DNA from: Arthrobacter crystallopoietes
Lineage (GTDB): Bacteria; Actinomycetota; Actinomycetes; Actinomycetales; Micrococcaceae
DNA: 64,000 bases
Reading direction: 5' to 3'
Assembly (NCBI RefSeq): GCF_017603825.1
Contig: NZ_CP072014.1
Location: forward strand, 310,001 to 374,000
Positions 1-64,000 of the stretch are shown piece after piece. A program made the position numbers and the translations under genes. The notes beneath the pieces are model-generated. The model saw only the letters and a list, made by a program, of their open reading frames with translations, was not told the origin of the DNA and searched no databases. Within the stretch, counting starts at the first letter, position 1; every line of letters begins with the position of its first letter.

Positions 1-2
1 GA

Positions 3-413
3 ACCACTATCGCCGTCGACGTGGTGGATGTCGGGCTCGGCGATGGGAATGCGATGGAGATTCCCGACTCCTTCGACGAGGCTGGCTGGTACCGCTACGG
101 TCCGGCACCGGGTGACGCCGAAGGAAACGCCGTGATCGCCGCGCACGTAGATACGGTGAGCGATCTGGCGCCCTTCTCGCAACTGCAGTCCCTGCAGTCC
201 GGAACCCGGATTCTGGTGGAACAATCCGACGGGACTGTGCTCTCCTACCGAGTCAGCGAGGTGGCAAATATGGACAAAGACGATTTCGACGGCGCAGGGC
301 TCTTCCGCCGTAGTGGCCGGCACCAACTCAAGCTTGTGACCTGTGGCGGCGAATGGCTGGACGATCGGCAGGACTACAGCGACAATGTCGTTGTTACTGC
401 ATTGCCGGAATGA
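3..413 (+). CDS. Class F sortase (C-terminal part, 5' end outside window)
   Basis: The frame is open from the first bases, so the N-terminus, probably with a membrane anchor, lies upstream. Sortases are surface transpeptidases that cut a sorting signal with a Cys/His pair. The catalytic His is in AAHVDT (near 145-160) and the catalytic Cys in LVTCGG (near 335-355), followed by the closing strand DNVVVTAL. This His-Cys spacing and the HVDT/TCGG wording fit actinobacterial class F sortases, which are poorly characterised. A sigma/anti-sigma pair follows after 65 bases, a common arrangement for sortase-F loci. The sorting substrate is not visible here. Confidence 0.85.
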   Translation, partial: TTIAVDVVDVGLGDGNAMEIPDSFDEAGWYRYGPAPGDAEGNAVIAAHVDTVSDLAPFSQLQSLQSGTRILVEQSDGTVLSYRVSEVANMDKDDFDGAGLFRRSGRHQLKLVTCGGEWLDDRQDYSDNVVVTALPE

Positions 414-478
414 TTCCGCAGGCAGCCCAACCGCAGTCCGTGGTCCCCACCCGGTCTGCTGACCGGAAGGAGCGCCGA

Positions 479-1048
479 ATGCCCGCTGCTTCCCGCATCT
501 GGGACACGGACCTCGACGCTGCCTTTTCCCACGGGCACGAAGCCGCGCTCGCCGAGGTGTACCGTCAGCTGGCGCCACTGGTCCACGCGCTGGCCGCACG
601 GGCCCTCGGTAACCGGACCGTCGCGGACGACGTAACCCAGGAGGTCTTTATCCGCGCCTGGCGTTCCCGCGACACGTTCGACCCTGATCGGGCGCGGCTT
701 CCTGCCTGGATTATCGGTATCACCCGCAACGCCATCTCTGACGCACAGACAGCGTCCCAGCGGGAGTTCCGCAAGCTGCGGGCCGTGTCCCTGACCGTGC
801 CGGACCCGGAACAGCCTCAGGGCGCGGCCGAAGCCGACCTTCTCGCCGACCGGCTGGTTCTGGACGGAGAACTGGAACGGCTTGGCGAACCACAGGGTTC
901 CATCATGCGGCTGGCGTTCTACGAAGACCTGACGCATGACCAGATCTCCCGGCAGCTCGACCTGCCGCTTGGTACCGTCAAGAGCCACATCCGCCGAAGC
1001 CTTACCCACCTGCGGAACAGATTGGAGGTACACCATGCATCATCTTGA
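479..1048 (+). CDS. RNA polymerase ECF-type sigma factor
   Basis: A 189-residue group IV sigma factor that should direct RNA polymerase to a small stress regulon. Region 2 shows the DDVTQEVFIRAWRS signature (about residues 52-65) and the following WIIGITRNAISD segment. Region 4 carries the helix-turn-helix around LTHDQISRQLDLPLGTVKSHIRR. The ATG at 479 is preferred over the longer upstream frame because a GGAAGGAG ribosome site lies just upstream (465-472) and homologous sigma factors start near this point. The last 14 bases overlap the next gene, a zinc-finger anti-sigma factor, so the two are translationally coupled. The activating signal is unknown. Confidence 0.92.
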   Translation: MPAASRIWDTDLDAAFSHGHEAALAEVYRQLAPLVHALAARALGNRTVADDVTQEVFIRAWRSRDTFDPDRARLPAWIIGITRNAISDAQTASQREFRKLRAVSLTVPDPEQPQGAAEADLLADRLVLDGELERLGEPQGSIMRLAFYEDLTHDQISRQLDLPLGTVKSHIRRSLTHLRNRLEVHHASS

Positions 1049-1790
1049 TCCGGAGTTACTTAGCCTGCTTGCCCTCGATGAGCGCGCCGGCGACGCAACC
1101 GACATGGAACACCTCCGCACCTGCGGCACTTGCGCCGCGGAATACGCGGCCCTCCGACGGACGGCCGATGCCGTCCGGGCCGACCCCGCCCGTTCCGCCC
1201 TGGTACCTCCCGGACTCCACGTGTGGGCGGCTATTCATGGCGAACTGGGACTGGACGAATCCTTGGCCCAGGATCCGCTTGCAGCCGGGCAGCCTGGGAA
1301 CGTAGACCAACCAGGCACCGAGCAGCAGAAACCCGGCATGCTCCGTGCCAAACGCCCTGGACGGACTCCGGGAGCGGGTTTGTGGCTGGCGGCTGCGGCC
1401 GCAGTCATCATCGCAGCGGCAGGCATCACCTGGGCCGTGACACGGCAGGCACCGGAACCCGCCCCGTTGGCAGCAACGGAACTGGAACCGTTGGAGGAGT
1501 TCTCGGTGACCGGCACCGCGCAGGTGGTCCGGACCGATGAGGGTGCGCGCCAGCTGACTGTCGAGCTCAGTGAGGACGTGGCACAGGGCTACCAGGAAGT
1601 CTGGCTGATCAAACCTGACCTTTCGGGCTTGATCAGCCTCGGAACCATGGAACAGCAGACCCAGACCTTCACGATCCCGGCGGAGGTCAGCCTGGACCAG
1701 TACCCCATCGTTGACGTCTCCGATGAACCAGTGGACGGTGATCCCGCACATTCCGGAATCAGCATCGTCAGAGGCAACCTGTCTTCCTGA
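1035..1790 (+). CDS. Zinc-finger anti-sigma factor (RskA type), membrane-anchored
   Basis: A 251-residue partner of the preceding sigma factor. The N-terminal domain contains the ZAS metal motif HLRTCGTC (residues about 27-34, His-x3-Cys-x2-Cys). A single membrane helix follows at about 111-133 (LWLAAAAAVIIAAAGI), and the outer C-terminal part matches the RskA domain (TVELSEDVAQGYQEVWLIKPD and later LISLGTM). By analogy it holds the sigma factor at the membrane until regulated proteolysis. The start at 1035 has GGAGG at 1023-1027 and lies inside the sigma gene. Only 8 bases separate its stop from the convergent gene. Confidence 0.9.
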   Translation: MHHLDPELLSLLALDERAGDATDMEHLRTCGTCAAEYAALRRTADAVRADPARSALVPPGLHVWAAIHGELGLDESLAQDPLAAGQPGNVDQPGTEQQKPGMLRAKRPGRTPGAGLWLAAAAAVIIAAAGITWAVTRQAPEPAPLAATELEPLEEFSVTGTAQVVRTDEGARQLTVELSEDVAQGYQEVWLIKPDLSGLISLGTMEQQTQTFTIPAEVSLDQYPIVDVSDEPVDGDPAHSGISIVRGNLSS

Positions 1791-1798
1791 TCAAAACC

Positions 1799-4018
1799 TC
1801 AGAGCAGCAGCGGCGACACGGCGAAGACTGCGGTAATCACGTGCCGTTCGCGCCGCGCCACTTGGTGCATGAGGCCGGGGCCGTCGTCGAACGGGACAAC
1901 GTCCGTCACGAAGTGCTTGCGGATCAGGTCACCATGCGAGCGCAGCAGCTTGATCGTCTCGGCGGACAGCCGGCCGCGGTCCCACTGCGCGGACAGGCCG
2001 CGCGGCGTCCGGCCGATCTGGGCGCAGCGCAAGCTCAGTCCGTTGTGGTGGAACTCCTCCCCGAGCCGCACCGCGTCCGCACCCTGCGTGTAGAAGGCCA
2101 GATCCACGACTGTGCCCTGCGGCCTGACCGCGCGGAGGGCGGCGTGGAGGGCTTCGGCGCGGCCGCGGCATTGGAAGACGATGTCGGCGCCGCGGTCTCC
2201 GGGGCCGTGCCGCCAGCGGGTTTTGAGCAGCTTGCCCGGGTCGTCGTCGAGGTCCACGGCGAGGAAGCCGAGGTCCTCGGCCAGCTGCCGGCGTCGGGGA
2301 TCGGAGTCCGCCACCGCCACTTCGCGCGCGCCCAGGGACGAAGCGAACAGCGCGGTCATCAGGCCGATGGGACCGGCTCCGGTCACCAGGACGAGCCGCC
2401 CTTCGACGCCGTCCTGCAGCCCGCGCACCATGCCGCCGGTGGCATCAGCGGCCGCGTGGAGGAGCCCGTTGGCGCAGATCGGCCCGAAGTGCGCGACGAA
2501 AACGCCCAGCAGCGGATCCAGTTGCGCGGGCAGCGGCACCAGGTGCTCGGTCATCGGGTCGGCTACATGTGCGGTGGCGTGCCCGTAGGCCGAGGCCAGC
2601 ACGTCCCCCTCGGCGAACGCGTCGGTGCGGGACCGCACCACTTTCGCCACTTCCATGTACCCGAGCCGGCGCACCGGGTAACCCGTGCCGGGAGATCCGG
2701 TTAGGAAGAGGCTGAGCTCGGGATCCAGCCGGGAGCTCAGCCCGGGGTGGTTGCCCTTGACGAAGGCCAGTTCGGTGCCGGCCGACAGCCCAGTGGCCAA
2801 AGTCTCCAGCAGGATACCGCCGTCGGGCACTTCGGGCAGCTCCTCGTCGACAATCTCGACGTTTCCGGCAGCGGCAACAATCAAATTACGACGCCGGTTC
2901 ATCACCGTTAGGGAACGCGGACCCGCTGCTTGGCCGGCCGCCGGCAGGCCCGTAAGCAGTATTGCGGAAGGCCGGACAGGTTCCGGTTCCGGCCTCAGAT
3001 CCGCCCTCAGTTCCGGCGCTGCCTCCGGCTGGAGCTTTACCGAGCGTCCGGTCCGTGCAGATTCGGCAATGGCACACGCCAGCCGATGGCTCCGGAGGGC
3101 TTCGGCGTAAGGCACCCGGGTGGATTCGCGTTCACCGCGCACGGCTTCAATGAATTCCCGGTCGACGGCGATCCGCGGGTCTTCCCCGCACTTCATGTCC
3201 GTCCGGGCCGAGCCGTCGAAGCTGCTCAAGCCGTCCTCCGACAGCTCTAAATACAAGCCTCGGCTGACCGTGTGCAGGGCTGCCCGGTGTTTGGCGGCCA
3301 GCACAGAGGTGGCCGCCAGCGTTGCCACGGTCCCGGAGGCAAAACGCACGGTCGCCGCAGTGGCGTCATCGACCTCTTCGTAGTCCTCCGGCGTTGGCAC
3401 TCGGCCGGAGGGATCCGGGTCTTCCAGACCACGGCGGAGCCCGGCGGCGTAGACTTCCACGGCTTCACCGAGCAGGAAGCGTGCGGTGTCCAGCACGTGC
3501 GTGAGCTGCTCGACCACCTGTCCGCCGGAGCGGTCCATCCGTCCCCACCATGGCACAGGTGGACGCTTGTCCAGCCAGTAGCCGTTGGCCAGCAGAGGCG
3601 GGGCGTCCGCCAGCAGTCGCCTGGCATGTTCAACGGAGTCCATGCAGCGCCAGTGGTAGCCCGTTCCGGTCACCACCCCGCTCTCTTCCACCAGGGCACC
3701 GATCTCCTCGGCCACGTCCCGACCAAGCCCCACAGGCTTTTCCACAAACAGCGGCAGGCCTCTGGATAGCGCCGCGCGTTCCCCGGGACCATGGGCAAAG
3801 GGAGGTACGCAGACGTACACCGCGTCCACGTCGACGGCGTCGAGCGCTTCGTCCGGGCTGGTGAAGGCGGGCAGGTCGAGCTCGTCTGCCAGCGCTTGGG
3901 CGGCGGGCTCGTGGGCGTCGGTAATGCTGGCGAGCCTGACACCGGGCAGCGAGTTCAGGACGCCGGCATGGCGCCGGCCCACCGATCCTGCTCCGATCAG
4001 GGCGATGCTGATGGTCAT
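1799..4018 (-). CDS. Two-domain oxidoreductase: Gfo/Idh/MocA fused to an MDR dehydrogenase
   Basis: A 739-residue fusion. Residues about 1-330 form a Gfo/Idh/MocA dehydrogenase: Rossmann glycine loop GAGSVGRRH, the FVEKPVG lysine motif and a C-terminal sugar-binding fold. After a Pro/Glu-rich linker (about 330-365), residues about 370-739 form a medium-chain dehydrogenase with its own dinucleotide motif TGAGPIGLM. The MDR half lacks the four-cysteine structural zinc lobe and has GYME where zinc alcohol dehydrogenases have GHE, so a zinc-free or BchC-like reaction is likely. ATGA overlap with the glycosyltransferase places it last in the gpgS operon. The substrate, probably a sugar or sugar nucleotide, is not known. 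Confidence 0.85.
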   Translation of the reverse strand: MTISIALIGAGSVGRRHAGVLNSLPGVRLASITDAHEPAAQALADELDLPAFTSPDEALDAVDVDAVYVCVPPFAHGPGERAALSRGLPLFVEKPVGLGRDVAEEIGALVEESGVVTGTGYHWRCMDSVEHARRLLADAPPLLANGYWLDKRPPVPWWGRMDRSGGQVVEQLTHVLDTARFLLGEAVEVYAAGLRRGLEDPDPSGRVPTPEDYEEVDDATAATVRFASGTVATLAATSVLAAKHRAALHTVSRGLYLELSEDGLSSFDGSARTDMKCGEDPRIAVDREFIEAVRGERESTRVPYAEALRSHRLACAIAESARTGRSVKLQPEAAPELRADLRPEPEPVRPSAILLTGLPAAGQAAGPRSLTVMNRRRNLIVAAAGNVEIVDEELPEVPDGGILLETLATGLSAGTELAFVKGNHPGLSSRLDPELSLFLTGSPGTGYPVRRLGYMEVAKVVRSRTDAFAEGDVLASAYGHATAHVADPMTEHLVPLPAQLDPLLGVFVAHFGPICANGLLHAAADATGGMVRGLQDGVEGRLVLVTGAGPIGLMTALFASSLGAREVAVADSDPRRRQLAEDLGFLAVDLDDDPGKLLKTRWRHGPGDRGADIVFQCRGRAEALHAALRAVRPQGTVVDLAFYTQGADAVRLGEEFHHNGLSLRCAQIGRTPRGLSAQWDRGRLSAETIKLLRSHGDLIRKHFVTDVVPFDDGPGLMHQVARRERHVITAVFAVSPLLL

Positions 4019-5142
4019 GCGGCCTCCCGGATGAGCTTCTCGTACAGATCGATGTAGTGCGCAGCCATGGCGTGCGGAGTCCAGGCCGCTGCGGCGGCGC
4101 GGCAGTCCTGCGGATCAATGCCGTCCAGCTTCTGCAGGTACTGCGCCAGATCCGGCTCGCTGGCGGCCAGGTATCCGGTGCGGCCGTGGTCCACCAACGA
4201 GGGCAGCACGCCCAGCGGCGTGCCGACCACAGGTACGCCCCGGGAGAGCGCCTCAACCACTCCAGTTGCCCCGGGTTCGGCCCAACGGTTCGGAGCCAGC
4301 AGCACCCGGGCCGAGCGCAGCACCCGCTCCTTCGCCTCTCCCGCCACGCCGCCGATCCAGCGTGCGCGGCGCCCGTCCAGCAGCGGACTGACCTCGGCCA
4401 GGAAGTACTTCACATCGGGGTGGGCGGCAAGGGCGTTGTCCCCCTCGGCGAGCCGGCGGTCCAGTTCCTGCGGGTCGTTGATTCCGGCCACCGGACCGGC
4501 CAGGACCAGCGGGATGTTCGCCGCCGCGCAGATCCGCACCGCGGTGTCCTGGCCCTTGTCCCTGGTGATCCGGGCGAGCAGCAGTGCGTGGTCGCCCGGA
4601 TCCACCTGCACCTCGAGTGCCGGGGCCGGGGCCAGCGGGACCACGCCGATGGCTTGGCGCCGCAACTGCTCCGGAGCGCGGTCCAACTGGGACTGCGAGA
4701 CGGCCGCGAACCGCACCCGGCCGCGGCCGTTGAACGTCGAATAGAACGCCGCATGTTTGGCCAGGTCCCAGTGCAGCGTCTGCAGGACCGGCGGCGCCGA
4801 GATGCCCATCGCGGCGAAGACGGCCGGCCCCACCACCTCAAGGTGATCGTGCACGAGATCCCAGCTGCCGCCGTCGTACATTGCATTCACCAAGGCATGC
4901 ATATGCGCGTGGGCAATCCCGGAAACTTGGTTGTAGGGCATGGCGATGGAGCGGAACTGCGGCTCGGCCAGCGGCCGCAGGTAGGCATCCGCCTCGAGGG
5001 AACTCGGTCCCACGGTGGCAAGGGTGACATGGACGCCGGCGCGGCGCAGTTCCGGAACGAGCGTGGCCAGGACGGTTTCGATTCCGCCGTAGCCTTCGGG
5101 CGGAACCGGGAGCCAAGGGCCGGCATTGACCAGAATCCGCAT
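4015..5142 (-). CDS. Glycosyltransferase family 4 protein
   Basis: A 375-residue GT-B glycosyltransferase. The N-terminal donor/acceptor half starts with MRILVNAGPWLPVPPEGYGG, which has the usual GG loop after the first strand. The C-terminal half has the GT4 pattern of a basic residue after ARITRDKG and a late acidic cluster in ATGVVEALSRGVPVVGTPLG. It would transfer a sugar from a nucleotide sugar to an unknown acceptor in the cytoplasm. It starts 3 bases after the gpgS stop and overlaps the next oxidoreductase by 4 bases, so all three are one operon. That context suggests a glucosylglycerate-derived glycoside, which is inference only. Confidence 0.85.
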   Translation of the reverse strand: MRILVNAGPWLPVPPEGYGGIETVLATLVPELRRAGVHVTLATVGPSSLEADAYLRPLAEPQFRSIAMPYNQVSGIAHAHMHALVNAMYDGGSWDLVHDHLEVVGPAVFAAMGISAPPVLQTLHWDLAKHAAFYSTFNGRGRVRFAAVSQSQLDRAPEQLRRQAIGVVPLAPAPALEVQVDPGDHALLLARITRDKGQDTAVRICAAANIPLVLAGPVAGINDPQELDRRLAEGDNALAAHPDVKYFLAEVSPLLDGRRARWIGGVAGEAKERVLRSARVLLAPNRWAEPGATGVVEALSRGVPVVGTPLGVLPSLVDHGRTGYLAASEPDLAQYLQKLDGIDPQDCRAAAAAWTPHAMAAHYIDLYEKLIREAA

Positions 5143-5145
5143 GGC

Positions 5146-6117
5146 CTAACTGGCCTTGGCCGCGGTCAGCCGGTAGTCGGGGATCTCAATCATGGGCGGA
5201 CGTTCGGAAATTTCGACATCGCAGGTTTCCTCGATGAACCGGTCGCCCTCGCGCAGGAACTGGGTCAGCGGCGCCGACGCCGGCGCGGCCGCGACCAGCC
5301 CGCGGCGGAAAAGCCGGGACTGGACGGTCAGCTGCACCTGCATCGCCATCCGGGACAGGTCCGCATCCGTGGCGTTGCGGTGGCAGCGCACGCCCAGGTC
5401 CACCTGCGCCATTCCCTCCAGCCCCACCGCTTCCAGCACGTCGACCAGCATGCCGATCTCCACCCCGTAGCCCGAAACGAACGGGATGCGCTCGAGCAGT
5501 GAGCGGCGGGCCGCGTATTCACCGGCGAGCGGCTGCACTATCCCGGCGAGCTCGGGCCAGAAGAGGTTGAGCAGCGGCCGGGCCACGAGCTCTGTCACGC
5601 GGCCCCCACCGGCGGGCATCACCGTGACCCCGTCGTTGAGCGGCCGGTCGTAGCAGCTCTTAACGAAGTGGACGCGCGGTTCGGTCAGCAACGGGCCCAG
5701 CATTCCGACGGCGAACTGGGGATCGAAATCGTGCAGGTCCGCGTCGATGAACACCACGATGTCCCCGGTGGCCACCGTGAGGGATTTCCACAACGCCTCG
5801 CCCTTGCCCGGGACGTTGCCCAACTCCGGCAGGATGTGCTCCTGGCGGGCGACTTTCGCGCCGGCGGCGGCCGCGACGGCGGACGTGGCGTCCGTCGAGT
5901 TGGAGTCGATAACGATGATTTCGTCCAGCAGCGGCACGGCTTCAACCAGCCGGGTGCGCAGCGCCGAAACGATCTGCCCCACCGTGGCCGCTTCGTTCTT
6001 TGCAGGAAGGACGACGCTCACTTTCTGGCCGTCTTTTTGTGCCGCCAATCGCTCCGGCTCATACCGGGAGCCCTGGTAGCTTCCGCTGGCAAACCACCGC
6101 CGCAGGTCTTCGCGCAT
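5146..6117 (-). CDS. gpgS: Glucosyl-3-phosphoglycerate synthase
   Basis: A 323-residue GT81 enzyme that transfers glucose from an NDP-glucose to 3-phosphoglycerate. Recognition rests on blocks shared with the mycobacterial enzyme: VSVVLPAKNEAATV, GKGEALWKSL followed by GDIVVFIDADL (metal-binding DxD), GGGRVTELVARPLL, QPLAGEYAARRSLL, GYGVEIGMLVD and LGVRCHRN. Length matches the family. The product is dephosphorylated by GpgP, and a GpgP-like phosphatase is encoded divergently 214 bases away, so both steps to glucosylglycerate are present. In mycobacteria this feeds methylglucose lipopolysaccharide; elsewhere glucosylglycerate is an osmolyte or nitrogen-stress solute. Confidence 0.95.
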   Translation of the reverse strand: MREDLRRWFASGSYQGSRYEPERLAAQKDGQKVSVVLPAKNEAATVGQIVSALRTRLVEAVPLLDEIIVIDSNSTDATSAVAAAAGAKVARQEHILPELGNVPGKGEALWKSLTVATGDIVVFIDADLHDFDPQFAVGMLGPLLTEPRVHFVKSCYDRPLNDGVTVMPAGGGRVTELVARPLLNLFWPELAGIVQPLAGEYAARRSLLERIPFVSGYGVEIGMLVDVLEAVGLEGMAQVDLGVRCHRNATDADLSRMAMQVQLTVQSRLFRRGLVAAAPASAPLTQFLREGDRFIEETCDVEISERPPMIEIPDYRLTAAKAS

Positions 6118-6331
6118 GCCGATCTCTTTTCGTGCTGAGGCCGGATTCCCCGTCCCGGCTGTCGATAGGATCTAGACGAAGCCTACGTTTCTGTCCTGCC
6201 CGTGTGAATACCCTGAAAGGAGATGGCAGCTCCGTCGATCGATGTCCCGGAGGAGATCCGGACGGAGCTCGCTCAAGTCAGGACGGCGGTTCGGCGCCTC
6301 CGACGAAACGGCACCAGAACGGAGAAAATTG

Positions 6332-7015
6332 ATGCAGAACGGACATCCGTCCCCGGGGCGGCAGCGGCCCCGGCTGGTGCTGTGGCGCCACGGCCAGACC
6401 GAGTGGAATGTGCTGGAGAAAGCCCAGGGGCAGGCGGATGTGCCTTTGGATGACACGGGCCGCACCCAGGCGAAGCAGGCCGCGGCGATGCTGGCCACCT
6501 TCGACCCGGCCTTCATCTGGTCCAGCGACCTGCAGCGTGCCCGCGATACCGCGCAGGAACTGGCTGTGCTTACCGGCCGGGACCTTGAGCTGGACGCCCG
6601 GCTCCGGGAGTACCACGTGGGCATCCGGCAGGGAACGACGTTCGCCGAGTTCCGGGCGCAACACCCGGACATCTACGAAAAGTTCTTCTCCGAGGACAAC
6701 TACCGCGTTCCGGGCGCCGAACTCCCCTCGGAAGTCAATGAGCGGATGAAGGCTGTCATCGATGAAGCTGCCGCCGCAGTGAACGACGGCGAGACGGGTG
6801 TTCTGGTCGGCCATGGAGCCGCCCTGCGAAGCGGCCTGCTTGCGTTCTTCGAAGCCCCGTCCCACCTGCGGGAAATGTTCGCGGGCATGGCTAACTGTGC
6901 CTGGACAGTGCTGGAAAGGCATGCCGAACGCGGCTGGCAGATCATCGATTACAACGCGCAGACCCTGCCGGATGCATCCTCGGTGCTGGCCGATGAAATG
7001 CCGGTGGAGCATTGA
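6332..7015 (+). CDS. gpgP: Histidine phosphatase, probable glucosyl-3-phosphoglycerate phosphatase
   Basis: A 227-residue phosphoglycerate-mutase-fold phosphatase. The catalytic motif is LWRHGQTEWN, with the second histidine in VLVGHGAALR. WSSDLQRARDTA, RLREYHVGIRQGTTFAE and GMANCAWTVL resemble mycobacterial GpgP (Rv2419c). It should remove phosphate from glucosyl-3-phosphoglycerate made by the divergent gpgS. The ATG at 6332 follows GGAGA at 6321-6325; an in-frame ATG at 6242 would add a low-complexity Arg/Ser-rich extension and is less likely. The main alternative is a generic acid phosphatase, so the assignment leans on the gpgS neighbour. Confidence 0.8.
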   Translation: MQNGHPSPGRQRPRLVLWRHGQTEWNVLEKAQGQADVPLDDTGRTQAKQAAAMLATFDPAFIWSSDLQRARDTAQELAVLTGRDLELDARLREYHVGIRQGTTFAEFRAQHPDIYEKFFSEDNYRVPGAELPSEVNERMKAVIDEAAAAVNDGETGVLVGHGAALRSGLLAFFEAPSHLREMFAGMANCAWTVLERHAERGWQIIDYNAQTLPDASSVLADEMPVEH

Positions 7016-7251
7016 GCCGACCGGGCCCGTCATTACAGCCTCGGCACGGGCATGACCGGGACCCGGGCAGGAGGTCTTGATCACACCTGTCCCCCGTTCG
7101 CCCCGGGGATTGGTAACGGCTAGAAAAATGCCGGATGAACACTTGGTACGCTGGAGTAGCAGCCGGGCTCTCCGGCGAGGCATCCAAGCCACTCGACGAG
7201 ACCCCGTCGTCGTTATCTTCCGTTCGCATCCCGTAGGAGACACCGCACTCA

Positions 7252-7884
7252 ATGCAAAGTCTGGCAGTAGAAACTCAGCAGGAACAGCTCTGGAACCGCC
7301 GCTACGATGAGAACGTCGCCGACGTCAACCAGCTGTGCGACTCCCTGAAGGAACTCAAGCCGGGCAGTGAAGTTCCCTACATCGATCCGATGCACGACAC
7401 GGACCAGTGCCGGATCATCAGCCTCTTCTCCAGCCCCACGCCCGACACGGGCTCCGGCTTCATCACGGCCGGAGACCATGACGCGGTGACACGGCTTCTC
7501 GGCGTCCAGTGGCAGGTCGGCCTGCGACCCGAATACGTCATGCCTTGGAACGCCTACCCGTGGCTGGTGCCCGGTGCCGAAGGCAAGCTCACGCCGGCCC
7601 AGATCGCCGAAGGCGTCAAGCCGCTGCTGCGCTTCCTGGCGCTCGTGCCCCGCGCTTCGGCGCTGGTGGCCCACGGCACCGAAGCACAGAAGCTGGCCAA
7701 TCTGTTCCTCAAGACCGAGAACCGGATGATCTACCGCCGCGGCTTCAAGACTTACAAGGTCCGCGCCCTCAGCGGCCGCCCGTTCGCCGGCTCGCCCGAG
7801 AAGCAGCAGCAGTGGCTCGAGGACATGCAGGCTGCCTACGGCGACGCCATGGCGCGCACCGGGCTGCCGCGCCGCGGCCAGTAA
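7252..7884 (+). CDS. Uracil-DNA-glycosylase-like family protein, copy 1
   Basis: A 210-residue cytoplasmic protein resembling an actinobacterial family that databases often label uracil-DNA glycosylase. The strand with SLFSSPTPDTGSGF sits where superfamily motif A would be, and VMPWNAYPW is the family's most conserved block. The C-terminal VPRASALVAHGTEAQKL could be the second active-site loop. A classical catalytic Asp/His set is not obvious, so DNA-repair activity is uncertain. It starts after TAGGAGA at 7233-7240. A paralogue follows 146 bases downstream with the same block order, indicating tandem duplication. Confidence 0.6.
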   Translation: MQSLAVETQQEQLWNRRYDENVADVNQLCDSLKELKPGSEVPYIDPMHDTDQCRIISLFSSPTPDTGSGFITAGDHDAVTRLLGVQWQVGLRPEYVMPWNAYPWLVPGAEGKLTPAQIAEGVKPLLRFLALVPRASALVAHGTEAQKLANLFLKTENRMIYRRGFKTYKVRALSGRPFAGSPEKQQQWLEDMQAAYGDAMARTGLPRRGQ

Positions 7885-8030
7885 CCTCGGCCGCTCCGCA
7901 GAGGGGCGCTGACCGGGACCGCCGGACGGTAGTAGGCTGAGGAGCAGGAGATGGACGGTCGTCCCCTGCTGGACGGCCGCCGTCGGAGAGCAACAGCTGC
8001 TCATCGTAGATCCGGCACAAAGGAATTCTG

Positions 8031-8669
8031 ATGCGACGCATGACAGACCCGGCATACCGAGAACAACAATGGAGCAGGCGGTTCGACCCGAACATCGCCG
8101 AAGTGAACCAACTGTGCGAGTCCCTCGTGGAGCGCAAGCCCGGCAGCGAGGTACCCTTCGTTGACCCGGTGCACGATGTGGACGAGTGCCGGATCGTGAG
8201 CCTGTTCGCCAGTCCCGGACCAGGCACCGGCTCCCGCTTCATTTCCATCGAGAACGACGACGAAACGGCCATCCGGACGCTGGAAGTCTACGAGGCAGTC
8301 GGGCTTCGTCCCGAGCACGTCATGCCGTGGAACGCGTACCCCTGGTACGTCTTCGATGAACAGGACGGCAAGCTCACCGCCGCGCAGATTTCCGAAGGGC
8401 TTAAGCCGCTGCTGAAGTTCCTGCGATTGGTCCCGCGGGCTTCTGCACTGGTGGCCCACGGAGGTGAGGCCCAAAAACTGGCCGACCTGCTGCTGAAATC
8501 GAAGATTCCGGACATCCAGAAGCGCGGTTTCAAGACCTACAAGGTCCGCGCGCTCGGCGGCCGGGCCTTTGCGGGCAAACCGGCCGACCAGCAGAAGTGG
8601 CTCGACGAAGTCCATGCGGCCTATGCAGACGCGATGGCCAGAGCAGGGCTGCTGCGGACCAGCCGTTAG
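8031..8669 (+). CDS. Uracil-DNA-glycosylase-like family protein, copy 2
   Basis: A 212-residue paralogue of the preceding protein. It shares PGSEVPFVDP, the VMPWNAYPW block, LVPRASALVAHGGEAQKL and RGFKTYKVRAL at matching positions. The motif-A-like loop here reads SLFASPGPGTGSRF, closer to the PGP wording of uracil-DNA glycosylases than in copy 1, so this may be the ancestral copy. The ATG at 8031 has AGGAA at 8021-8025; a second in-frame ATG three codons later is possible. The function is no better defined than for copy 1. Confidence 0.6.
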   Translation: MRRMTDPAYREQQWSRRFDPNIAEVNQLCESLVERKPGSEVPFVDPVHDVDECRIVSLFASPGPGTGSRFISIENDDETAIRTLEVYEAVGLRPEHVMPWNAYPWYVFDEQDGKLTAAQISEGLKPLLKFLRLVPRASALVAHGGEAQKLADLLLKSKIPDIQKRGFKTYKVRALGGRAFAGKPADQQKWLDEVHAAYADAMARAGLLRTSR

Positions 8670-8707
8670 GTCAGGCTGCGTACCCCACCCCTACCCAGGG
8701 AGTATGC

Positions 8708-10396
8708 CTAGGGCAGCCGGCGGTCCTCAGCGTGCAGCACCCGCAGCCAGCGGTAGCCGTAACCGCCGAGCGGCAGTTCGCACCTGCCGCCGTCGGCCAG
8801 TTCCACGTTCTCGTCGCCGAGCAGATCCAGGAGCACCGAACCTACAAACTTGTCCTCGGGTTCATCTTCGGTAGCTAGATCGATTGTCACGGTGGCCGGT
8901 TCCGGGCTCAGGTTGTGGACCAGTACAAGGCTGGCCGTTTCCCACGTGCAGCGATGGGCCAGTACCGATGAGGCGGGTTGCCGCAGCAACTCGAACCGGC
9001 CCCATCCGAGTTCCGGACATTCGCGGTAGCGCCGGATCAACGTAGCCATGAAGCTCCACAACGAGTCCGGGTCACGTTTGGCCTGGGCAGCGTTGACGAA
9101 CTGCGGCCCGCATCCGCCGTCCACCAAGGGCGACACAAGTTTCCCGGGCGGTGCGGTGGAGAACCCGGCATTCGCGTCGTCGGTCCACTGCATCGGGGTC
9201 CGGACAGCCATTCGGCCCTCCGCCTCCAGATCCTCGCCCATCCCGATCTCCTCGCCGTAATAGAGCACCGGCGTGCCGGGCAGCGAGAACAGCAGCGAGT
9301 AGACCATCTTGACGTGGCGCGGATCCCCGCCCAGCATCGGCGGCAACCGGCGTTTGAGCCCCCGCCCGTACAGCTGCATCCGTTCTTCGGGCCCGAACGC
9401 CGCAAAGACCTCCTGGCGTTCCTCCTCGGAGAGTTTGTCCAGCGTCAGCTCATCGTGGTTCCGGACGAAGGTGGCCCACTGGTTGTCCGGATTGATGGCC
9501 GGGCGCTTGGCCAGCGTCTCTGCCAGAGGCCGGGCGTCCTGCCGCGCCAGCGCAAGGTACATATTCTGCATGGCCATGAAATCGAACATGACATTGAGTT
9601 CGTCCCCTTCATTGCCACCGAAGAAGTCGGTCTGCTCCTTGTAGGGCAGGTTGACTTCGCCGAGCAGGATCCCCTCGCCCGAGCGCCGGTTCAGGAAGCG
9701 GCGCAGGTCCCGGAGGAATTCATGCGGATCCGGCAGCTCCTCCGGTTCCTCTCCCGTGGTCTCGAGGAAGAACGGCACGGCGTCCACGCGGAAGCCGTTA
9801 ACCCCGAGTTCCAGCCAGAATCCCATGGCCTTGGCAATATGGTCCCGGACGGCCGGATTGGTGACGTTCAAGTCCGGCTGGTGCTTGTAGAAGCGGTGCA
9901 GGTACCACTCGCCCGTGGTTTCCTCCTTGGTCCAGATGGAGTCTTCCTGATCCGGAAACACCACCTGCTTCGAGGTAGGCGGGGGCGGATCTGAACGCCA
10001 CACGTAGTAGTCCCGGTACGGGCTGTCCTTGGATTGCTTGGCGGATTGGAACCACGGATGCTGGTCCGACGTGTGGTTGACGATCAAGTCGGCGATGACC
10101 CGCATCCCCCGGTCCCTGGCGGTGCGCAGGAACTCCACCAGGTCCCCGTGGTCGCCCAGCCGTTGGTCCACGCCGTAGAAGTCGGTGACGTCGTACCCGT
10201 CGTCGCGGTCCGGTGTGGGGTAGAACGGCATCAGCCAGATGCAGGTGACGCCGAGGTCCGCCAGATAGTCCACGCGCTGGGCGAGTCCGGCGATGTCTCC
10301 GATGCCGTCGCCGTCACTGTCAAAGTACGTTTCAATATCCAGGCAATAGACGACGGCGGTCTTCCACCACAGGTCCGATGTGTCCGTGATCCTCAC
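8708..10396 (-). CDS. GH13 alpha-amylase-family enzyme, trehalose-synthase-like
   Basis: A 562-residue (beta/alpha)8 glycoside hydrolase-family protein. Conserved regions: VIADLIVNHTSDQH (region I), GFRVDAVPF with the Asp nucleophile, LLGEVN with the Glu acid/base, and FVRNHDELTL with the transition-state Asp. It has a C-terminal beta domain and no signal peptide, so it acts in the cytoplasm. The SDGDGIGD segment and NHDELTLD wording resemble maltose/trehalose interconverting enzymes more than secreted amylases. The GTG at 10396 is chosen because GAGGAAG lies 5 bases upstream; a TTG at 10444 lacks a site. It lies 54 bases after the LLM oxidoreductase gene, probably cotranscribed. Confidence 0.8.
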   Translation of the reverse strand: MRITDTSDLWWKTAVVYCLDIETYFDSDGDGIGDIAGLAQRVDYLADLGVTCIWLMPFYPTPDRDDGYDVTDFYGVDQRLGDHGDLVEFLRTARDRGMRVIADLIVNHTSDQHPWFQSAKQSKDSPYRDYYVWRSDPPPPTSKQVVFPDQEDSIWTKEETTGEWYLHRFYKHQPDLNVTNPAVRDHIAKAMGFWLELGVNGFRVDAVPFFLETTGEEPEELPDPHEFLRDLRRFLNRRSGEGILLGEVNLPYKEQTDFFGGNEGDELNVMFDFMAMQNMYLALARQDARPLAETLAKRPAINPDNQWATFVRNHDELTLDKLSEEERQEVFAAFGPEERMQLYGRGLKRRLPPMLGGDPRHVKMVYSLLFSLPGTPVLYYGEEIGMGEDLEAEGRMAVRTPMQWTDDANAGFSTAPPGKLVSPLVDGGCGPQFVNAAQAKRDPDSLWSFMATLIRRYRECPELGWGRFELLRQPASSVLAHRCTWETASLVLVHNLSPEPATVTIDLATEDEPEDKFVGSVLLDLLGDENVELADGGRCELPLGGYGYRWLRVLHAEDRRLP

Positions 10397-10450
10397 GCGA
10401 ACTTCCTCTCTTCGTCCTGCTGAGGTGGCGTTTTCCCGATGCAAGTCCGC

Positions 10451-11407
10451 TCAGCGCAGCTGCGGTAGCACTTTTTCCGCGAAGGCGTTGATGAAAGGCT
10501 CCTGCTCCTGGCCGACAAAGTGCAGGTACAACTCGTCGAAGCCCAGGTCCAGGTATTCCTGCAGCCACTCAACGTGCCGGCCGGTGTCGGCCGAAACGTT
10601 GACCGCCTGCCGCAGCTGGTCTTCGCCCACGTGCTCGCTGACGGCGTCGAAATGCTTCGCCGTCGCCAGGTCCGCGGCCACATGCGGCGGGAAGACGTTG
10701 GTCCGCCACTGGTCCAGGCCTATTTCCACGGCGGCCTCCTCCGAGGGGGCCCAGGACAGGTGCACTTGAAGCGCGGCCTTGCCGCGCCCGCCGTTGTTCC
10801 GGTAGGCGGCCAGGACCTTCTTCAGCTGGGCCGGCTGCTGGTTGACCGTGATCAAGCCGTCTGCCCAGGCAGCCGCGCGGCGGGCTGTGTCGACGCTGAT
10901 GGCCGGGGCGATCAGTTCGGGTTTGGGCTCGGGCATCTCCCAGACCCGGGCGTGCTCCACAGTGACCAGGCCGCGGTGGGTGACTTCCTCGCCGTCGTGC
11001 AGCCGGCGGATCACCTCCACCGATTCCTCGAGCCGCTGCTGGCGCACGTCCTTGGACGGCCAGGCGTCACCGGTGATGTGCTCGTTGCTGTTCTCGCCGC
11101 TGCCCGGCGCCAGCCAGAACCGTCCGGGAAACATGACTGCCAGGGTAGCGGATGCATGCGCGATGATGGCGGGATGGTAGCGCTGGCCGGGCGCAGTCAC
11201 CACGCCGAAGCGCAGCGCGGTGGACGCCAGCGCCGCGCCAAGCCAGGACCAGGCGAAGCCGGAGTGCCCCTGCCGGGCAGACCAGGGTTCAATATGGTCC
11301 GAGCACATGGCCGCGTCAAACCCCGCGGCCTCGGCGAGTTGGACATCGGTCAACAGCCGCGCGGGACTGATCTGTTCGTGGGACGCATGGAATCCGATCA
11401 CAGGCAC
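10451..11407 (-). CDS. LLM-class flavin-dependent oxidoreductase
   Basis: A 318-residue luciferase-like TIM-barrel oxidoreductase. It begins MPVIGFHASHEQ, contains AGFDAAMCSDHIEPW in the cofactor-facing segment, and shows the LAPGSGENSNEHITG signature typical of FGD-like and TIGR03885-type members. Such proteins use F420 or FMN; the subfamily with this start is often described as non-F420, so the cofactor is left open. The substrate is unknown. The GH13 gene follows in the same direction, a pairing that suggests a link to glucan or trehalose metabolism, though no shared reaction is evident. Confidence 0.8.
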   Translation of the reverse strand: MPVIGFHASHEQISPARLLTDVQLAEAAGFDAAMCSDHIEPWSARQGHSGFAWSWLGAALASTALRFGVVTAPGQRYHPAIIAHASATLAVMFPGRFWLAPGSGENSNEHITGDAWPSKDVRQQRLEESVEVIRRLHDGEEVTHRGLVTVEHARVWEMPEPKPELIAPAISVDTARRAAAWADGLITVNQQPAQLKKVLAAYRNNGGRGKAALQVHLSWAPSEEAAVEIGLDQWRTNVFPPHVAADLATAKHFDAVSEHVGEDQLRQAVNVSADTGRHVEWLQEYLDLGFDELYLHFVGQEQEPFINAFAEKVLPQLR

Positions 11408-11493
11408 CCTCCATGCTTACCCGGCGGTAACGGCATTGTCGAGGGCTACAGTGGCATTGTGGAGGACAACACCGGCATCGGACACGCCTGCCC

Positions 11494-12441
11494 ATGAACC
11501 AGGAAACCGCGGACACGGATCTGGCGGGCATCGCCGTCGAACTTTATGCCCTCCTGCCCAAGGACTTCACGGCCGCCCGGAACGAGCGGGCCAAGGAGTT
11601 GAGCAAGACCGACAGGGGTCTGTCCAAGCAGGTCCGCGGCCTGCCGAAACCGTCCACCGCGGCCTGGCTCGTCAACATGCTGGCCGCGCACCGGCGAGAA
11701 GGGATCGACGGCGTCATCGGGCTCGGGGCGGCCATGCGTGAGGCGCAGGACGAGCTGGATCCACAGCAGCTGCGCGAGCTGAGCGACCAGCGGCACCGGT
11801 TGTTGGCGGCGATCGCGAAACAAGGCCGGAAGCTGGCGAAAGAGCTCGGGCATCCGGTCAGCGAAACCATCGCCACGGACGTGGAGCAGACACTGCGGGC
11901 TGCCATGGCTGATCCGGCGGCGGCGGCCGCGGTGGCCAGCGGCCTGCTGACCGATTCGCTGTCGTCCAACGGGCTGGAACCGGTGGAACTGGACGGCAAG
12001 GTGGCCGTCCCGGAGGCCGTCGGCGAGGCCTCCGGGACGGCGCCGAAGGCCAGGCAGAAACCGGTGGATGAGCTGGCCAAGCGCCGTACCGAACGGGCCG
12101 CCCGGACGGACCGGGAGAAGCAGCGCCGTGCCGAGGAAGCGGAACGACGCCGCCAAAAGGCCCAGGCGGATGTGGACAAGGCTGCCCGCCGGCTGGCCGA
12201 GACGGAAGCCGGCGAACAGGCGGCCGATGCCGAGGTGGAACAGATCTCCGCTAAGCGGGAGGACCTCGCAGCGGAACTGGCGGAGTTGAAAAGCCGGATC
12301 CGCACCTTGGAGCGGAGCATCACGGCGGTGGACACGGAAGCCGCGGCCGCCGAAGACCGGCTCGAGGAAGCCACACGCTCCGCCGCGGAGGCGCGGCGCG
12401 GACTGCAACGCGCCCGGAAGTCACTGGAGGATCAGGACTAG
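11494..12441 (+). CDS. Conserved actinobacterial coiled-coil protein
   Basis: A 315-residue cytoplasmic protein of unknown function. The N-terminal ~100 residues have a conserved actinobacterial pattern: ELYALLPKDFTAARNERAKEL, then LPKPSTAAWLVNML. Residues ~185-315 are almost entirely charged heptads (ELAKRRTERAARTDREKQ and LAAELAELKSRIRTLERS), predicting a long coiled coil. No enzyme motif or membrane segment is visible. It is divergent from the LLM oxidoreductase gene, with 86 bases between the starts. Confidence 0.7.
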   Translation: MNQETADTDLAGIAVELYALLPKDFTAARNERAKELSKTDRGLSKQVRGLPKPSTAAWLVNMLAAHRREGIDGVIGLGAAMREAQDELDPQQLRELSDQRHRLLAAIAKQGRKLAKELGHPVSETIATDVEQTLRAAMADPAAAAAVASGLLTDSLSSNGLEPVELDGKVAVPEAVGEASGTAPKARQKPVDELAKRRTERAARTDREKQRRAEEAERRRQKAQADVDKAARRLAETEAGEQAADAEVEQISAKREDLAAELAELKSRIRTLERSITAVDTEAAAAEDRLEEATRSAAEARRGLQRARKSLEDQD

Positions 12442-12512
12442 GGGTCGACCTGAACGCAGACAGTAAGTATGCTTATAACCTTCCCTGCAAGCCGTCTTTC
12501 CAGGAGTTCACA

Positions 12513-13112
12513 ATGTCAGGAAATCTTATCGCCCGGTCCGTCCATGATCTGACCGCCGGCGCCTGGTTCGGCGGCTCCCTGATGGGAGCCATCGGACTGA
12601 ACGGCGCCGCCGCACAGGCGAAGGACCCCAGAGAACGGGCCAGGCTGTCCAGCCTGGGTTGGAAAAAATGGGCTCCCGTCCAGGCCGGAGCCTTCGGCGC
12701 ACACCTGCTCTCCGGCATTCCGCTCGTCCTGAAGAACGCGGACCGGCTGGGCAGCCAGCACGGCGTGGTCCGGCTCTCCGTCTACAAAGCCATCGTGACG
12801 CTGACCGGCGCCGGCGTGACCGCGTACGCGGGGCTGCTGGGCCGGAAGGTCGAAAAACTCTCGAACGAAGGCGCTGCCGGAGCCACCGAGCCGAGTCCGA
12901 CGTCGTCGGAAGAGCTGGCACAGGCGCAGCGGCAGCTGAAGATCCTGCAGTGGACCATTCCGGTTTTCGCCGGCTGGGTCATGGTGCTCAATGCCAAGGA
13001 GGGCGAGATGCAGCGGCCGCAAAACGTCGCCTTGGGTCTGCGTAAGAACATGTCCCGCCCCGAGCTGGCCAGGCTGCTGCAGGAGTGGAAGGAGCGCTCC
13101 CGGCTCACGTAG
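12513..13112 (+). CDS. Conserved hypothetical membrane protein
   Basis: A 199-residue protein with about four hydrophobic stretches: the N-terminal GAWFGGSLMGAIGLNG, the segment near AFGAHLLSGIPLVL, KAIVTLTGAGVTAYAGLLG and WTIPVFAGWVMVLNA. Homologous-looking actinobacterial proteins are annotated only as hypothetical. The start has AGGAG at 12501-12505, 7 bases before the ATG. A perfect 10-bp hairpin 18 bases after the stop probably terminates the transcript. No function can be assigned. Confidence 0.65.
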   Translation: MSGNLIARSVHDLTAGAWFGGSLMGAIGLNGAAAQAKDPRERARLSSLGWKKWAPVQAGAFGAHLLSGIPLVLKNADRLGSQHGVVRLSVYKAIVTLTGAGVTAYAGLLGRKVEKLSNEGAAGATEPSPTSSEELAQAQRQLKILQWTIPVFAGWVMVLNAKEGEMQRPQNVALGLRKNMSRPELARLLQEWKERSRLT

Positions 13113-13130
13113 CCGGCGCCCCTAGCGGCG

Positions 13131-13163
13131 GAATGCCGGCAGCCGCTCGTGCCGCCGGCATTC
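13131..13163. terminator. Hairpin terminator between convergent genes
   Basis: Perfect inverted repeat GAATGCCGGC (13131-13140) and GCCGGCATTC (13154-13163) with a 13-base loop. It lies 18 bases after the stop of the membrane protein gene and 67 bases beyond the stop of the convergent YegP-like gene. There is no clear T-tract, so it may work as a GC-rich actinobacterial terminator in either direction. Confidence 0.6.
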
Positions 13164-13230
13164 GGCCGGGACCTGCCCGTCGGGCATTTGGGCCGCCGTG
13201 GTCCGGGCCCGACGGCAGCCCGAGGCTACT

Positions 13231-13446
13231 TCAGCTTGCGGCCTGCGCCAGCTCGGGCACCTCGGCCAGGACAGACTTGTCCTTGATCCGTGAGGTGGCA
13301 GCGTACTCGCGCGTCGCGTTGATCGCCGCAACCACGGCAGATTTCTCCGCGTACGCCTCCGAGACTGCTATGACCTTGTTCTTGGCCCCGAGGAGCCGGA
13401 AACGGTACTGCTTGTTGCGGTCCTTGAAAATTTCAAACAATCGCAT
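13231..13446 (-). CDS. YegP family (DUF1508) small protein
   Basis: A 71-residue protein with one YegP repeat: RLFEIFKDRNKQYRFRLLG, then AVSEAYAEKSAVVAAINATR. Many relatives carry two tandem repeats; this has one. The function of the family is unknown. The ATG at 13446 is chosen because the domain starts right there; the frame stays open to 13560, but that extension has no family resemblance. The ribosome site is weak (GGGAGA directly abuts the ATG). Confidence 0.75.
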   Translation of the reverse strand: MRLFEIFKDRNKQYRFRLLGAKNKVIAVSEAYAEKSAVVAAINATREYAATSRIKDKSVLAEVPELAQAAS

Positions 13447-13594
13447 TCTCCCGAAATCATGGGGCGCCCTGCTCTCCGTTGAGCGGTCGAAGCTGTTCCC
13501 CAATCCAGAAGCATAAGCGCCGAAATCCGTACTGCCGAGTAGGAATGTAGCCTGCGTCACAGATAATCAGGAAATCCCAAGAACGACGCCGGCA

Positions 13595-16381
13595 CTAACC
13601 TTCCTCGGTTTCGGCCCGGTAGCGGGCGGCCAGTTCGCTGCGGGAACTGATGCCCAGCTTCGAATAGATGCGCGTCAGGTGGTACTGGACCGTTTTGGCC
13701 GCGATGAACAGCTCCAGACCGGTCTCCTTATTGGTCCGGCCCTCTGCCACCAGCCGGGCCACAGCGATTTCCTGCGCCGTCAGGACAGAGAAGTCCAGGG
13801 CGCCACGGCGGCCAGTGCTCTGCAGTCCGCTGGCCTGGATCTCGCGGTCGCAGCGCTCCACGTAGACGCTGGCGCCGAGGGCCAGATAAAGGTCCCGCGC
13901 CCGGGCCAGGATGTCAGCGGCCTCCCGGCGCTGGCCGGCCCGGCGCAGCATCTGGCCATAGGCGAAGTTTCCGCGCGCCCTGACGTACGGCGTCGGCAGG
14001 TCCTTGATTCCGGCAAGGCTCGTTTCGAAGACCGCGCGGGCTTCATCCAGCCTGCCCTCGGCCCCGAGGATCCTGCCGCGGGGTACCGCCAGCCGGGCCA
14101 ACACGGTACGGTGGCCACGCTTGGCTGCCAGCTCTTCATGCGGCACGAGGAAATCTGCAGCTTCCGCCATCCGATCGGTCATCACCAACGCGTTGGCATA
14201 GACATCGTGCCACGGCCAGAACCCGGGCTCGTCCATCCCGTTGGCGCGGTCCAACTGCAGCAGCGGTCCCAGGGCGCGCAGCACGCCCTCGTAATCCGCA
14301 GCGGCTTCCGCCACGAAGGCGGCGGCCATCGCGGCGGGCAACTGCATGATGGCGTAGCTGTCCGCCGGCGCCCTGGCCGCATCCCGGTGGAGTGCGCCCT
14401 TGTCCGCATCTCCCCGCAGGGCATGGATCTGGGCGGCGGTCAGATGAAGCAGCGGGCGGGCCAACTGGATCTGCAGGCGTTCCTGCTGGAGCAGCCCCCG
14501 CTCCACCGTGCGCAGGGCTTCGTCCCAGTCCCCGAGCTCGAACTCCGCGCGGGCCAGCCAGCCTTGGGCCCATTGCGCGATCCGGCCTGAACCCAGATGG
14601 TATTCGGTGGGGACGGCGGCAGCGAGCTGGTCCCGGGCCAGATAGTGCTCGTCCTGGGCCAGCAGCAGCCAGCCGCGGCCCAGCTGTACCCGCTGGCGCT
14701 GGGCGCCGAGGGCTTTCAGCGACGGGAACTTCCCGTACTGGGCGTGCGCTTCCTCGATGCGGCCGAGCCCGGCCAGACCCAGGCCCATGATGGAGCGCGA
14801 TTCGATAAAGGCGGGGGAATCCTCAGGGGCCAGTTCGATGGCGCGCTCGGCCCAGAGCACCAGATCGGCTCCGTTCTGCGCGGCCAAGGCATGCAGAACG
14901 CGCCGCTGGCAGATCATCGCCGCGATGTCCGGCGACGATGCCGGATTGCACTGCTGCCAGGCCTTGTCCAGCTGCATGTCCGCCTCGGTCTCCCTGCCGC
15001 GGAGGACGGCAAGGTAGCCCAGTACGGCTTCCTTCAACGGGCCGGGCCGGAAACCTGCGACCTGCTGCGCGTAGGCGCTGGCCCGGGGCAGGTCACCGGC
15101 GGCGACAAGGGCGTCGAGTGCCTGGAGCAAACGCTGTTGCCGGCCCGTGGCATCGGGCCAGACATGACCGGCGCGCAGCAGGGCAGCCGCCGCTGACAAC
15201 CACGCGCCACGCTCCGCCTGGTGCGCAGCGTACGCGTCGAGTTGCCTGGCCAGACCGATGTCCGGCAGAGCGGCGGCGGCGGCCAGGTGGAACAACTGTT
15301 CGCCTTCATCGTCCCCCATCGTCGAAGCGGAGCGGTGCAATGCAGCCCGCTCGGTGGCGGTCAGGGAGGCGTAGACGGCAGCCCGGAGCAAGGGATAGGG
15401 GAAGTTCAGCACCTGGAGGTCGGCACCGATCTTCAACAGTCCCAGTGCACGGGCCTCGTCCAGGGCTGCCAGCGGATCCTGGATGCTGTCCGTTCCGGCA
15501 GCGTCGGCCAAGGCGACGGCATCGGCGAGCAGGCAGCCGGATTCCAGCACCGCAGCGGCCTGCACCAGAGCACGGGTTGCCGCCCCGGCACCGGCCAGCG
15601 CGGTTTCAACTTCGTCTCGCAGGCGCAGCGGCGCCGGCAGATGCTCGTGCCACTGGTTCCAGTAGTCGTCCGGCTGTTCCTGCAGCAACTGAAGGAGATA
15701 GCCCGGATTACCGCCGGCATGGGCGCAAAGCCGCAAAGCCATCGGCGCCGGAAGTTCCAGCGCCCGCACCGACCAGGCGAGCGAAACGACGTGTTCGGGG
15801 ACCATCGGACGGAGCCGGAGCTTTTGCACGGCTGCTGAGCCAGCGAATTCGCGGAAACCCGCCGGCAGCTGCCCCCACTGCTCATCCCGCACTGCCAGCA
15901 GGACCAGCACGCGTTCGGCATCGAGGCGCCGCAGGGCGAAGACCAGCGCGCGTAGCGAAAATTCATCGGCCCACTGCACATCGTCGATCCAGACCACGAG
16001 CGGCGGGTGGTCGGTGTCCGCACCGTGCGCGGCAGCGTAAGCACAGGCAGACCGGAGCCGGGCCAGCAGCAGCTGTCCGGCCTCCGCCGGATCAGCGGGA
16101 ACGGAGGAAGGTGCCGTTGAGCCGCCGTCGTAACCTCGCTGCAACTGGGCCAGGACGCTTCCGTCCACGCTCGTTTCCCAGCGGGTCCCTGCTGCCCGCA
16201 GTACCGTGCCGGTAGCAGGCCGGGACACAAAGTGCTCCACCAGGCTGGACTTCCCCATGCCCGCAGCACCGTGGATGATGGCGATCTGCGGGTCGGCGGA
16301 ACTGGCGGCGCCGGCCATTGCTGCCAGCGCCGCCAGTTCCGCGGAACGCCCCGCCAGGGGCTCGGTTTTGGTCTCAGTCAT
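13595..16381 (-). CDS. benR: Large STAND-ATPase LuxR-family regulator of the benzoate cluster
   Basis: A 928-residue regulator. The N-terminus has a P-loop GAAGMGKS (about residues 38-45) and a Walker B-like VVWIDDVQWAD. A long helical-repeat sensor region follows. The C-terminal LuxR helix-turn-helix contains LTAQEIAVARLVAEGRTNKE and AAKTVQYHLTRIYSKLG. Its start overlaps the end of the transporter gene by 8 bases, so it is cotranscribed with it. In Corynebacterium glutamicum the ben cluster is controlled by a LuxR-type regulator called BenR; position and architecture here match that precedent. The effector is inferred to be benzoate or a downstream metabolite. Confidence 0.8.
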   Translation of the reverse strand: MTETKTEPLAGRSAELAALAAMAGAASSADPQIAIIHGAAGMGKSSLVEHFVSRPATGTVLRAAGTRWETSVDGSVLAQLQRGYDGGSTAPSSVPADPAEAGQLLLARLRSACAYAAAHGADTDHPPLVVWIDDVQWADEFSLRALVFALRRLDAERVLVLLAVRDEQWGQLPAGFREFAGSAAVQKLRLRPMVPEHVVSLAWSVRALELPAPMALRLCAHAGGNPGYLLQLLQEQPDDYWNQWHEHLPAPLRLRDEVETALAGAGAATRALVQAAAVLESGCLLADAVALADAAGTDSIQDPLAALDEARALGLLKIGADLQVLNFPYPLLRAAVYASLTATERAALHRSASTMGDDEGEQLFHLAAAAALPDIGLARQLDAYAAHQAERGAWLSAAAALLRAGHVWPDATGRQQRLLQALDALVAAGDLPRASAYAQQVAGFRPGPLKEAVLGYLAVLRGRETEADMQLDKAWQQCNPASSPDIAAMICQRRVLHALAAQNGADLVLWAERAIELAPEDSPAFIESRSIMGLGLAGLGRIEEAHAQYGKFPSLKALGAQRQRVQLGRGWLLLAQDEHYLARDQLAAAVPTEYHLGSGRIAQWAQGWLARAEFELGDWDEALRTVERGLLQQERLQIQLARPLLHLTAAQIHALRGDADKGALHRDAARAPADSYAIMQLPAAMAAAFVAEAAADYEGVLRALGPLLQLDRANGMDEPGFWPWHDVYANALVMTDRMAEAADFLVPHEELAAKRGHRTVLARLAVPRGRILGAEGRLDEARAVFETSLAGIKDLPTPYVRARGNFAYGQMLRRAGQRREAADILARARDLYLALGASVYVERCDREIQASGLQSTGRRGALDFSVLTAQEIAVARLVAEGRTNKETGLELFIAAKTVQYHLTRIYSKLGISSRSELAARYRAETEEG

Positions 16382-17762
16382 TCCCGACAATGTTAGCTGC
16401 CGTGGCCATCGCGGGTGCCTGACGGTCTTCGGCCAGGCCGGAGCTCTCCTCGGTGACCGGACGCTTGGGCAGGAACAGTGTCACCAGCGCTCCGGCCAGT
16501 GCCACCCCGGCGAAGACGTAGAACGCCGTCGCGGTCTGCACTCCGGCGGCGATGAGGAAACCGCCGAGCAACGGGCCGAAAATGCCGCCGAGGCGGCCGA
16601 AACCGGCGCACCAGGCCACGCCTGCGGCGCGCACCGAGGTGGCGTAGTAGTTCGAGACGAGGCCGTAGATCAACACCTGGGTGCCCAATGTACCGACGCC
16701 GGCAATGGCGATGGCCGTCAGCAGTACCGGCAGCGGGAAGCCGAAGGTCAGCAGGACCAGGGACAGGGCGGCCAGCGCGAAGGTTGTCGACACAATCCGT
16801 TTGGCCCCGAATTTATCCGCGGACCGGGATGCGATCAACCCGCCGACCACGGCACCGGCATTGAGCGTCACGAGGAACATCAGCGAGTAGTTCTTGTCGT
16901 ACCCGTACTGGCTCATGATTTCCGGCAGCCAGGTGTTCAGTCCGTAGGTCAGCAGCAGCCCGGAGAAGCTCATGATGCCCAGGAACGCGGTGGGAATTGC
17001 GTAGCGCCGGCTGGCGAGACCGGCGAATCCGGCCTTCTGCTGCACCGCCGATGCTGCGGTCGCCGTCGAGGCGGGAGCCGCGAGCAGCGGAATACCGGTC
17101 TTTACCGACAGCAGTTCCGCTTCGTGCTGGCGTCCGCGGGCCTGCAGCCAGCGGGGGGACTCGGGCAGCTTGAACAGGGCCACCGGTAGCAGGAACACAA
17201 TGGGCAGGGCGCCGATCATGAACAATCCGCGCCAGTCGAGAATGCCGTTGAAAACGATGGCAAGCACCGAGGCCAGTGTGGCGCCGGCCGGGACGCCCGA
17301 GTAGACGATCGCGTTGTAGAAATTCTTCTTGCCCGCCGGAGCGAACTCGGCCACGACCGCTCCCGCCGTCGCCACCAGGGCGCCGACGCCGATGCCGGTG
17401 AGGAAGCGCAGGACGCCGAAGGCGAAGACACTGGTGGCCATGGACGTCAGCGCCATGCCGATGGAGAACCAGGCGATGTTGATCAGCATGACTTTGCGGC
17501 GGCCGAGGAAGTCGCCGACGGCGCCGACCACGAGGGCACCGACCATGACGCCGACCAGGGCATAACTGCCCAAGGCACCGGCTTGGGCCGCATCGAGCGG
17601 ACCGAGCTGGCTGGGATCGTCCAGCAGGCTGGAGACCACGGTGCCGTACACCACCAGGTCGTAGCCATCGAAGACCAGTGCGAGGGCGGCGATCAGCACC
17701 ACCCAGCGGACTGTTTTGCGGCCGCGTGCTGCTGTCGCGGCGGATTCGGAAAGAACACTCAT
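16374..17762 (-). CDS. benK: MFS aromatic acid:H+ symporter, probable benzoate transporter
   Basis: A 462-residue 12-helix major facilitator of the AAHS type. Helix 1 carries FDGYDLVVYG, the family hallmark, and the loop after helix 2 has GDFLGRRKVM. LPESPRWLQARG is the standard sugar-porter/AAHS central motif. It is in line with benABC, 186 bases after the benC stop, and overlaps the regulator gene. Benzoate is the expected substrate from context, although AAHS proteins also carry protocatechuate or hydroxybenzoates. Confidence 0.85.
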   Translation of the reverse strand: MSVLSESAATAARGRKTVRWVVLIAALALVFDGYDLVVYGTVVSSLLDDPSQLGPLDAAQAGALGSYALVGVMVGALVVGAVGDFLGRRKVMLINIAWFSIGMALTSMATSVFAFGVLRFLTGIGVGALVATAGAVVAEFAPAGKKNFYNAIVYSGVPAGATLASVLAIVFNGILDWRGLFMIGALPIVFLLPVALFKLPESPRWLQARGRQHEAELLSVKTGIPLLAAPASTATAASAVQQKAGFAGLASRRYAIPTAFLGIMSFSGLLLTYGLNTWLPEIMSQYGYDKNYSLMFLVTLNAGAVVGGLIASRSADKFGAKRIVSTTFALAALSLVLLTFGFPLPVLLTAIAIAGVGTLGTQVLIYGLVSNYYATSVRAAGVAWCAGFGRLGGIFGPLLGGFLIAAGVQTATAFYVFAGVALAGALVTLFLPKRPVTEESSGLAEDRQAPAMATAANIVGND

Positions 17763-17913
17763 GTACAGACTCCTTTGTCCGGCGGCCTGTTTTGAGACAG
17801 GGCGCGATAGGGATTCGTGTCGGGATGGGGATTGCGCGGCCGTCCATGGCCGGCAGGATTTAGCCGCGAAGAGCGGCTGGCAAGAATCGGCCCCTGATGC
17901 GGCCTGCAGGAAA

Positions 17914-17952
17914 CTAGCTCTTGAAGCGGCCGGGGGGAATCGTGGCGCTCAT
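17914..17952 (-). pseudogene. benD: Remnant start of benD (benzoate diol dehydrogenase)
   Basis: The last bases of benC contain an ATGA overlap: an ATG at 17952 begins a frame reading MSATIPPGRFKS and then hits TAG. BenD-type short-chain dehydrogenases start with a short tail ending in a RF/RFK-like segment just before the VVTGAAQGIG glycine motif, and in canonical operons benD directly follows benC. The wording and the coupled start fit a benD truncated after about 12 codons. The next ~150 bases contain no dehydrogenase sequence before the transporter gene. The reading is an inference from a very short match. Confidence 0.5.
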
Positions 17953-19040
17953 CGGTTGTCACCGGAGACTTCGGTGTGGCCGGGCTGACCTTCGTGCTCC
18001 TCCCCAGTCTCCTTGACGGAACTCGTGGAGCCGACGGCGAAGCGCTCGTAGTAGAAGTTCTCCGGCACTATGCCTTGACCGTCCCAGTACTTGCGCACGG
18101 CGTCGACCATGGCCGGCGGACCGCAGAGGTAGACGTCCACGTCGCCGCCGTTGAGCTGCTCCTCGGCGATGTGCTGGGTGACATAGCCCTTGTTCTCCGC
18201 GGAGCTGTCGGGGTCGGCGACGCAGTAATCGAAGGTGAACTCCTTGATCCGCTCCGCGTAGTACTCCAGTTTGTCCAGCTCCACCAGGTCCTTGTCGAAG
18301 GTCACGCCGTAAACCAGATGGATCGGGTGCAGTGGATGGCCCAGTTCGGTGGTGTCGAGCTTTTCCAGCATGGCCAGCAGCGGTGCGATGCCGGTACCGC
18401 CGGCGAGCATCAAAGTTGGGCGTTTGATGTCGCGCAGGAAAAAGCTGCCCATCGGGCCGGTCAGTTCCAGCACGTCACCCGTCTGGGCGCGGTCCTTCAA
18501 GTAGCCGGTCATCGCTCCGTCCGGGGCGGTGCGGACCAGGAACTTCAGCTGTTCGGAGCCGGGCCCGCTGCTGAAGGAGTAGGACCGGACCGCGTCCGTA
18601 CCCGGCACGGCCACGTTCATATACTGGCCCGGCAGGAAGGACAGCTCGTCGCGGTTCTCGATGTCCAGCGTGAAGCCGGCGGTGTTGTCCGCGAACCAGT
18701 GCAGGTCCGCGATCCTCGCCTGGAAGGTCTGGGCTCCGGTTTTCGCCATTTCTGCCGTGCCGGAAATCTGCAGCACCAGGTCCGACTCCGGGACCATCTG
18801 GCATGGCAGGCAGAAGCCCTTTTCCGCTTCGTCCTCGGTAAGCGCTTCGTCGATGTACTCGCCGGCATCGTAATTACCTGATTCACAGAAAGCCTTGCAG
18901 GTGCCGCAGGCGCCGTCGCGGCAGTCGAAGGGGATGTTGATACGGGCCTTGTAGGCGGCGTCTGCCACCGTTTCATAGGTGTTGCACTTGATGAACCGGG
19001 TGAGGCCGTCTTCGAAAGTGAGGGCAACTTGATAGGACAT
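17949..19040 (-). CDS. benC: Benzoate 1,2-dioxygenase electron transfer component
   Basis: A 363-residue reductase passing electrons from NADH to the dioxygenase. It has an N-terminal plant-type [2Fe-2S] ferredoxin (CRDGACGTC with a distal CLPC), then the FAD-binding RSYSFSSGPGS, and the NAD-binding region from LMLAGGTGIAPLLAML to YLCGPPAMVDAV. The domain order matches BenC/AntC. It follows benB in the operon. A C-terminal tail of about 25 residues rich in Glu/Gly (after YYERFAVG) extends beyond the usual end. The stop codon overlaps the putative benD remnant. Confidence 0.93.
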   Translation of the reverse strand: MSYQVALTFEDGLTRFIKCNTYETVADAAYKARINIPFDCRDGACGTCKAFCESGNYDAGEYIDEALTEDEAEKGFCLPCQMVPESDLVLQISGTAEMAKTGAQTFQARIADLHWFADNTAGFTLDIENRDELSFLPGQYMNVAVPGTDAVRSYSFSSGPGSEQLKFLVRTAPDGAMTGYLKDRAQTGDVLELTGPMGSFFLRDIKRPTLMLAGGTGIAPLLAMLEKLDTTELGHPLHPIHLVYGVTFDKDLVELDKLEYYAERIKEFTFDYCVADPDSSAENKGYVTQHIAEEQLNGGDVDVYLCGPPAMVDAVRKYWDGQGIVPENFYYERFAVGSTSSVKETGEEHEGQPGHTEVSGDNR

Positions 19041-19128
19041 GGGGAACTCGTTTCCATCGGGACCGGGGCTGTCGTGGGGGCGGTGCCTTCGGCTGCCGGA
19101 CGGGATTCCCGGTCCGGCAGCCGCTCGA

Positions 19129-19647
19129 TCAGATGTGGTAGACGTCCACCACGTGGTGGATGTAGTCGTTCTTCAGGATGACCTTCTTCTTCATAATGAC
19201 CGGCTGCGTACCGGAGAAATCAAGCGTGTAGAAGGACGTGCCGAAGTAGGTGTCCACGTTGTTGTAGCGGTAGTACAGGGTGAACCAGTTGAAGCGCACA
19301 TCCACGGTGTCATCCCGCTGTTCGATGATTTCGACGTTGGTGATGTTGTGGCCGGTGCGCGGTTCGGGCAGGCTGGTGGCACTGGAGCGGTCGGTACGGA
19401 TCCGGAAGACCCGGTCCTCGATGCCGCCGCGGTTGGAGTAGTAGATCAGCGAGATCTCGCGCTGCGGATCTTCGGTGAGTTCGTCGTTGTCATCCCAGGC
19501 CGGCATCCAGAACTCGGCCGAGGGGTGGTAGCAGTCGATCCACTTCTCGAACTCACGGTCGTCCAGAAACCGTGCCTCGCGGTAGAGGAACTGCTGGATG
19601 TCCTCAAGGGCGACGGCGGTGGTGGGCTGTTCAGCGGTTGCAGTCAT
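19129..19647 (-). CDS. benB: Benzoate 1,2-dioxygenase small (beta) subunit
   Basis: A 172-residue beta subunit of the ring-hydroxylating oxygenase, structural partner of BenA in a hexamer. Recognised by QQFLYREARFLDDREFEKWI, by EFWMPAWDDNDELTEDP, and by YYSNRGGIEDRVFRIRT, all typical of BenB/AntB. It begins 12 bases after the benA stop and is followed by benC after 88 bases. Complete, with no anomalies. Confidence 0.93.
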   Translation of the reverse strand: MTATAEQPTTAVALEDIQQFLYREARFLDDREFEKWIDCYHPSAEFWMPAWDDNDELTEDPQREISLIYYSNRGGIEDRVFRIRTDRSSATSLPEPRTGHNITNVEIIEQRDDTVDVRFNWFTLYYRYNNVDTYFGTSFYTLDFSGTQPVIMKKKVILKNDYIHHVVDVYHI

Positions 19648-19659
19648 CGTCGATGCTCC

Positions 19660-21024
19660 TTAGGCGTTGTTCTTCTCGGCGGCTTCGGCCTCGACCGCGG
19701 CCTTCATGCTCTGCAGCCAGTAGCCGTGCTGGACGGGGTAGAGGCCCTCATCTTCGGTCTTGGCGCCGCTGGAGATCGGGTTCAGGCCGATCTTCTTGGC
19801 CTGCTCGTCCGGGCCGTTGAGCTGGTGGGTCACGCCGCGGCTGAGGTCGTTCCACTTCGCCGTGCCGGCCAGGTACGTCTTCTGGCAGGAGCGGAACTCT
19901 TCCAAGTCATCCGGGGTGGCCATGCCGGAAGCGTTGAAGAAGTCCTCGTACTGGCGGATCCGGTTCGCCCGCGCGGCGTCGGACTCGCCCTTCGGGGCGA
20001 TGCAGTAGATGGTGACCTCGGTCTGGTCCACGGAGATGGGCCGGAAGTGGCGGATCTGCGAGGAGAACTGGTCCATGATGTAGACGTTCGGGTAGAGGCA
20101 CAGGTTGCGCGAGGCGCCGACCATGAACTCTGCCTTGTCCGCGCCGTGCTCGTCGGCCAGTTCCTGCCGGCGCTCGTACAGCGGGCGGTCTTCGGGGTTG
20201 CCCCACCACATCCACAGCAGCAGGTGGCCGTGCTCGAAGGAGTAGTAGCCGCCGCCCTGCTTGCCCCAGGTACCGGCGTCCATGGCCTTCGTCTCGTTGC
20301 TGGACTCGCCCGCGGTCCGGCGAGCCGTCGTCGCCGCATAGTTCCAGTGCGTGGCGGAGACGTGGTAGCCGTCGGCACCGTTCTCGGCCTGGACCTTCCA
20401 GTTCCCGTCATAGGTGTACGTGGAGGCGCCGCGCAGCACCTCGAGGCCCTCCGGCGACTGGTCCACGATCATGTCCATGATCTTGGTGCTGTCGCCGAGG
20501 TGTTCCTCGAGGGGCTTGACGTCTTCCTTCAGCGAGCCGAAGAGGAAGCCGCGGTAGGACTCGAAACGGGCGACCTTGGTCAGGTCGTGCGAGCCGTCCT
20601 TGTTGAACTGCTCGGGGTAGCCGGCGTCGCGGGAGTCCTTGACCTTGAGCAGCTTGCCCTTGTTGTTGAACGTCCAGCCGTGGAACGGGCAGGTGAAGTT
20701 GTTGCGGTTATCGGTCTTGCGCCGGCACAGCATCGCGCCGCGGTGGCTGCACGCGTTGACCAGGCAGTTCAGCTCGCCGTCCTTGGACCGGGAAATGACC
20801 ACCGGGGTCCGGCCGATGTAGGTGGTGAAGTAATCGCCCACATTCGGGATCTGGCTCTCATGCGCCAGGTACACCCAGTTGCCCTCGAAAATGTGCTTCA
20901 TCTCGAGCTCGAAGATCTCCTCATCGGTAAAGATGCTCCGTTTCGCCCGGTGGATCCCGTTCTCATGATCCTCGATCAGGGCGTCCTCAAGGTGGGTGCG
21001 GATGCTGTCCAAGGTTTCGGTCAT
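19660..21024 (-). CDS. benA: Benzoate 1,2-dioxygenase large (alpha) subunit
   Basis: A 454-residue catalytic subunit that would dihydroxylate benzoate to its cis-diol. The Rieske centre is visible as [11 protein letters not shown] plus CPFHGW, and the mononuclear iron site includes [16 protein letters not shown] (Asp and two His). Matches to BenA extend throughout ([31 protein letters not shown]). AntA (anthranilate dioxygenase) is very similar and cannot be excluded by eye. The ATG at 21024 has GGAG 5 bases upstream and is preferred over the TTG at 21039. The 282 bases upstream, before benE, should hold the operon promoter. Confidence 0.93.
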
Positions 21025-21306
21025 GGTCACTCCATTCAACGTTGGGCGTCGTTGCCCGGCAGGCCACTTGGCAGCCGGTCCAAATCAGATATTCCACCCT
21101 CGCAGTACTGTGACCTGCGTCGCACCAGACATTTGCCTAGTCACGGCTAGGGGGTGCAGCAAGACTCCCGGCGTCCTAAAACCACCCTCGATTGTCTGAA
21201 TCCTTTTGCCCCGGATTTCCGCGGAAACCGGGCCCATCCGCGGCCGAAAGAACCAACGGACCCCGGCTGCCGAAGCTTCCGGGGCCCGCCACGGTGAGTC
21301 CAGGCT

Positions 21307-22524
21307 TCAGACCTTGGCGCCTCTGCGCAGGACCAGGTAAGACACTGTTCCGGCCAGGCATCCCCAGAACGGCGACACGATGCCCCACGGCGCAACGCCC
21401 GACGCCGTCACCACCAGGGTGATCAGCGCAGCTTCCAGGACAGCAGGCGAGGTGTGGTCCGCCGTCACGGTGTCCTTGAAGGATCCCTGCAGCGCCCCGA
21501 TCAGGGCCACCCCGGCCAGGGCGGTGAGCATCTCCCCCGGGATCACCGCAAACAACGCCACGATCGCCGTGCTGAAGGTGCCGAACGCCAGATAGAACAA
21601 ACCGCAGAAAACTCCGGCAACGTAACGGCGCCGCGGATCCGGGTGGGCCTCCGGACCGGCGCAGATACCGGCCGTGATGGCGGCGAGGTTGATGGCGTGG
21701 GAGCCGAACGGGGCGAACAGCACCGACGCCACGCCGGACGCGCCCAGCAGTAGCTTGTCGTTCGGCTCATAACCGCTGGCGTGCATCATCGCCAGCCCCG
21801 GCCCGTTCTGGCCTGCCATAGTGACAATCAGCAGCGGTATCGAAATGCCCATGATCGCCGTCGCGTTGAAAGTGGGCATGGTCCACAGCGGCCCAGCCAG
21901 CGAGAGGGACAGCTGCGGCGCGGCAAGCTCCCCGGTGAAGATGGCCAGAACGACGCCGGCAAACAGCGCCACGAATACCGCATACCGCGGCAGGAAGCGC
22001 TTGCCTGCCAAATAGGCCAGGACCAGGCCGCCGGCCACCAAGGGGGAGGCGATCACGGCCGGGGCCGCATTGACCACGAAGGGCAGCAGCACGCCGGCCA
22101 GGACGCCGGCGAGAATAGGCTTCGGCACCGCGGACAGCAGCTTGCCGAAGAGCCCGGTGACCCCGAGGACGGTCCCCAGGATGCCCGCAACGATGTAGGC
22201 GCCAACCGCGTCGGAGTAGGAGTAGTCGCCCAAGGCAGTCAGCAGCAGCGCGGCGCCTGGAACGGACCAGGCCACCATCACCGGCTGGCGGGTGAACAGG
22301 CTCAGCACCGTGCACACCAGCCCGCTGGCAATGGAAACCGCCCAGACCCAGGAGATGGTCTGCTCGGGTGTCAGTCCCGCGCTTTTCGCCGCTTCGAGCA
22401 CCACCAGCAGGGGCCCGGCGTAGGAGACGGCCACAGCGATCAGCCCGGCCAGGACAGCAGAGAGGGACATCGCGGAGCGGTGGGTCAGGCGGGAAGAATC
22501 AGTCTTAGTGTTTGCCAGCGCCAT
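21307..22524 (-). CDS. benE: Benzoate:H+ symporter, BenE family
   Basis: A 405-residue membrane protein with about 11-12 hydrophobic segments. BenE hallmarks are VTMAGQNGPGLAMMHASGY and GSHAINLAAITAGICAGPEA. It imports benzoate with protons. The ATG at 22524 (MALANTKTDSS) is chosen because the first membrane helix begins about 20 residues later; the frame remains open to 22650 but the extension is not family-like. It sits upstream of benA in the same direction and gives the locus a second benzoate uptake route beside the MFS transporter. Confidence 0.88.
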   Translation of the reverse strand: MALANTKTDSSRLTHRSAMSLSAVLAGLIAVAVSYAGPLLVVLEAAKSAGLTPEQTISWVWAVSIASGLVCTVLSLFTRQPVMVAWSVPGAALLLTALGDYSYSDAVGAYIVAGILGTVLGVTGLFGKLLSAVPKPILAGVLAGVLLPFVVNAAPAVIASPLVAGGLVLAYLAGKRFLPRYAVFVALFAGVVLAIFTGELAAPQLSLSLAGPLWTMPTFNATAIMGISIPLLIVTMAGQNGPGLAMMHASGYEPNDKLLLGASGVASVLFAPFGSHAINLAAITAGICAGPEAHPDPRRRYVAGVFCGLFYLAFGTFSTAIVALFAVIPGEMLTALAGVALIGALQGSFKDTVTADHTSPAVLEAALITLVVTASGVAPWGIVSPFWGCLAGTVSYLVLRRGAKV

Positions 22525-22632
22525 AATGTTGCAGACACTATCCGACGGCTGTGGCGCGGCCAACAACTGCCCGGCCGATCCCGCGGATCCGCGTAACATC
22601 CTAGGCAATTGCCCTAGCCAACCCGGACATTT

Positions 22633-22660
22633 ACGACGGCGGCGGCTCACCCGCCGTCGT
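22633..22660. terminator. Hairpin terminator after the ribose operon
   Basis: Perfect 10-bp inverted repeat ACGACGGCGG (22633-22642) / CCGCCGTCGT (22651-22660) with an 8-base loop, 22 bases beyond the rbsD stop. It would end the minus-strand rbs transcript and insulate benE downstream. Confidence 0.65.
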
Positions 22661-22682
22661 TGGTTTCAGCAGGCGCCGTTCC

Positions 22683-23063
22683 TTAGAACGGGACGCCGCA
22701 GCGCAGCATCACGTTGGCGTAGGGTGTGGCTTCCCCCGTGCGAATGATCAGGGCCGCCTGCGGGAGCAGCGCCTTCAGTTCCTCGTGGCTTATCAGCCCG
22801 GGCTGCAGGCCGCGTTGCTCCAGCCAGCCCAGCACCTTGGGACCGGTTTCCGCCGCTGCGGTGCTCGCCTCCACTTCGAGCTCGACCAGCACCGCGTCCA
22901 GGACCTCGGTGAACCGGGGAACGCCCTGCACCAGTGCGAGGTCGACCACGGGACCGGCTGCCGGCAGGGGCAACCCGCAGTCCGCGATAACGACCAAGTG
23001 CCCGTGGCCCAGCCGGGACAACCCGGCGTTGAGCGCCGGATTCAGGATGCCTGTCTTCTTCAC
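22683..23063 (-). CDS. rbsD: D-ribose pyranase
   Basis: A 126-residue RbsD that interconverts the pyranose and furanose forms of ribose so ribokinase can act. It begins MKKTGILNPALNAGLSRLGHGH with the catalytic His, followed by IADCGLPLP and a C-terminal RTGEATPYANVMLRCGV containing the conserved Tyr/Asn. Overlaps rbsK by 4 bases and closes the operon. Confidence 0.95.
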   Translation of the reverse strand: MKKTGILNPALNAGLSRLGHGHLVVIADCGLPLPAAGPVVDLALVQGVPRFTEVLDAVLVELEVEASTAAAETGPKVLGWLEQRGLQPGLISHEELKALLPQAALIIRTGEATPYANVMLRCGVPF

Positions 23064-24016
23064 CGCTGCTCCGCTTCTTCGGGGTCAATGCCTTGCCTGA
23101 CGGCCGGCAGCTCATCGACCAACGTCGGATAGGAAGGCTGCGCACCGGCTGCCTGCACCGCGAAGGCTCCGACGCGCGCGGCGAAGCGGGCGGCCGTGGC
23201 AAGGTCCTCGCCGCGGGACAGGGCGGCGGCAAGGGCTCCGGTGAACGCGTCGCCGGCCCCCGTCGTATCCACAGCCCTAACCGTTGGCGCCGGTATAACG
23301 GTGACGGAAGCGCCGCCGTCGTCCGTGGTTTCTCCGACCAAGGCACCCGCGGCACCGACGGTCATGACGACGGACCGCACGCCCGCGTCGAGCAGCCCGC
23401 GGACCAGGTCCTCGTGGCCGGTGCCTGCGGGCTGTCCGCACAAACCGGACAGCGCGAGTTCGGCTTCGTGCTCGTTGACCACCAGCGGATCCGCGGCGCG
23501 GACCACCGCCGGATCCAGCTCAACCACGGGGGCCAGGTTCAGCAAAACCCGTCCGGTGGCGAGCGCGGCCGCAGCCTCGATGCCGTCCCGGGGGATCTCA
23601 CCCTGCAACAGCACGATGTCCGCCGAGGCGATCAGCTCGCGCTGGCTTTTGACGGCTGCCCTGTCCATAGTTCCGTTGGCACCGGGGATCACCACAATGG
23701 TGTTTTCGCCGTGCCGGTCCACCTCCACCAGGGCCACCCCCGTGGAGCCGTCCGGGTGAACCAGGCCTGTGAGGTTCACGCCGGCGGCACGGAGTCCGGA
23801 GAGGGCAATGTCCGCATAGGCGTCATTGCCCACGGCGCCTACCAGCGCCGTTGCCGCTCCCAGCTGGGCCGCGGCAACGGCCTGGTTGGCGCCCTTACCG
23901 CCGGGCAGAACTGCCATCGATTCGCCCAGCAGCGTTTCGCCGGGGCTCGGATGGCGGTCAAGGCGGATCAGCAGATCCGCATTGATGGATCCTACGACGA
24001 CGGTCAGGCCGCTCAC
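23060..24016 (-). CDS. rbsK: Ribokinase
   Basis: A 318-residue PfkB-family kinase making ribose-5-phosphate. It has the N-terminal GSINADLLIRLDRHPSPGET, GGKGANQAVAAAQLG (PfkB signature 1) and DTTGAGDAFTGALA (signature 2 with the catalytic Asp). It starts inside the end of rbsB (4-base overlap) and overlaps rbsD. Confidence 0.94.
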   Translation of the reverse strand: MSGLTVVVGSINADLLIRLDRHPSPGETLLGESMAVLPGGKGANQAVAAAQLGAATALVGAVGNDAYADIALSGLRAAGVNLTGLVHPDGSTGVALVEVDRHGENTIVVIPGANGTMDRAAVKSQRELIASADIVLLQGEIPRDGIEAAAALATGRVLLNLAPVVELDPAVVRAADPLVVNEHEAELALSGLCGQPAGTGHEDLVRGLLDAGVRSVVMTVGAAGALVGETTDDGGASVTVIPAPTVRAVDTTGAGDAFTGALAAALSRGEDLATAARFAARVGAFAVQAAGAQPSYPTLVDELPAVRQGIDPEEAEQR

Positions 24017-24954
24017 TTGATGAATTCCTCCGCATTTTCTTCGGTCACGGTGGTCACCGGGACGGGCACGTTGGACTCGACGGTCTCGCCGGCCAGCAGC
24101 TGCGCCATCAGTTCCACCGAGCGCTTGCCCAGTTCGGAGGGCTGCTGCGCGATGGTCGCGGTCATGGTGCCGGCCTGGATGGCGGCGAGGGCGTCTTCGG
24201 TGCCGTCGAAGCCGACCACCTTGACGTCCGTGCCGGCCCTGTCGCCCAGCGCCTGGATGGCGCCGAGGGCCATCTCGTCATTTTCGGCGAAGATGCCGGT
24301 CACGTCGGAGTTCGCCTGGAGCAGGTTGGTGGCGACGTCCAGTGCCTGCGCACGGTCGAAGTTGGCGGTCTGCTTGGCCACTACCTCGATGTCCGGGTAG
24401 GCCTTGATGCCCTCTTCGAAACCGGCGCCGCGGTCGCGGCTGGCGGAGGTGCCGGCCACACCCTGGAGCACGATCACTTTGCCCTTTTCGCCCATGGCCT
24501 TGGCCAGCTCGTCAGCGGCCTGCTTGCCGCCGGCGACATTGTCGCTGGAAACCAGCGAGGCGATTTCGGCGTCGTTGACCGCGCGGTCGACCGCGATGAC
24601 GGGGATGTTATTTTCCAGCAGCGGGCTGACCGCGGCGGCTGCCGAGTCGGAGTCCACCGGGTTGATGATGACGCCCTGCACACCGCTGGTGGCGGCGGTA
24701 GCCAGCTGGTTGGTCTGGGTGGCCGAATCGTTCTGCGCGTCGACCACTTCCAGCGTCATGCCCGCGGCCTCCGCGGCCTCGGTGGCGCCGTCACGCAGGT
24801 CCACAAAGAACGGGTTGTTGAGGGTGGAGACGGCCAGGGTGACCTGGCCACCGGACGCGCCTTCTTCGCCGCGGTTGCAGCCGGTCGCTCCCAGCGCCAC
24901 GGTCAGGCCCAAGGCCAGCACGGCTGTGCTGCGCTTGAAAGATGTGAACTTCAT
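24013..24954 (-). CDS. rbsB: Ribose ABC transporter substrate-binding lipoprotein
   Basis: A 313-residue periplasmic-binding-protein-fold protein. The signal peptide ends in the lipobox LGATGC, so it is tethered outside the membrane. The type I sugar-binding pattern includes STLNNPFFVDLRDGA, VIINPVDSDSAAAAV, VIAVDRAV and GIFAENDEMALGAIQAL. It captures ribose for RbsA/RbsC. It lies 44 bases after rbsC and overlaps rbsK by 4. Confidence 0.93.
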   Translation of the reverse strand: MKFTSFKRSTAVLALGLTVALGATGCNRGEEGASGGQVTLAVSTLNNPFFVDLRDGATEAAEAAGMTLEVVDAQNDSATQTNQLATAATSGVQGVIINPVDSDSAAAAVSPLLENNIPVIAVDRAVNDAEIASLVSSDNVAGGKQAADELAKAMGEKGKVIVLQGVAGTSASRDRGAGFEEGIKAYPDIEVVAKQTANFDRAQALDVATNLLQANSDVTGIFAENDEMALGAIQALGDRAGTDVKVVGFDGTEDALAAIQAGTMTATIAQQPSELGKRSVELMAQLLAGETVESNVPVPVTTVTEENAEEFIK

Positions 24955-24998
24955 TGTTTTGGATCCTTCTCTAGTAATTTGTTCGGTTTGTTCGGATG

Positions 24999-25976
24999 TC
25001 AGTGGATGGTGTTTTTACGGCGCAGGACGTCAATGCCCACGGCCAGCGCGATGACCAGGCCGATCACTACCTGCTGCCAGAAGGAGGACACGTTGAGCAG
25101 ATTCAGACCATTGCGGATGACCACCAGGACCAGGGCGCCCACGAGCGTACCGGAGATCCGGCCGACGCCGCCGGCCAGGGAAGCACCGCCAATAACGACG
25201 GCGGCAATCGCGTCCAGTTCATAGCCCACCGCTGCCTGCGGCTGGGCCGAGTCCAGCCGTCCGGAGAGCAGCATTCCGGCCAGACCGGCAAACAGGCCGG
25301 ACAAGGCAAAGACAATGACCAGCACCTTCTGAACCGGGATACCGGAGAGCCTCGCCGCCTCCTTGTTGCCGCCCACCGCATACATGTACCGGCCGATGAC
25401 CGTGCGGTTGAGCAGGAAGGCAGCAACCAAACCGGCGACCACCAGCACCACAATGGGCATCGGGATCGGCCCGATGTTGCCGCCCAGAAACGAGACCTGG
25501 TCGGCCGTCCGCACTGGCCTGCCTTCGGAGATCACCAGCGTCAGCCCGCGGGCCACGCTGAGCATCGCCAGGGTGGCGATGAAGGAAGGCAGCCGGCCGT
25601 AGGCAGTGGCCAGCCCGCTGGCGACACCGCATGCAGCACCGGTCAGAAACCCGCCCAGCAGGGCGACCCAGCCGTTCAAGCCCGCAGTGGTAAACATCGA
25701 GGCGGAGACCATCGCGGACAGCGCCGCCACCGATCCCACCGAGAGGTCGATCCCGGCAGCCACGATGACGAAGGTCATGCCGAAAGCCAGCACGGCAATA
25801 GTGGAAGCCTGAATGCCGATGTTGAGCATGTTCCCGGCGGTGAGGAAGTCCGGCGTCGCAATAAACAGCGCCAGGCAGAGCACCAGCAGCCCGACCAGCG
25901 CACCGTTGTTCGCCAGGAACTTCTTGATGTCCAGGCCTTGGCGCTTCTCGGCCTTCACAGCAGTAGTCATGTTCAT
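24999..25976 (-). CDS. rbsC: Ribose ABC transporter permease
   Basis: A 325-residue membrane permease of the RbsC/AraH type with about 9-10 hydrophobic helices. Family blocks: FVIVAAGIDLSVGSVAALSAM, GRYMYAVGGNKEAARLSGI (coupling to the ATPase) and GGASLAGGVGRISGTL. It starts 6 bases after rbsA. The order A-C-B-K-D is a common actinobacterial rbs layout. Confidence 0.94.
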   Translation of the reverse strand: MNMTTAVKAEKRQGLDIKKFLANNGALVGLLVLCLALFIATPDFLTAGNMLNIGIQASTIAVLAFGMTFVIVAAGIDLSVGSVAALSAMVSASMFTTAGLNGWVALLGGFLTGAACGVASGLATAYGRLPSFIATLAMLSVARGLTLVISEGRPVRTADQVSFLGGNIGPIPMPIVVLVVAGLVAAFLLNRTVIGRYMYAVGGNKEAARLSGIPVQKVLVIVFALSGLFAGLAGMLLSGRLDSAQPQAAVGYELDAIAAVVIGGASLAGGVGRISGTLVGALVLVVIRNGLNLLNVSSFWQQVVIGLVIALAVGIDVLRRKNTIH

Positions 25977-25982
25977 AGTCCC

Positions 25983-27500
25983 TTAACCCTTGTCTTCCAA
26001 GTCCCGCACCACGTCCCGGACGGCCAGTGTCATGACCTTGTCCTGCGTGGCGTCTTCTGCTGCCAGTTCGCCGGAGAGATGCCCTCCGCTCATCACCAGG
26101 ATCCTGTCGCTCATTCCGAGCACTTCCGGCAGTTCGCTGGAGACCATAAGCACGGCGCCGCCGGCAGCGGTCACCGAGTTAATCAGTTCGTAGATTTCCA
26201 CCTTGGCGCCGACGTCGACGCCCCGGGTGGGCTCGTCGAGCAGGAGCACTTTGGCGCCGGCCGCGATCCAGCGCCCGAATACTGCCTTCTGCTGGTTGCC
26301 GCCGGAGAGCGAGCGCACCGTCTGGTCCAGCCCGCTCATCCGGATGCGCAATTTTCCTGCTACATCCTGCGCCTTGTCCCGCTGGCCCTTGAAGTCCACC
26401 AGACCGGCCTTGGCTGTGCTGGCCAGCGTGGCGTAGCCAATGTTCTCGTTCACGGAGGCGTCCAGCACCAGGCCCTGGACTTTGCGGTCTTCGGGCACAT
26501 GCCCCAGTCCGGCCTTGATTCCGGCGCTGATGTTGTGCCGCGGGATTTTCCGGCCCTTGATAGTGACGGCGCCTGAGTCGTACGGATCTACGCCCGCGAC
26601 GGCGCGGACTACTTCCGTCCGGCCTGCACCCACCAGTCCGGCAAGACCCACCACCTCACCGGCGTGCACGGTGAAGCTCATGTTGTTGACCAGGCCCTTG
26701 ATGGACAGCCCCTCCACCTCCAGCAACGGTTCGGACGGACCGGTGTACTCGCGGCGGCGTGGAAACTGCTGGCTGATATCGCGGCCCACCATGAGGCGGA
26801 CTAATTCCGGCTCGGCCGTGTCCGCGGGCACCTCGGCCACGAATTTGCCGTCGCGCAGGACCGAGACGGAATCGCCCACTTCGGCGATCTCATCAAGGTG
26901 GTGGCTAATAAACACCATGCCCACGCCGCGCTCGCGCAGATCGTGCACCACGCTGAACAGCGCGGCGATCTCGCGCCGCGTGAGGGCCGCCGTCGGTTCG
27001 TCCAGAATCAGCATGCGGGCATCGAGGCTCAGGGCCTTGGCGATCTCCACCAACTGCTGCCGGGCGATGCCCAACTCCCCCACCGGCTGGTCCAGGTCGA
27101 TGTCCAGGCCGATCAGGCCCAGGGCTGCGCGTGCCTGCTTGCGCAGTGCCGGGCGGTCCACCATGCCGAATCTCTTCGGGAACCGCCCCATCATGATGTT
27201 CTCCGCAACCGACATGGTGGGCACGAGGTTCAGTTCCTGGTGGATGGTGGCGATGCCGGCAGCTTCCGATGCGTTGGTGTCCCGGAACTTGACCGGTTCA
27301 CCGTCGAGCAGGATCCGGCCGCCGTCGGGCTGGTAAACCCCGGCCATCATTTTGATCAGCGTGGATTTGCCGGCACCGTTTTCGCCGAGCAGCACTTGGA
27401 CCTTGCCCGGGTGGACGCTGACGGTCACCTCGTCGATGACTTGCACAGGCCCGAAGGATTTGCTGATTTTTTCCAGCGTCAGAATCGGCTGTCCATTCAT
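25983..27500 (-). CDS. rbsA: Ribose ABC transporter ATP-binding protein
   Basis: A 505-residue protein with two tandem ABC ATPase domains. The first domain has GENGAGKST and ILDEPTAAL; the second has the degenerate GLVGAGRTE loop, LSGGNQQKAVFGRW and LLDEPTRGVDVGAK, as usual for RbsA. Energises ribose import. The ATG overlaps the rbsR stop by 4 bases, so the regulator and transporter are coupled. Confidence 0.95.
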   Translation of the reverse strand: MNGQPILTLEKISKSFGPVQVIDEVTVSVHPGKVQVLLGENGAGKSTLIKMMAGVYQPDGGRILLDGEPVKFRDTNASEAAGIATIHQELNLVPTMSVAENIMMGRFPKRFGMVDRPALRKQARAALGLIGLDIDLDQPVGELGIARQQLVEIAKALSLDARMLILDEPTAALTRREIAALFSVVHDLRERGVGMVFISHHLDEIAEVGDSVSVLRDGKFVAEVPADTAEPELVRLMVGRDISQQFPRRREYTGPSEPLLEVEGLSIKGLVNNMSFTVHAGEVVGLAGLVGAGRTEVVRAVAGVDPYDSGAVTIKGRKIPRHNISAGIKAGLGHVPEDRKVQGLVLDASVNENIGYATLASTAKAGLVDFKGQRDKAQDVAGKLRIRMSGLDQTVRSLSGGNQQKAVFGRWIAAGAKVLLLDEPTRGVDVGAKVEIYELINSVTAAGGAVLMVSSELPEVLGMSDRILVMSGGHLSGELAAEDATQDKVMTLAVRDVVRDLEDKG

Positions 27501-28513
27501 CGGTTCTCTCCAGTCGTTGCAGGTCCGGTTGATTCGCGCACCATCAGGCGGGTGGGTAGGACAACCGGCTCCGGTTTCTCTCCGGCAATCACTTGATGCA
27601 GCAACCGGACGGCCGTGCGGCCCATCTCGTCGGCATCCTGCGCGATCAGGGTCAGCGCCGGACGCATGATGGCGAAGGCGTCGATGTCGTCGTAGCCGAC
27701 CAGGGACAAGTCCTCGCCGATGCGGATGCCCAGTTCCTGACAGACCCTGACGGCCCCCATGGTCATCAGGCCGTCCGCGGCGATCAAGGCGGTGGGCGCG
27801 TTGGCGAGGTCGAGGAGCTGCCGGGCACCCGCGGCCCCGCTGCCCGCCTTGAAGTCACCGAACACCACCAGTTCCGGATCCTGCTCCAGTCCGCACGCCA
27901 AGGTCGCAGCCTGGAACGCGGCGAAGCGTTCCCTGCCGGTGGAAGCGGACCGCGGCCCGGATATGTAACCGATCCTGCGGTGGCCCAGCTCCGCCAGATG
28001 CTGCACCGCCTCGCCCATGCCGCTGGAATTATCCGCGGTCACGCTGGGCAGATCGATATCGTCGATCACCCGGTCCACGAATACCGCCGGCAGTCCGCTC
28101 GAAGCCAGCATCTCGACATTGGCGTTGTCCCCGCCCTGCGGCACCAGGATCAACCCGTCGACCCGCTGCGCCAACAGTACGTCCAGGTAGCGGTTCTGCT
28201 GCTCGACGCTTTCATTGGCGTTGGCCAGCAGGGTGATCAGTCCAAGTTCAAGCGCCTGCTGCTCAGCGGCATGGGCGAGGTCGGCGAAGAAGGGGTTCCG
28301 GACGTCGGAAATCAGCAGTCCAATGGTGCTGGTGCGGGTGGAGCGCAGCGAGCGTGCCTGCGCGTTCGGGCGAAAACCGAGCTCGGCGACAGCCTGCTCC
28401 ACGCGTTCCCGCGATAGTACGGAAGTTGCCGGATGGCCGGACAGTACGCGGGAAGCCGTGGCCGGGGAAACACCCGCACGGGCCGCGACATCGCGGATCG
28501 TCACACCCGGCAC
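27497..28513 (-). CDS. rbsR: LacI-family ribose operon repressor
   Basis: A 338-residue LacI/GalR regulator: helix-turn-helix VTIRDVAARAGVSPATASRV, hinge, and a sugar-binding core with TIGLLISDVRNPFFADL. The GTG at 28513 is preferred: AGGGAG lies 6 bases upstream and the DNA-binding domain begins within four residues. The frame runs open to 28747, but those residues are not family-like. It heads rbsRACBKD and probably represses its own operon through the palindromes at 28574-28599, releasing with ribose. Confidence 0.9.
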   Translation of the reverse strand: MPGVTIRDVAARAGVSPATASRVLSGHPATSVLSRERVEQAVAELGFRPNAQARSLRSTRTSTIGLLISDVRNPFFADLAHAAEQQALELGLITLLANANESVEQQNRYLDVLLAQRVDGLILVPQGGDNANVEMLASSGLPAVFVDRVIDDIDLPSVTADNSSGMGEAVQHLAELGHRRIGYISGPRSASTGRERFAAFQAATLACGLEQDPELVVFGDFKAGSGAAGARQLLDLANAPTALIAADGLMTMGAVRVCQELGIRIGEDLSLVGYDDIDAFAIMRPALTLIAQDADEMGRTAVRLLHQVIAGEKPEPVVLPTRLMVRESTGPATTGENR

Positions 28514-28573
28514 ACCCAGCTCCCTTGTTTGTCTGTCCACTGAAACACGGCAAATTTGCCCTGCACCCGTCGG

Positions 28574-28599
28574 TGGAATCGATTCCATGAAATCGTTTC
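28574..28599 (-). promoter_or_regulatory. Two adjacent LacI-type operators upstream of rbsR
   Basis: A perfect 14-bp palindrome TGGAATCGATTCCA (28574-28587) with the central CG typical of LacI/GalR operators, followed at once by GAAATCGTTTC (28589-28599), an imperfect version. They lie 60-85 bases upstream of the rbsR start, where they could overlap the promoter. Autoregulation by RbsR is the simplest reading. Confidence 0.65.
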
Positions 28600-28767
28600 C
28601 ATGAGTATGAAACAGGTCACCATCCGGTGTCAACCCTGAGGTGTGCGGCCCCGCCTCTCCATGTTTTCGACGACCGGGAGGCGCCGGAGCATCCTCGGCA
28701 GCAGAGAGGCGTGGAACACTGGTAGCTGGAGTCACGCGAGGAAGCACTTTCAGCTATCGGAGGCGCC

Positions 28768-30420
28768 ATGCTATTCGAGACACTCTTCATCAACGGGGTC
28801 ATCCACACCCAGGATCCGTCCCGTCCCCGCGCCCATGCGCTTGGCGTCCATGCCGGCCGGATCATCAGCCTGGACGATGAACTGCAGGCCACGCACTTCC
28901 GCAAGGTTTACGACCTCGGAGGTGCCGCCGTCGTTCCGGGTTTTAATGATGCCCACTGCCACCTGTCCATGGTGGGGCTGGCCGAATTGCAGGTGGACCT
29001 GCGGCCGTCCGCTTGCCCGACGATGGAAGACCTGCTCGCCGCCGTTGGTTCTGCCTGTGCCGACGCGCCCGCGGGCGCCTGGGTTCAGGGCGCCGGCTAC
29101 AACCAGAACTATCTGAACGGCCAGCATCCCACGGCGGAGCAGCTTGACGCCGTTAGCAACGGCCATCCGGTCTGGCTGATCCACAACTCCCGCCATATGG
29201 GCGTGGCCAACACTGCCGCTTTCGAAGCCGCCGGCTTCAGCGGACGCCGTGGGGCAAAAGCGCCCGACGGCGGTGCCGTGCCGATCGATGCGGACGGCCG
29301 TGCCGTCGGGCTGCTGCAGGAAACGGCACGGGCACTGGTCACGGACCACATCCCTATCCCGACCGTCGACGACGTCGCCGCGATGGTCGAAGCCGGCAGC
29401 CGCAAGGTGCTGCCGCTCGGCGTCACCAGCATCACCGAGCCCGGCCTCGGCGCTCCCGCACACATCGGCCAGAGCCCCACCGACATCGCCGGTTACCAAA
29501 CCGCGCACGACGCCGGGAAGCTGGGCGTGCGCTCCACAGTGATGCCCTATCTGACCACGCTGCATCCCTTGGACGGCTCAGGTGGGACAGGAGCACCGTG
29601 GGGTCTCGACCTGGGCATCCGCAGCGGCCTGGGCGACGAATGGCTGCGGATCGGGCCCACCAAGATCCTCTCCGACGGGTCGCTGATCGGCCGCAGTGCC
29701 TTCATGAGCCGCGACTACGCACTGGACTCCCCCGACGGGGACGGCAACCGCGGGCTGCTGCAGTTCCCGCAGGAGATGCTGCGGCAACGCATCATCGGCG
29801 CCCACCGCGCGGGCTGGCAAGTGGCTACCCACGCTATCGGCGACGCCGCCCTGGACGTCGTGATGGACATCTTCGAGGAAGCCCAGCGGCTCTTTCCCCG
29901 TGACGACGCCAGACACCGAATCGAGCATGTGTCAGTAGCAAGCGACGCGCAGATACGCCGGATCAAGGAGTTGGGCCTGATCCCGGTGCCACAGGGCCGG
30001 TTCGTCTTCGAACTGGGCGACGGTGCGGCCAAGGCGATGGGACCGGAGCGGGTGAAGATGACCTACCGGATGAAGGGTCTGCTTGACGCCGGGCTGGAGG
30101 TACCGGCAAGCACGGACGCCCCTGTGGTGGAGGTGAACCCGATCCTGAACATCCACGACATGGTCAATCGTAAGACGGCTTCGGGCGCCGACTTCGTTCC
30201 CGCCGAACGGATCACGGTGGCACAGGCGGTTTACGCCTACACGGTGGGCAGTGCCTATGCCGTCCACGAAGACCATTACAAGGGCACCCTGACACACGGC
30301 AAGCTCGCCGATTTCGTCACCCTCTCCGAAGACTTGTACGAGGTCGCCCCGGAACACATCAGAGACGTAGTCGTCACCGCCACCGTGGTCGGCGGCGCTG
30401 TGATCCATGGTGAACTGTGA
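28768..30420 (+). CDS. YtcJ-like metal-dependent amidohydrolase
   Basis: A 550-residue amidohydrolase of the YtcJ/AMDase subfamily. Metal ligands are visible in GFNDAHCHLSMVG (HxH), ATHAIGDAALDVV and RHRIEHVSV (His), with a late Asp in PASTDAPVVEVNP. These enzymes hydrolyse C-N bonds in varied substrates, and the specificity here is unknown. Cytoplasmic, no signal peptide. GGAG ribosome site at 28758-28761. It faces away from rbsR and is followed by an aldehyde dehydrogenase gene 129 bases on. Confidence 0.85.
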   Translation: MLFETLFINGVIHTQDPSRPRAHALGVHAGRIISLDDELQATHFRKVYDLGGAAVVPGFNDAHCHLSMVGLAELQVDLRPSACPTMEDLLAAVGSACADAPAGAWVQGAGYNQNYLNGQHPTAEQLDAVSNGHPVWLIHNSRHMGVANTAAFEAAGFSGRRGAKAPDGGAVPIDADGRAVGLLQETARALVTDHIPIPTVDDVAAMVEAGSRKVLPLGVTSITEPGLGAPAHIGQSPTDIAGYQTAHDAGKLGVRSTVMPYLTTLHPLDGSGGTGAPWGLDLGIRSGLGDEWLRIGPTKILSDGSLIGRSAFMSRDYALDSPDGDGNRGLLQFPQEMLRQRIIGAHRAGWQVATHAIGDAALDVVMDIFEEAQRLFPRDDARHRIEHVSVASDAQIRRIKELGLIPVPQGRFVFELGDGAAKAMGPERVKMTYRMKGLLDAGLEVPASTDAPVVEVNPILNIHDMVNRKTASGADFVPAERITVAQAVYAYTVGSAYAVHEDHYKGTLTHGKLADFVTLSEDLYEVAPEHIRDVVVTATVVGGAVIHGEL

Positions 30421-30549
30421 AAATCTTTGTGTCGCCCGCCACGCCCGGGCTTTCGATGCCGACGCTAAATCCGTAAACTCGAATGTTCGGGCGGCTGTTG
30501 CCGTCCCCGGCGCCACCTTCCACGTCCTCACCAACCAGCAGGAGAACAT

Positions 30550-31926
30550 ATGACTCTTTATGCCGTCACGAACCCGGCCACCGGTGAAACCGTCAAGGAG
30601 TACCCCACGGCTACCGACGTCGAAATCCAGACAGCCTTGGAGCGCACGGACAGCGCGTTCCGGCAGTGGACCCGGAGCCCGCTGGAAGAGCGCGTGAAGC
30701 TGCTCAACCGCGTTGCCGAACTCTATGCGGAGCGCCGCGACGAGCTGGCCGCCATCATCACCCGCGAAATGGGCAAGCCCATCCGCCAGGCCGGCTTCGA
30801 GGTCGACATCGTCGTCTCGATCTACCGCTACTACGCCGAGAACGGCCCGAAGTTCCTCGAGGACGAAGAGCTCGACGTCGTTGCTGGCGGAAAGGCTGTG
30901 GTCCGCAAGGAAGGCCTCGGCGTACTGCTGGGGATCATGCCCTGGAACTACCCGTACTACCAGGTGGCCCGGTTCGCCGCACCGAACCTGATGAACGGCA
31001 ACACTATCCTGCTCAAGCACGCACCCCAGTGCCCGGAGTCCGCCCTGGCCATGGAGCAGATTTTCAAGGACGCTGGCGCTCCCGAGGGTTCCTACGTCAA
31101 CGTCTTCGCCACCAACGAGCAGGTCGCGGACATCATCGCCGACCCGCGCGTCCAGGGCGTCTCGCTCACGGGTTCCGAGCGCGCCGGCGCTGCCGTGGCC
31201 GAAATCGCCGGCCGCAACCTCAAGAAGGTCGTGCTGGAACTCGGCGGCTCGGACCCGTTCCTGCTGCTGGACACCAAGGACCTGGACAAGTCCGTCAAGA
31301 CCGCTGTTTTTGGCCGTATGACGAACGGCGGCCAGGCCTGCAACGCGTCCAAGCGCTTCGTCGTGATGGAGGACATCTACGACGAGTTCGTGGAGAAGTT
31401 CAGCAGCGCCTTCGCCGCGATTACCCCCGGCGATCCGACCAATCCCAAGACCTACCTGGGCCCGCTGTCCTCACAGGCTGCAGCCGACAACCTCGCCAAG
31501 CAGGTTGACTCCGCGGTCGCCGAAGGTGCCGTGGTCCGCACCGGCGGCGGCAAGGTCAGCGACGATTCCGCCTTCTTCCAGCCGACTGTGCTGACCGGCG
31601 TCACCCCCGACATGGCAGCCTTCCGCGAGGAGCTCTTCGGCCCCGTCGCCATGGTCTTCAAGGCGACCTCCGAGGACGAAGCCATCCGGCTGGCCAACGA
31701 TACCCCGTTCGGTCTCGGCGCCTCGATTCACACCAACGACGACGAGAAGGCCCAGCGAATCGCGGAGCAGATCGAGGCCGGAATGGTCTACATCAATGAA
31801 CCGGGCGGCACTGCGGCTGAACTGCCCTTCGGCGGAGTCAAGCGCTCCGGCGTCGGCCGTGAACTGGGCAAGTACGGCATGGACGAGTTCGTCAACAAGA
31901 AGCTGGTCCGCACCTCGGCCCGCTAG
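30550..31926 (+). CDS. NAD(P)-dependent aldehyde dehydrogenase, succinate-semialdehyde type
   Basis: A 458-residue aldehyde dehydrogenase. Catalytic Cys in FGRMTNGGQACNASKRF, general base Glu in VLELGGSDPF, and the cofactor loop MPWNYPYYQVARFAAPNLM. The MPWNYP wording and 458-residue length match the NAD-dependent succinate-semialdehyde dehydrogenase group (GabD/SSADH-like), which would feed succinate into the TCA cycle. The substrate is not proven. AGGAG is placed 6 bases before the ATG. A strong hairpin follows the stop. Confidence 0.88.
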   Translation: MTLYAVTNPATGETVKEYPTATDVEIQTALERTDSAFRQWTRSPLEERVKLLNRVAELYAERRDELAAIITREMGKPIRQAGFEVDIVVSIYRYYAENGPKFLEDEELDVVAGGKAVVRKEGLGVLLGIMPWNYPYYQVARFAAPNLMNGNTILLKHAPQCPESALAMEQIFKDAGAPEGSYVNVFATNEQVADIIADPRVQGVSLTGSERAGAAVAEIAGRNLKKVVLELGGSDPFLLLDTKDLDKSVKTAVFGRMTNGGQACNASKRFVVMEDIYDEFVEKFSSAFAAITPGDPTNPKTYLGPLSSQAAADNLAKQVDSAVAEGAVVRTGGGKVSDDSAFFQPTVLTGVTPDMAAFREELFGPVAMVFKATSEDEAIRLANDTPFGLGASIHTNDDEKAQRIAEQIEAGMVYINEPGGTAAELPFGGVKRSGVGRELGKYGMDEFVNKKLVRTSAR

Positions 31927-31953
31927 ATCGCCCGCGGCTCAGGCTGCGTAACG

Positions 31954-31996
31954 GCGAAGTGGCGGGAAGACCTGTAAGGGCTTCCCGCCACTTCGC
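31954..31996 (+). terminator. Strong hairpin terminator
   Basis: Perfect 16-bp stem (31954-31969 paired with 31981-31996) and an 11-base loop, starting 27 bases after the aldehyde dehydrogenase stop. No run of T follows, but the stem is among the longest in the window. Confidence 0.75.
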
Positions 31997-32082
31997 TGCA
32001 TGCCCGAGGGCTGCGGCCGCTCTGAGTATCCGAAGTTCAGTGTCGACGGGAGGCGGTTCCGTAGACGTGCTTTCCTTAATCT

Positions 32083-32718
32083 ATGGCTACGCCGACCGGT
32101 GATCATCGTCCGTACGTACTCGTACATATGGCCGTTTCGCTCGATGGCTCCGTTTCCGGGTTCCAACCGGACGTCGCTCGGTTCTATTCATTGGCGGCCG
32201 AGTGGCAAGAGGATGCCACGCTCGTAGGCGCCGACACGATATTGGCTCAGGAGAACGAGTTGGCGGATGCCGGCCTGCCAGGACCGAAGGAGGGCGGCCC
32301 CATACTTGCTGTTGTGGATAGCGGGTATCGGGTGAGCGCTTGGAATGCGCTCCGCAACGTGGGCCATTGGTCGCGCGTGATTGCTTTGAGGGGCAATCCC
32401 AGGCCGACACACGGCGTGGAAGAAATCGTCACCGGCGGCCAACGAGTCGATCTTCCGGCCGCACTGGCTGAACTGCGGAGCCTGCACGCTGTGCAGAGAC
32501 TCCGCGTTGATAGCGGCGGCAACTTGGTTGGCGCCCTGATGGCCGGAGGCCTCGTCGACGAAATCAGTTTGCTCGTGCATCCCGCCCTCGTCGCCGATAT
32601 GCATCGTCGTCCTTGGTGGGGCGGAGGGCATGCGGTTCCTGTTTTCCGACTAACCGACCTCAAGGCGCGCGCGATCGGTGACGATATCGCTCATTTGCGG
32701 TATCGGCTCGTCTGGTGA
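32083..32718 (+). CDS. RibD C-terminal / dihydrofolate-reductase-fold protein
   Basis: A 211-residue stand-alone reductase domain. HMAVSLDGSVSG is the opening strand and loop of RibD_C proteins, and RVDSGGNLVGALMAGGLVDE plus ISLLVHPAL is the C-terminal signature. RibD_C domains use NADPH to reduce pyrimidine intermediates of riboflavin synthesis, but many stand-alone members have unknown substrates. No other riboflavin genes are nearby. Base composition looks somewhat less GC-rich than the ben or rbs genes, which may mean it belongs with the transferred segment that follows. Confidence 0.8.
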   Translation: MATPTGDHRPYVLVHMAVSLDGSVSGFQPDVARFYSLAAEWQEDATLVGADTILAQENELADAGLPGPKEGGPILAVVDSGYRVSAWNALRNVGHWSRVIALRGNPRPTHGVEEIVTGGQRVDLPAALAELRSLHAVQRLRVDSGGNLVGALMAGGLVDEISLLVHPALVADMHRRPWWGGGHAVPVFRLTDLKARAIGDDIAHLRYRLVW

Positions 32719-32787
32719 AGTGACCATTATCCAGGCTTCAGCAGGCGAAACTGCGGGCGGACCGCCCCTGTGCAGAGAACCTAGGCC

Positions 32788-33597
32788 CTAGGCGCTCGCG
32801 CGGTCGACCGTAGAGCCGAGCGCCCGGGAGATCGCGTCCGCGGCGGCGACTGCCTGCGGGGCAAACTGCTCGATTGTGGAGCCCGGATACTCAAGCTCAA
32901 GCGATGAGATCGACAGGCCATACATCACTCGTCCGAGGTGATCCCGGATTGGAGCTGAGACGCACACCGTGCCGCGCTCATTCTCGCCGAGATCGAGCGC
33001 GTAACCGCGTTGACGCACGTTCGCAAGCTCTGTACGCAACTGCTCCGGATCGGTGATGGTCTTGTCCGTGCGGGGCGGCAGCCCGACCTCGGCTACCAAC
33101 TGGGCCACCTGTTCGGGCGTCCAGCTAGCGAGCACAACCTTTCCCATGCCCGAGCAGTGCATCGGCATCGGCAACCCCACGCGCGAAGCCATCCGATAGG
33201 GCTTCGACGAGTCCTTGCGGATGACATACACCATCTCGAAACCGTTCACGACGCCGACGTGAACCGTGCAGTCGACTTCGCGTACGAGCTTCTCGACGAT
33301 CGGCTCCGCGATGAAGGAGATGTCGAGCCGGGAGATGGCCCGGCCTGCAATGCCGAGGAGACGGGAGCCGGGGTGATAACCGCGATCGCTATCGCCGGTG
33401 ATGAACTTCAACTCAGCCAGCGTCGCGAGAATACGGTGCACAGTCGCCTTGGGCAGACCGGTCTCCTCGACGATGTCAGTGAAGCGGTCGTAGAGAATCG
33501 CGGCCTCAAGCACCCGCAATGTCTTCTCACTCGCGCCCATAGATGGCGCCGGGCTTGTGTCAAGGTCCTTGGGTTCCCCGGTCATGGTCCGCATCAT
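32788..33597 (-). CDS. IclR-family regulator of the KDG island
   Basis: A 269-residue IclR regulator: an N-terminal winged helix around EKTLRVLEAAILYDRFTDIV and LPKATVHRILATL, then the effector-binding domain (HCSGMGKVVLASW, YALDLGENERGTVCVSAPI). It overlaps the kduI stop by 4 bases and ends the minus-strand operon. E. coli KdgR, which controls KDG catabolism, is of the same family. The likely effector is KDG or a related keto-deoxy acid, and likely targets are the repeats at 37365-37415 in the divergent promoter. Confidence 0.88.
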   Translation of the reverse strand: MMRTMTGEPKDLDTSPAPSMGASEKTLRVLEAAILYDRFTDIVEETGLPKATVHRILATLAELKFITGDSDRGYHPGSRLLGIAGRAISRLDISFIAEPIVEKLVREVDCTVHVGVVNGFEMVYVIRKDSSKPYRMASRVGLPMPMHCSGMGKVVLASWTPEQVAQLVAEVGLPPRTDKTITDPEQLRTELANVRQRGYALDLGENERGTVCVSAPIRDHLGRVMYGLSISSLELEYPGSTIEQFAPQAVAAADAISRALGSTVDRASA

Positions 33598-34427
33598 CTC
33601 ATGTCGACAATCGCGACGCCATCCATGTCGTCGAAGGCCTGGTTCTCGCCGGCCATCGCCCACACGAACGAGTAGTTCGACGTTCCGACACCGGAGTGGA
33701 TTGACCACGACGGCGAAAGCACCAGTCCCCCATCGCCGACAAGCATGTGACGGGTCTCGGACGGTTCGCCCATGAGGTGAACGACGCGGGCTTCCTCGGG
33801 TACATCGAAGTAGACGTAAAACTCGGTGCGGCGGTCATGAGTGTGCGCCGGCATCGTATTCCACATGCTGCCGGCGTGCAGTTGCGTGACGCCCATGACC
33901 ACCTGGCAGCTGCGCACGCCGTCTTCGTGAATGTACTGGTTGATCGTCCGGCGGTTCGAGGTCAGCGGATCGCCAAGCTCCCGGACGGTGCCCTGGCCGG
34001 GTTCGACGAGCGCCGTCGGGCAGGTGGCATGCGCGGGTGCCGAGAAGCCGTAGAAACGGGCAGGTGTCGCGGCATCGTCGGACTCGAAGGAAACGTCCTT
34101 CACGCCGCGGCCCAGGTACAGGCAAGCGCCGGTAGTCATCACATGGCGCTCGCCATCGGCATGGACGGCACCCGCGCCTCCAATATTGACGATGCCGATC
34201 TCGCGGTGATCGAGGAATTGCTCGCTACGAATCTCCGGCACTGCCTCGAGCGCGAGCGGTGCGTCAGTCGGCATGGCCCCGACCGCGACCACGCGATCGT
34301 AGTGGGTAACGATCGTGCGCACAGTACCGGGAATGAAGAGATCCTCGACGAGATAGCGGTCACGCAACTGCTGCTGCGTGACCCCGGGGATCTGCTCGGG
34401 AGAAGTGGGGCCGTAAACGGCGGTCAT
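33594..34427 (-). CDS. kduI: 5-dehydro-4-deoxy-D-glucuronate isomerase
   Basis: A 277-residue cupin-type isomerase converting 5-keto-4-deoxyuronate to 3-deoxy-D-glycero-2,5-hexodiulosonate. Family blocks: DRYLVEDLFIPG, VNIGGAGAVHADG, a zinc-site stretch MWNTMPAHTHDRRTEFYVYF, and SPSWSIHSGVGTSNYSFVWAM. ATG 34427 has GGAAGGA 6 bases upstream. It lies 22 bases after the TRAP permease gene. Substrate would come from unsaturated uronates released from pectin or glycosaminoglycan-like polymers. Confidence 0.94.
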   Translation of the reverse strand: MTAVYGPTSPEQIPGVTQQQLRDRYLVEDLFIPGTVRTIVTHYDRVVAVGAMPTDAPLALEAVPEIRSEQFLDHREIGIVNIGGAGAVHADGERHVMTTGACLYLGRGVKDVSFESDDAATPARFYGFSAPAHATCPTALVEPGQGTVRELGDPLTSNRRTINQYIHEDGVRSCQVVMGVTQLHAGSMWNTMPAHTHDRRTEFYVYFDVPEEARVVHLMGEPSETRHMLVGDGGLVLSPSWSIHSGVGTSNYSFVWAMAGENQAFDDMDGVAIVDMR

Positions 34428-34449
34428 GGTATTTCCTTCCATTGGAGAG

Positions 34450-35757
34450 TCAGAGCAGGCCCATGAGGCCAGGGAGCCACAGGGAAAGCTGGGGGACAAA
34501 GACGATCACGAACAGCAGCGCGATGAGCACGACAAGGAACGGCATCAATTTCGCGATAACCGGTTCAAGCTTGACCTTCGCCACCTGGGTTCCGACGAAC
34601 AGCACGGGTGCCGACGGCGGCGAGATCACCGCGATCGAGAGATTAAAGACCATCACGATTCCGAAGTGCACCGGGTCGATGCCGTAGGAGACAGCGATCG
34701 GCAGGAAGATCGGAGTGAAAATCAGGATCGCCGGCGTCGGATCAAGCGGGATGCCGATCAACAGTAGAACAAGCATCATGATCAGCAGCACGACAACCTT
34801 CGAGTCAGTCCACCCGAACAGTGACTCGGCGATCAACTGCGGCAGCCGGGCGTAAGTCATAACATAAGACATGATCGTCGACACCGCGATCAGGAAGATG
34901 ACGATCGCGCTGGTGCGGCAGGCGTCGAACAAGACTCGCGGCAGGTCCTTGACCGAGATGGTGCGGTAGAAAAACGAGAGCAGCAGCGAGTAGATCACGG
35001 CCACGGCCGAGCCCTCGGTCGGGGTGAAGAAGCCAGCGACAATGCCTCCGATCGCTACTACGATCAAGCCGAGCGACGGTACAGCGCGCCCGAACGTAGC
35101 CAGGAAGACCGGGAACTTGGGCCATGGCTCTCCCCGCAGCTCGGGGTGCCGACGAGCGTAGACCAACCCGACCACTGCGCATACGAGAGCCCACAGGATG
35201 CCGGGAATGTAGCCCGCGACGAACAGCGCGCCAAGCGACGTGCCGCCAGCAGCAAGTGAGTAGACAATAAGCGTGTTGCTCGGCGGGATCAGCATTCCAG
35301 CCGGTGCAGAAGCGATATTCGCCGCCGCACTGAAGGCGCGGTCATAGCCCGCCTTCCGCTGCATCGGAGACATCGTGGAGCCGATGGCGGCGGCACTGGC
35401 GACGGCGGAACCGGAAACCGAGCCGAAGATTGCGTTGGCGATGACGTTCGTCTGCACGAGCGGCGCCGGCGTACGGCCTACGAGCACCCGTGCGAGATTG
35501 ATGAGCCGCTCGGCAATACCGCCGTTGTTCATGATCACGCCAGCCAGAATGAAGAACGGGATGGCGAGCAACGCGAACGAGTCAGCACCGCCGATCATCT
35601 GTTGGGCGGAGGTTATGGCGCCTCGCTCGAAGTCTACGATCAGCAGCAGGCACAGGGCCGACGGCAGCGCGATCGCTATGGAGACAGGGGCGCCAATCGC
35701 GAGCAGCAAAGCGAGGCCGCCGATAAGGATGACGCTGATGGTACCGGGCTCAATCAC
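34450..35757 (-). CDS. TRAP transporter large permease (DctM type)
   Basis: A 435-residue membrane protein with about 12 hydrophobic helices. DctM blocks include ALLAIPFFILAGVIMNNGGI, FGSVSGSAVASAAAIGSTM and GGIVAGFFTPTEGSAVAVIY. The start is the GTG at 35757 forming GTGA with the stop of the small permease gene. With DctQ and DctP it imports an organic acid using the sodium gradient. The neighbouring KDG genes point to a (unsaturated) uronate or keto-deoxy acid as cargo. Confidence 0.9.
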   Translation of the reverse strand: MIEPGTISVILIGGLALLLAIGAPVSIAIALPSALCLLLIVDFERGAITSAQQMIGGADSFALLAIPFFILAGVIMNNGGIAERLINLARVLVGRTPAPLVQTNVIANAIFGSVSGSAVASAAAIGSTMSPMQRKAGYDRAFSAAANIASAPAGMLIPPSNTLIVYSLAAGGTSLGALFVAGYIPGILWALVCAVVGLVYARRHPELRGEPWPKFPVFLATFGRAVPSLGLIVVAIGGIVAGFFTPTEGSAVAVIYSLLLSFFYRTISVKDLPRVLFDACRTSAIVIFLIAVSTIMSYVMTYARLPQLIAESLFGWTDSKVVVLLIMMLVLLLIGIPLDPTPAILIFTPIFLPIAVSYGIDPVHFGIVMVFNLSIAVISPPSAPVLFVGTQVAKVKLEPVIAKLMPFLVVLIALLFVIVFVPQLSLWLPGLMGLL

Positions 35758-36287
35758 AGCGATGCCGCCTCGAGGTCCTCGTCGTGATCCACGTGTCCGG
35801 CATAACGGCCGGAGAAGGTTCCGACGATGTGGATGGTCAGGTAAATGGTCAACAGCACGCCGGAGATCGGCAGAGCCAGGTAGAGCTGGCCCTGTGTGAG
35901 AGGCAGCAGCGGATTCTGCTGCCCCCACGCGAGGGCGGACTGCTGGAGGCCACCAAATACCATCACGTACAGCACGAACGCGAGCGTAGTGAGGTAGGCG
36001 ATGATGTCGGCGACTCGTTGGAGCGACACGGGCAGTCGTGCCACCAGGAAGTCCATGATGACATCAGCCTTCTCGCCGACCGCGATGGCGATTCCGATCA
36101 GGCTGACCCACACGAATGTGTGCCGCGCCGCTTCCTCCGACCATGCGCTTGGCTGTCCGAGCACCAAGCGGGTGAAGACCTGCCAGGCCACGAGCAGCAC
36201 CAGCAGCGCAAAGAGGGTGACGCAGGTTGCTCGGAGCGTGCCATCGAGCCATGCCCGCGCAGTCTTCATGAGCTTCGCTGTTGCCAT
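35754..36287 (-). CDS. TRAP transporter small permease (DctQ type)
   Basis: A 177-residue protein with four membrane helices (near CVTLFALLVLLVAWQVFTR, HTFVWVSLIGIAIAVG, IIAYLTTLAFVLYVMVF and LYLALPISGVLLTIYL). SAWSEEAARHTFVWVSLIG is the DctQ signature. It overlaps dctP by one base (TAATG) and dctM by four. Confidence 0.9.
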   Translation of the reverse strand: MATAKLMKTARAWLDGTLRATCVTLFALLVLLVAWQVFTRLVLGQPSAWSEEAARHTFVWVSLIGIAIAVGEKADVIMDFLVARLPVSLQRVADIIAYLTTLAFVLYVMVFGGLQQSALAWGQQNPLLPLTQGQLYLALPISGVLLTIYLTIHIVGTFSGRYAGHVDHDEDLEAASL

Positions 36288-37294
36288 TAGCTGCGCGCCG
36301 CCTCGATGGCGTCGTAAACCGTCTGTGCGACCTCGGATGTGACGAGCTCCTCATGCAGCGGGCGCGTCGCCTCACGGAATACCTCGGTGTCGACCTCGCT
36401 GAACTTCGCACCGGCTTCCTCGGCTGCGGCGGTTGCCTCCTCGACGGCGGCACCGAACAGCTCGAGTTCGGTGTCGACCGACGCCGTCAACAGCTCATCG
36501 AAGATCGCACGGTCCTCCTCGGAGATGCCATCCCATACGGTCGGGCTCGTGACCAGGTAGTCGGGCATCATCAGATGCTCAGTGCGCGAGTAGTAGGGCG
36601 CAATCTCGTCATGCGAAAGCGTCGAGTAGATAAGCTCGTTGTTCTCTGCGCCGTCAAGCACGCCTGACTGTATTGCAGTGTAGACCTCGCCCTGTGCCAT
36701 TGGGGAACCGACGCCACCCATAAGTTCCATCATGCGTACGTTCGTATCCGAACCGATAACGCGGATCTTCTGGCCCGAGAGGTCGGCAGGCGTCTCAACC
36801 GGGCCATCGCTTGAGTACACGTTGCGGACACCACCGTGATACGCGGAAAGCACCTGGATGTTGTCGTCCTGCAGGGTGTCATACAGCCCGCCCGCAACCT
36901 CAGGGTGGTTGAGCACGCTCATCTGGTGCTCGGGCGACTCGTATAGGTAGGGCAGGTTCACGACCGAGAAGTCCGGCTCGAAGTTCTCGAGCAAACTGCC
37001 GGCGACGACGGCCAAGTCGATGGTGCCGGACTGTACCTGTTCTATGGTGGCCGCTTGGTCGCCGAGCGTCTCATCGGTGTAAAGCTCGAGCGCATACCGG
37101 CCGTCGGTTTGAGTCTTGAGCTCTTCCGAGAGCTGCAACAGCGCCTGAGCCTGCGGGTGGTTGATGTCCTGGTTGAAGGCAACGCGGAGGACGGTCTCAC
37201 CGCCGCCGTCTTCCGCGGAGGCGGAGCACGAGGCAAGTGCCATTGTGGTGATTGCGGCGGCGCTCAGTACGCCCAGAATCCTTTTTCCCTGCAT
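36287..37294 (-). CDS. TRAP transporter substrate-binding lipoprotein (DctP type)
   Basis: A 335-residue extracytoplasmic solute receptor. The signal peptide ends in the lipobox MALASC. DctP features: LRVAFNQDINHPQAQALLQLSEE, GDQAATIEQVQSGTIDLAVV, the ligand-arginine region LSGQKIRVIGSD and GEVYTAIQSGVLDGAENNE. The last block normally contains the carboxylate-handling and specificity residues. It is the first gene of the minus-strand KDG operon. Confidence 0.92.
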   Translation of the reverse strand: MQGKRILGVLSAAAITTMALASCSASAEDGGGETVLRVAFNQDINHPQAQALLQLSEELKTQTDGRYALELYTDETLGDQAATIEQVQSGTIDLAVVAGSLLENFEPDFSVVNLPYLYESPEHQMSVLNHPEVAGGLYDTLQDDNIQVLSAYHGGVRNVYSSDGPVETPADLSGQKIRVIGSDTNVRMMELMGGVGSPMAQGEVYTAIQSGVLDGAENNELIYSTLSHDEIAPYYSRTEHLMMPDYLVTSPTVWDGISEEDRAIFDELLTASVDTELELFGAAVEEATAAAEEAGAKFSEVDTEVFREATRPLHEELVTSEVAQTVYDAIEAARS

Positions 37295-37364
37295 GAAATT
37301 CTCCTCGTCGAGTCATTTTGATCGATGTGATTTGCACCACCGGCGCGATGGAAGACTACTATAA

Positions 37365-37415
37365 CCAGATAGAACTTAGTTGCGCCAGATGGAACTTATG
37401 ACGGAACATGGTTCC
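37365..37415. promoter_or_regulatory. Repeat-rich divergent promoter region, probable IclR operator
   Basis: Between the divergent dctP and dehydrogenase genes lie a 14-base direct repeat, CCAGATAGAACTTA (37365-37378) and CCAGATGGAACTTA (37385-37398), 20 bases apart, and a palindrome GGAAC-ATG-GTTCC (37403-37415). ATGGAAC at 37389-37395 also pairs with GTTCCAT at 37411-37417. A TATAAC hexamer at 37360-37365 could be a plus-strand -10. IclR proteins bind such GGAAC/GTTCC palindromes. Confidence 0.55.
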
Positions 37416-37445
37416 ATCAGGCCTACACGGACCGAAGAAGGAGAG

Positions 37446-38474
37446 ATGACATTGCGAGCAGCTAGATACATCGGCGATCAGCGGATCGAGGTGGGCAACG
37501 TTGAAGCCAGCCCGCCTGCAGCCGGGGAGGTCACCATCCGCGTGGCATACAACGGAATCTGCGGCACCGACCTGCACATCGTGCAGGGCCACATGGATAC
37601 ACGCGTGGCCCTGCCGGCAGTGATCGGCCACGAGATGAGCGGCATCATCAGCGCAATCGGCCCGGAGGTGGAATCGCTGACACCGGGGCAGCCTGTCACT
37701 GTGATGCCACTGCGTTGGTGCGGGGAATGCGCCTCCTGCCGCGCCGGCCACCAGCACATCTGCCAGCACCTTGACTTCGTAGGTATCGACTCGCCCGGCG
37801 CACTGCAGGAGCAGTGGACGGTGCCAGCCTCCCTCGTGGTTCCACTTCCCGAAGGCGTCTCCCTTGAGCACGCCGCGCTCGTCGAGCCGCTCGCAGTTGC
37901 TGTGCACGACGTGCGGCGCTCGCGGCTCGCGGCGGGCGAGACCGTCGTCGTAATCGGTGGCGGACCCATCGGCCAGCTCATCGCCATCGTGGCCCGCGCA
38001 GCAGGCGCAGAGGTAATCCTGGCTGAGCCGGACGCCGACCGCCGCGCGTTCGCCGAACAGCGCGCAATCGTCGTCGATCCCATCGAAGGCGACCTCGCCG
38101 CGGTCGTCGAGGAACACACCGGCGGCGCCGGGGCCGATGTCGTGTTCGAGGTCGCGGGGACCCGCGGCACCGCGCTTGATGCCACCCGGCACGCTCGCAC
38201 TCGTGGGCGCGTGGTATTCGTCGCCATTCATCCGGAGCCGGTGCCCGTGGATCTCCACCGCATCTTCTGGCGCGAACTCGAGGTGCTTGGCGCTCGTGTC
38301 TACGAGCGCGAGGATTTCGAGCGCGCTATCGAACTGCTCGCCTCCGGCGTGGTACCGGCAGATGCGCTCATTACGCGCGTCGTGGCACTTGACGACACCT
38401 CGGAAGCGTTCGACGCGTTGCTCGCGGCATCCGCAATGAAGATTCTTGTCGACGTGCAGGGGGTGCGCGCGTGA
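37446..38474 (+). CDS. Zinc-dependent alcohol/polyol dehydrogenase (MDR)
   Basis: A 342-residue medium-chain dehydrogenase. Catalytic zinc ligands are in NGICGTDLH and IGHEMSG, structural zinc cysteines in WCGECASCRAGHQHIC, and the NAD loop is VIGGGPIGQL. It resembles sorbitol, threonine and L-idonate/galactonate-type dehydrogenases. It leads the plus-strand KDG operon and its stop overlaps kduD (GTGA). It may oxidise an aldonate or reduce a keto-uronate feeding the pathway, but the reaction is not determined. ATG 37446 has AAGGAG only 2 bases away; a TTG at 37452 has better spacing and is possible. Confidence 0.85.
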   Translation: MTLRAARYIGDQRIEVGNVEASPPAAGEVTIRVAYNGICGTDLHIVQGHMDTRVALPAVIGHEMSGIISAIGPEVESLTPGQPVTVMPLRWCGECASCRAGHQHICQHLDFVGIDSPGALQEQWTVPASLVVPLPEGVSLEHAALVEPLAVAVHDVRRSRLAAGETVVVIGGGPIGQLIAIVARAAGAEVILAEPDADRRAFAEQRAIVVDPIEGDLAAVVEEHTGGAGADVVFEVAGTRGTALDATRHARTRGRVVFVAIHPEPVPVDLHRIFWRELEVLGARVYEREDFERAIELLASGVVPADALITRVVALDDTSEAFDALLAASAMKILVDVQGVRA

Positions 38475-39226
38475 GTATCTCATTTGACCTGACCGGTACG
38501 ACGGCCGTTGTCACCGGCGCCCGCCGAGGCATCGGCTTCGCAATGGCTGAGGGGCTCGCAATGGCCGGCGCCGACATCATCGCGGCATCCGCGAGCCAGG
38601 AGGCCGACGGCGGTGCAATCGGTGCGCGAGTGCGCGAACTAGGACGCACTTTTGAGGGATACACCGTCGACTTCCGTGACCGCGATGCCGTCGCCGCCTT
38701 CGGGTCGGCTGTGCAGGATCGCGCTGACATCCTGGTGAACAATGCCGGTACCATCCGCCGATCGCCCGCGGCCGAGCATCCGCTCGAATGGTGGGACGAG
38801 GTGCTCGACGTGAACCTGCGCAACCAATTCGTCCTCACACAGGCAGTTGCGGCCGGGATGCTTGAGCGCGGCTACGGTCGTATTGTCTTCACTGCGAGCC
38901 TGTTGAGCTTCCAAGGCGGCATCACCGTGCCGGGGTACACCGCGGCGAAGTCGGGCGTTGCAGGTCTTGTGAAGGCGCTCAGCAATGAATGGTCCGCGCG
39001 GGGCGTCACGGTGAATGCGATCGCACCGGGCTACATCGCCACCGACAACACCGCTGCACTCCGCGCCGATGAGGACCGTTCGCAAGCTATCCTCGATCGC
39101 ATCCCCGCCGGACGCTGGGGCAGTGCCGAGGATCTGCAGGGCGCGACGGTCTTCCTCGCCAGCCCGTCGGCCGCCTACGTCACCGGCGTCACGCTGCCGG
39201 TCGACGGCGGATGGATGGCACGATGA
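38471..39226 (+). CDS. kduD: 2-dehydro-3-deoxy-D-gluconate 5-dehydrogenase (KduD-type SDR)
   Basis: A 251-residue short-chain dehydrogenase. TGARRGIGFAMAEGLA is the NAD loop, ILVNNAGTIRRSPAAEH the NNAG motif with the KduD-like TIRR, and YTAAKSGVAGLVKAL the Tyr-x3-Lys catalytic pair. The IRR-PAAEHP wording is characteristic of KduD, which reduces the KduI product to KDG. GTG start overlapping the upstream stop; its own stop overlaps the aldolase start (ATGA). Confidence 0.88.
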   Translation: MSISFDLTGTTAVVTGARRGIGFAMAEGLAMAGADIIAASASQEADGGAIGARVRELGRTFEGYTVDFRDRDAVAAFGSAVQDRADILVNNAGTIRRSPAAEHPLEWWDEVLDVNLRNQFVLTQAVAAGMLERGYGRIVFTASLLSFQGGITVPGYTAAKSGVAGLVKALSNEWSARGVTVNAIAPGYIATDNTAALRADEDRSQAILDRIPAGRWGSAEDLQGATVFLASPSAAYVTGVTLPVDGGWMAR

Positions 39227-39852
39227 TGCTCGAGCTAAGCGGCGTTGTCCCGCTCGCAACCGTCGACGACGACGCGGCCGCCGATGTGATCGCCGACGGC
39301 CTCGTCGCCGGCGGCCTGCCGGTGCTCGAGGTCGCGCTGCGCAACCCTCACGGGATGGCAGCGATTGAGCGCATTGCCGCGCGGGGTGACGTGCTTGTCG
39401 GCGCCGGTACCGTCCTCGATCGTGAGCAATTGCGCCAGGCACTCGACGTCGGCGCAGCATTTGTCGTCGCGCCGGGTCTTGACGAGGAAATCGTCGAAGC
39501 CGCGCTCACCGCAGGTGTGCCGGTGCTGCCGGGGGTGATAACGCCAAGCGACATCCAACGCGGCATCCGCCTCGGACTTGAACGGCTCAAGCTCTTCCCC
39601 GCCGGCGCCGCGGGCGGGCTCGCCCTCGTCAACGCGCTGGCCCCGGTCTTTCCAGGAGTCCGCTTCATGCCCAGCGGAGGAGTGAGCACCGCGAATCTGG
39701 GCGAGTACCTGGCGCATCCGGCCGTCTTCGCGGCAAGTGGCTCGTGGATCGCGGCGCCCGCGCGTATCGCGGCAGGCGCCGAAGCAGTCGCCGAGGCAGC
39801 GCGGGAGGCGGTCGCGGTTCGAGCCGAGGCAGGCCTGAGGGCCGGGCGATGA
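39223..39852 (+). CDS. kdgA: 2-keto-3-deoxy-6-phosphogluconate aldolase
   Basis: A 209-residue class I aldolase splitting KDPG into pyruvate and glyceraldehyde-3-phosphate. The catalytic Glu and Arg are in LEVALRNP, the Schiff-base Lys in ERLKLFPAG, and GAGTVLDREQ and FMPSGGVS are family blocks. Start at 39223 in an ATGA overlap with kduD; a second ATG one codon later is equally possible. Coupled to the KDG kinase by another ATGA. Confidence 0.93.
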   Translation: MMLELSGVVPLATVDDDAAADVIADGLVAGGLPVLEVALRNPHGMAAIERIAARGDVLVGAGTVLDREQLRQALDVGAAFVVAPGLDEEIVEAALTAGVPVLPGVITPSDIQRGIRLGLERLKLFPAGAAGGLALVNALAPVFPGVRFMPSGGVSTANLGEYLAHPAVFAASGSWIAAPARIAAGAEAVAEAAREAVAVRAEAGLRAGR

Positions 39853-40790
39853 GCGTCGTCACGCTCGGTGAGTCGCTGGGGCTGCTTGTCGCCTCCCGCA
39901 TCGGCAGGCTTGAGCTCGTGCCTGCGATGGACCTGGGCTTCGGCGGTGCCGAGAGCAACGTCGCGATTGGTCTGGCGCGCCTGGGCGTGCCCGTGACTTG
40001 GATGAGTCGCCTCGGTGACGACGCGCTCGGCCGCCTCATCGAGCGACAGCTTCGGGCCGAGGGCGTCAGCGCCGCGACAACCCTCGATCCGACGGCACCC
40101 ACCGCCCTCATGCTGAAGGAACGTCCGGCGGCCGGCTCCAGCGCCGTCTCGTACTACCGTGCAGGCAGTGCAGGCTCCCGGCTCACGCCGGAGCACCTCG
40201 ACATCGCCCGCATCCGGGAGGCTCGTATCCTGCACATCACCGGCATCACGGCCGCGCTTGGTGCCGGTCCGCGCGCTGCGTTGGACGCCGCGGTCGACGC
40301 CGCGAACGATAGCGGCACTATCGTCTCGTTCGACGTAAATCACCGCACGCGGCTGTGGAGCCACGCAACGGCAGCCTTCGCGTACCGCGAGATCGCGGCC
40401 CGTGCCGATGTCGTCTTCGCTGGCGATGATGAGGCGGAACTACTCACCGGCGAGCGCGACCCGGCCGCGCAGGCCGCGGCGATTATCGAACTGGGCCCAA
40501 CGCACGCGATCGTGAAGCGCGGAGCTGAAGGCGCGTACGCGCTTGCCGATGGCCAGGCCGTGGAACAGTCAGCCTTCCCCGTGCAAGCTGTCGACACAGT
40601 CGGCGCCGGGGACGCGTTCGTCGCTGGCTACCTGGCCGAGCTCCTCGCCGGCGCCTCGCTAACCGAGCGTCTGCGCACGGCCGCTGCCTGCGGCGCGATC
40701 GCCTGCACGGCGCCTGGCGACTGGGAAGCGGCCGCCGACCGTGCCGCGATCGCGCGGCTACTGGGAGCTGGAGACCCCGTGCAACGCTGA
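39849..40790 (+). CDS. kdgK: 2-keto-3-deoxygluconate kinase (PfkB family)
   Basis: A 313-residue sugar kinase that phosphorylates KDG. MDLGFGGAESNVAIGLARLG is the substrate-side block, FDVNHRTRLW matches KdgK-type kinases, and DTVGAGDAFVAGYLAEL is the PfkB signature with the catalytic Asp. The ATG at 39849 overlaps the aldolase stop; the longer frame upstream is out of character. It completes KduI-KduD-KdgK-KdgA. A hairpin 138 bases downstream ends the operon. Confidence 0.92.
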   Translation: MSVVTLGESLGLLVASRIGRLELVPAMDLGFGGAESNVAIGLARLGVPVTWMSRLGDDALGRLIERQLRAEGVSAATTLDPTAPTALMLKERPAAGSSAVSYYRAGSAGSRLTPEHLDIARIREARILHITGITAALGAGPRAALDAAVDAANDSGTIVSFDVNHRTRLWSHATAAFAYREIAARADVVFAGDDEAELLTGERDPAAQAAAIIELGPTHAIVKRGAEGAYALADGQAVEQSAFPVQAVDTVGAGDAFVAGYLAELLAGASLTERLRTAAACGAIACTAPGDWEAAADRAAIARLLGAGDPVQR

Positions 40791-40928
40791 CGCCCGGATG
40801 CCCCGGGCAGAGCTACGGCCCGCCAGACCGAAGGTGACGCAGTAATCCGGATGAACCGCCGCGCCACCGCCACGCGGGAAGTCTCGGCCGGATGGATAAC
40901 TGAAGGAGCCCTTCGGGCCTAAGCACTG

Positions 40929-40959
40929 AGGGGCAGAGCGCACTGCGCTCGGCCCCTCT
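40929..40959. terminator. Bidirectional hairpin terminator
   Basis: GAGGGGC (40929-40935) pairs with GCCCCTC (40953-40959), and inside it GAGCGC (40937-40942) pairs with GCGCTC (40946-40951), with one A/G mismatch between the two stems and a 3-base loop. It lies between kdgK and the convergent small gene, 10 bases from the latter's stop. Confidence 0.65.
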
Positions 40960-40969
40960 GTGGTCTGGA

Positions 40970-41356
40970 CTAGAGCGCTTCCTCCACTGGGACATTGGCC
41001 TGATATTCTCGTCCCTCGGCCTCACTAAACGCCGTCATTAGGTGCCCTTTTTCCAGTCCCAGTACCGTGCTTAAGGGGAAGTGGCCGGTAATAGTATTCC
41101 CTGAATGCTCCACGCCGCTGAGGTCGAAGTTCTCCTCGGTGCCGTCATGACTGAAGCAGTAGAACGAGACAGCTTCGCCATTAATAAACTCGATTCCCAT
41201 TCTGCGCTGGTGGGAATGATCCGGGGTGGCAGCCACGAGACCGACCACGTAGGGCCCCGAGCCGGGAATGTTGCCGTCTATATCGAATTTCGCTACCAAC
41301 GTGGATTCCTTGGCTGCGATGGATACGTGCTTAAGAAGTGCGTTGTGGGAGCTCAT
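40970..41356 (-). CDS. Hypothetical protein of unknown family
   Basis: A 128-residue soluble protein I do not recognise. It lacks a signal peptide and membrane segment and is rich in beta-prone stretches (TLVAKFDIDGNIPGSGPYVV, RMGIEFINGEAVSFYCFS, SGNTITGHFPLSTVL), suggesting a small beta-sandwich or lipocalin-like fold. The C-terminus FSEAEGREYQANVPVEEA is acidic. Its GC content is visibly lower than surrounding genes, with AT-rich codons such as AAT and TTT, so it was probably acquired horizontally. ATG at 41356. Confidence 0.5.
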   Translation of the reverse strand: MSSHNALLKHVSIAAKESTLVAKFDIDGNIPGSGPYVVGLVAATPDHSHQRRMGIEFINGEAVSFYCFSHDGTEENFDLSGVEHSGNTITGHFPLSTVLGLEKGHLMTAFSEAEGREYQANVPVEEAL

Positions 41357-41490
41357 GGCTCCATCCTGCTTTCTGCGCTCTTATTCGTCCACCCTTAAAA
41401 GAAGACAAGCGTCCCCCAGCAGCGCAACATCAGCTTTGGAGGGAAATCGATCTCGTAGGAACTACCGGTGGCACGCCCTTCTTTGGTGCG

Positions 41491-42996
41491 CTATTCCGAG
41501 GTAGACCCACCGAACCAGGTGCTGAGTGCGTCGGGGAGCCCTGAGTCAGTCGGCTCTCCCACCCAGGCCACGTATCCATCAGGCCGAATCAACACCGCGG
41601 TGGGTGCAGTGACCGCCCCGATTGCGGGAAGCTCCCACGCACCGACATATTCCGCGTCGACCAGCCGGACCCGATCTGCCCATGACGTGATGTCGAAGCG
41701 CCCGGGCTCGCCGAGGTTGAGGAGCACGGGCTTGGCCCGGTGCAGCAGGGTGCACACGCGGAGCGGACCGTCGGCGGTCGCCAGGTCATGATCCGGCATC
41801 CGCCGTCCGAGCAGGGGGTGCCCCTCGCCGAGGTCATAGTGGACGTCCAGGCCCGACATCATGGCTCCAAATCGCTTCCGCGGTTCGTCCATACTCAGGA
41901 GCTCGGAGACGGTGTCGCGCAGGGCCGCAGTGCGCTCGTCGGCGCGGCGGAGCGCGACTTGCGCCATCGAGTTGCGCAGCACACGAGCAGCAACCGGATG
42001 CCGTTCGGCGTGATAGGTGTCCAGGAGGCTCACCGGTGATGTTCCCTTGACGACCTGGGCCAACTTCCATCCCAGATTCACCGCATCCTGTATGCCCGTG
42101 TTGAGACCTTGTCCGCCGTCCGGGGAGTGCACGTGCGCGGCGTCGCCAGCCAACAGGACGCGCCTGTCCCGGTAGGTTGCGGCCTGCCGGGCCATGTCGG
42201 TGAATCTGGAAATCCACGTTGGATTGTGGGCCCCGTAGTCCGTACCGTAAACAGCGATGAGGGCCTCGCTGAGATCACTCAATGTGGGTTCTGTCGTGTT
42301 TCCGAGATGTGCTTCAGTCACCATGACCTGCACGGGCCCGCCGTCCAGGAAGACCACCTCGCCGTCGTGAATTTCGTACTTTAACTTCCCTAAGGCGTGG
42401 AGGCCGAAAGCGTCGCGGCGAATGCCAAGCTCCGGCTCCTCGGCCATCTCGACTTCGGCGATCAGGTTGCTGACGGTCGGATCACTTCCGGGGAACTCGA
42501 TGCCGGCCGCCTTACGAACCAGACTGCGCCCGCCATCGCAGCCAACGAGGTACTCCGCCCGCAGCTGCCCGCCGTCGGCCAACTTGATGTCGACGCCGGT
42601 GCCGCCCTGAGCGAAACCGGTCACCTCGCGTCCTCGGTAGGTCGTCACCTCCAGCTCGTTGACCCAGCCAGCCAGGATCCGCTCAATATGGATCTGCCAC
42701 AGCCCGAGCCCGTAGTTGTGCCGGGTGGGGAAGTCGCTGATGTCCAGATGGGTGCCGCCAAACCCGGCGACCTGCGCCACCTGCCCCTCCGACAGGAACC
42801 GATCGGCTATCCCCCGCTGGTCCAGGACCTCAATGGTGCGCGAGTGCAAGCCACCAGCACGAGCGCCGGCAAGCTCTTGGCGGGGACGCCGCTCGACGAT
42901 GGCCACATCAACCCCCGCCAACGCTAACTCACCCGCCAGCATCAGCCCTGTCGGGCCGCCTCCGGCGATCACCACCGCATGCTCGGTCATCGACAT
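41491..42996 (-). CDS. Class A FAD-dependent aromatic monooxygenase (Rox/PgaE-like)
   Basis: A 501-residue flavoprotein hydroxylase. FAD loop VVIAGGGPTGLMLAGELALAG, the DG motif LVGCDGGRSLVRKAAGIEFP, and LLAGDAAHVHSPDGGQGLNTG. The C-terminal thioredoxin-like part ends in LIRPDGYVAWVGE, as in rifampicin monooxygenases and polyketide hydroxylases. It would hydroxylate an aromatic compound with NAD(P)H and oxygen. Several starts are possible (43008, 42996, 42990); 42996 has GGGGA upstream at good spacing. Isolated gene, so the substrate, xenobiotic or antibiotic, is open. Confidence 0.85.
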   Translation of the reverse strand: MSMTEHAVVIAGGGPTGLMLAGELALAGVDVAIVERRPRQELAGARAGGLHSRTIEVLDQRGIADRFLSEGQVAQVAGFGGTHLDISDFPTRHNYGLGLWQIHIERILAGWVNELEVTTYRGREVTGFAQGGTGVDIKLADGGQLRAEYLVGCDGGRSLVRKAAGIEFPGSDPTVSNLIAEVEMAEEPELGIRRDAFGLHALGKLKYEIHDGEVVFLDGGPVQVMVTEAHLGNTTEPTLSDLSEALIAVYGTDYGAHNPTWISRFTDMARQAATYRDRRVLLAGDAAHVHSPDGGQGLNTGIQDAVNLGWKLAQVVKGTSPVSLLDTYHAERHPVAARVLRNSMAQVALRRADERTAALRDTVSELLSMDEPRKRFGAMMSGLDVHYDLGEGHPLLGRRMPDHDLATADGPLRVCTLLHRAKPVLLNLGEPGRFDITSWADRVRLVDAEYVGAWELPAIGAVTAPTAVLIRPDGYVAWVGEPTDSGLPDALSTWFGGSTSE

Positions 42997-43175
42997 TTGC
43001 GTCCCCATTCCCTCAGTTCCCGCGTCTGCCGATTATGCGGCCGGGCCGGGGGCTTGCCGCAAGCCCCCGACCGCGTTGTAGATTGGAAATAGGAACGGGA
43101 CACCCTGTTTGAACCGTCCGCGAAGGTCGGATGGCCTTCTGCCCGAAGCCGACGAGCGGCGTAAGCTGTACCCGG

Positions 43176-45242
43176 TCAGGGCGCGTCGGGTAGCCGGACT
43201 TTCTTCTCGCCCTTGAGTGCGCCCTCCATGGTGTCTTGCCAGACCGGGCCAGCCACTTCCGAACCGGTCAGGTCCCGATAGGTGTTGCCGTAGGCCTCCA
43301 GCCGGGTCAGCGGATACTGTGCCCCACCCCTCGGGTCGCCCAGCCATACTGCTGCCACGAGTTGAGGCGTGCCGCCCACAATCCAGTTGGCGGCGAAATC
43401 GTTGGTGGTGCCCGTCTTGGCTCCCGCTTCTCGGCCCTCGGGGCGGAGCCGCGGGCCAAGGGTACCGGTTCGTTTGAACGGTTCCTTGAGCACATCGGCC
43501 ACGGTGTTGGCTACGTCCTCATCGATCGCCTGGTGGCAGTCAGGGTCCGGGACCGGCAGTTCTTCCTTGGTGCCGGTGCGCACCGCCTTGATGACCGTCA
43601 CCGGTTGGCAAAGCACTCCCCCGCCCATGAAGGCGGAGTAGGCGTTGGCCATCTCCAGCGGGGAGACCTCATAGGCGCCCAGGGCAAGCGAGGCTTCCCG
43701 CCCTACCAGCTGATCGACGGGGATGGACGTGATTCCCAGCCTTTCGGCCATCTTTGCCGCGTTGATGACCCCGACGCGTTCAATGAGACGGACGAAGTAC
43801 ACATTCACCGAACTGCGGATCGCCTGGTAGGCGTTGATGACTCCGTAGTCGCGGTTGCCGTAGTTGACATAGCCGCCACGCGGGTTATCGAGCTTCGCCG
43901 ATCGGTAGGGTCCGTCAGCGCGTAGCCGGGTGGAGGTCGGAATACCTTGGGCCAGCGCCTCGGCCAGGATAATGGGTTTCATGGCAGACCCGACCTGAAA
44001 GGCGTTTCTGGCGTAGATTACTTCCGTCTTGCCCTTGCCCTCGCCCCAGTCCCGGTTCTGCGCGATGGTCGCGATATGGCCCTTGCCCGGAACGATGATC
44101 GCGGTACCGAGGGCCGCTCGATTGGTATTGCCCAGGGCTTTCTCAACCGCAGCCTGCGCAGCGTCTGCCGCTTTCCGGTCCAACGTCGTCGTTAGCGTTA
44201 AACCGCCTAGGTGGAAGCGTTCCTGACGGACCTCGGGTGTCTTCCCGAACGCCTTGTTCGTCAGGACTTCCTCGCGGACAACCTCGCAGTAGAAGGGGTA
44301 CTTGGATTCGCCGCAGCTGGACGGGGCCGCGCCGCGCTTCACGGCCAGCTCCGAGTCCTTGGCCGCCTGCGCCTCTTCGGCAGTCAGGACACCTCGTTGC
44401 TCGAGCACCGTCAACACGGTGTTGCGCCGTTCTATGGCACCTTCGGGGTTGGTAAAGGGGTCTAGATCAACGGGTGCCTTGAGCATGCCGACCAGCACGG
44501 CCGACTGGACATGGTTCAGCTTCGCCGCCGTCGTGCTGAAGTAGATACGGGCGGCTGCCTCCACCCCGTAAGCGCCGTTGCCGAAGTAGACAGCGTTCAT
44601 GTACTGGGTGAGGATCTCGTCCTTGGTCAGCTGCTTCTCCAGCGCAAGCGCGTATTTGGCCTCGCGGATCTTGGCGTTGTAGGTGACGCCGACTGCCACC
44701 TGCTCCTCGACTTCGTCGCGTGCATGGTTGACCAGCATGTTCTGGACCAACTGCTGCGTGATCGTGGATGCGCCTTGGACGTTCTCGCTGGTCACATTGT
44801 TGATCAGCGCGCGGGTGACGCCGAGGGGGTCCACGCCCCGATGCTCGTAGAACCGCGCGTCCTCGGTTGCAATCAGTGTTTCCTTGAACGCCTCGGACAC
44901 CTGGTCCAGCTTCACATCTGTCCGGTTTTCGCTGTAGATGCGGGCAAATTCCTTGCCGTCCTTGTCCAGCAGCACCGTATGCTGCGGCAGCGGGCGGTCC
45001 ACCGGCAGATCAGTCGGCAGCTCCTCCCACATGTCCAGCACGGTGTTGCCGGCGACAGACAAGCCCACCGCAGCGGGTGCCACGATCAGGCCGACGCCCA
45101 AGGCTGCGACAGCCACGCTTGCCAGCCACAGGTCGATGCGCCGCTGTCCGGCGCGTCTCTTCGGGGTTCGGCCGGGGTTCGCCTCAGCCAACAGCTCATC
45201 GAGATTAACAGGTTCCGGTTTGTTGCGTCCCCATAGCCGCAT
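43176..45242 (-). CDS. Bifunctional class A penicillin-binding protein
   Basis: A 688-residue peptidoglycan synthase anchored by one N-terminal helix (about residues 40-65). The GT51 transglycosylase domain has IATEDARFYEHRGVDPLGVTR with the catalytic Glu and QGASTITQQLVQNM. The transpeptidase domain has SAMK (SxxK, in QVGSAMKPI), SVN (SxN) and KTGTTNDFAANW. The GSAMKP wording replaces the usual GSTFKP. It polymerises and crosslinks the cell wall. A monocistronic gene with a TTG-free ATG start and no antibiotic-resistance insert visible. Confidence 0.93.
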   Translation of the reverse strand: MRLWGRNKPEPVNLDELLAEANPGRTPKRRAGQRRIDLWLASVAVAALGVGLIVAPAAVGLSVAGNTVLDMWEELPTDLPVDRPLPQHTVLLDKDGKEFARIYSENRTDVKLDQVSEAFKETLIATEDARFYEHRGVDPLGVTRALINNVTSENVQGASTITQQLVQNMLVNHARDEVEEQVAVGVTYNAKIREAKYALALEKQLTKDEILTQYMNAVYFGNGAYGVEAAARIYFSTTAAKLNHVQSAVLVGMLKAPVDLDPFTNPEGAIERRNTVLTVLEQRGVLTAEEAQAAKDSELAVKRGAAPSSCGESKYPFYCEVVREEVLTNKAFGKTPEVRQERFHLGGLTLTTTLDRKAADAAQAAVEKALGNTNRAALGTAIIVPGKGHIATIAQNRDWGEGKGKTEVIYARNAFQVGSAMKPIILAEALAQGIPTSTRLRADGPYRSAKLDNPRGGYVNYGNRDYGVINAYQAIRSSVNVYFVRLIERVGVINAAKMAERLGITSIPVDQLVGREASLALGAYEVSPLEMANAYSAFMGGGVLCQPVTVIKAVRTGTKEELPVPDPDCHQAIDEDVANTVADVLKEPFKRTGTLGPRLRPEGREAGAKTGTTNDFAANWIVGGTPQLVAAVWLGDPRGGAQYPLTRLEAYGNTYRDLTGSEVAGPVWQDTMEGALKGEKKVRLPDAP

Positions 45243-45434
45243 GATTTTTTGTGGGGGAATTCCGGTGCCGGTTACACCTGTTGCGCAACCGGCCGCTACC
45301 GCGCATTGTCAGGGGCCGTTGGGAAGGCACCCCGCGGGCGCCGCTGGTTTTCCCACACCCCTCCTTTGCCAAGATGGAGCAGATAAGAAAACAGTAGAAC
45401 CTCCGCCGGGCGTTGACTAGAGCGTCAGGCATAA

Positions 45435-45593
45435 TCGTGGACAGGACCCAATAACGGGAGCGCTGGAGCCGTGGCGGTTCGGCGCAAACAGGCGGTTTCA
45501 GTCATGGCTTTCACCGTCATGAACGGAAAGATCGTGGCGATAGACGTACTCGCCGACCCAGCACGGCTGGACCAACTGCCGCTTGCCTCCTAA
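45435..45593 (+). pseudogene. C-terminal remnant of an ECF41/SigJ-type sigma factor
   Basis: An open stretch ending at 45593 encodes GSAGAVAVRRKQ then VMAFTVMNGKIVAIDVLADP and ARLDQL. This is the end of the SnoaL-like C-terminal domain found on ECF41 (SigJ-type) sigma factors. A stop codon at 45432-45434 precedes it in frame and no sigma regions 2 or 4 are present upstream, where the penicillin-binding protein promoter region lies. It appears to be a decayed relic about 50 codons long rather than an expressed gene, although a GTG at 45471 could start a 40-residue peptide. Confidence 0.6.
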
Positions 45594-45623
45594 CCGGGGT
45601 TCGGCGCTTCAGGAGCAAAGGAA

Positions 45624-46667
45624 ATGGCCATGACATCTCATGCAGAACAGCCGGATAAGGAACCTTTCAAGACTGGGCAGGCTCAGGGGGAAAGCACCAT
45701 GCGGGCGATCACGCAGGACGTGTACGGCTCCGCGGAGGTTCTGCACCTTGCGCAGATTCCACGCCCCGTTCCCGCGGAGCACGAAGTGCTCGTCCAGGTG
45801 AGGGCGGCCGGGCTGGACCGGGGCGTCTGGCACGTGACAAGGGGACTGCCCTATCTGGCCCGGCTGGCCTTCGGGCTCCGCAAACCGAAAAACCCCGTCC
45901 CCGGGATGGACCTCGCGGGCATCGTCGTTGCGGCCGGCCCGGCAGTGACCAGGTTCGCTGTCGGTGACGCAGTGTTCGGCAGCGGCCGCGGCTCCTTTGC
46001 CGAATACGCGGTGGCACGCGAGGACCAGCTGGCCATCAAGCCGGCAAACCTCACGTTCGAGCAGGCCGCGGCCGTTCCGGTCTCGGCGGTCACCGCTCTG
46101 CAGGGCTGGCGCGACGCCGGCAGGATCGAGCCGGGGCAAAAGGTGCTGGTCATCGGTGCGTCCGGTGGCGTCGGATCCTTCGCGGTTCAGCTGGCCAAAG
46201 CCTTCGGTGCGCAAGTCACGGGCGTGGCCAGCACGGCAAAGCTCGACGCCGTTCGCTCCCTGGGTGCCGACGACGTCATCGATTACACCCGGGAAGACTT
46301 TGCCGACGTCGCCAACCGCTACGATCTGATCCTCGACATTGCAGGGAACCCCTCGCTCGCGCGGCTGCGCCGCGCGCTGAACCGGACCGGAACCGCCGTC
46401 ATCACCGGCGGGGAAGAAGGCGGGAACCTGACCGGCGGCATGAACCGGCAGCTGCGGGCCCTGCTCCTGTCGCCCTTCGTAGGCCAGCGGCTGACCATGT
46501 TTATCGGCAAGGTGAGTTCCGCCGACCTCGAAGAGCTGACCGGGCTTATCGAGGCGGGGAAGGTCAAGCCAAGCATCGACAGGACCTTTCCGTTGGCCGA
46601 GGTCCCCGACGCGTTGCGTTACCTTGAGGCAGGCAAGGTCTGCGGGAAGGTTGTCATCACCATTTGA
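45624..46667 (+). CDS. Zinc-free MDR, quinone-oxidoreductase/RTN4IP1-like
   Basis: A 347-residue medium-chain dehydrogenase. The N-terminal GroES-like part has VLVQVRAAGLDRGVWHV and PGMDLAGIVVAAG, without zinc ligands. The nucleotide loop is VIGASGGVGSFAVQLAK, followed by LGADDVIDYTREDFAD, as in NADPH-dependent quinone or enone reductases. ATG 45624 with AGGAG at 45611-45615 upstream; an in-frame ATG at 45630 is also possible. It follows the sigma factor relic, and ECF41 genes are often next to oxidoreductases, so it may be the survivor of an old pair. Confidence 0.85.
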   Translation: MAMTSHAEQPDKEPFKTGQAQGESTMRAITQDVYGSAEVLHLAQIPRPVPAEHEVLVQVRAAGLDRGVWHVTRGLPYLARLAFGLRKPKNPVPGMDLAGIVVAAGPAVTRFAVGDAVFGSGRGSFAEYAVAREDQLAIKPANLTFEQAAAVPVSAVTALQGWRDAGRIEPGQKVLVIGASGGVGSFAVQLAKAFGAQVTGVASTAKLDAVRSLGADDVIDYTREDFADVANRYDLILDIAGNPSLARLRRALNRTGTAVITGGEEGGNLTGGMNRQLRALLLSPFVGQRLTMFIGKVSSADLEELTGLIEAGKVKPSIDRTFPLAEVPDALRYLEAGKVCGKVVITI

Positions 46668-46745
46668 GTGGTTCGCGGCCCAAGTGCCGGCGAGAGATTT
46701 CGCCTTGGAGCGGCACAGCGATGCGGGTTGGTGGAAGATGGAGCC

Positions 46746-47765
46746 ATGGATGCTGTCGACGCACTCAATGAGATTGCTTTCTGGCTCGAACGTGAACTTG
46801 CGCCCAGTTTCAAGGTTCAGGCATTCCGCAAGGCAGCCAGCGCCATTCGCAGCCTGGAGCCCGAGGAGCTCGCGGCCAGAGCCAGGGACGGCCGGCTCAA
46901 GAACATGAAAGGGATCGGCAGCAGAACCTTCGAGGTCATCAGCCAGGCGGTCGACGGCGGGGTGCCCGACTACCTCGCGAAGCTGCGGGAACGTTCGGCC
47001 AAGCCGCTGGCGGAAGGCGGGGCGGAATTGAACTCGGCCCTCCGCGGCGATCTGCACAGCCACAGCAACTGGTCCGACGGCGGATCCCCCATCGAAACCA
47101 TGGCGGATACAGCAAGGATGCTGGGACGGGACTATCTGGCGTTGACCGACCACTCCCCCAATTTGACGATAGCCAATGGTCTGAGCGTCAAGCGGCTTAC
47201 CGAGCAGCTGGATGTAGTCGCCGAGATCAACCAGGGGGCCGACGGCTTCCGCCTGCTGGCCGGGATCGAGGTCGACATCCTCGAAAACGGCACCCTGGAC
47301 CAAACGCCCGCAATGCTGCAGCAGCTGGACGTTGTGGTGGCCAGCGTGCATTCAAAACTCCGCTCCGATAAGCGCACCATGACTAAGAGAATGCTCGGCG
47401 GCATCACCGATCCCCACACCAATGTGCTGGGCCACTGCACGGGCCGCCTCGTCAAGGGGTCGAGGGGCACCCGCCCGGAATCGGAGTTCGACGCCGACCG
47501 GGTGTTCGCCGCCTGTGCAGAGAACGATGTCGCCGTCGAGATCAATTCGCGTCCCGAGCGGCAGGACCCGCCGGACAACCTGATCCAGCTTGCCCTGGAC
47601 GCCGGCTGCCTGTTCAGCATCGACAGCGACGCCCACGCGCCCGGCCAGCTCGACTTCCTCCAGTACGGGGCGGAGCGCGCCGCGCGGAACGGTGTCCCGG
47701 CTGAACGGATCATTAATACATGGCCTTTGGACCGGCTGCTGGAGTGGACGGCCGCGGGGAAATAA
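46746..47765 (+). CDS. PHP-domain metal-dependent phosphoesterase with HhH segment
   Basis: A 339-residue protein. Residues 1-75 resemble the helix-hairpin-helix region of PolX-type proteins (LAPSFKVQAFRKAASAIRSL, MKGIGSRTFEVISQAV). The PHP domain has the metal ligands GDLHSHSNWSDGG, ALTDHSPNL, LAGIEVDI, VVASVHSKL, VLGHCTGRL and SIDSDAHAPGQLDF. Such proteins are histidinol-phosphatase-like or nuclease-associated hydrolases; the DNA polymerase domain of PolX is absent. ATG 46746 is supported by a GGAG 2 bases upstream and by the start of homology. Confidence 0.85.
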   Translation: MDAVDALNEIAFWLERELAPSFKVQAFRKAASAIRSLEPEELAARARDGRLKNMKGIGSRTFEVISQAVDGGVPDYLAKLRERSAKPLAEGGAELNSALRGDLHSHSNWSDGGSPIETMADTARMLGRDYLALTDHSPNLTIANGLSVKRLTEQLDVVAEINQGADGFRLLAGIEVDILENGTLDQTPAMLQQLDVVVASVHSKLRSDKRTMTKRMLGGITDPHTNVLGHCTGRLVKGSRGTRPESEFDADRVFAACAENDVAVEINSRPERQDPPDNLIQLALDAGCLFSIDSDAHAPGQLDFLQYGAERAARNGVPAERIINTWPLDRLLEWTAAGK

Positions 47766-47804
47766 CCGGGCTGCCAAAGCCGCTGGAACGAACCGCGATT
47801 TTTG

Positions 47805-47836
47805 TTGACCTTGGAGCGGGCTCCAAGGTTTAAGCT
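47805..47836 (+). promoter_or_regulatory. MerR-type promoter with long spacer and palindromic operator
   Basis: -35 TTGACC (47805-47810) and -10 TAAGCT (47831-47836) are separated by 20 bases, the elongated spacing that MerR proteins correct by DNA distortion. The spacer carries a perfect 9-bp inverted repeat ACCTTGGAG / CTCCAAGGT (47808-47829). The expected start site, about 7 bases after the -10, coincides with the ATG at 47843, so the merR mRNA is probably leaderless. Confidence 0.85.
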
Positions 47837-47842
47837 GAAGCC

Positions 47843-48319
47843 ATGACTGGCTTACAGGCGCCTCAGGCGCTGAAAGTTGGCGAGTTGGCGAAGGCTGTCG
47901 GTGTCTCCACCGATGCGCTCCGCTACTACGAGCGCGCGGGCTTGCTCCCACCTCCGGACCGGTCCCCCGCGGGCTACCGGCTGTATCCGCCCAGCACCAC
48001 AGACCGTGTGCACTTTATCCAGGGTTGCCAGCGGCTGGGCCTCCGGTTGGCCGAGATAGCCGATCTGCTGGATGTCCGGGATACGGGCCGGTGCCCGTGT
48101 GAACCGGCCGAGTCTTTGCTCCGCCGGCGGATCGGCGAGCTGGACAGGGAGCTGGACCGCCTCTCCCGGTTGCGCTCCGATCTGCAGGCCATGGCCGATC
48201 AACTGCATGGCACGGACTGTCCGGATCCGGATCCCGGCACGTGGTGTCCGCCCGACCCGAAAAGCATGAAGGAGGTGACCGATGATGGACATCAAAAGGG
48301 CCTGCCCCTGCTGCGATGA
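47843..48319 (+). CDS. MerR-family heavy-metal-responsive regulator
   Basis: A 158-residue MerR regulator. DNA-binding domain LKVGELAKAVGVSTDALRYYERAGLLPPPDRS, then the dimerisation helix and a metal-binding end. Cysteines at 84 and 86 (RCPCEP) and at 126 and 135 (DCPDPDPGTWC) sit where ZntR/CadR/PbrR-type sensors bind Zn, Cd or Pb. It should control its own promoter through the operator at 47808-47829. Its last ~13 codons overlap an independent Cys-rich small gene in another frame, so both are made from one transcript. Residues past ~140 may be shaped by that overlap. Confidence 0.9.
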   Translation: MTGLQAPQALKVGELAKAVGVSTDALRYYERAGLLPPPDRSPAGYRLYPPSTTDRVHFIQGCQRLGLRLAEIADLLDVRDTGRCPCEPAESLLRRRIGELDRELDRLSRLRSDLQAMADQLHGTDCPDPDPGTWCPPDPKSMKEVTDDGHQKGLPLLR

Positions 48320-48362
48320 CCCTGCCTGTGACGGCAGTTGCTGCGGCGGCGGTTGTTGCTGA
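48282..48362 (+). CDS. 26-residue cysteine-rich micropeptide (metallothionein-like)
   Basis: A 26-codon gene inside and beyond the merR 3' end. It is preceded by AAGGAGGTGA (48269-48278), one of the best ribosome sites in the window, 3-4 bases from ATG 48282; a second ATG follows directly. The peptide has eight cysteines (positions 8, 10, 11, 16, 20, 21, 25, 26), including CPCC, SCC and a terminal GCC, plus three Asp. This density is typical of metal-thiolate clusters. Cotranscription with a metal-sensing MerR suggests metal binding or delivery. It is too short for most gene finders, and no family was recognised. A terminator hairpin follows 22 bases later. Confidence 0.65.
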   Translation: MMDIKRACPCCDDPACDGSCCGGGCC

Positions 48363-48384
48363 ACACGATCCAGAACAACGACGG

Positions 48385-48424
48385 CGGCACTCCAGGTGGG
48401 ATTTTCCTCCCACCGGAAGTGCCG
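48385..48424. terminator. Bidirectional hairpin terminator
   Basis: A 17-bp stem with two mismatches (48385-48401 against 48408-48424) and a 6-base loop TTTTCC. Outer arm CGGCACT/AGTGCCG and inner arm GGTGGGA/TCCCACC are perfect. It ends the merR-micropeptide transcript and the convergent phosphodiesterase gene, whose stop is 22 bases away. Confidence 0.8.
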
Positions 48425-48446
48425 ACGTCGTACGTGGTCAGGTTCT

Positions 48447-49736
48447 TCAGTTGGCGAAGACGTCCTGCAGCTGGCCCTGCGGGGTCCACAGCGCCACGGA
48501 GTCGCCGCCGTTGTTCAGCACGGAGGCGGTGCCATCGTTGTAGAAGCTCTCCGCGGTGTTGGTTCCGGGGCCGGTGTAGACGCGCAGTTCGCCGCCCGGT
48601 GCCAGGACGTATCCGTCCCCGATGGCGAGGATGTTGTTGGCCGCGTCGCGGATGATGCTGCCGCTGACCTCAATGCTGCGGCCGGTGGTGTTGCGCAGAA
48701 GCACATGTTCGCCGGTTTCCGCCTGGACATCGCTGCCGGCCGGGTTGTTGACCGAGTCCACGATTTCGACGCCGTTCGCCGAGGGGAAGGGCTTCCCGCC
48801 GGCGAGGTAGCGGGCGGTCTGGATCGGGAAGTCGCCGGTGACGGCGTCGACGCCAAGGTCGATGGAGTGCTGGACTGCCTCGGGCGAATTGGCGGTGTAG
48901 ACGCCGATGACCAGACCGGCCGCCTTCACGTCCGCAACGTTCTGCGCGGTCAGCGTGCGGTAGTTGGTGCCCACGGAGTCGGCGTACTCGGCCCACTGGG
49001 CCAGGGTTTCCGATCCGGGAACGGTGCTGGAGAGCTGCTGCAGTTCGATCTCCGGGGCGATGGAGGCGAAGGTCCGGTTGGAGGCCTCGTCGAAGCTGAG
49101 CACCTGGATCTTGTCCGCGGCTACCAGTTTCTGCCACTTCTTATCGGTGCGCAGTTCCTCGGCGACCAGCTGCTCGATGCCCGGGGAGTTCTTCGGGGAC
49201 TTGATCTCGATGTAGACGCCGGTCTCGATGGTGGCGACCCTGGCGGCATCGTCCAGGTGCGGGATGCGTTCGCCGGCGAATTCCTCGCCGAAGTACGCGC
49301 CGGCGTCGAGCTGCTGCAGCTCCGCCCAGGTGAAGGACGTGATCGGATCGTGGGCGCGGTCCGGGAAGACGCCCTCGACATTAGTGGTGCGGGCAGGGGT
49401 GTCATCGTGGAAGAGGAACGGTACTCCGTCGGCGCTGAGCTGGACGTCGATCTCGAAGAAGTCCGCACCGGAGGCCCGGCCGTCCTTGAACGCGGCAACG
49501 GTGTTCTCCGGTGCCGTGCCGGCGGCACCGCGGTGCCCGATGAGCAGCGGAGCTTCGGCCTGGCTGCTGGCCGCGGTGTCCTGCACGGCCACATCGGCGG
49601 TGTTGGCTGTGCCGGGCTGTGGCGCGGTCTGCGGCGCTGCCTGCTGGGCGACGGCGGCAGGCGCCGCGAGCAGGGACAGCCCGACGGCGGTGGCCGCTGC
49701 GGATCCGGTCAGAAGCGTGGTGATGCGTGATGCCAT
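48447..49736 (-). CDS. Secreted glycerophosphodiester phosphodiesterase with lamin-tail domain
   Basis: A 429-residue secreted protein. The signal peptide has a long hydrophobic core and an AxA cleavage site (TAVGLSLLAAPAAVAQQ). The GDPD barrel contains LLIGHRGAAGTAPENT, FFEIDVQLSADGVP and FLFHDDTPARTT, with GVYIEIKSP as the later metal Glu. The C-terminal ~110 residues look like a lamin-tail/LTD fold (NGVEIVDSVNNPAGSD, VLLRNTTGRSIEVSG, GGDSVALWTPQGQ). It hydrolyses glycerophosphodiesters outside the cell. ATG 49736 is chosen because the signal peptide starts there; the frame stays open to 49895. Confidence 0.9.
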   Translation of the reverse strand: MASRITTLLTGSAAATAVGLSLLAAPAAVAQQAAPQTAPQPGTANTADVAVQDTAASSQAEAPLLIGHRGAAGTAPENTVAAFKDGRASGADFFEIDVQLSADGVPFLFHDDTPARTTNVEGVFPDRAHDPITSFTWAELQQLDAGAYFGEEFAGERIPHLDDAARVATIETGVYIEIKSPKNSPGIEQLVAEELRTDKKWQKLVAADKIQVLSFDEASNRTFASIAPEIELQQLSSTVPGSETLAQWAEYADSVGTNYRTLTAQNVADVKAAGLVIGVYTANSPEAVQHSIDLGVDAVTGDFPIQTARYLAGGKPFPSANGVEIVDSVNNPAGSDVQAETGEHVLLRNTTGRSIEVSGSIIRDAANNILAIGDGYVLAPGGELRVYTGPGTNTAESFYNDGTASVLNNGGDSVALWTPQGQLQDVFAN

Positions 49737-49886
49737 ACGAATTGAACTTCCTTCATCCTGGTGGTTGATATCCCCCTTGGTCGATGCTGGCGTGTGGTTG
49801 CATCCGGCACGCCAACGCAGGGTGAACCCGGAATGAAGGGTGGGAAGGGGTGGACGCGGGGTGGCGGCCGCCACTAGATTACGAGC

Positions 49887-50522
49887 ATGGCTCAAGACGG
49901 GGGAACCAACGATCCTGCCGCTGCCGGTGGCCGGACGGATGCCGGCGCTCCGGCGTCAGCCGGCGCATCGCTGCCGGGACGGCCGCCGAGACCGCAGTTG
50001 TCCGACCGGACCCCACCGCCGATAGGGCAGTCCCTGCCACCTACCGGCATGGTGAAGGCGGCGAGATCGCTGTGGCTGCTTAGCTTCCTGCTCGGCGCGG
50101 TTGCCATCGCCTTTGCCTACCTGTCCCGCGACGACCGGCTGGAACGGCTCCGCGAGATCGTGACCGAGGTTGACCCAGGCCAGGACGAAGCGACGGTCGA
50201 TGCGGTGGCTGCCCTGGTGCACTGGGGCAGCCTGGGTGCCTTGGCACTCATCATTGTCGTCGAGGCACTACTGCTGCGCGGGCTGATGCGCCGGCGCGGC
50301 GGGATCCGGTGGGTGCAGCTGGTGGTGCTGCTGCTCCATGGCGGAGCGGCGGTCATGGCGGACGCCTTCCTCGTGGCTCCGGGCGAGGGCGAAATGTACC
50401 TCCGCTGGGGGCTGGTAGCGCAGGTGGTGCTAGCCTGTGCAGCGTTGCTGATCAGCTTGCTGCCCGGCGCCGACGCCTGGTTCCGCGCCAAGCACGAGAC
50501 GCACGGTAGGCCGCGGGGCTGA
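49887..50522 (+). CDS. Hypothetical membrane protein with proline-rich N-terminus
   Basis: A 211-residue protein. Residues 1-55 are a disordered Pro/Ala/Gly tail, then about four membrane helices (SLWLLSFLLGAVAIAFAYL, LGALALIIVVEALLLRGLM, VQLVVLLLHGGAAVMADAFL, VVLACAALLISLLPG). No family motif was recognised. Its last 93 bases overlap the convergent IniC-like gene on the other strand. That is unusual enough that the end of one of the two may be recent, but both frames look coding. Confidence 0.6.
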   Translation: MAQDGGTNDPAAAGGRTDAGAPASAGASLPGRPPRPQLSDRTPPPIGQSLPPTGMVKAARSLWLLSFLLGAVAIAFAYLSRDDRLERLREIVTEVDPGQDEATVDAVAALVHWGSLGALALIIVVEALLLRGLMRRRGGIRWVQLVVLLLHGGAAVMADAFLVAPGEGEMYLRWGLVAQVVLACAALLISLLPGADAWFRAKHETHGRPRG

Positions 50523-51992
50523 GGCGTCCGGCAGCCCCGCGAGGACCGCCTCGCAGCTGCGGACCACAATCTGGCAGGTTTCCGCGGCAGTGCGGTCGGT
50601 CATCGGGTTCTCGGCCAGTGTGCGCCAGCGGCGCAGGCAGGCCAGGGCTTCGGCCCGCAGCGTCTCGGATGGCGTGTCCTCGGGCAGGGCAAGCCGGAGC
50701 GCAGGCAGCATCCCCCGGCCGCCGATCAGGCGTTCGGCCTCTGCCGCCAGCTCCTTGGGCAGGTCGAGGCCTGTGGTCCGCGCGGTAGCCAGCAGCCGCA
50801 GCTCCCGGAATTCATGGGCACCGGCCTGGATCCGTTCGAGCAATGCTGCCACCCGTTCCGTTCCGGCCCGGGGCCGCTCGCGGAGAAGGGCCTCCACGCC
50901 GGCCAAGGCGGTACGCGCCTTGAGTTGCGCGGCGCGGGCTTGAAACTGGCCGGACATCAGGCCCAGCAGGTCGTCCAGTCCGCTGCGGCGGGCGAGTTCG
51001 TGGGCCAGCGCCGTCGGCTCACTGATGCCGCCCCGGATGAGAGCTGCGGACAGCCGGATCCCAAACATGCCGAAACGTTCCAACAGGGCCGCCCGGACCT
51101 CGGGGCCGGCTTTCAGCCCTGCGGTCGGACGGGCAAACCTATCGGCGGAGAGCAGCATGCGTTCGCGTTCCGACCGGTCCAGCTTGGCCAGTTCCTGCAA
51201 TGCAATGAACTCCGATTGACGGAGGGTGCGCGCGCTCTGGGCCAGCAGGCCCGCGATCGGAACGACGCCCAGGGCCAACGACCGCAGCGTGCCGTCGCGC
51301 CGGTAGCGCTCGGCGATCTCGCCCGCAGATAGCAGCGAGTCGATCCGTCCGGCGCCGATTTCATCTGCACGGGACAGCACAGCGAGCGCGTTGACAGTCC
51401 CCGATTTGCCTGCTGCGGTGTCCTTGAAAGCCTCCAGGAACTTCAGGTCAGTGGCGTGCAGATGCCGCATCAGGTAAACGACGGCGTCCGCTTCGGAGGG
51501 AGCATCCTGAGGCGTGAGGAAGTTCGTGGAGCGGGCGGAGACGTCGCCGGAGAGGGACGCGATGCCGGGAGTGTCGATCAGGGTGAGATCCCGCAAGCCC
51601 TTGGCCGGCCAGTCCACCACCAGCCGCTCAACCTGCTCGGCGCGGGTGGCGCCTAGGTCGAAGACCAGTCTGCCTCCGGCACGTTTGACAGGCAGCCCGC
51701 GGGGTTCCCCATCGACGGGGTGCAGGGTGATCCGCGGTGTGTCCCGGTAGCGGTACCACGTCACCACCTTGGTGCATTCGCCGGCGTCGGTGGGGGCGAT
51801 CTCCTCTCCGATGACGGCGTTGAGCAGGGTGGATTTGCCGGCCTTGACCATGCCGGCCACGGCCACGCGCAGCGGTTCGTCCAGCCGGCGGGCATAGCCC
51901 TCCAGCGCAGCGCGGGCTGCCGCGTCGTCGCTGTAGGCCCCGAGGGCTTCCCGGACCAAGTCCGTCACGTCGGTGTTGCCGGTGCTGCTCAT
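50430..51992 (-). CDS. iniC: IniC-like dynamin-family GTPase
   Basis: A 520-residue dynamin-like GTPase. G1 is VAGMVKAGKSTLLNAVIGEE, the switch I threonine lies in AGECTKVVTWYRY, G3 is LIDTPGI, and a G4-like VLSRADE follows. The rest is helical, matching the assembly stalk. In Mycobacterium tuberculosis IniC is the shorter partner of IniA, and length and order match here. Its ATG overlaps the iniA stop by 4 bases. The last ~30 residues are poorly conserved-looking (GAEPGVGAGQQADQQ) and overlap the convergent membrane protein gene. Confidence 0.82.
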   Translation of the reverse strand: MSSTGNTDVTDLVREALGAYSDDAAARAALEGYARRLDEPLRVAVAGMVKAGKSTLLNAVIGEEIAPTDAGECTKVVTWYRYRDTPRITLHPVDGEPRGLPVKRAGGRLVFDLGATRAEQVERLVVDWPAKGLRDLTLIDTPGIASLSGDVSARSTNFLTPQDAPSEADAVVYLMRHLHATDLKFLEAFKDTAAGKSGTVNALAVLSRADEIGAGRIDSLLSAGEIAERYRRDGTLRSLALGVVPIAGLLAQSARTLRQSEFIALQELAKLDRSERERMLLSADRFARPTAGLKAGPEVRAALLERFGMFGIRLSAALIRGGISEPTALAHELARRSGLDDLLGLMSGQFQARAAQLKARTALAGVEALLRERPRAGTERVAALLERIQAGAHEFRELRLLATARTTGLDLPKELAAEAERLIGGRGMLPALRLALPEDTPSETLRAEALACLRRWRTLAENPMTDRTAAETCQIVVRSCEAVLAGLPDASAPRPTVRLVLGAEPGVGAGQQADQQRCTG

Positions 51993-53818
51993 GCGCGTCC
52001 GGCCGGGACGGGCTTTGCCTCCAGGGTCTGTGCCTGTTGGCGCAGTGCCTCCACGCGCTTGAGCGCGGCCTTGATGTCCCGGATACGCTGTTCGCGTTCG
52101 AGCGTGTAGCTGGCCGCGGCTTTTTGCGCGGCGAGCACGGAGTCCGACAGGGAGCGGTGGTGTTCCTCGGCGATCTCGGTGAAGTGGTCCCGGGTGGCGC
52201 GCTGGACCAGCCGGAGCCGGTCTTTGAGCTGTTTGCCGACTTGGAAGACGACTTCGTCAATTTGCCTTCGCACCAGCGTCTTCGCCTCGTTTTGGCGGCG
52301 TTTGAGCCGGGCTTCCTTGTCTTCGCGATAGGCTTTGCCGCCGAGCAGCAGGCCCGCGCCGACGGAGAGCGGGTTGATCAGCGACATGCCGACGATGCCG
52401 GTGAGCAGGCCGAACATGAGCACGCCGCCGTAGGAGCCGCGCATTCCAATGAGGATTTTCTGCATCGGGCCAAGCCTGCCGGGGTCCAGTGTCGGGACGG
52501 GAACGACCGGGTCGAGCACGTCGTCGGTGTCATCGACCTGGAGGACCGGCAGGGGCACTTCGTCCTGAGCGAAGTGCTCGGCGACCTGCCCGGAGAGCCA
52601 TTGTGCGCGTTCGTTGGTCCAGACGAATGTGTCCGAGACGGCGGAGGCGACGCGTTGTTCCAGCCACTCGGTGAACTGTTCCCAGACCGGTCCCGGGTCT
52701 GCTGCATCGATGGCCTGTTCGGCATCGCGCTGAATGCTGCGCAGGCGGTCGCGCAGGTCGTGTTCCATATCGGCGATGAGGTCGCTGACGCCGTCGTTGA
52801 GCGTTGTCTGCCAGCGCGCCGAACGCTGGCGCTGCACGTCGGCGCGTTCCTTGGCCGCTTCCAGCTCGGCGATCATCTGCGGGGTGCCTTCCGGGTTTTG
52901 AAGCGCGCTGAGTTCGGATTGCAGCGACAGGCGCAGGTGTTCGGTGCTGGAGAGCAAGTCGTGTGCGACGGAACGGCGCTGGAGCCGTTCGGCCTGGCCA
53001 AGGACTTCCTGGCGCAGGTAGGTCACGAGCGCGGGAAAGCCGGACTCGGCGTTGAGTTCATTGTCGTTATGCCGGGCAGCGTGCAGGCGCAGTTCGGAGG
53101 AGACAGGCAGCAGCGGGATGTCCGGACCGACATTATCCAGGTGGCCCCGGTCCAGTTCCGCGACCTGCCGCCAGTGCGGGTACAGGTCTGTTTTGGAGAG
53201 TACGCAGGCCACGTTGGGACAGATTCGCATGGCTTGTCGCAGGAACCGGATCTCCGGCTCGGTGTACTCCTGCGAGGCGTCGGAGACCAGCAGCATGGCG
53301 TCCGCCGTCGGCAGTGCTGTCAGGGTGGTGAACGAATGGGTCGAATTCAGGCCGCCTACCCCGGGGGAGTCCACCAGAGTCAGACCGCCGGAGAGAAGCT
53401 TCCGCGGCAGGGAGACCTCAGCGGCGGCAAGGCGCCGGCGGTTGCCGGGGTTGCCGTTCTCGGACACGTAGCCGGCCAGCTCCTCGATGGGCACCTGGCG
53501 GCGCTCGAGTTCCGGTTCGCCGTCGCCGTCCGGACTGCCCTCCCGAGGGACCATGATGGTGGCGGAGGCCGGGTCCCCGTGCCGGACCACAGTCGGCACG
53601 GAGGTGGCGATATCGTCGTCGACCGGGCAGACGGGGGCGTTGACGAGCGCGTTGATCAGTTTGCTCTTGCCCTGCTTGAACTCACCGACGACGATGACGC
53701 GGACATTCGGATCGAGCACCCTCCGGCGGGTTTGCTCCAGCCTGCGGCGCAGATCCGCCCGATCGGCATCCGCTGCCAAGGCGATGCTCTGTTCCACGAG
53801 CTTAACCAGCTCTGCCAT
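51989..53818 (-). CDS. iniA: IniA-like dynamin-family GTPase with membrane paddle
   Basis: A 609-residue bacterial dynamin-like protein. GTPase motifs: IVVGEFKQGKSKLINALV (G1), the switch threonine in ATSVPTVV, LVDSPGVGGL (G3) and VLSKTDLYP (G4). The region GGVLMFGLLTGIVGMSLINP (about residue 485-505) is the hydrophobic membrane-inserting segment, followed by a long charged coiled coil (REDKEARLKRRQNEAK). These match mycobacterial IniA, a membrane-remodelling protein induced by cell-wall drugs. It lies 100 bases after the IniB-like gene, separated by a hairpin, and is coupled to iniC by ATGA. Confidence 0.88.
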   Translation of the reverse strand: MAELVKLVEQSIALAADADRADLRRRLEQTRRRVLDPNVRVIVVGEFKQGKSKLINALVNAPVCPVDDDIATSVPTVVRHGDPASATIMVPREGSPDGDGEPELERRQVPIEELAGYVSENGNPGNRRRLAAAEVSLPRKLLSGGLTLVDSPGVGGLNSTHSFTTLTALPTADAMLLVSDASQEYTEPEIRFLRQAMRICPNVACVLSKTDLYPHWRQVAELDRGHLDNVGPDIPLLPVSSELRLHAARHNDNELNAESGFPALVTYLRQEVLGQAERLQRRSVAHDLLSSTEHLRLSLQSELSALQNPEGTPQMIAELEAAKERADVQRQRSARWQTTLNDGVSDLIADMEHDLRDRLRSIQRDAEQAIDAADPGPVWEQFTEWLEQRVASAVSDTFVWTNERAQWLSGQVAEHFAQDEVPLPVLQVDDTDDVLDPVVPVPTLDPGRLGPMQKILIGMRGSYGGVLMFGLLTGIVGMSLINPLSVGAGLLLGGKAYREDKEARLKRRQNEAKTLVRRQIDEVVFQVGKQLKDRLRLVQRATRDHFTEIAEEHHRSLSDSVLAAQKAAASYTLEREQRIRDIKAALKRVEALRQQAQTLEAKPVPAGRA

Positions 53819-53860
53819 GCCTGCCTCCTCCTGCGTGTCAATGGCCTAACGCACATACCT

Positions 53861-53887
53861 GCCCGGCAGGTCCCCCTCCTGCCGGGC
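53861..53887 (-). terminator. Intercistronic hairpin between IniB-like and iniA genes
   Basis: Perfect 10-bp stem GCCCGGCAGG (53861-53870) / CCTGCCGGGC (53878-53887) with a 7-base loop. GCACA (53851-53855) and TGTGC (53894-53898) could extend it. It sits in the 100-base gap of the operon, so it is more likely a partial terminator or RNA-processing signal that sets the IniB-like : IniA ratio than a full stop. Confidence 0.5.
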
Positions 53888-53918
53888 CGGCTGTGTGCCG
53901 TGAAGCCTGAGTCGATGA

Positions 53919-55202
53919 TCAGTCTTCGACGAGCGAACTGCCTTCCTCGACCTCGTTGTCATCGTTGTCCGTAACGATCACGTTGTCTTCGATGTTGGTG
54001 AATTCGGCTTCAAGGTCGAATTCGTTGCCGACATTGTTGAGGTTGGTTTCTTCGTTACCGACGTCGTTGAGGTGAGTTTCCTCGTTGCCGACTTCGTTGT
54101 TGTTGCCATCGATGCCGTCGTTGTCCTCGAACGTGATCTCGGTGTTGGTTTCGTTACCGACGTTGTCGAGGTGGGTCTCTTCGTTGCCGACTTCGTTGTT
54201 GTTGCCATCGATGCCGTCGTTGTCCTGGAAGGAATCCTCATTGCCAACGATGTTGTTGTTGCCGTCAATGCCGTCGTTGTCCTGGTAGGAGTCCTCGATC
54301 TCGACATTCACATCGGTCTTGTCGACATCAACATGGTTGTTGTTGCCGTCGATACCGTCGTTGTCCTCGTTGCCGACATCGTTGTGGTCACCGTCGATGC
54401 CGTCGTTGTCCTCGTTGCCGATTTCGTTGTGGTCGCCGTCGATGCCGTCGTTGTCCTCGTTGAACGAGCCGATGACGGTGGTGTCCTCGCTGCCGATTTC
54501 GACGTCGGCGTTGCCGTCCGCCTTGACGTCGACGTTGGTGGAGTTGTCCTCGGAGTTGTCCTGGTCAACATCGCCGCCGGCAGCGATGGAATCATCGCCG
54601 TTGGCCACGTTCGCGTCATCGCCGGCAGCCACGGAGTCGTCACCGGAGGCGATGACGGCGTCGTTGTCGAACCACTGGTTGACGTCGCCGTCAGCCCAGA
54701 TGTTCTGGTTCACGGACTGGTCGTTGATGGTGTCCCGGTCGTCCACCGTGGAGGTGTAGGAATACTCGTTGACGATGTGGGTCAACTGCTGGACGGCGTG
54801 GCCGTGGTCGTCATCGTCGTCCCGATGATGGCCGTGGTCGTCGTCGTTATCCCGGTCCGGACGGTGGTTGTCGTTGTCGTTGTCGTTGTCGTTGTTCCAG
54901 TCACGGCCGCCGCCACCACCGCCGCCGCCGTTGTTGTTTCCCCCGTCACTGTCCGGATTGTTGTGGTCGATCCGCGAGGAGTTATCCCCGGTGTTGTACT
55001 CGCGGTCGAAGGAGGCGCCGACGCCAACCGGAGCAAAGTCCAGGACTACCGGCATAACGGCGTCGACATCTTCCGAGCAAACGTCGCTGAGGCCCGCATG
55101 CTCCAGCTCCCGCTCGGGATCCTCGCGGAAGGCGTGCGCCGCATCAGGATCCCGGAGCAGGTTCATGATGAATTCAAGAAGGGTGTTCGCAAGTGTAGGC
55201 AT
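53919..55202 (-). CDS. IniB-type N-terminal domain with Asp/Asn-rich repeat body
   Basis: A 427-residue acidic protein. Residues ~1-60 (LANTLLEFIMNLLRDPDAA, REDPERELEHAGLSDV) match the IniB N-terminal domain. The rest is unlike mycobacterial IniB, which is Gly/Ala-rich. It contains a Gly/Asn/Asp/His stretch (70-135), a GDDS(V/I)AAG-type repeat region (~185-215), and six copies of DNDGIDG at residues 250, 265, 280, 308, 327 and 360, interspersed with (V/I)GNE. The DxDGxDG pattern recalls calcium-binding loops. No signal peptide or membrane segment. ATG 55202 with GAGGGA upstream. First gene of the iniB-A-C-like operon; its function is unknown. Confidence 0.85.
   Translation of the reverse strand: MPTLANTLLEFIMNLLRDPDAAHAFREDPERELEHAGLSDVCSEDVDAVMPVVLDFAPVGVGASFDREYNTGDNSSRIDHNNPDSDGGNNNGGGGGGGGRDWNNDNDNDNDNHRPDRDNDDDHGHHRDDDDDHGHAVQQLTHIVNEYSYTSTVDDRDTINDQSVNQNIWADGDVNQWFDNDAVIASGDDSVAAGDDANVANGDDSIAAGGDVDQDNSEDNSTNVDVKADGNADVEIGSEDTTVIGSFNEDNDGIDGDHNEIGNEDNDGIDGDHNDVGNEDNDGIDGNNNHVDVDKTDVNVEIEDSYQDNDGIDGNNNIVGNEDSFQDNDGIDGNNNEVGNEETHLDNVGNETNTEITFEDNDGIDGNNNEVGNEETHLNDVGNEETNLNNVGNEFDLEAEFTNIEDNVIVTDNDDNEVEEGSSLVED
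54021..54455 (-). repeat. Coding tandem repeat, six DNDGIDG units
   Basis: The minus-strand DNA encoding residues 250-394 of the IniB-like protein is built from imperfect units of a GACAACGACGGCATCGATGG-like core followed by Asn/His-rich codons and (V/I)GNE. Unit spacing is 15, 15, 28, 19 and 33 residues. The repeat is clear at nucleotide level, so copy number may vary between strains. Confidence 0.85.
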
Positions 55203-55299
55203 GGTATTCCCTCAATCTGAAAGGTGTGTGAGCTTGGATCCGCCGAGCTGGTTGCCTGGCTTGCTTCAAACGTAGGTCCGGGGTGGCGGTGCCTGCATC

Positions 55300-55337
55300 G
55301 GGGTTATCTCCCCCTGTGGGGCCACCCCCTATAGGGG
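55300..55337. promoter_or_regulatory. Clustered G4/C4 palindromes before the IniB-like gene
   Basis: On the plus strand: GGGG-N6-CCCC (55300-55313), CCCC-TGT-GGGG (55311-55321) and CCCC-TATA-GGGG (55326-55337), three overlapping or adjacent palindromes in 38 bases. They lie 98-135 bases upstream of the IniB-like start, just beyond the regulator stop. A GGGG-N6-CCCC site also occurs upstream of the Hsp70-like gene (60278). They are a candidate binding site for the neighbouring LuxR regulator; MalT-type STAND regulators also use G-rich boxes. Confidence 0.5.
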
Positions 55338-55355
55338 TTCGGCCGTCCCCCAGCA

Positions 55356-57962
55356 TTAGGGAGGACCGGACGCTTCCTCGCCGAGGAGCAACCGCAGTTG
55401 CGCCAGCAACTCCGAGCGGGTGGCGGCGCCCAACCGGCGACGGATCCTGGCGATATGGTGTTCGGCAGTGCGGGGTGAAATGAAGATGGCGGCGCCGATT
55501 TCCCGGTACGTTTTGCCTTCCAGCACCAGCCGGGCCACCTCACGCTCCCGGGCACTCAGGACCGTACCCTCCGAGGCGGCGGCGGCCGGCTGCCCTGCCG
55601 AAGGCCGAACTGCTGGCCGGATCGCCGGCAACGTGGGAACGGGCTCGGTTTCCGCGCTGACCGAGACCACGGATCCGGGATGAAGGTCCCGGGCGCAGGC
55701 GAGCAGCCTGGCCATGTCCTTGCGCTCGTCGGCACGCGGGGCGGCATGGCCGGCCAACCGGGCGCCGTCCCAGGTCAGCCCGACCGAGGCCAGAGCGCGT
55801 GCCGCAGCTTCGACCGCGTCTACGTCGATATGGCCGGAGAGGACTGCTACCCAGGACCGTCCGGCGGCCGCGAGTACAGAAGCCAGATGGTTATTCCCGG
55901 AGGCACGGACCAGCGCCGAGGCATGGGGCGCAAGATCCGACGGCCGCTCCGCCAGGATGGCGGCCTGGACAGCATGCCAGCGCAGCGGAATTGACCACAG
56001 CGGAGGATCGCCGAGACGCTCCAGCAACGCCCGGGCCTCGGCGAGCTGCGGCTCCAGCCGGGCCGAATCACGCAGCCGCGCGGCCGCGACGGCCAGTTCA
56101 CCGAAGGGCAGCAGGCTGTAAAGGTCCACCGAGACATGCAGGATCCGCTCGCGGGCGCGCTGCCAGGCGTGGACGAGGGCAGCGGTGTCATCGGTCCGGC
56201 GGGCCAGACCAACCTCCAATGCGTCGAACAACAGTTCATCCCGGGGTGCGAGTCCGCCCTCGCAGGCAGCGGCCTCGGCGATGGCGGCACGGGCCCGGTC
56301 CGGACGGTCAAGTTGCATGGCGGTCCACGCGCGCAGTAGCAACAGCCTGGGACGAGCCGCCGGGCCGGCCTGCTCTCCGGCCAAGGCATCGTCCAAAACG
56401 GAGTCGGCCACGGCCGGTTCGCCGCTGTGCAGTGCTACCAGCGCAGCCAGCGCCGCTGGGACGTCCGGGAGCGGAATGCTGTTGCCGGACGCCGTCATCA
56501 TGTCCGAAGCCCGGATCAGCGCGGGCAGGGCGCGGTCCGGCTGCGCCGCAATGGACGCGCTGATCCCCTCCCCCATGAGCCCGACGGCGACAGCGCCGAG
56601 CGTGGGCGAACCGCTTGGTCCGCACGACTTGAGCATGGTTTCGGCGCCGTCGCGGTCGCCGGTGCCGATCATCGCCACCGCGGCGAGCGCAGCCGATGGC
56701 CCGGCCCTGTCCGCTCCAAGCCACCGGTAAACTTCCGCGCTGCGTGCCAGCATGCCGCGCTGTGCCCAGGTGGCGGCGGCTACGTCCACCCCGCGGACGA
56801 GGTCTGGTGCGTCTTGGCTGGAGAGCAGGTTGTCCAGTATCCGGCCGGCGCCGTCAAGGTCGCCGACGGCAGAGGCGGCCTGGGCCCGGCGAGCCGCGGT
56901 GGCAAGTTCGTCGGAGCCGGCGGCTCCCGCTTCGTCATAGAGGGCAGAGGCGAGCGCGGGCTGCCCGGCCAGCACGTTATCGCCCTCGCGCTCCAAGGCA
57001 CGGGCGATTCGTGGGTCCCTCAATCCGCCGCGCGCCAGTCCGCGGGCGACCTCGCCGAGTGAACGTCCCTCCGCGGTAAGGGCATCCACCAGAGCCCGCT
57101 GCGCTTCGTGGACCCGGTACGGCGGCATCGCCGCCAGCACGGCCTGGCGCACCAGTGGGACCAGCTTCCCGTCTCCGCGCAGCAGACCCGCGGCCCGCGC
57201 CCTGATGACCAGATGGTCGAGGCTTTCCCCGGCCTGGTCCAGGGCTGGCGGAATTTGCCCTGCGAGATCGAAACCGACACTCAGGGCAAGCAGCAGGTCG
57301 GACAGCCCGCCGTCGATCTTGCCGAGTTCGTAGCCAAGCTGCTCCATCAGACCGCGTGCATGGAGCGGTTCAGACAAGACGCTGCTGCCATGCTGGCCGA
57401 TCGCTTCCATAACCAGATGCACCAGCCAGGGCATGCCGGCGGTAGCCTCCGCCAGCTTGTCCACGAGCGACGTCGCGGGGGCAGCCTCCAGCACTTCCGC
57501 AGCCCGCGCGCGGATCTCCTCGCTGGACAGCGGACCGAGGACCACCGGTGCGTGGTGCTGCTCCAAAGTGGCGGACAGACGCCGTAATCCGGCCGGCTGC
57601 GGCCAGGGCCGGTACGCCACCACCAGGTTCACGTCCCGCTCCTCGATCAGCGAGCCAAGCTGGGCCAAAGCGGTATCACTGAACTCATGGGCATCATCGA
57701 CCAGTACCGCACTGCGCGCATCGACCCTGCAGAGCTCGAGATCCGTCGGGCTGAGGTCCACGCAATTGCGCAGAACATGGAGGCCCATGACGCGGTACTG
57801 TGCCTCAAGGTCGTCCAGCAGGACGGTTTTCCCGGTTCCGCCGGCACCGACGATACCGGCCAGCAACCGCGATTCCGGGGCAGCAGCTACCTCGGCCAGA
57901 AAAGAGGCAGCAACAGTAGGGCGAAGCGGGCACGATCCGATGCCCGCAAGACTTGTCTCCAC
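55356..57962 (-). CDS. STAND-ATPase LuxR regulator, IniR-like
   Basis: An 868-residue regulator. P-loop GAGGTGKT at residues 39-46, Walker B AVLVDDAH near 85-92, a long helical-repeat sensor, a Pro/Ala linker near 775-795 and a C-terminal LuxR helix-turn-helix (LSAREREVARLVLEGKTYRE, SPRTAEHHIARIRRRLG). M. tuberculosis has a similarly built regulator, Rv0339c/IniR, next to iniBAC; length and position here fit. It starts 4 bases after the Hsp70-like gene, so both are one transcript, and the IniB-like gene follows after 153 bases. The signal could be cell-envelope stress or a metabolite. Confidence 0.85.
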   Translation of the reverse strand: METSLAGIGSCPLRPTVAASFLAEVAAAPESRLLAGIVGAGGTGKTVLLDDLEAQYRVMGLHVLRNCVDLSPTDLELCRVDARSAVLVDDAHEFSDTALAQLGSLIEERDVNLVVAYRPWPQPAGLRRLSATLEQHHAPVVLGPLSSEEIRARAAEVLEAAPATSLVDKLAEATAGMPWLVHLVMEAIGQHGSSVLSEPLHARGLMEQLGYELGKIDGGLSDLLLALSVGFDLAGQIPPALDQAGESLDHLVIRARAAGLLRGDGKLVPLVRQAVLAAMPPYRVHEAQRALVDALTAEGRSLGEVARGLARGGLRDPRIARALEREGDNVLAGQPALASALYDEAGAAGSDELATAARRAQAASAVGDLDGAGRILDNLLSSQDAPDLVRGVDVAAATWAQRGMLARSAEVYRWLGADRAGPSAALAAVAMIGTGDRDGAETMLKSCGPSGSPTLGAVAVGLMGEGISASIAAQPDRALPALIRASDMMTASGNSIPLPDVPAALAALVALHSGEPAVADSVLDDALAGEQAGPAARPRLLLLRAWTAMQLDRPDRARAAIAEAAACEGGLAPRDELLFDALEVGLARRTDDTAALVHAWQRARERILHVSVDLYSLLPFGELAVAAARLRDSARLEPQLAEARALLERLGDPPLWSIPLRWHAVQAAILAERPSDLAPHASALVRASGNNHLASVLAAAGRSWVAVLSGHIDVDAVEAAARALASVGLTWDGARLAGHAAPRADERKDMARLLACARDLHPGSVVSVSAETEPVPTLPAIRPAVRPSAGQPAAAASEGTVLSAREREVARLVLEGKTYREIGAAIFISPRTAEHHIARIRRRLGAATRSELLAQLRLLLGEEASGPP

Positions 57963-57966
57963 AGTG

Positions 57967-60015
57967 TCACCCTTCCGGCGCAGGAGCAGGTGCGGTCGAG
58001 GGTGCTTCCGGAGCGGGCGCGGGCGGCACCGGGTCGGCTGCTGGTTCGGTCGCGGTGGGCGCAGGCGGCGCAGGTTCAGGAGGTGCGGGGGCAGGCGGGT
58101 CAGCGGCGGGAGCCGTCTGTTCAGGGGCGGGTGGCTCGGGCACCGGGGTCTGCGGGATGTCAGGAGCAGGCGTGACGGGCGGCTCGGCTGTGGTCGGCGG
58201 CTGTGTGGCTGGGGGTTGGGCCGGCGGTGTCGGCGCGGGACCGGTTGCCGGCGGCTCCGGCTGCGGCGCCGGGGAGGTCGGCTCTTGTGCCGTCTGGCTG
58301 GTTTCGGCGGCTGGTCCGGGAGCTGATGAGCCCGTTCCCTCTGTCCTAGGCTTCGTTGTACTCGACGACGAGTCCGGTCGGGCTGCGTTTGCGCCTGGGT
58401 TGGAGCCCTTCGGCGGTGTGGCCCTGCCGCCGTCGTTATTTACCGCTCCCGAGGTCCCGTCCGCGGGCACCGTCCCGGCGACGGTATCACCGTCGACGTC
58501 TGTCGCCTGCCAGTTATCAGTGATCGGAGTCCCGCCGCTGCCGTCCAAGACCGGTATTTCTGCCGGTCCACCCGCGCCTGATCCCTGTGGTCCGGCAGCG
58601 CCGCCGGGCGGTGATGCCGTCCCTGCTTCGCCTTCCTCTTCCGGAGCCTGCGCCCCCGTTGCCCCGGCCGCCAACGAATTCATCTCCGCCGGGCTCTGGG
58701 CCGCTGTGGCAGTCAGGATGGTCAGCGTAGCGACAGCTGCCGCTACCGCCGTCATCCGGGCGCCGGTCCTCGGGTGCGCCGGTTTGACGGACGCCACTGG
58801 CGCACCTGTCCCCGTGTCAGCCCCGAAGCCTTGGCCGTGGCCAGCTGTTTCCCTTGCGGCCGCTCGGCCTGCGGATACCTCCCCGGGCGCGGCCGGACTG
58901 TCCGGACCGCCCTCCGCTTCGGCAGCGGCCGGAGCCAGCATGGCCGCAGCCGAGAACGCCGCGCCCAGCGAGATGGAGGCCTTGGGATCGGCGTCGATAG
59001 CGATCGGTCGGTTGAATTCAGCCGAGAGCAACTGGGCCACGAGCGGGATGCGCGAAGAGCCGCCGATCAGGAGGATGGCGCTTAAGTCTTCGGCATCAGT
59101 GCCCGCCGCCTGCATCGCCCGCTTGAGCGCCTCAATGGTCGTTTGCACGCCGTCGTCGATCATCGCTTCAAACTCCGAGCGCACCAAACGTATCTGGCTT
59201 TGGCCGCCCGGCAGAAGTACCGGGATGGAGGCCTCCGAATCCGTGGAAAGGGCCTCCTTCGCCTCCGTGCATTCCCGGCGGAGCCGCGCGAGCGCCATCA
59301 GCACCCCTGGATCGCTGGTATCGAGGCCGGCTAGAGCGTCTGCTGCGCAGGAAGCAACGTGGCGGAAGACAGCGTCATCGAAATCGGCGCCGCCCAGGCG
59401 TTCAATGCCCTCGGGACGCCCCAACGTACGGAAAGTCTCCGCACTGCTTTTCTGAAGCACGGCGGCATCGAACGTCCCGCCGCCGAGGTCGTAGACCGCA
59501 ATGGTGCTGCCTTCATCGACCCGTTCCTGCGAGGCGTAGTGGACCGCCGCCGCCTCCGGTTCGCTGACCAGCGTGACGTCTGAAAGTCCCACGCCTGCCA
59601 GGGCTTGCCGGATCAGGTCCCTCTTATAGCCGCCCCAGCTGGCCGGATGCGCAATAGCGACGGCGGCAGGCGGTTCCCCCTCGCGCTCCTGGGCACGGTC
59701 GACCACCCAACGTGCCATGGTGGCGACGATATCCTCGGGTGCCACACACAGCTCGCCGACAACGATGGGGACGGCATCGCCCACACGCCGCTTGAATTCA
59801 CGTACCAATCGGTCCGGATGGGTTGTTCCGCGGCGTTCGGCCGCCTCGCCAACCAGGACCTGGCCGTCTTCGCCGAGGAAGATCACCGATGGCACCGCGC
59901 CGCCGCGTACGCCCAGGTTCAGCACCTGCGGCGCGGGCTGGCCTGCACCGTCCAGGCGCGCGACCGCCGCGGCGGAAAAGCTCGTGCCTATATCAATGCC
60001 AAGTACAAAGGTCAT
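57967..60015 (-). CDS. Hsp70-family ATPase with membrane anchor and Pro-rich tail
   Basis: A 682-residue protein. Residues ~1-360 form an actin/Hsp70 ATPase domain: FVLGIDIGTSFSAAAVARLD (phosphate 1), IAVYDLGGGTFDAAVLQ (phosphate 2), LLIGGSSRIPLV (adenosine). The substrate-binding domain of DnaK is missing. Instead there is a Gly/Ala linker, one hydrophobic segment (about 421-439, MTAVAAAVATLTILTATAA) and ~240 residues ending in a Pro/Ala/Glu-rich tail predicted to be outside the membrane. The ATG at 60015 follows GGGGGAG. It leads the operon with the IniR-like regulator, suggesting an envelope-stress role; it is not a general chaperone. Confidence 0.85.
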   Translation of the reverse strand: MTFVLGIDIGTSFSAAAVARLDGAGQPAPQVLNLGVRGGAVPSVIFLGEDGQVLVGEAAERRGTTHPDRLVREFKRRVGDAVPIVVGELCVAPEDIVATMARWVVDRAQEREGEPPAAVAIAHPASWGGYKRDLIRQALAGVGLSDVTLVSEPEAAAVHYASQERVDEGSTIAVYDLGGGTFDAAVLQKSSAETFRTLGRPEGIERLGGADFDDAVFRHVASCAADALAGLDTSDPGVLMALARLRRECTEAKEALSTDSEASIPVLLPGGQSQIRLVRSEFEAMIDDGVQTTIEALKRAMQAAGTDAEDLSAILLIGGSSRIPLVAQLLSAEFNRPIAIDADPKASISLGAAFSAAAMLAPAAAEAEGGPDSPAAPGEVSAGRAAARETAGHGQGFGADTGTGAPVASVKPAHPRTGARMTAVAAAVATLTILTATAAQSPAEMNSLAAGATGAQAPEEEGEAGTASPPGGAAGPQGSGAGGPAEIPVLDGSGGTPITDNWQATDVDGDTVAGTVPADGTSGAVNNDGGRATPPKGSNPGANAARPDSSSSTTKPRTEGTGSSAPGPAAETSQTAQEPTSPAPQPEPPATGPAPTPPAQPPATQPPTTAEPPVTPAPDIPQTPVPEPPAPEQTAPAADPPAPAPPEPAPPAPTATEPAADPVPPAPAPEAPSTAPAPAPEG

Positions 60016-60030
60016 GGACTCCCCCAGCAA

Positions 60031-60524
60031 TGCGCGATCGAACTCGATCGTCCCAACCCGTAAATGGGCCCTCAGTCAGAGCAGTGCGATGCTCCCCAAT
60101 AAGCCAAGCAGAAATCCATGCCATGGATGCGGCATGTCAGCGGACCTCATTACCTCCGCTGCGGTGACCCTCAAAGGTGCTTGCGGTGATGATCGCGCCG
60201 GTTCCCAGCCGGCCCGCTCGCGGTCTCTGCTTGACCCCAACTCCTTCAGGTTAGGAGCCCCTCCGTTGGAATAGCAAGGGGTATGGACCCCGTAATCCCG
60301 CCGGGAAATGCCAATGTTCATGGTTAATGGATTAGGTGGACCTAAACGTCTCGCGGGGTGCAATCCCTGGGGCTGACGCGTCGGTTATCGATCTCATCCT
60401 TCGGACTGATGCCGGCCGTCATCCTGGAAATCTAGACTCTCAAACGGGGGTTGGGAAAATCGTGGCCGACCGGCGTAGGGCAATACCGCGCCCCCATACG
60501 GATCGAGGGAACGGGGGATGCGGG
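60031..60524. other. Gene-poor interval upstream of the Hsp70-like gene
   Basis: No convincing conserved gene is present. Contents: a GGGG-TATGGA-CCCC palindrome (60278-60291) matching the pattern before the IniB-like gene; a palindrome TTAGGT-GG-ACCTAA (60332-60345); and, on the minus strand, a possible 24-codon ORF (60079-60150) with GGAGG upstream and a hydrophobic end (FLLGLLGSIALL). These are probably control sequences for the divergent Hsp70-like operon and the PLDc_N gene. Confidence 0.5.
60278..60291. promoter_or_regulatory. GGGG-N6-CCCC palindrome upstream of the Hsp70-iniR-like operon
   Basis: GGGG (60278-60281), TATGGA, CCCC (60288-60291), 263 bases upstream of the Hsp70-like start. 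The same G4-N6-C4 layout occurs at 55300-55313 before the IniB-like gene. This would allow the IniR-like regulator to control both transcription units, but such short G/C palindromes can occur by chance in this genome. Confidence 0.4.
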
Positions 60525-60716
60525 ATGGAATATGACCAGCTGATCTGGCTTGTGTGTGCCGGCCCTTTTGCCCTCTGCCTCAGCGCAGGTGCGCTGGTCA
60601 GCGTGCTCCGCAGCGACTTCCCGCCCGGCGCCAAAACCGCCTGGGCCTGTGTGGTCCTCCTTGTCCCGGTCCTTGGTGCTTTCCTCTGGCTTGGGGCGCA
60701 CCGCACTCCAAAGTAA
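60525..60716 (+). CDS. Small PLDc_N-domain membrane protein
   Basis: A 63-residue protein with two hydrophobic helices (LIWLVCAGPFALCLSAGALVS; WACVVLLVPVLGAFLWLG) joined by a short basic loop with KTAWA. This is the phospholipase D-nuclease N-terminal (PLDc_N) pattern, found as stand-alone small membrane proteins in actinobacteria. No catalytic residues; role unknown. ATG 60525 is preferred because the first helix begins there and a GGGGGA site precedes it (60513-60518); the frame is open upstream from 60336. Confidence 0.7.
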   Translation: MEYDQLIWLVCAGPFALCLSAGALVSVLRSDFPPGAKTAWACVVLLVPVLGAFLWLGAHRTPK

Positions 60717-60779
60717 GAACCAGCGGGGACTAGGATCGGACGAGAAGATGGAGGGGCAACAACCAAGGAGGAGTGCGTC

Positions 60780-61847
60780 ATGGCAACGTCACCAGCGGCC
60801 GCCGGCCTCCCTGGCCCAAAATCCGCTGGTCTCGCCCTCGCCCGGGTTAGCCTTGAACCGGGCGGCGTTGCCCTCGTCCCGCACCGGCCCCGCGCTCCGC
60901 GGCCCGACGAGGTGGAAGTCAAGGTAACGCTGTGCGGACTCTCCGGCGCCGACGTCGTTGTTTATCATGCCGATCCGGCCTTTGACTGGGTCCGTTCCGG
61001 CACGGTGCTCGGCCACGAAGCTGTGGGCGTGGTATCTGCCGTCGGCCTGCTGGTCCCGGATTGGCCGGCGCCGGGGACGCGCGTTGTTCCCGTATCCATG
61101 CTCAGCTGCGGCGACTGCGAAGAATGTCTGGCCGGCCGGCCGCAGCAGTGCGCCCGGCCCAGCACCCTGGGGCTCAACCGTGACGGAACGGCAGCGCGGA
61201 CGGCCTTGGTTCCGTGGCAGAACCTGCTGGCGGTGCCGGAGGGCCTCCCGGATACGACGGCTGTACTCACCGAGCCCACGTCCGTCGCCTGGCATGCCGT
61301 CGCCACCGTGGGACAGATCCGTCCAGGTGACCGGGTGGCGGTCTCGACCACGCGGGCCGTTGGGCTGCTTGCTGCCCTGATTGCCCGGAGCCTGGGCGCC
61401 GACGTCGTGATGGTGGGGCGGTCCGGCCCCCACCATCAGCAACGGCAGGAACTGGCCGCGAGCCTCGGCCTGCGCAGCACCACCGACCCCGGGCCGGAGA
61501 GCGTTGATGTCTGGATCGAGGCGTCCGGTTCGGGCAAGCAGCTGGCTTCCGCCGTGGAGGTGCTCCGGCCGGGCGGCAAACTGATACTCGTGGCCATGTA
61601 CGCCACGGGAGCCCGGCAGACGGTGAACACGCTCGTCGGCAAGGAGCTCGCCGTAGTGACCAGTTATGCCTCTACCCGCCCGGACTTTGACGATGCGCTC
61701 GCGTTCCTGACCACCATGCCGGACCTCGGCGAACGCCTGATCACCGTCTATCCGATAGGGCAGGCCGTGGAGGCGCTGCGCCTGACGGCAGAAGGGGCGC
61801 CTGACGATCATGGCCGCCCGCTGGTCAAAGCGGTGCTCCGGATGTGA
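60780..61847 (+). CDS. Zinc-binding MDR alcohol dehydrogenase
   Basis: A 355-residue medium-chain dehydrogenase. Catalytic zinc region LCGLSGADVVVYH and GTVLGHEAVGVV; structural zinc cysteines in SCGDCEECLAGRPQQC. The nucleotide loop reads STTRAVGLLAALIA in place of a GxGxxG, and the acidic residue at the end of the next strand is replaced by VGRSG, suggesting NADP preference or a weakened cofactor site. GGAG ribosome site at 60767-60770. The substrate is unknown. The stop overlaps the start of the next fragment (ATGTGA). Confidence 0.82.
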   Translation: MATSPAAAGLPGPKSAGLALARVSLEPGGVALVPHRPRAPRPDEVEVKVTLCGLSGADVVVYHADPAFDWVRSGTVLGHEAVGVVSAVGLLVPDWPAPGTRVVPVSMLSCGDCEECLAGRPQQCARPSTLGLNRDGTAARTALVPWQNLLAVPEGLPDTTAVLTEPTSVAWHAVATVGQIRPGDRVAVSTTRAVGLLAALIARSLGADVVMVGRSGPHHQQRQELAASLGLRSTTDPGPESVDVWIEASGSGKQLASAVEVLRPGGKLILVAMYATGARQTVNTLVGKELAVVTSYASTRPDFDDALAFLTTMPDLGERLITVYPIGQAVEALRLTAEGAPDDHGRPLVKAVLRM

Positions 61848-62038
61848 CCGACCGCCGGAAAACGAGGCAGGACCGAAGCTGCTCTCGGGTAGCAACGCGC
61901 GAATTCAAGGGTGAGGGGACCGGCCCAGTGCAGGACTACATCGCTGCCATGCCCGGATGGAACCGGACCGTGAGACAACGCCTCGATGACCTCATCGTGC
62001 ATACGGTTCCCGAATTGACATACGTGTGTGACCCGTGA
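61844..62038 (+). pseudogene. Truncated DUF1801 (YdhG-like) gene
   Basis: A 64-codon frame whose second half reads GTGPVQDYIAAMPGWNRTVR and RLDDLIVHTVPEL, the start of DUF1801 domain proteins, which normally continue with a KWNSPFYG-like block to about 120-150 residues. Here the frame runs into YVCDP and a stop, and the remaining bases hold the promoter of the next gene. The first ~25 residues are not family-like. Most likely a gene cut by a deletion or rearrangement junction near 62015. Confidence 0.6.
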
Positions 62039-62044
62039 CATATT
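62015..62044 (+). promoter_or_regulatory. Promoter of the asparaginase operon regulator
   Basis: Consensus -35 TTGACA (62015-62020) and -10 CATATT (62039-62044) with an 18-base spacer. The start site would fall near 62051-62052, which is the GTG of the FadR-type regulator, so the transcript looks leaderless. The -35 lies inside the truncated DUF1801 frame. Confidence 0.65.
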
Positions 62045-62051
62045 TCTCTGC

Positions 62052-62750
62052 GTGAACCTGTCAGACAGCTGGACAGCAGGACAGCCCATTGTCCGCGTCG
62101 GTGCCGCCGAGGCCGTACTGCGCTCCCTCCGCGCCGCCATTGAAGAAGGCAAGCTCCCGGTCGGCACCAAGCTCAGCTCCGAGGCCGCGCTGGCCCAGCA
62201 GTACGCCGTCAGCCGTTCCGTGATCCGCGAGGCGCTGCGGTCCTGCGCGTCCCTCGGGCTGACCGTGACGCGGACAGGCAAAGGCACCTTCGTGATCTCG
62301 GACCGTGTGGCCTCGGACCTCACTCTTGGCCAGTACTCCGCCCGGGAACTGACCGAGGCCCGCCCGCACATCGAAGTTCCGGCCGCCGGGCTGGCCGCCG
62401 AACGCCGGAGCGATGAGGAGCTCGCGTTCCTGCGGGACGTGGTCCAGTCGATGTGCACCGAGGATGATCCGGAAGCCTGGGTCAGCCTCGATGCCAGCTT
62501 CCATTCCGCCATCGCCCGCGCCAGCGGCAACCGCGTGTTCGAGTCGGTGGTGGCCGACATCCGCGACGCACTCGCCCACCAGTCCGAGACGCTGAACATG
62601 GTGGCCGGCCGCCAACAGAAATCCGATGTGGAGCACCGCCGCATCCTCGACGCCATCGAGGCGGGTTCCGCCGAGGAGGCCAGCGCCGCCATGCGCGAAC
62701 ATCTGGCCGCGGTGGGCGTCGCACTGGACCGGCTGCTGAACGCCAACTGA
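62052..62750 (+). CDS. FadR-type GntR regulator of asparagine/aspartate catabolism
   Basis: A 232-residue GntR regulator. Winged helix with LPVGTKLSSEAALAQQYAVS and RSVIREALRSCASLGL, and an all-helical FCD effector domain containing DASFHSAIARASGNRVF and VEHRRILDAIEAG, with His residues that usually hold a metal. GTG 62052 is chosen from the promoter position; a GTG at 62028 would place the -10 inside the coding sequence. It precedes asparaginase by 58 bases in the same direction, so aspartate or asparagine is the likely effector. Confidence 0.85.
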   Translation: MNLSDSWTAGQPIVRVGAAEAVLRSLRAAIEEGKLPVGTKLSSEAALAQQYAVSRSVIREALRSCASLGLTVTRTGKGTFVISDRVASDLTLGQYSARELTEARPHIEVPAAGLAAERRSDEELAFLRDVVQSMCTEDDPEAWVSLDASFHSAIARASGNRVFESVVADIRDALAHQSETLNMVAGRQQKSDVEHRRILDAIEAGSAEEASAAMREHLAAVGVALDRLLNAN

Positions 62751-62808
62751 TTCACCCAGGCGGTTTCCGCCTCGCTCTTTTTGACCGCATTCCCAACAGA
62801 AAGCTGCC

Positions 62809-63819
62809 ATGCTGCCCTCGATGTCCCAGGCTGAACCCGGCCAGCCCTGCGCCGTGCCCCGGCCAAACCATGTCCCGCTCGCCGAGCAGACCCGCGACGG
62901 ACTGGTGGAAAGCGTCCACTATGGTTCCCTCATCGCCCTGGATTACGACGGCGGCACCCGGCTTTCTGCCGGCGACCCCCTTGCGCTGTTCTATCCGCGC
63001 TCCTCGCTCAAGCCCCTGCAGGCAGTGGCGATGGTCCGTGCCGGCCTGGATCTGCCGCCGGACCTGCTGGCCCTGGCCGCGGCGAGCCACTCGGGCTCCG
63101 GTGAGCATCAGGAAGGGGCGATGCGCATCCTCCAATTGCACGGCCTCACCGAAGCGGCGCTCGAGAATACGGTCGACCTGCCCTACGGGGATGCGGAGCG
63201 GCAGAGCTGGCTCCGCGCCGGCGGCGAAGCGTCGCAGCTGGCCCAGAACTGCTCGGGCAAACACGCCGCCATGGCGGCTACCTGCGTGATCAATGGCTGG
63301 CCGGTAGCCGGGTATCTCGATCCGGAACATCCGCTGCAGGTGGCGATTGCCGCCGTCGTTCTTGAGCTGACCGGCGAGGAATCCCCGCTGACCAGCACGG
63401 ACGGTTGCGGCACGCCGCTCTTTGCCCTGACCCTGCGCGGCATGGCCCGCGCGTTTGGACGGCTTGCCTCCGCTAGGCCGGACACGGCCGAGGCCGCCGT
63501 GGCCAACGCGATGATGGCGCACCCGGAACAGGTCGCGGGTGCCGGGCGGGATGTCACCGCGCTGATGCGGCTGGTTCCCGGTTTGCTGGCCAAGGACGGT
63601 TTTGAGGGCCTGCAGCTGGTGGGGCTCCGCGACGGCCGTGCCGTCGCCGTCAAAATTTCGGACGGCGCCGACCGCGCCCGCATGCCGGTCACCCTCCAGG
63701 CGCTGGCAGCCCTGGGCCTCGACGGCGGCCTGCTGCAAACTCTTGCCCCCGCGCCCGTCCTGGGCGGCGGACGCCCGGTGGGAGAGCTCCGCGCCATCGA
63801 TTTCAGCACCTCGAACTAA
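62809..63819 (+). CDS. L-asparaginase II family protein
   Basis: A 336-residue asparaginase of the PF06089 type, unrelated to the E. coli AnsA/AnsB fold. Blocks: ESVHYGSLIALDYDGGTRL, FYPRSSLKPLQAVAMV, ALAAASHSGSGEHQEGAM, AQNCSGKHAAMAATCV and TSTDGCGTPLFAL. It hydrolyses asparagine to aspartate and ammonia in the cytoplasm. ATG 62809 or 62821 (MSQAE) are both possible. It is followed 15 bases on by aspartase, giving a two-step route from asparagine to fumarate. Confidence 0.9.
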   Translation: MLPSMSQAEPGQPCAVPRPNHVPLAEQTRDGLVESVHYGSLIALDYDGGTRLSAGDPLALFYPRSSLKPLQAVAMVRAGLDLPPDLLALAAASHSGSGEHQEGAMRILQLHGLTEAALENTVDLPYGDAERQSWLRAGGEASQLAQNCSGKHAAMAATCVINGWPVAGYLDPEHPLQVAIAAVVLELTGEESPLTSTDGCGTPLFALTLRGMARAFGRLASARPDTAEAAVANAMMAHPEQVAGAGRDVTALMRLVPGLLAKDGFEGLQLVGLRDGRAVAVKISDGADRARMPVTLQALAALGLDGGLLQTLAPAPVLGGGRPVGELRAIDFSTSN

Positions 63820-63834
63820 GGAAAAAGGAAAACA

Positions 63835-64000
63835 GTGACAGCTTCGTCATTCCGTACCGACCACGATCTGCTGGGTTACCGGGACGTTCCCGCGGACGCC
63901 TACTGGGGCGTCCACTCCCTGCGGGCGCTGGAGAACTTCCCCATTACCGGCCAGCCGCTCTCGAGCAACGCCCACCTGGTCAAGGGCCTAGCGGCCGTCA
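63835..64000 (+). CDS. aspA: Aspartate ammonia-lyase (N-terminal part, 3' end outside window)
   Basis: The first 55 codons of an aspartase/fumarase-superfamily protein: FRTDHDLLGYRDVPADAYWG followed by VHSLRALENFPITGQPLSS, the typical AspA start. GTG at 63835 with an AAGGAAAAAGG ribosome region upstream. It would deaminate aspartate to fumarate, taking the product of the preceding asparaginase. The catalytic loop lies beyond the window. Confidence 0.88.
   Translation, partial: MTASSFRTDHDLLGYRDVPADAYWGVHSLRALENFPITGQPLSSNAHLVKGLAAV

Follow-up and report, generated by a model that had tools for sequence, protein, structure and literature searches.

A cysteine-rich micropeptide gene adjoining a merR-type regulator in Actinomycetota: a predicted MerR-switched minimal metallothionein

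What does a metal-sensing MerR regulator switch on when, in the place usual for an efflux pump, its own 3' end runs into an open reading frame (ORF) in which eight of 26 codons specify cysteine? This question is raised by a 64,000-nucleotide stretch of Arthrobacter crystallopoietes DNA, the whole of which is hereafter called the window. A first-pass annotation, made from the letters alone, had proposed that the small ORF encodes a minimal metallothionein or metal chaperone. The comparative analysis presented here leaves a very small, putatively metal-binding peptide under MerR control as the best reading of the sequence data, with a role as metal trap ranked above that of a chaperone.

All elements of the unit lie on the forward strand. 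The MerR-type promoter/operator (47805..47836) consists of TTGACC (47805-47810), a spacer of 20 nt (47811-47830) and TAAGCT (47831-47836), and most of its dyad, CCTTGGAG-CGGG-CTCCAAGG (47809-47828), is found inside the spacer. Six nucleotides past the -10 hexamer is the ATG of the MerR-family regulator (47843..48319, 158 aa), which is predicted to be leaderless. The Shine-Dalgarno sequence of the micropeptide, AAGGAGGTGA (48269..48278), is followed by CCG and then by the ATG at 48282, opening the cysteine-rich gene MMDIKRACPCCDDPACDGSCCGGGCC (48282..48362) with its 26 codons and 8 Cys arranged as CPCC, C, SCC and GCC. The ribosome site, ending 3 nt before this ATG, the frame and the eight cysteines were thus all re-read from the sequence as first described, as was the overlap with the end of merR, which in the window amounts to 38 nt (48282-48319) in a different frame. 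The length of 26 codons holds for the ORF itself (48282-48362), which opens with two adjacent ATG codons; since two congeners (L003 and L004) read TTG-ATG at that place, the conserved start is probably the second ATG, at 48285, giving 25 aa.

Downstream of the peptide gene and between convergent genes, a strong hairpin (about 48378..48431, forward strand) represents a possible transcription end. A segment of 91 nt (48360-48450) folds at -47 kcal/mol, against a mean of -26.6 (sd 3.5) for 200 shuffles (z -5.8), which upholds the fold reported earlier. Its reading as a terminator fares less well, as hairpin 48378-48431 has no clear U-tract, does not appear in terminator predictions and is not common to L002 and L004, in which the DNA past the peptide stop differs. 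No Rfam family reached its gathering score between 46500 and 49500 of the window. The convergent neighbour (48447-49895, reverse strand) encodes a glycerophosphodiester phosphodiesterase domain followed by a lamin-tail domain (LTD), and the upstream neighbour (46740-47765, forward strand) a PHP domain with a helix-hairpin-helix that scores above the cut-off of PRK07945 and, as part of PolX, below that of PolX itself.

Cysteine-rich ORFs of this kind are tightly associated with one MerR subfamily. A search of 148 genomes revealed that the seven closest MerR relatives (L002-L008) all have one at the end of merR, and the same ORF scan listed none for L009-L030. Among the matches listed, the nearest named relatives of the window MerR are two from Arthrobacter. 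A collection scan gave at least 567 MerR relatives, the best 80 of which were taken on, and in the added genome searches a part of each genome's candidates was scored, 10 to 21 of them in the larger ones. The 177 loci gathered altogether include 146 with a distinct MerR-like domain, and it is these that entered the counts. Based on their MerR score, these were divided into core (180 or more), extended (146-180) and other (below 134) loci. A peptide was counted when it had 10-45 aa, at least 4 Cys making up at least 20% of its residues and a ribosome-site match of at least 5 nt, with a start between -30 and +150 nt of the MerR domain end. Such peptides occur in 52/56 core and 10/14 extended loci and in 0/76 of the other MerRs (core versus other, Fisher 2e-32), figures that are descriptive because the criterion was fixed after many positives were known and the score classes were set after a gap in the scores had been noticed. 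Control windows of 180 nt taken elsewhere in the same loci on both strands, the sole evidence on such peptides away from merR, yielded one in 7739. The micropeptide is a genuine gene and a member of a family.

Eight of the 70 core and extended loci lie outside these counts, for different reasons. The cysteine ORF of L062 has no ATG, GTG or TTG at ribosome-site distance, that of L165 shares its frame with merR and has a weak ribosome site, and that of L078 is a longer one; in L032, L033, L071, L162 and L163 no cysteine-rich ORF is present. In a MerR tree that took in 25 of the 76 other MerRs, the subfamily forms a clade of 70 members (support 99/96), 65 of which have the peptide when L062, L165 and L078 are included.

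The pattern of substitutions also bears on the peptide. The first-pass annotation had asked whether the cysteine codons decay in relatives that keep the merR frame, and the opposite was found, with peptide codons changing synonymously at sites where merR residues change. Comparison of the window with three congeners (together L001-L004) shows 7 variable sites in the 43 nt of the peptide gene that lie beyond the overlap, all of them synonymous and at codon position 3. Of the 6 variable sites inside the overlap, three occupy the third position of a peptide codon and are silent there (AAA/AAG Lys, GCC/GCG Ala, TGC/TGT Cys) while altering residues of merR; the other three, in peptide codons 1, 3 and 4, alter the peptide. 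Conserved cysteine codon pairs, which are not independent within groups, switch between TGT and TGC in 11/48 cases in the Arthrobacter group, in 4/60, 3/60 and 19/271 in three further groups and in 38/165 in group E. Changed Cys pairs are absent from three groups and number 59/330 and 20/185 in the two most diverse ones. In four of the five peptide groups only the cysteines look constrained, because nonsynonymous differences outnumber synonymous ones there, a pattern of fixed cysteines and drifting remainder that the pairwise alignments favour by giving Cys matches high scores. Judged from these alignments, selection looks to operate at the level of the peptide, mainly on its cysteines.

The 62 family peptides range from 11 to 30 aa, with 5-10 Cys and a Cys fraction of 0.21-0.55 (median 0.33), ranges that are partly preset by the selection on length (10-45 aa) and Cys fraction (0.20). 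Asp, Gly and Pro are plentiful, and all 62 sequences together contain 2 Tyr, 2 Phe, no Trp and 9 His. The ribosome-site match reaches at least 8 nt in 57 of them (5 nt was required). Thirty-five overlap merR in another frame, 26 start past the merR stop and one is in the merR frame; the overlap stressed by the first-pass annotation is thus a feature of the window and does not define the family, because 26/62 start after the merR stop. The micropeptide of L006 and L165 continues the merR frame without an intervening stop, so that it can be translated both as a tail of merR and from an internal start, an arrangement that is a possible origin of the micropeptide gene. The shortest members are from Lentzea (L068 and L069): MEDDCCIGCDCC, of 12 aa, and a peptide of 11 aa with 6 Cys. 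Three loci with low-scoring core or extended MerRs (L074, L173 and L174) have two unlike cysteine-rich micropeptides in tandem past merR, one type of which forms a separate class resembling MxDGGCPCCGCPCGDCGGSGS.

The statement that no described family was recognised held in the libraries searched: the window peptide and 10 others gave no Pfam or NCBIfam family at E<=1, such short queries scoring low. A PDB sequence search returned one weak match only (myelin transcription factor 1, E 0.016). A tblastn search with the 25-aa peptide against 72,556 plasmid records gave no match and was insensitive, because L031, a plasmid among those records, holds a relative adjoining merR; the gene table of this plasmid, known to be incomplete, has no CDS over the peptide. 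An in silico survey of actinobacterial metallothioneins is said to have been made by Schmidt et al. in 2010 (cited in PMC4531530) and could contain related candidates. Among the titles and abstract beginnings listed by a literature search, with subscription literature mostly outside, no description of a cysteine-rich micropeptide adjoining merR was found.

The regulator and its promoter look like those of a metal-responsive switch. The window MerR matches the Pfam MerR (63.3 bits, cut-off 28.2) and MerR-DNA-bind (57.7, cut-off 25.4) domains. Its best NCBIfam model is TIGR02051 (MerR, 94.1 bits, cut-off 150.85), ahead of CadR-PbrR (90.3, cut-off 151.45) and SoxR (47.2), with no MerR, CadR, ZntR or CueR equivalog cut-off reached. 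Candidate metal ligands are C84, C86 and C126, invariant in a chosen set of 34 aligned members, together with C135. In alignments with CadR and with the MerR-like protein 4ua1, C86 falls on a Cys, and the Cys equivalent to C86 has a role in divalent-metal sensing. Upstream of merR, a strict promoter pattern was found in 51/70 core and extended loci and a looser one in 66/70, and TAxxxT follows a spacer of exactly 20 nt in 61/66 promoter-bearing loci. All 62 peptide loci have the MerR-type dyad promoter ahead of merR; the four loci of 70 without a promoter in that position are the ATPase-linked L032, L033 and L071 (see below), plus L078. In its own 4.38-Mb genome, the operator pattern occurs at one place within 3 mismatches, the limit beyond which operators would escape the scan. 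The first in-frame ATG/GTG of merR stands 6 nt past the -10 in 45 loci, 7 nt in 14 and 8 nt in 3; the remaining 4 have an irregular start or none. Because the start codon is mostly 6-8 nt past the -10, merR is predicted to be leaderless.

Taken together, these data lead us to propose, with a probability of roughly 70%, that the locus is a two-gene metal-response unit in which a MerR switch controls a minimal metallothionein that would capture a metal or metalloid of thiophilic character. A MerR dimer would sit on the dyad within the over-long 20-nt promoter spacer and, by analogy with known MerR proteins, binding of a thiophilic metal or metalloid would turn the promoter on. Transcription would begin at or beside the merR start codon, hence a merR transcript that is predicted to be leaderless. 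The micropeptide, which is the last ORF and has a near-perfect ribosome site, would be made in larger yield than MerR; from its layout, the unit seems built for little regulator and much peptide. With about one third of its residues Cys and hardly any His or aromatics, the peptide may wrap the metal in the manner of a minimal metallothionein and trap it, upon which the free metal would drop and MerR would turn off.

Several of these features are shared with known systems. The Neurospora metallothionein has 25 aa. As with the window peptide, the metallothioneins SmtA and MymT are very small and cysteine-rich, with Cys-Cys and Cys-x-Cys motifs, almost no aromatics and a linkage to a metal sensor; the family described here differs in its size (11-30 aa), in the lack of Pfam and NCBIfam matches and in forming one unit with a MerR activator. 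The MymT of M. tuberculosis is given as 4.9 kDa (PMC7558416), and in Anabaena a metallothionein is described as being under a repressor of the SmtB/ArsR family (PMC8790569), unlike the MerR found here. In P. aeruginosa, Zrd is reported as a zinc-ribbon protein under CadR with similarities to metallothioneins noted by its authors (PMC12301328); it resembles the window unit in that a MerR-family sensor controls a small metal-binding protein, as is predicted in our case, and differs in being a zinc ribbon. Regulators of the CadR, ZntR and MerR types that accompany efflux genes have the same fold and the same dyad promoter with a 20-nt spacer, and C86 is shared with CadR. In CadR, the loop matching the C86-C126 interval has one Cys; the window MerR differs in having no Cys between these positions and in the added C84. 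Those promoters go with a pump, whereas the one described here would drive merR and the micropeptide.

The idea that the peptide stands where an efflux pump is usual gained support from the named loci (L034 and L035 removed as duplicates, L078 omitted), in which a P-type ATPase homologue is present in the fetched DNA of 13/36 other MerRs versus 1/41 subfamily members, and the single ATPase-bearing subfamily locus has no peptide. Two MerR relatives encoded on plasmids of Streptomyces (L032) and Mycobacteroides (L033) lack the peptide and have a divergent cation P-type ATPase, at which a dyad promoter on the reverse strand points. In NCBIfam, the L033 ATPase scores above the cut-offs of the heavy-metal and Cd families and just above that of the Cu family. 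Since the same kind of promoter faces an efflux ATPase of P1B type in these two relatives, the peptide is most simply regarded as the effector of the regulator. In L071 merR and an ATPase homologue are more than 2 kb apart, and the three MerRs nest together with a support of 85/81, which is too low for a star in this tree. Read most simply, related switches have either the peptide or the pump as their output. This alternation does not easily accommodate L162 and L163, which keep the merR promoter and have no peptide. In L162 (1854-2207) and L192 (6596-6952), a Thioredoxin_3-domain ORF preceded by a AAAGGAGG site occupies the place of the micropeptide after a dyad-promoter merR, and is possibly another alternative effector.

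Arsenic-resistance genes recur around the unit in some lineages. Within the fetched flanks of 1.5 to 5 kb (less at contig ends), an ACR3 or ArsC homologue was found in 13/56 core, 2/14 extended and 3/76 other loci, and longer stretches added two core loci with ars genes, L007 and L008 (as L180 and L181). Named loci show a similar trend (13/41 subfamily versus 3/36 other MerRs, Fisher p 0.013, lineages not independent), with 8 of these 13 subfamily loci from Geodermatophilaceae and a linkage largely within two families. Gene order varies: merR-peptide-arsR-acr3-arsC in L037; arsR-arsO-merR-peptide divergent from acr3-arsC in L180, L181 and L054/L185; and arsR-acr3-arsC divergent from merR in L048 and L064. 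NCBIfam cut-offs were passed by ACR3 (L054) and ArsO (L008), and the ArsC-like and ArsK-like proteins and the L055 flavoprotein scored below theirs. A search for the ars query genes found none in the window, nor within about 6 kb in four congeners. For some lineages the ars neighbours suggest As(III) or a ligand of broad thiol reactivity, and the ATPase branch suggests a cation, so that the choice between a soft divalent ion (Cd/Pb/Hg/Zn type) and As(III)/Sb(III) is about even.

A bolder version of our proposal is tentative, and we would sooner bet against it than for it: the peptides would form a phylum-wide class, the smallest genetically encoded metallothioneins (11-30 aa), serving a dedicated leaderless MerR as its only effector and drawn more than once into arsenic-resistance clusters as an As(III) or soft-metal trap that replaces or backs up efflux. 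If so, we know of no earlier metallothionein unit switched by a MerR and of no shorter metallothionein. The metallothionein reading would in any case bring a new type of effector to MerR biology, a micropeptide in the place of the pump, and a conserved gene family lying outside all family models searched. Such natural minimal peptides could be used to ask how few residues suffice for a working metallothionein, their 5-10 Cys in 11-30 residues offer a natural series of variants for metal-binding chemistry, and switch and peptide together would make a compact cassette for sensing and sequestration.

Among other explanations, the peptide could be a metallochaperone or feedback damper that passes metal to an exporter, for example ACR3, or removes it from MerR and so resets the switch. 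Its very short length, its sharing of a transcription unit with the regulator and the presence of ACR3, ArsC or ArsO in some of the same loci are compatible with this role. However, the fetched DNA of 43/56 core loci (with flanks often of only 1.5 kb) contains no homologue of ACR3 or ArsC, and the residues other than Cys drift, unlike a surface that docks on one partner; we regard this role as unlikely, yet it is the strongest of the competing explanations. That the peptide is a stress-induced thiol redox buffer or sulfur store, with metal binding incidental, is quite improbable. The high Cys content would suit such a function, as would the Pyr_redox_2 gene next to the peptide in L005/L198 and the Thioredoxin_3-domain ORF of L162/L192, but the oxidoreductase neighbour is from one congener and the regulator scores best with metal-sensing models (MerR 94.1, CadR-PbrR 90.3, SoxR 47.2 bits). 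In L005/L198 that gene, for a pyridine nucleotide-disulphide oxidoreductase, is downstream of the peptide on the same strand.

The neighbourhood of the unit also bears on two further functions. A RiPP or metallophore precursor, modified and exported, would likewise be small and rich in Cys, Gly, Pro and Asp, but the recurrent neighbours identified by eye for some searched clusters are ars-type, housekeeping or noise and include no peptide-modifying enzyme, which makes this function slightly less probable again than a redox buffer. A cysteine-responsive attenuator was reportedly described in mycobacteria by Canestrari et al. in 2020. Poly-Cys attenuator sORFs of mycobacteria are predicted to regulate the downstream gene (PMC9094748) and, as here, they are short, actinobacterial and rich in Cys codons. 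By contrast, the next called gene past the peptide is mostly convergent (38/60) and lies on the same strand within 60 nt in 5/60 loci, as called by a crude gene caller that, at least in L005 and L037, overlooked nearby genes on the strand of the peptide. Clusters of recurring neighbours, of which c2 is partly noise, revealed no single downstream gene common across the family, and control of a downstream gene by a regulatory ORF is accordingly very improbable. A chance ORF or read-out of the merR tail, as the overlap in the window and the merR frame of L006 and L165 might suggest, is contradicted by the controls (0/76 other MerRs, 1/7739 windows), the 26/62 peptides wholly past the merR stop and the synonymous codon pattern, and is the least probable of all.

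The metallothionein unit predicted here has a patchy distribution. Core and extended MerR matches at E 1e-45 or better, counted together and with its own genome included, were obtained in 5/10 genomes of the genus, 9/295 of the family, 6/394 of the class and 9/198 of the phylum. Micrococcaceae are found at two separate places in the MerR tree, and patchy occurrence and tree together suggest a horizontal spread of the unit. The L031 member sits on a plasmid typed as conjugative. Of 14 viral-contig stretches that matched a pattern, 2 encode distant MerRs (29% and 34% identity). In two cases an intact peptide gene follows an unusual merR: that of one congener (L005:1480-2003 / L198) is cut short by a TGA at the position of the Trp codon in the GTW of its relatives, and in the Geodermatophilus obscurus DSM 43162 record (L076:4009-4481) merR looks frameshifted, with both promoter and micropeptide intact.
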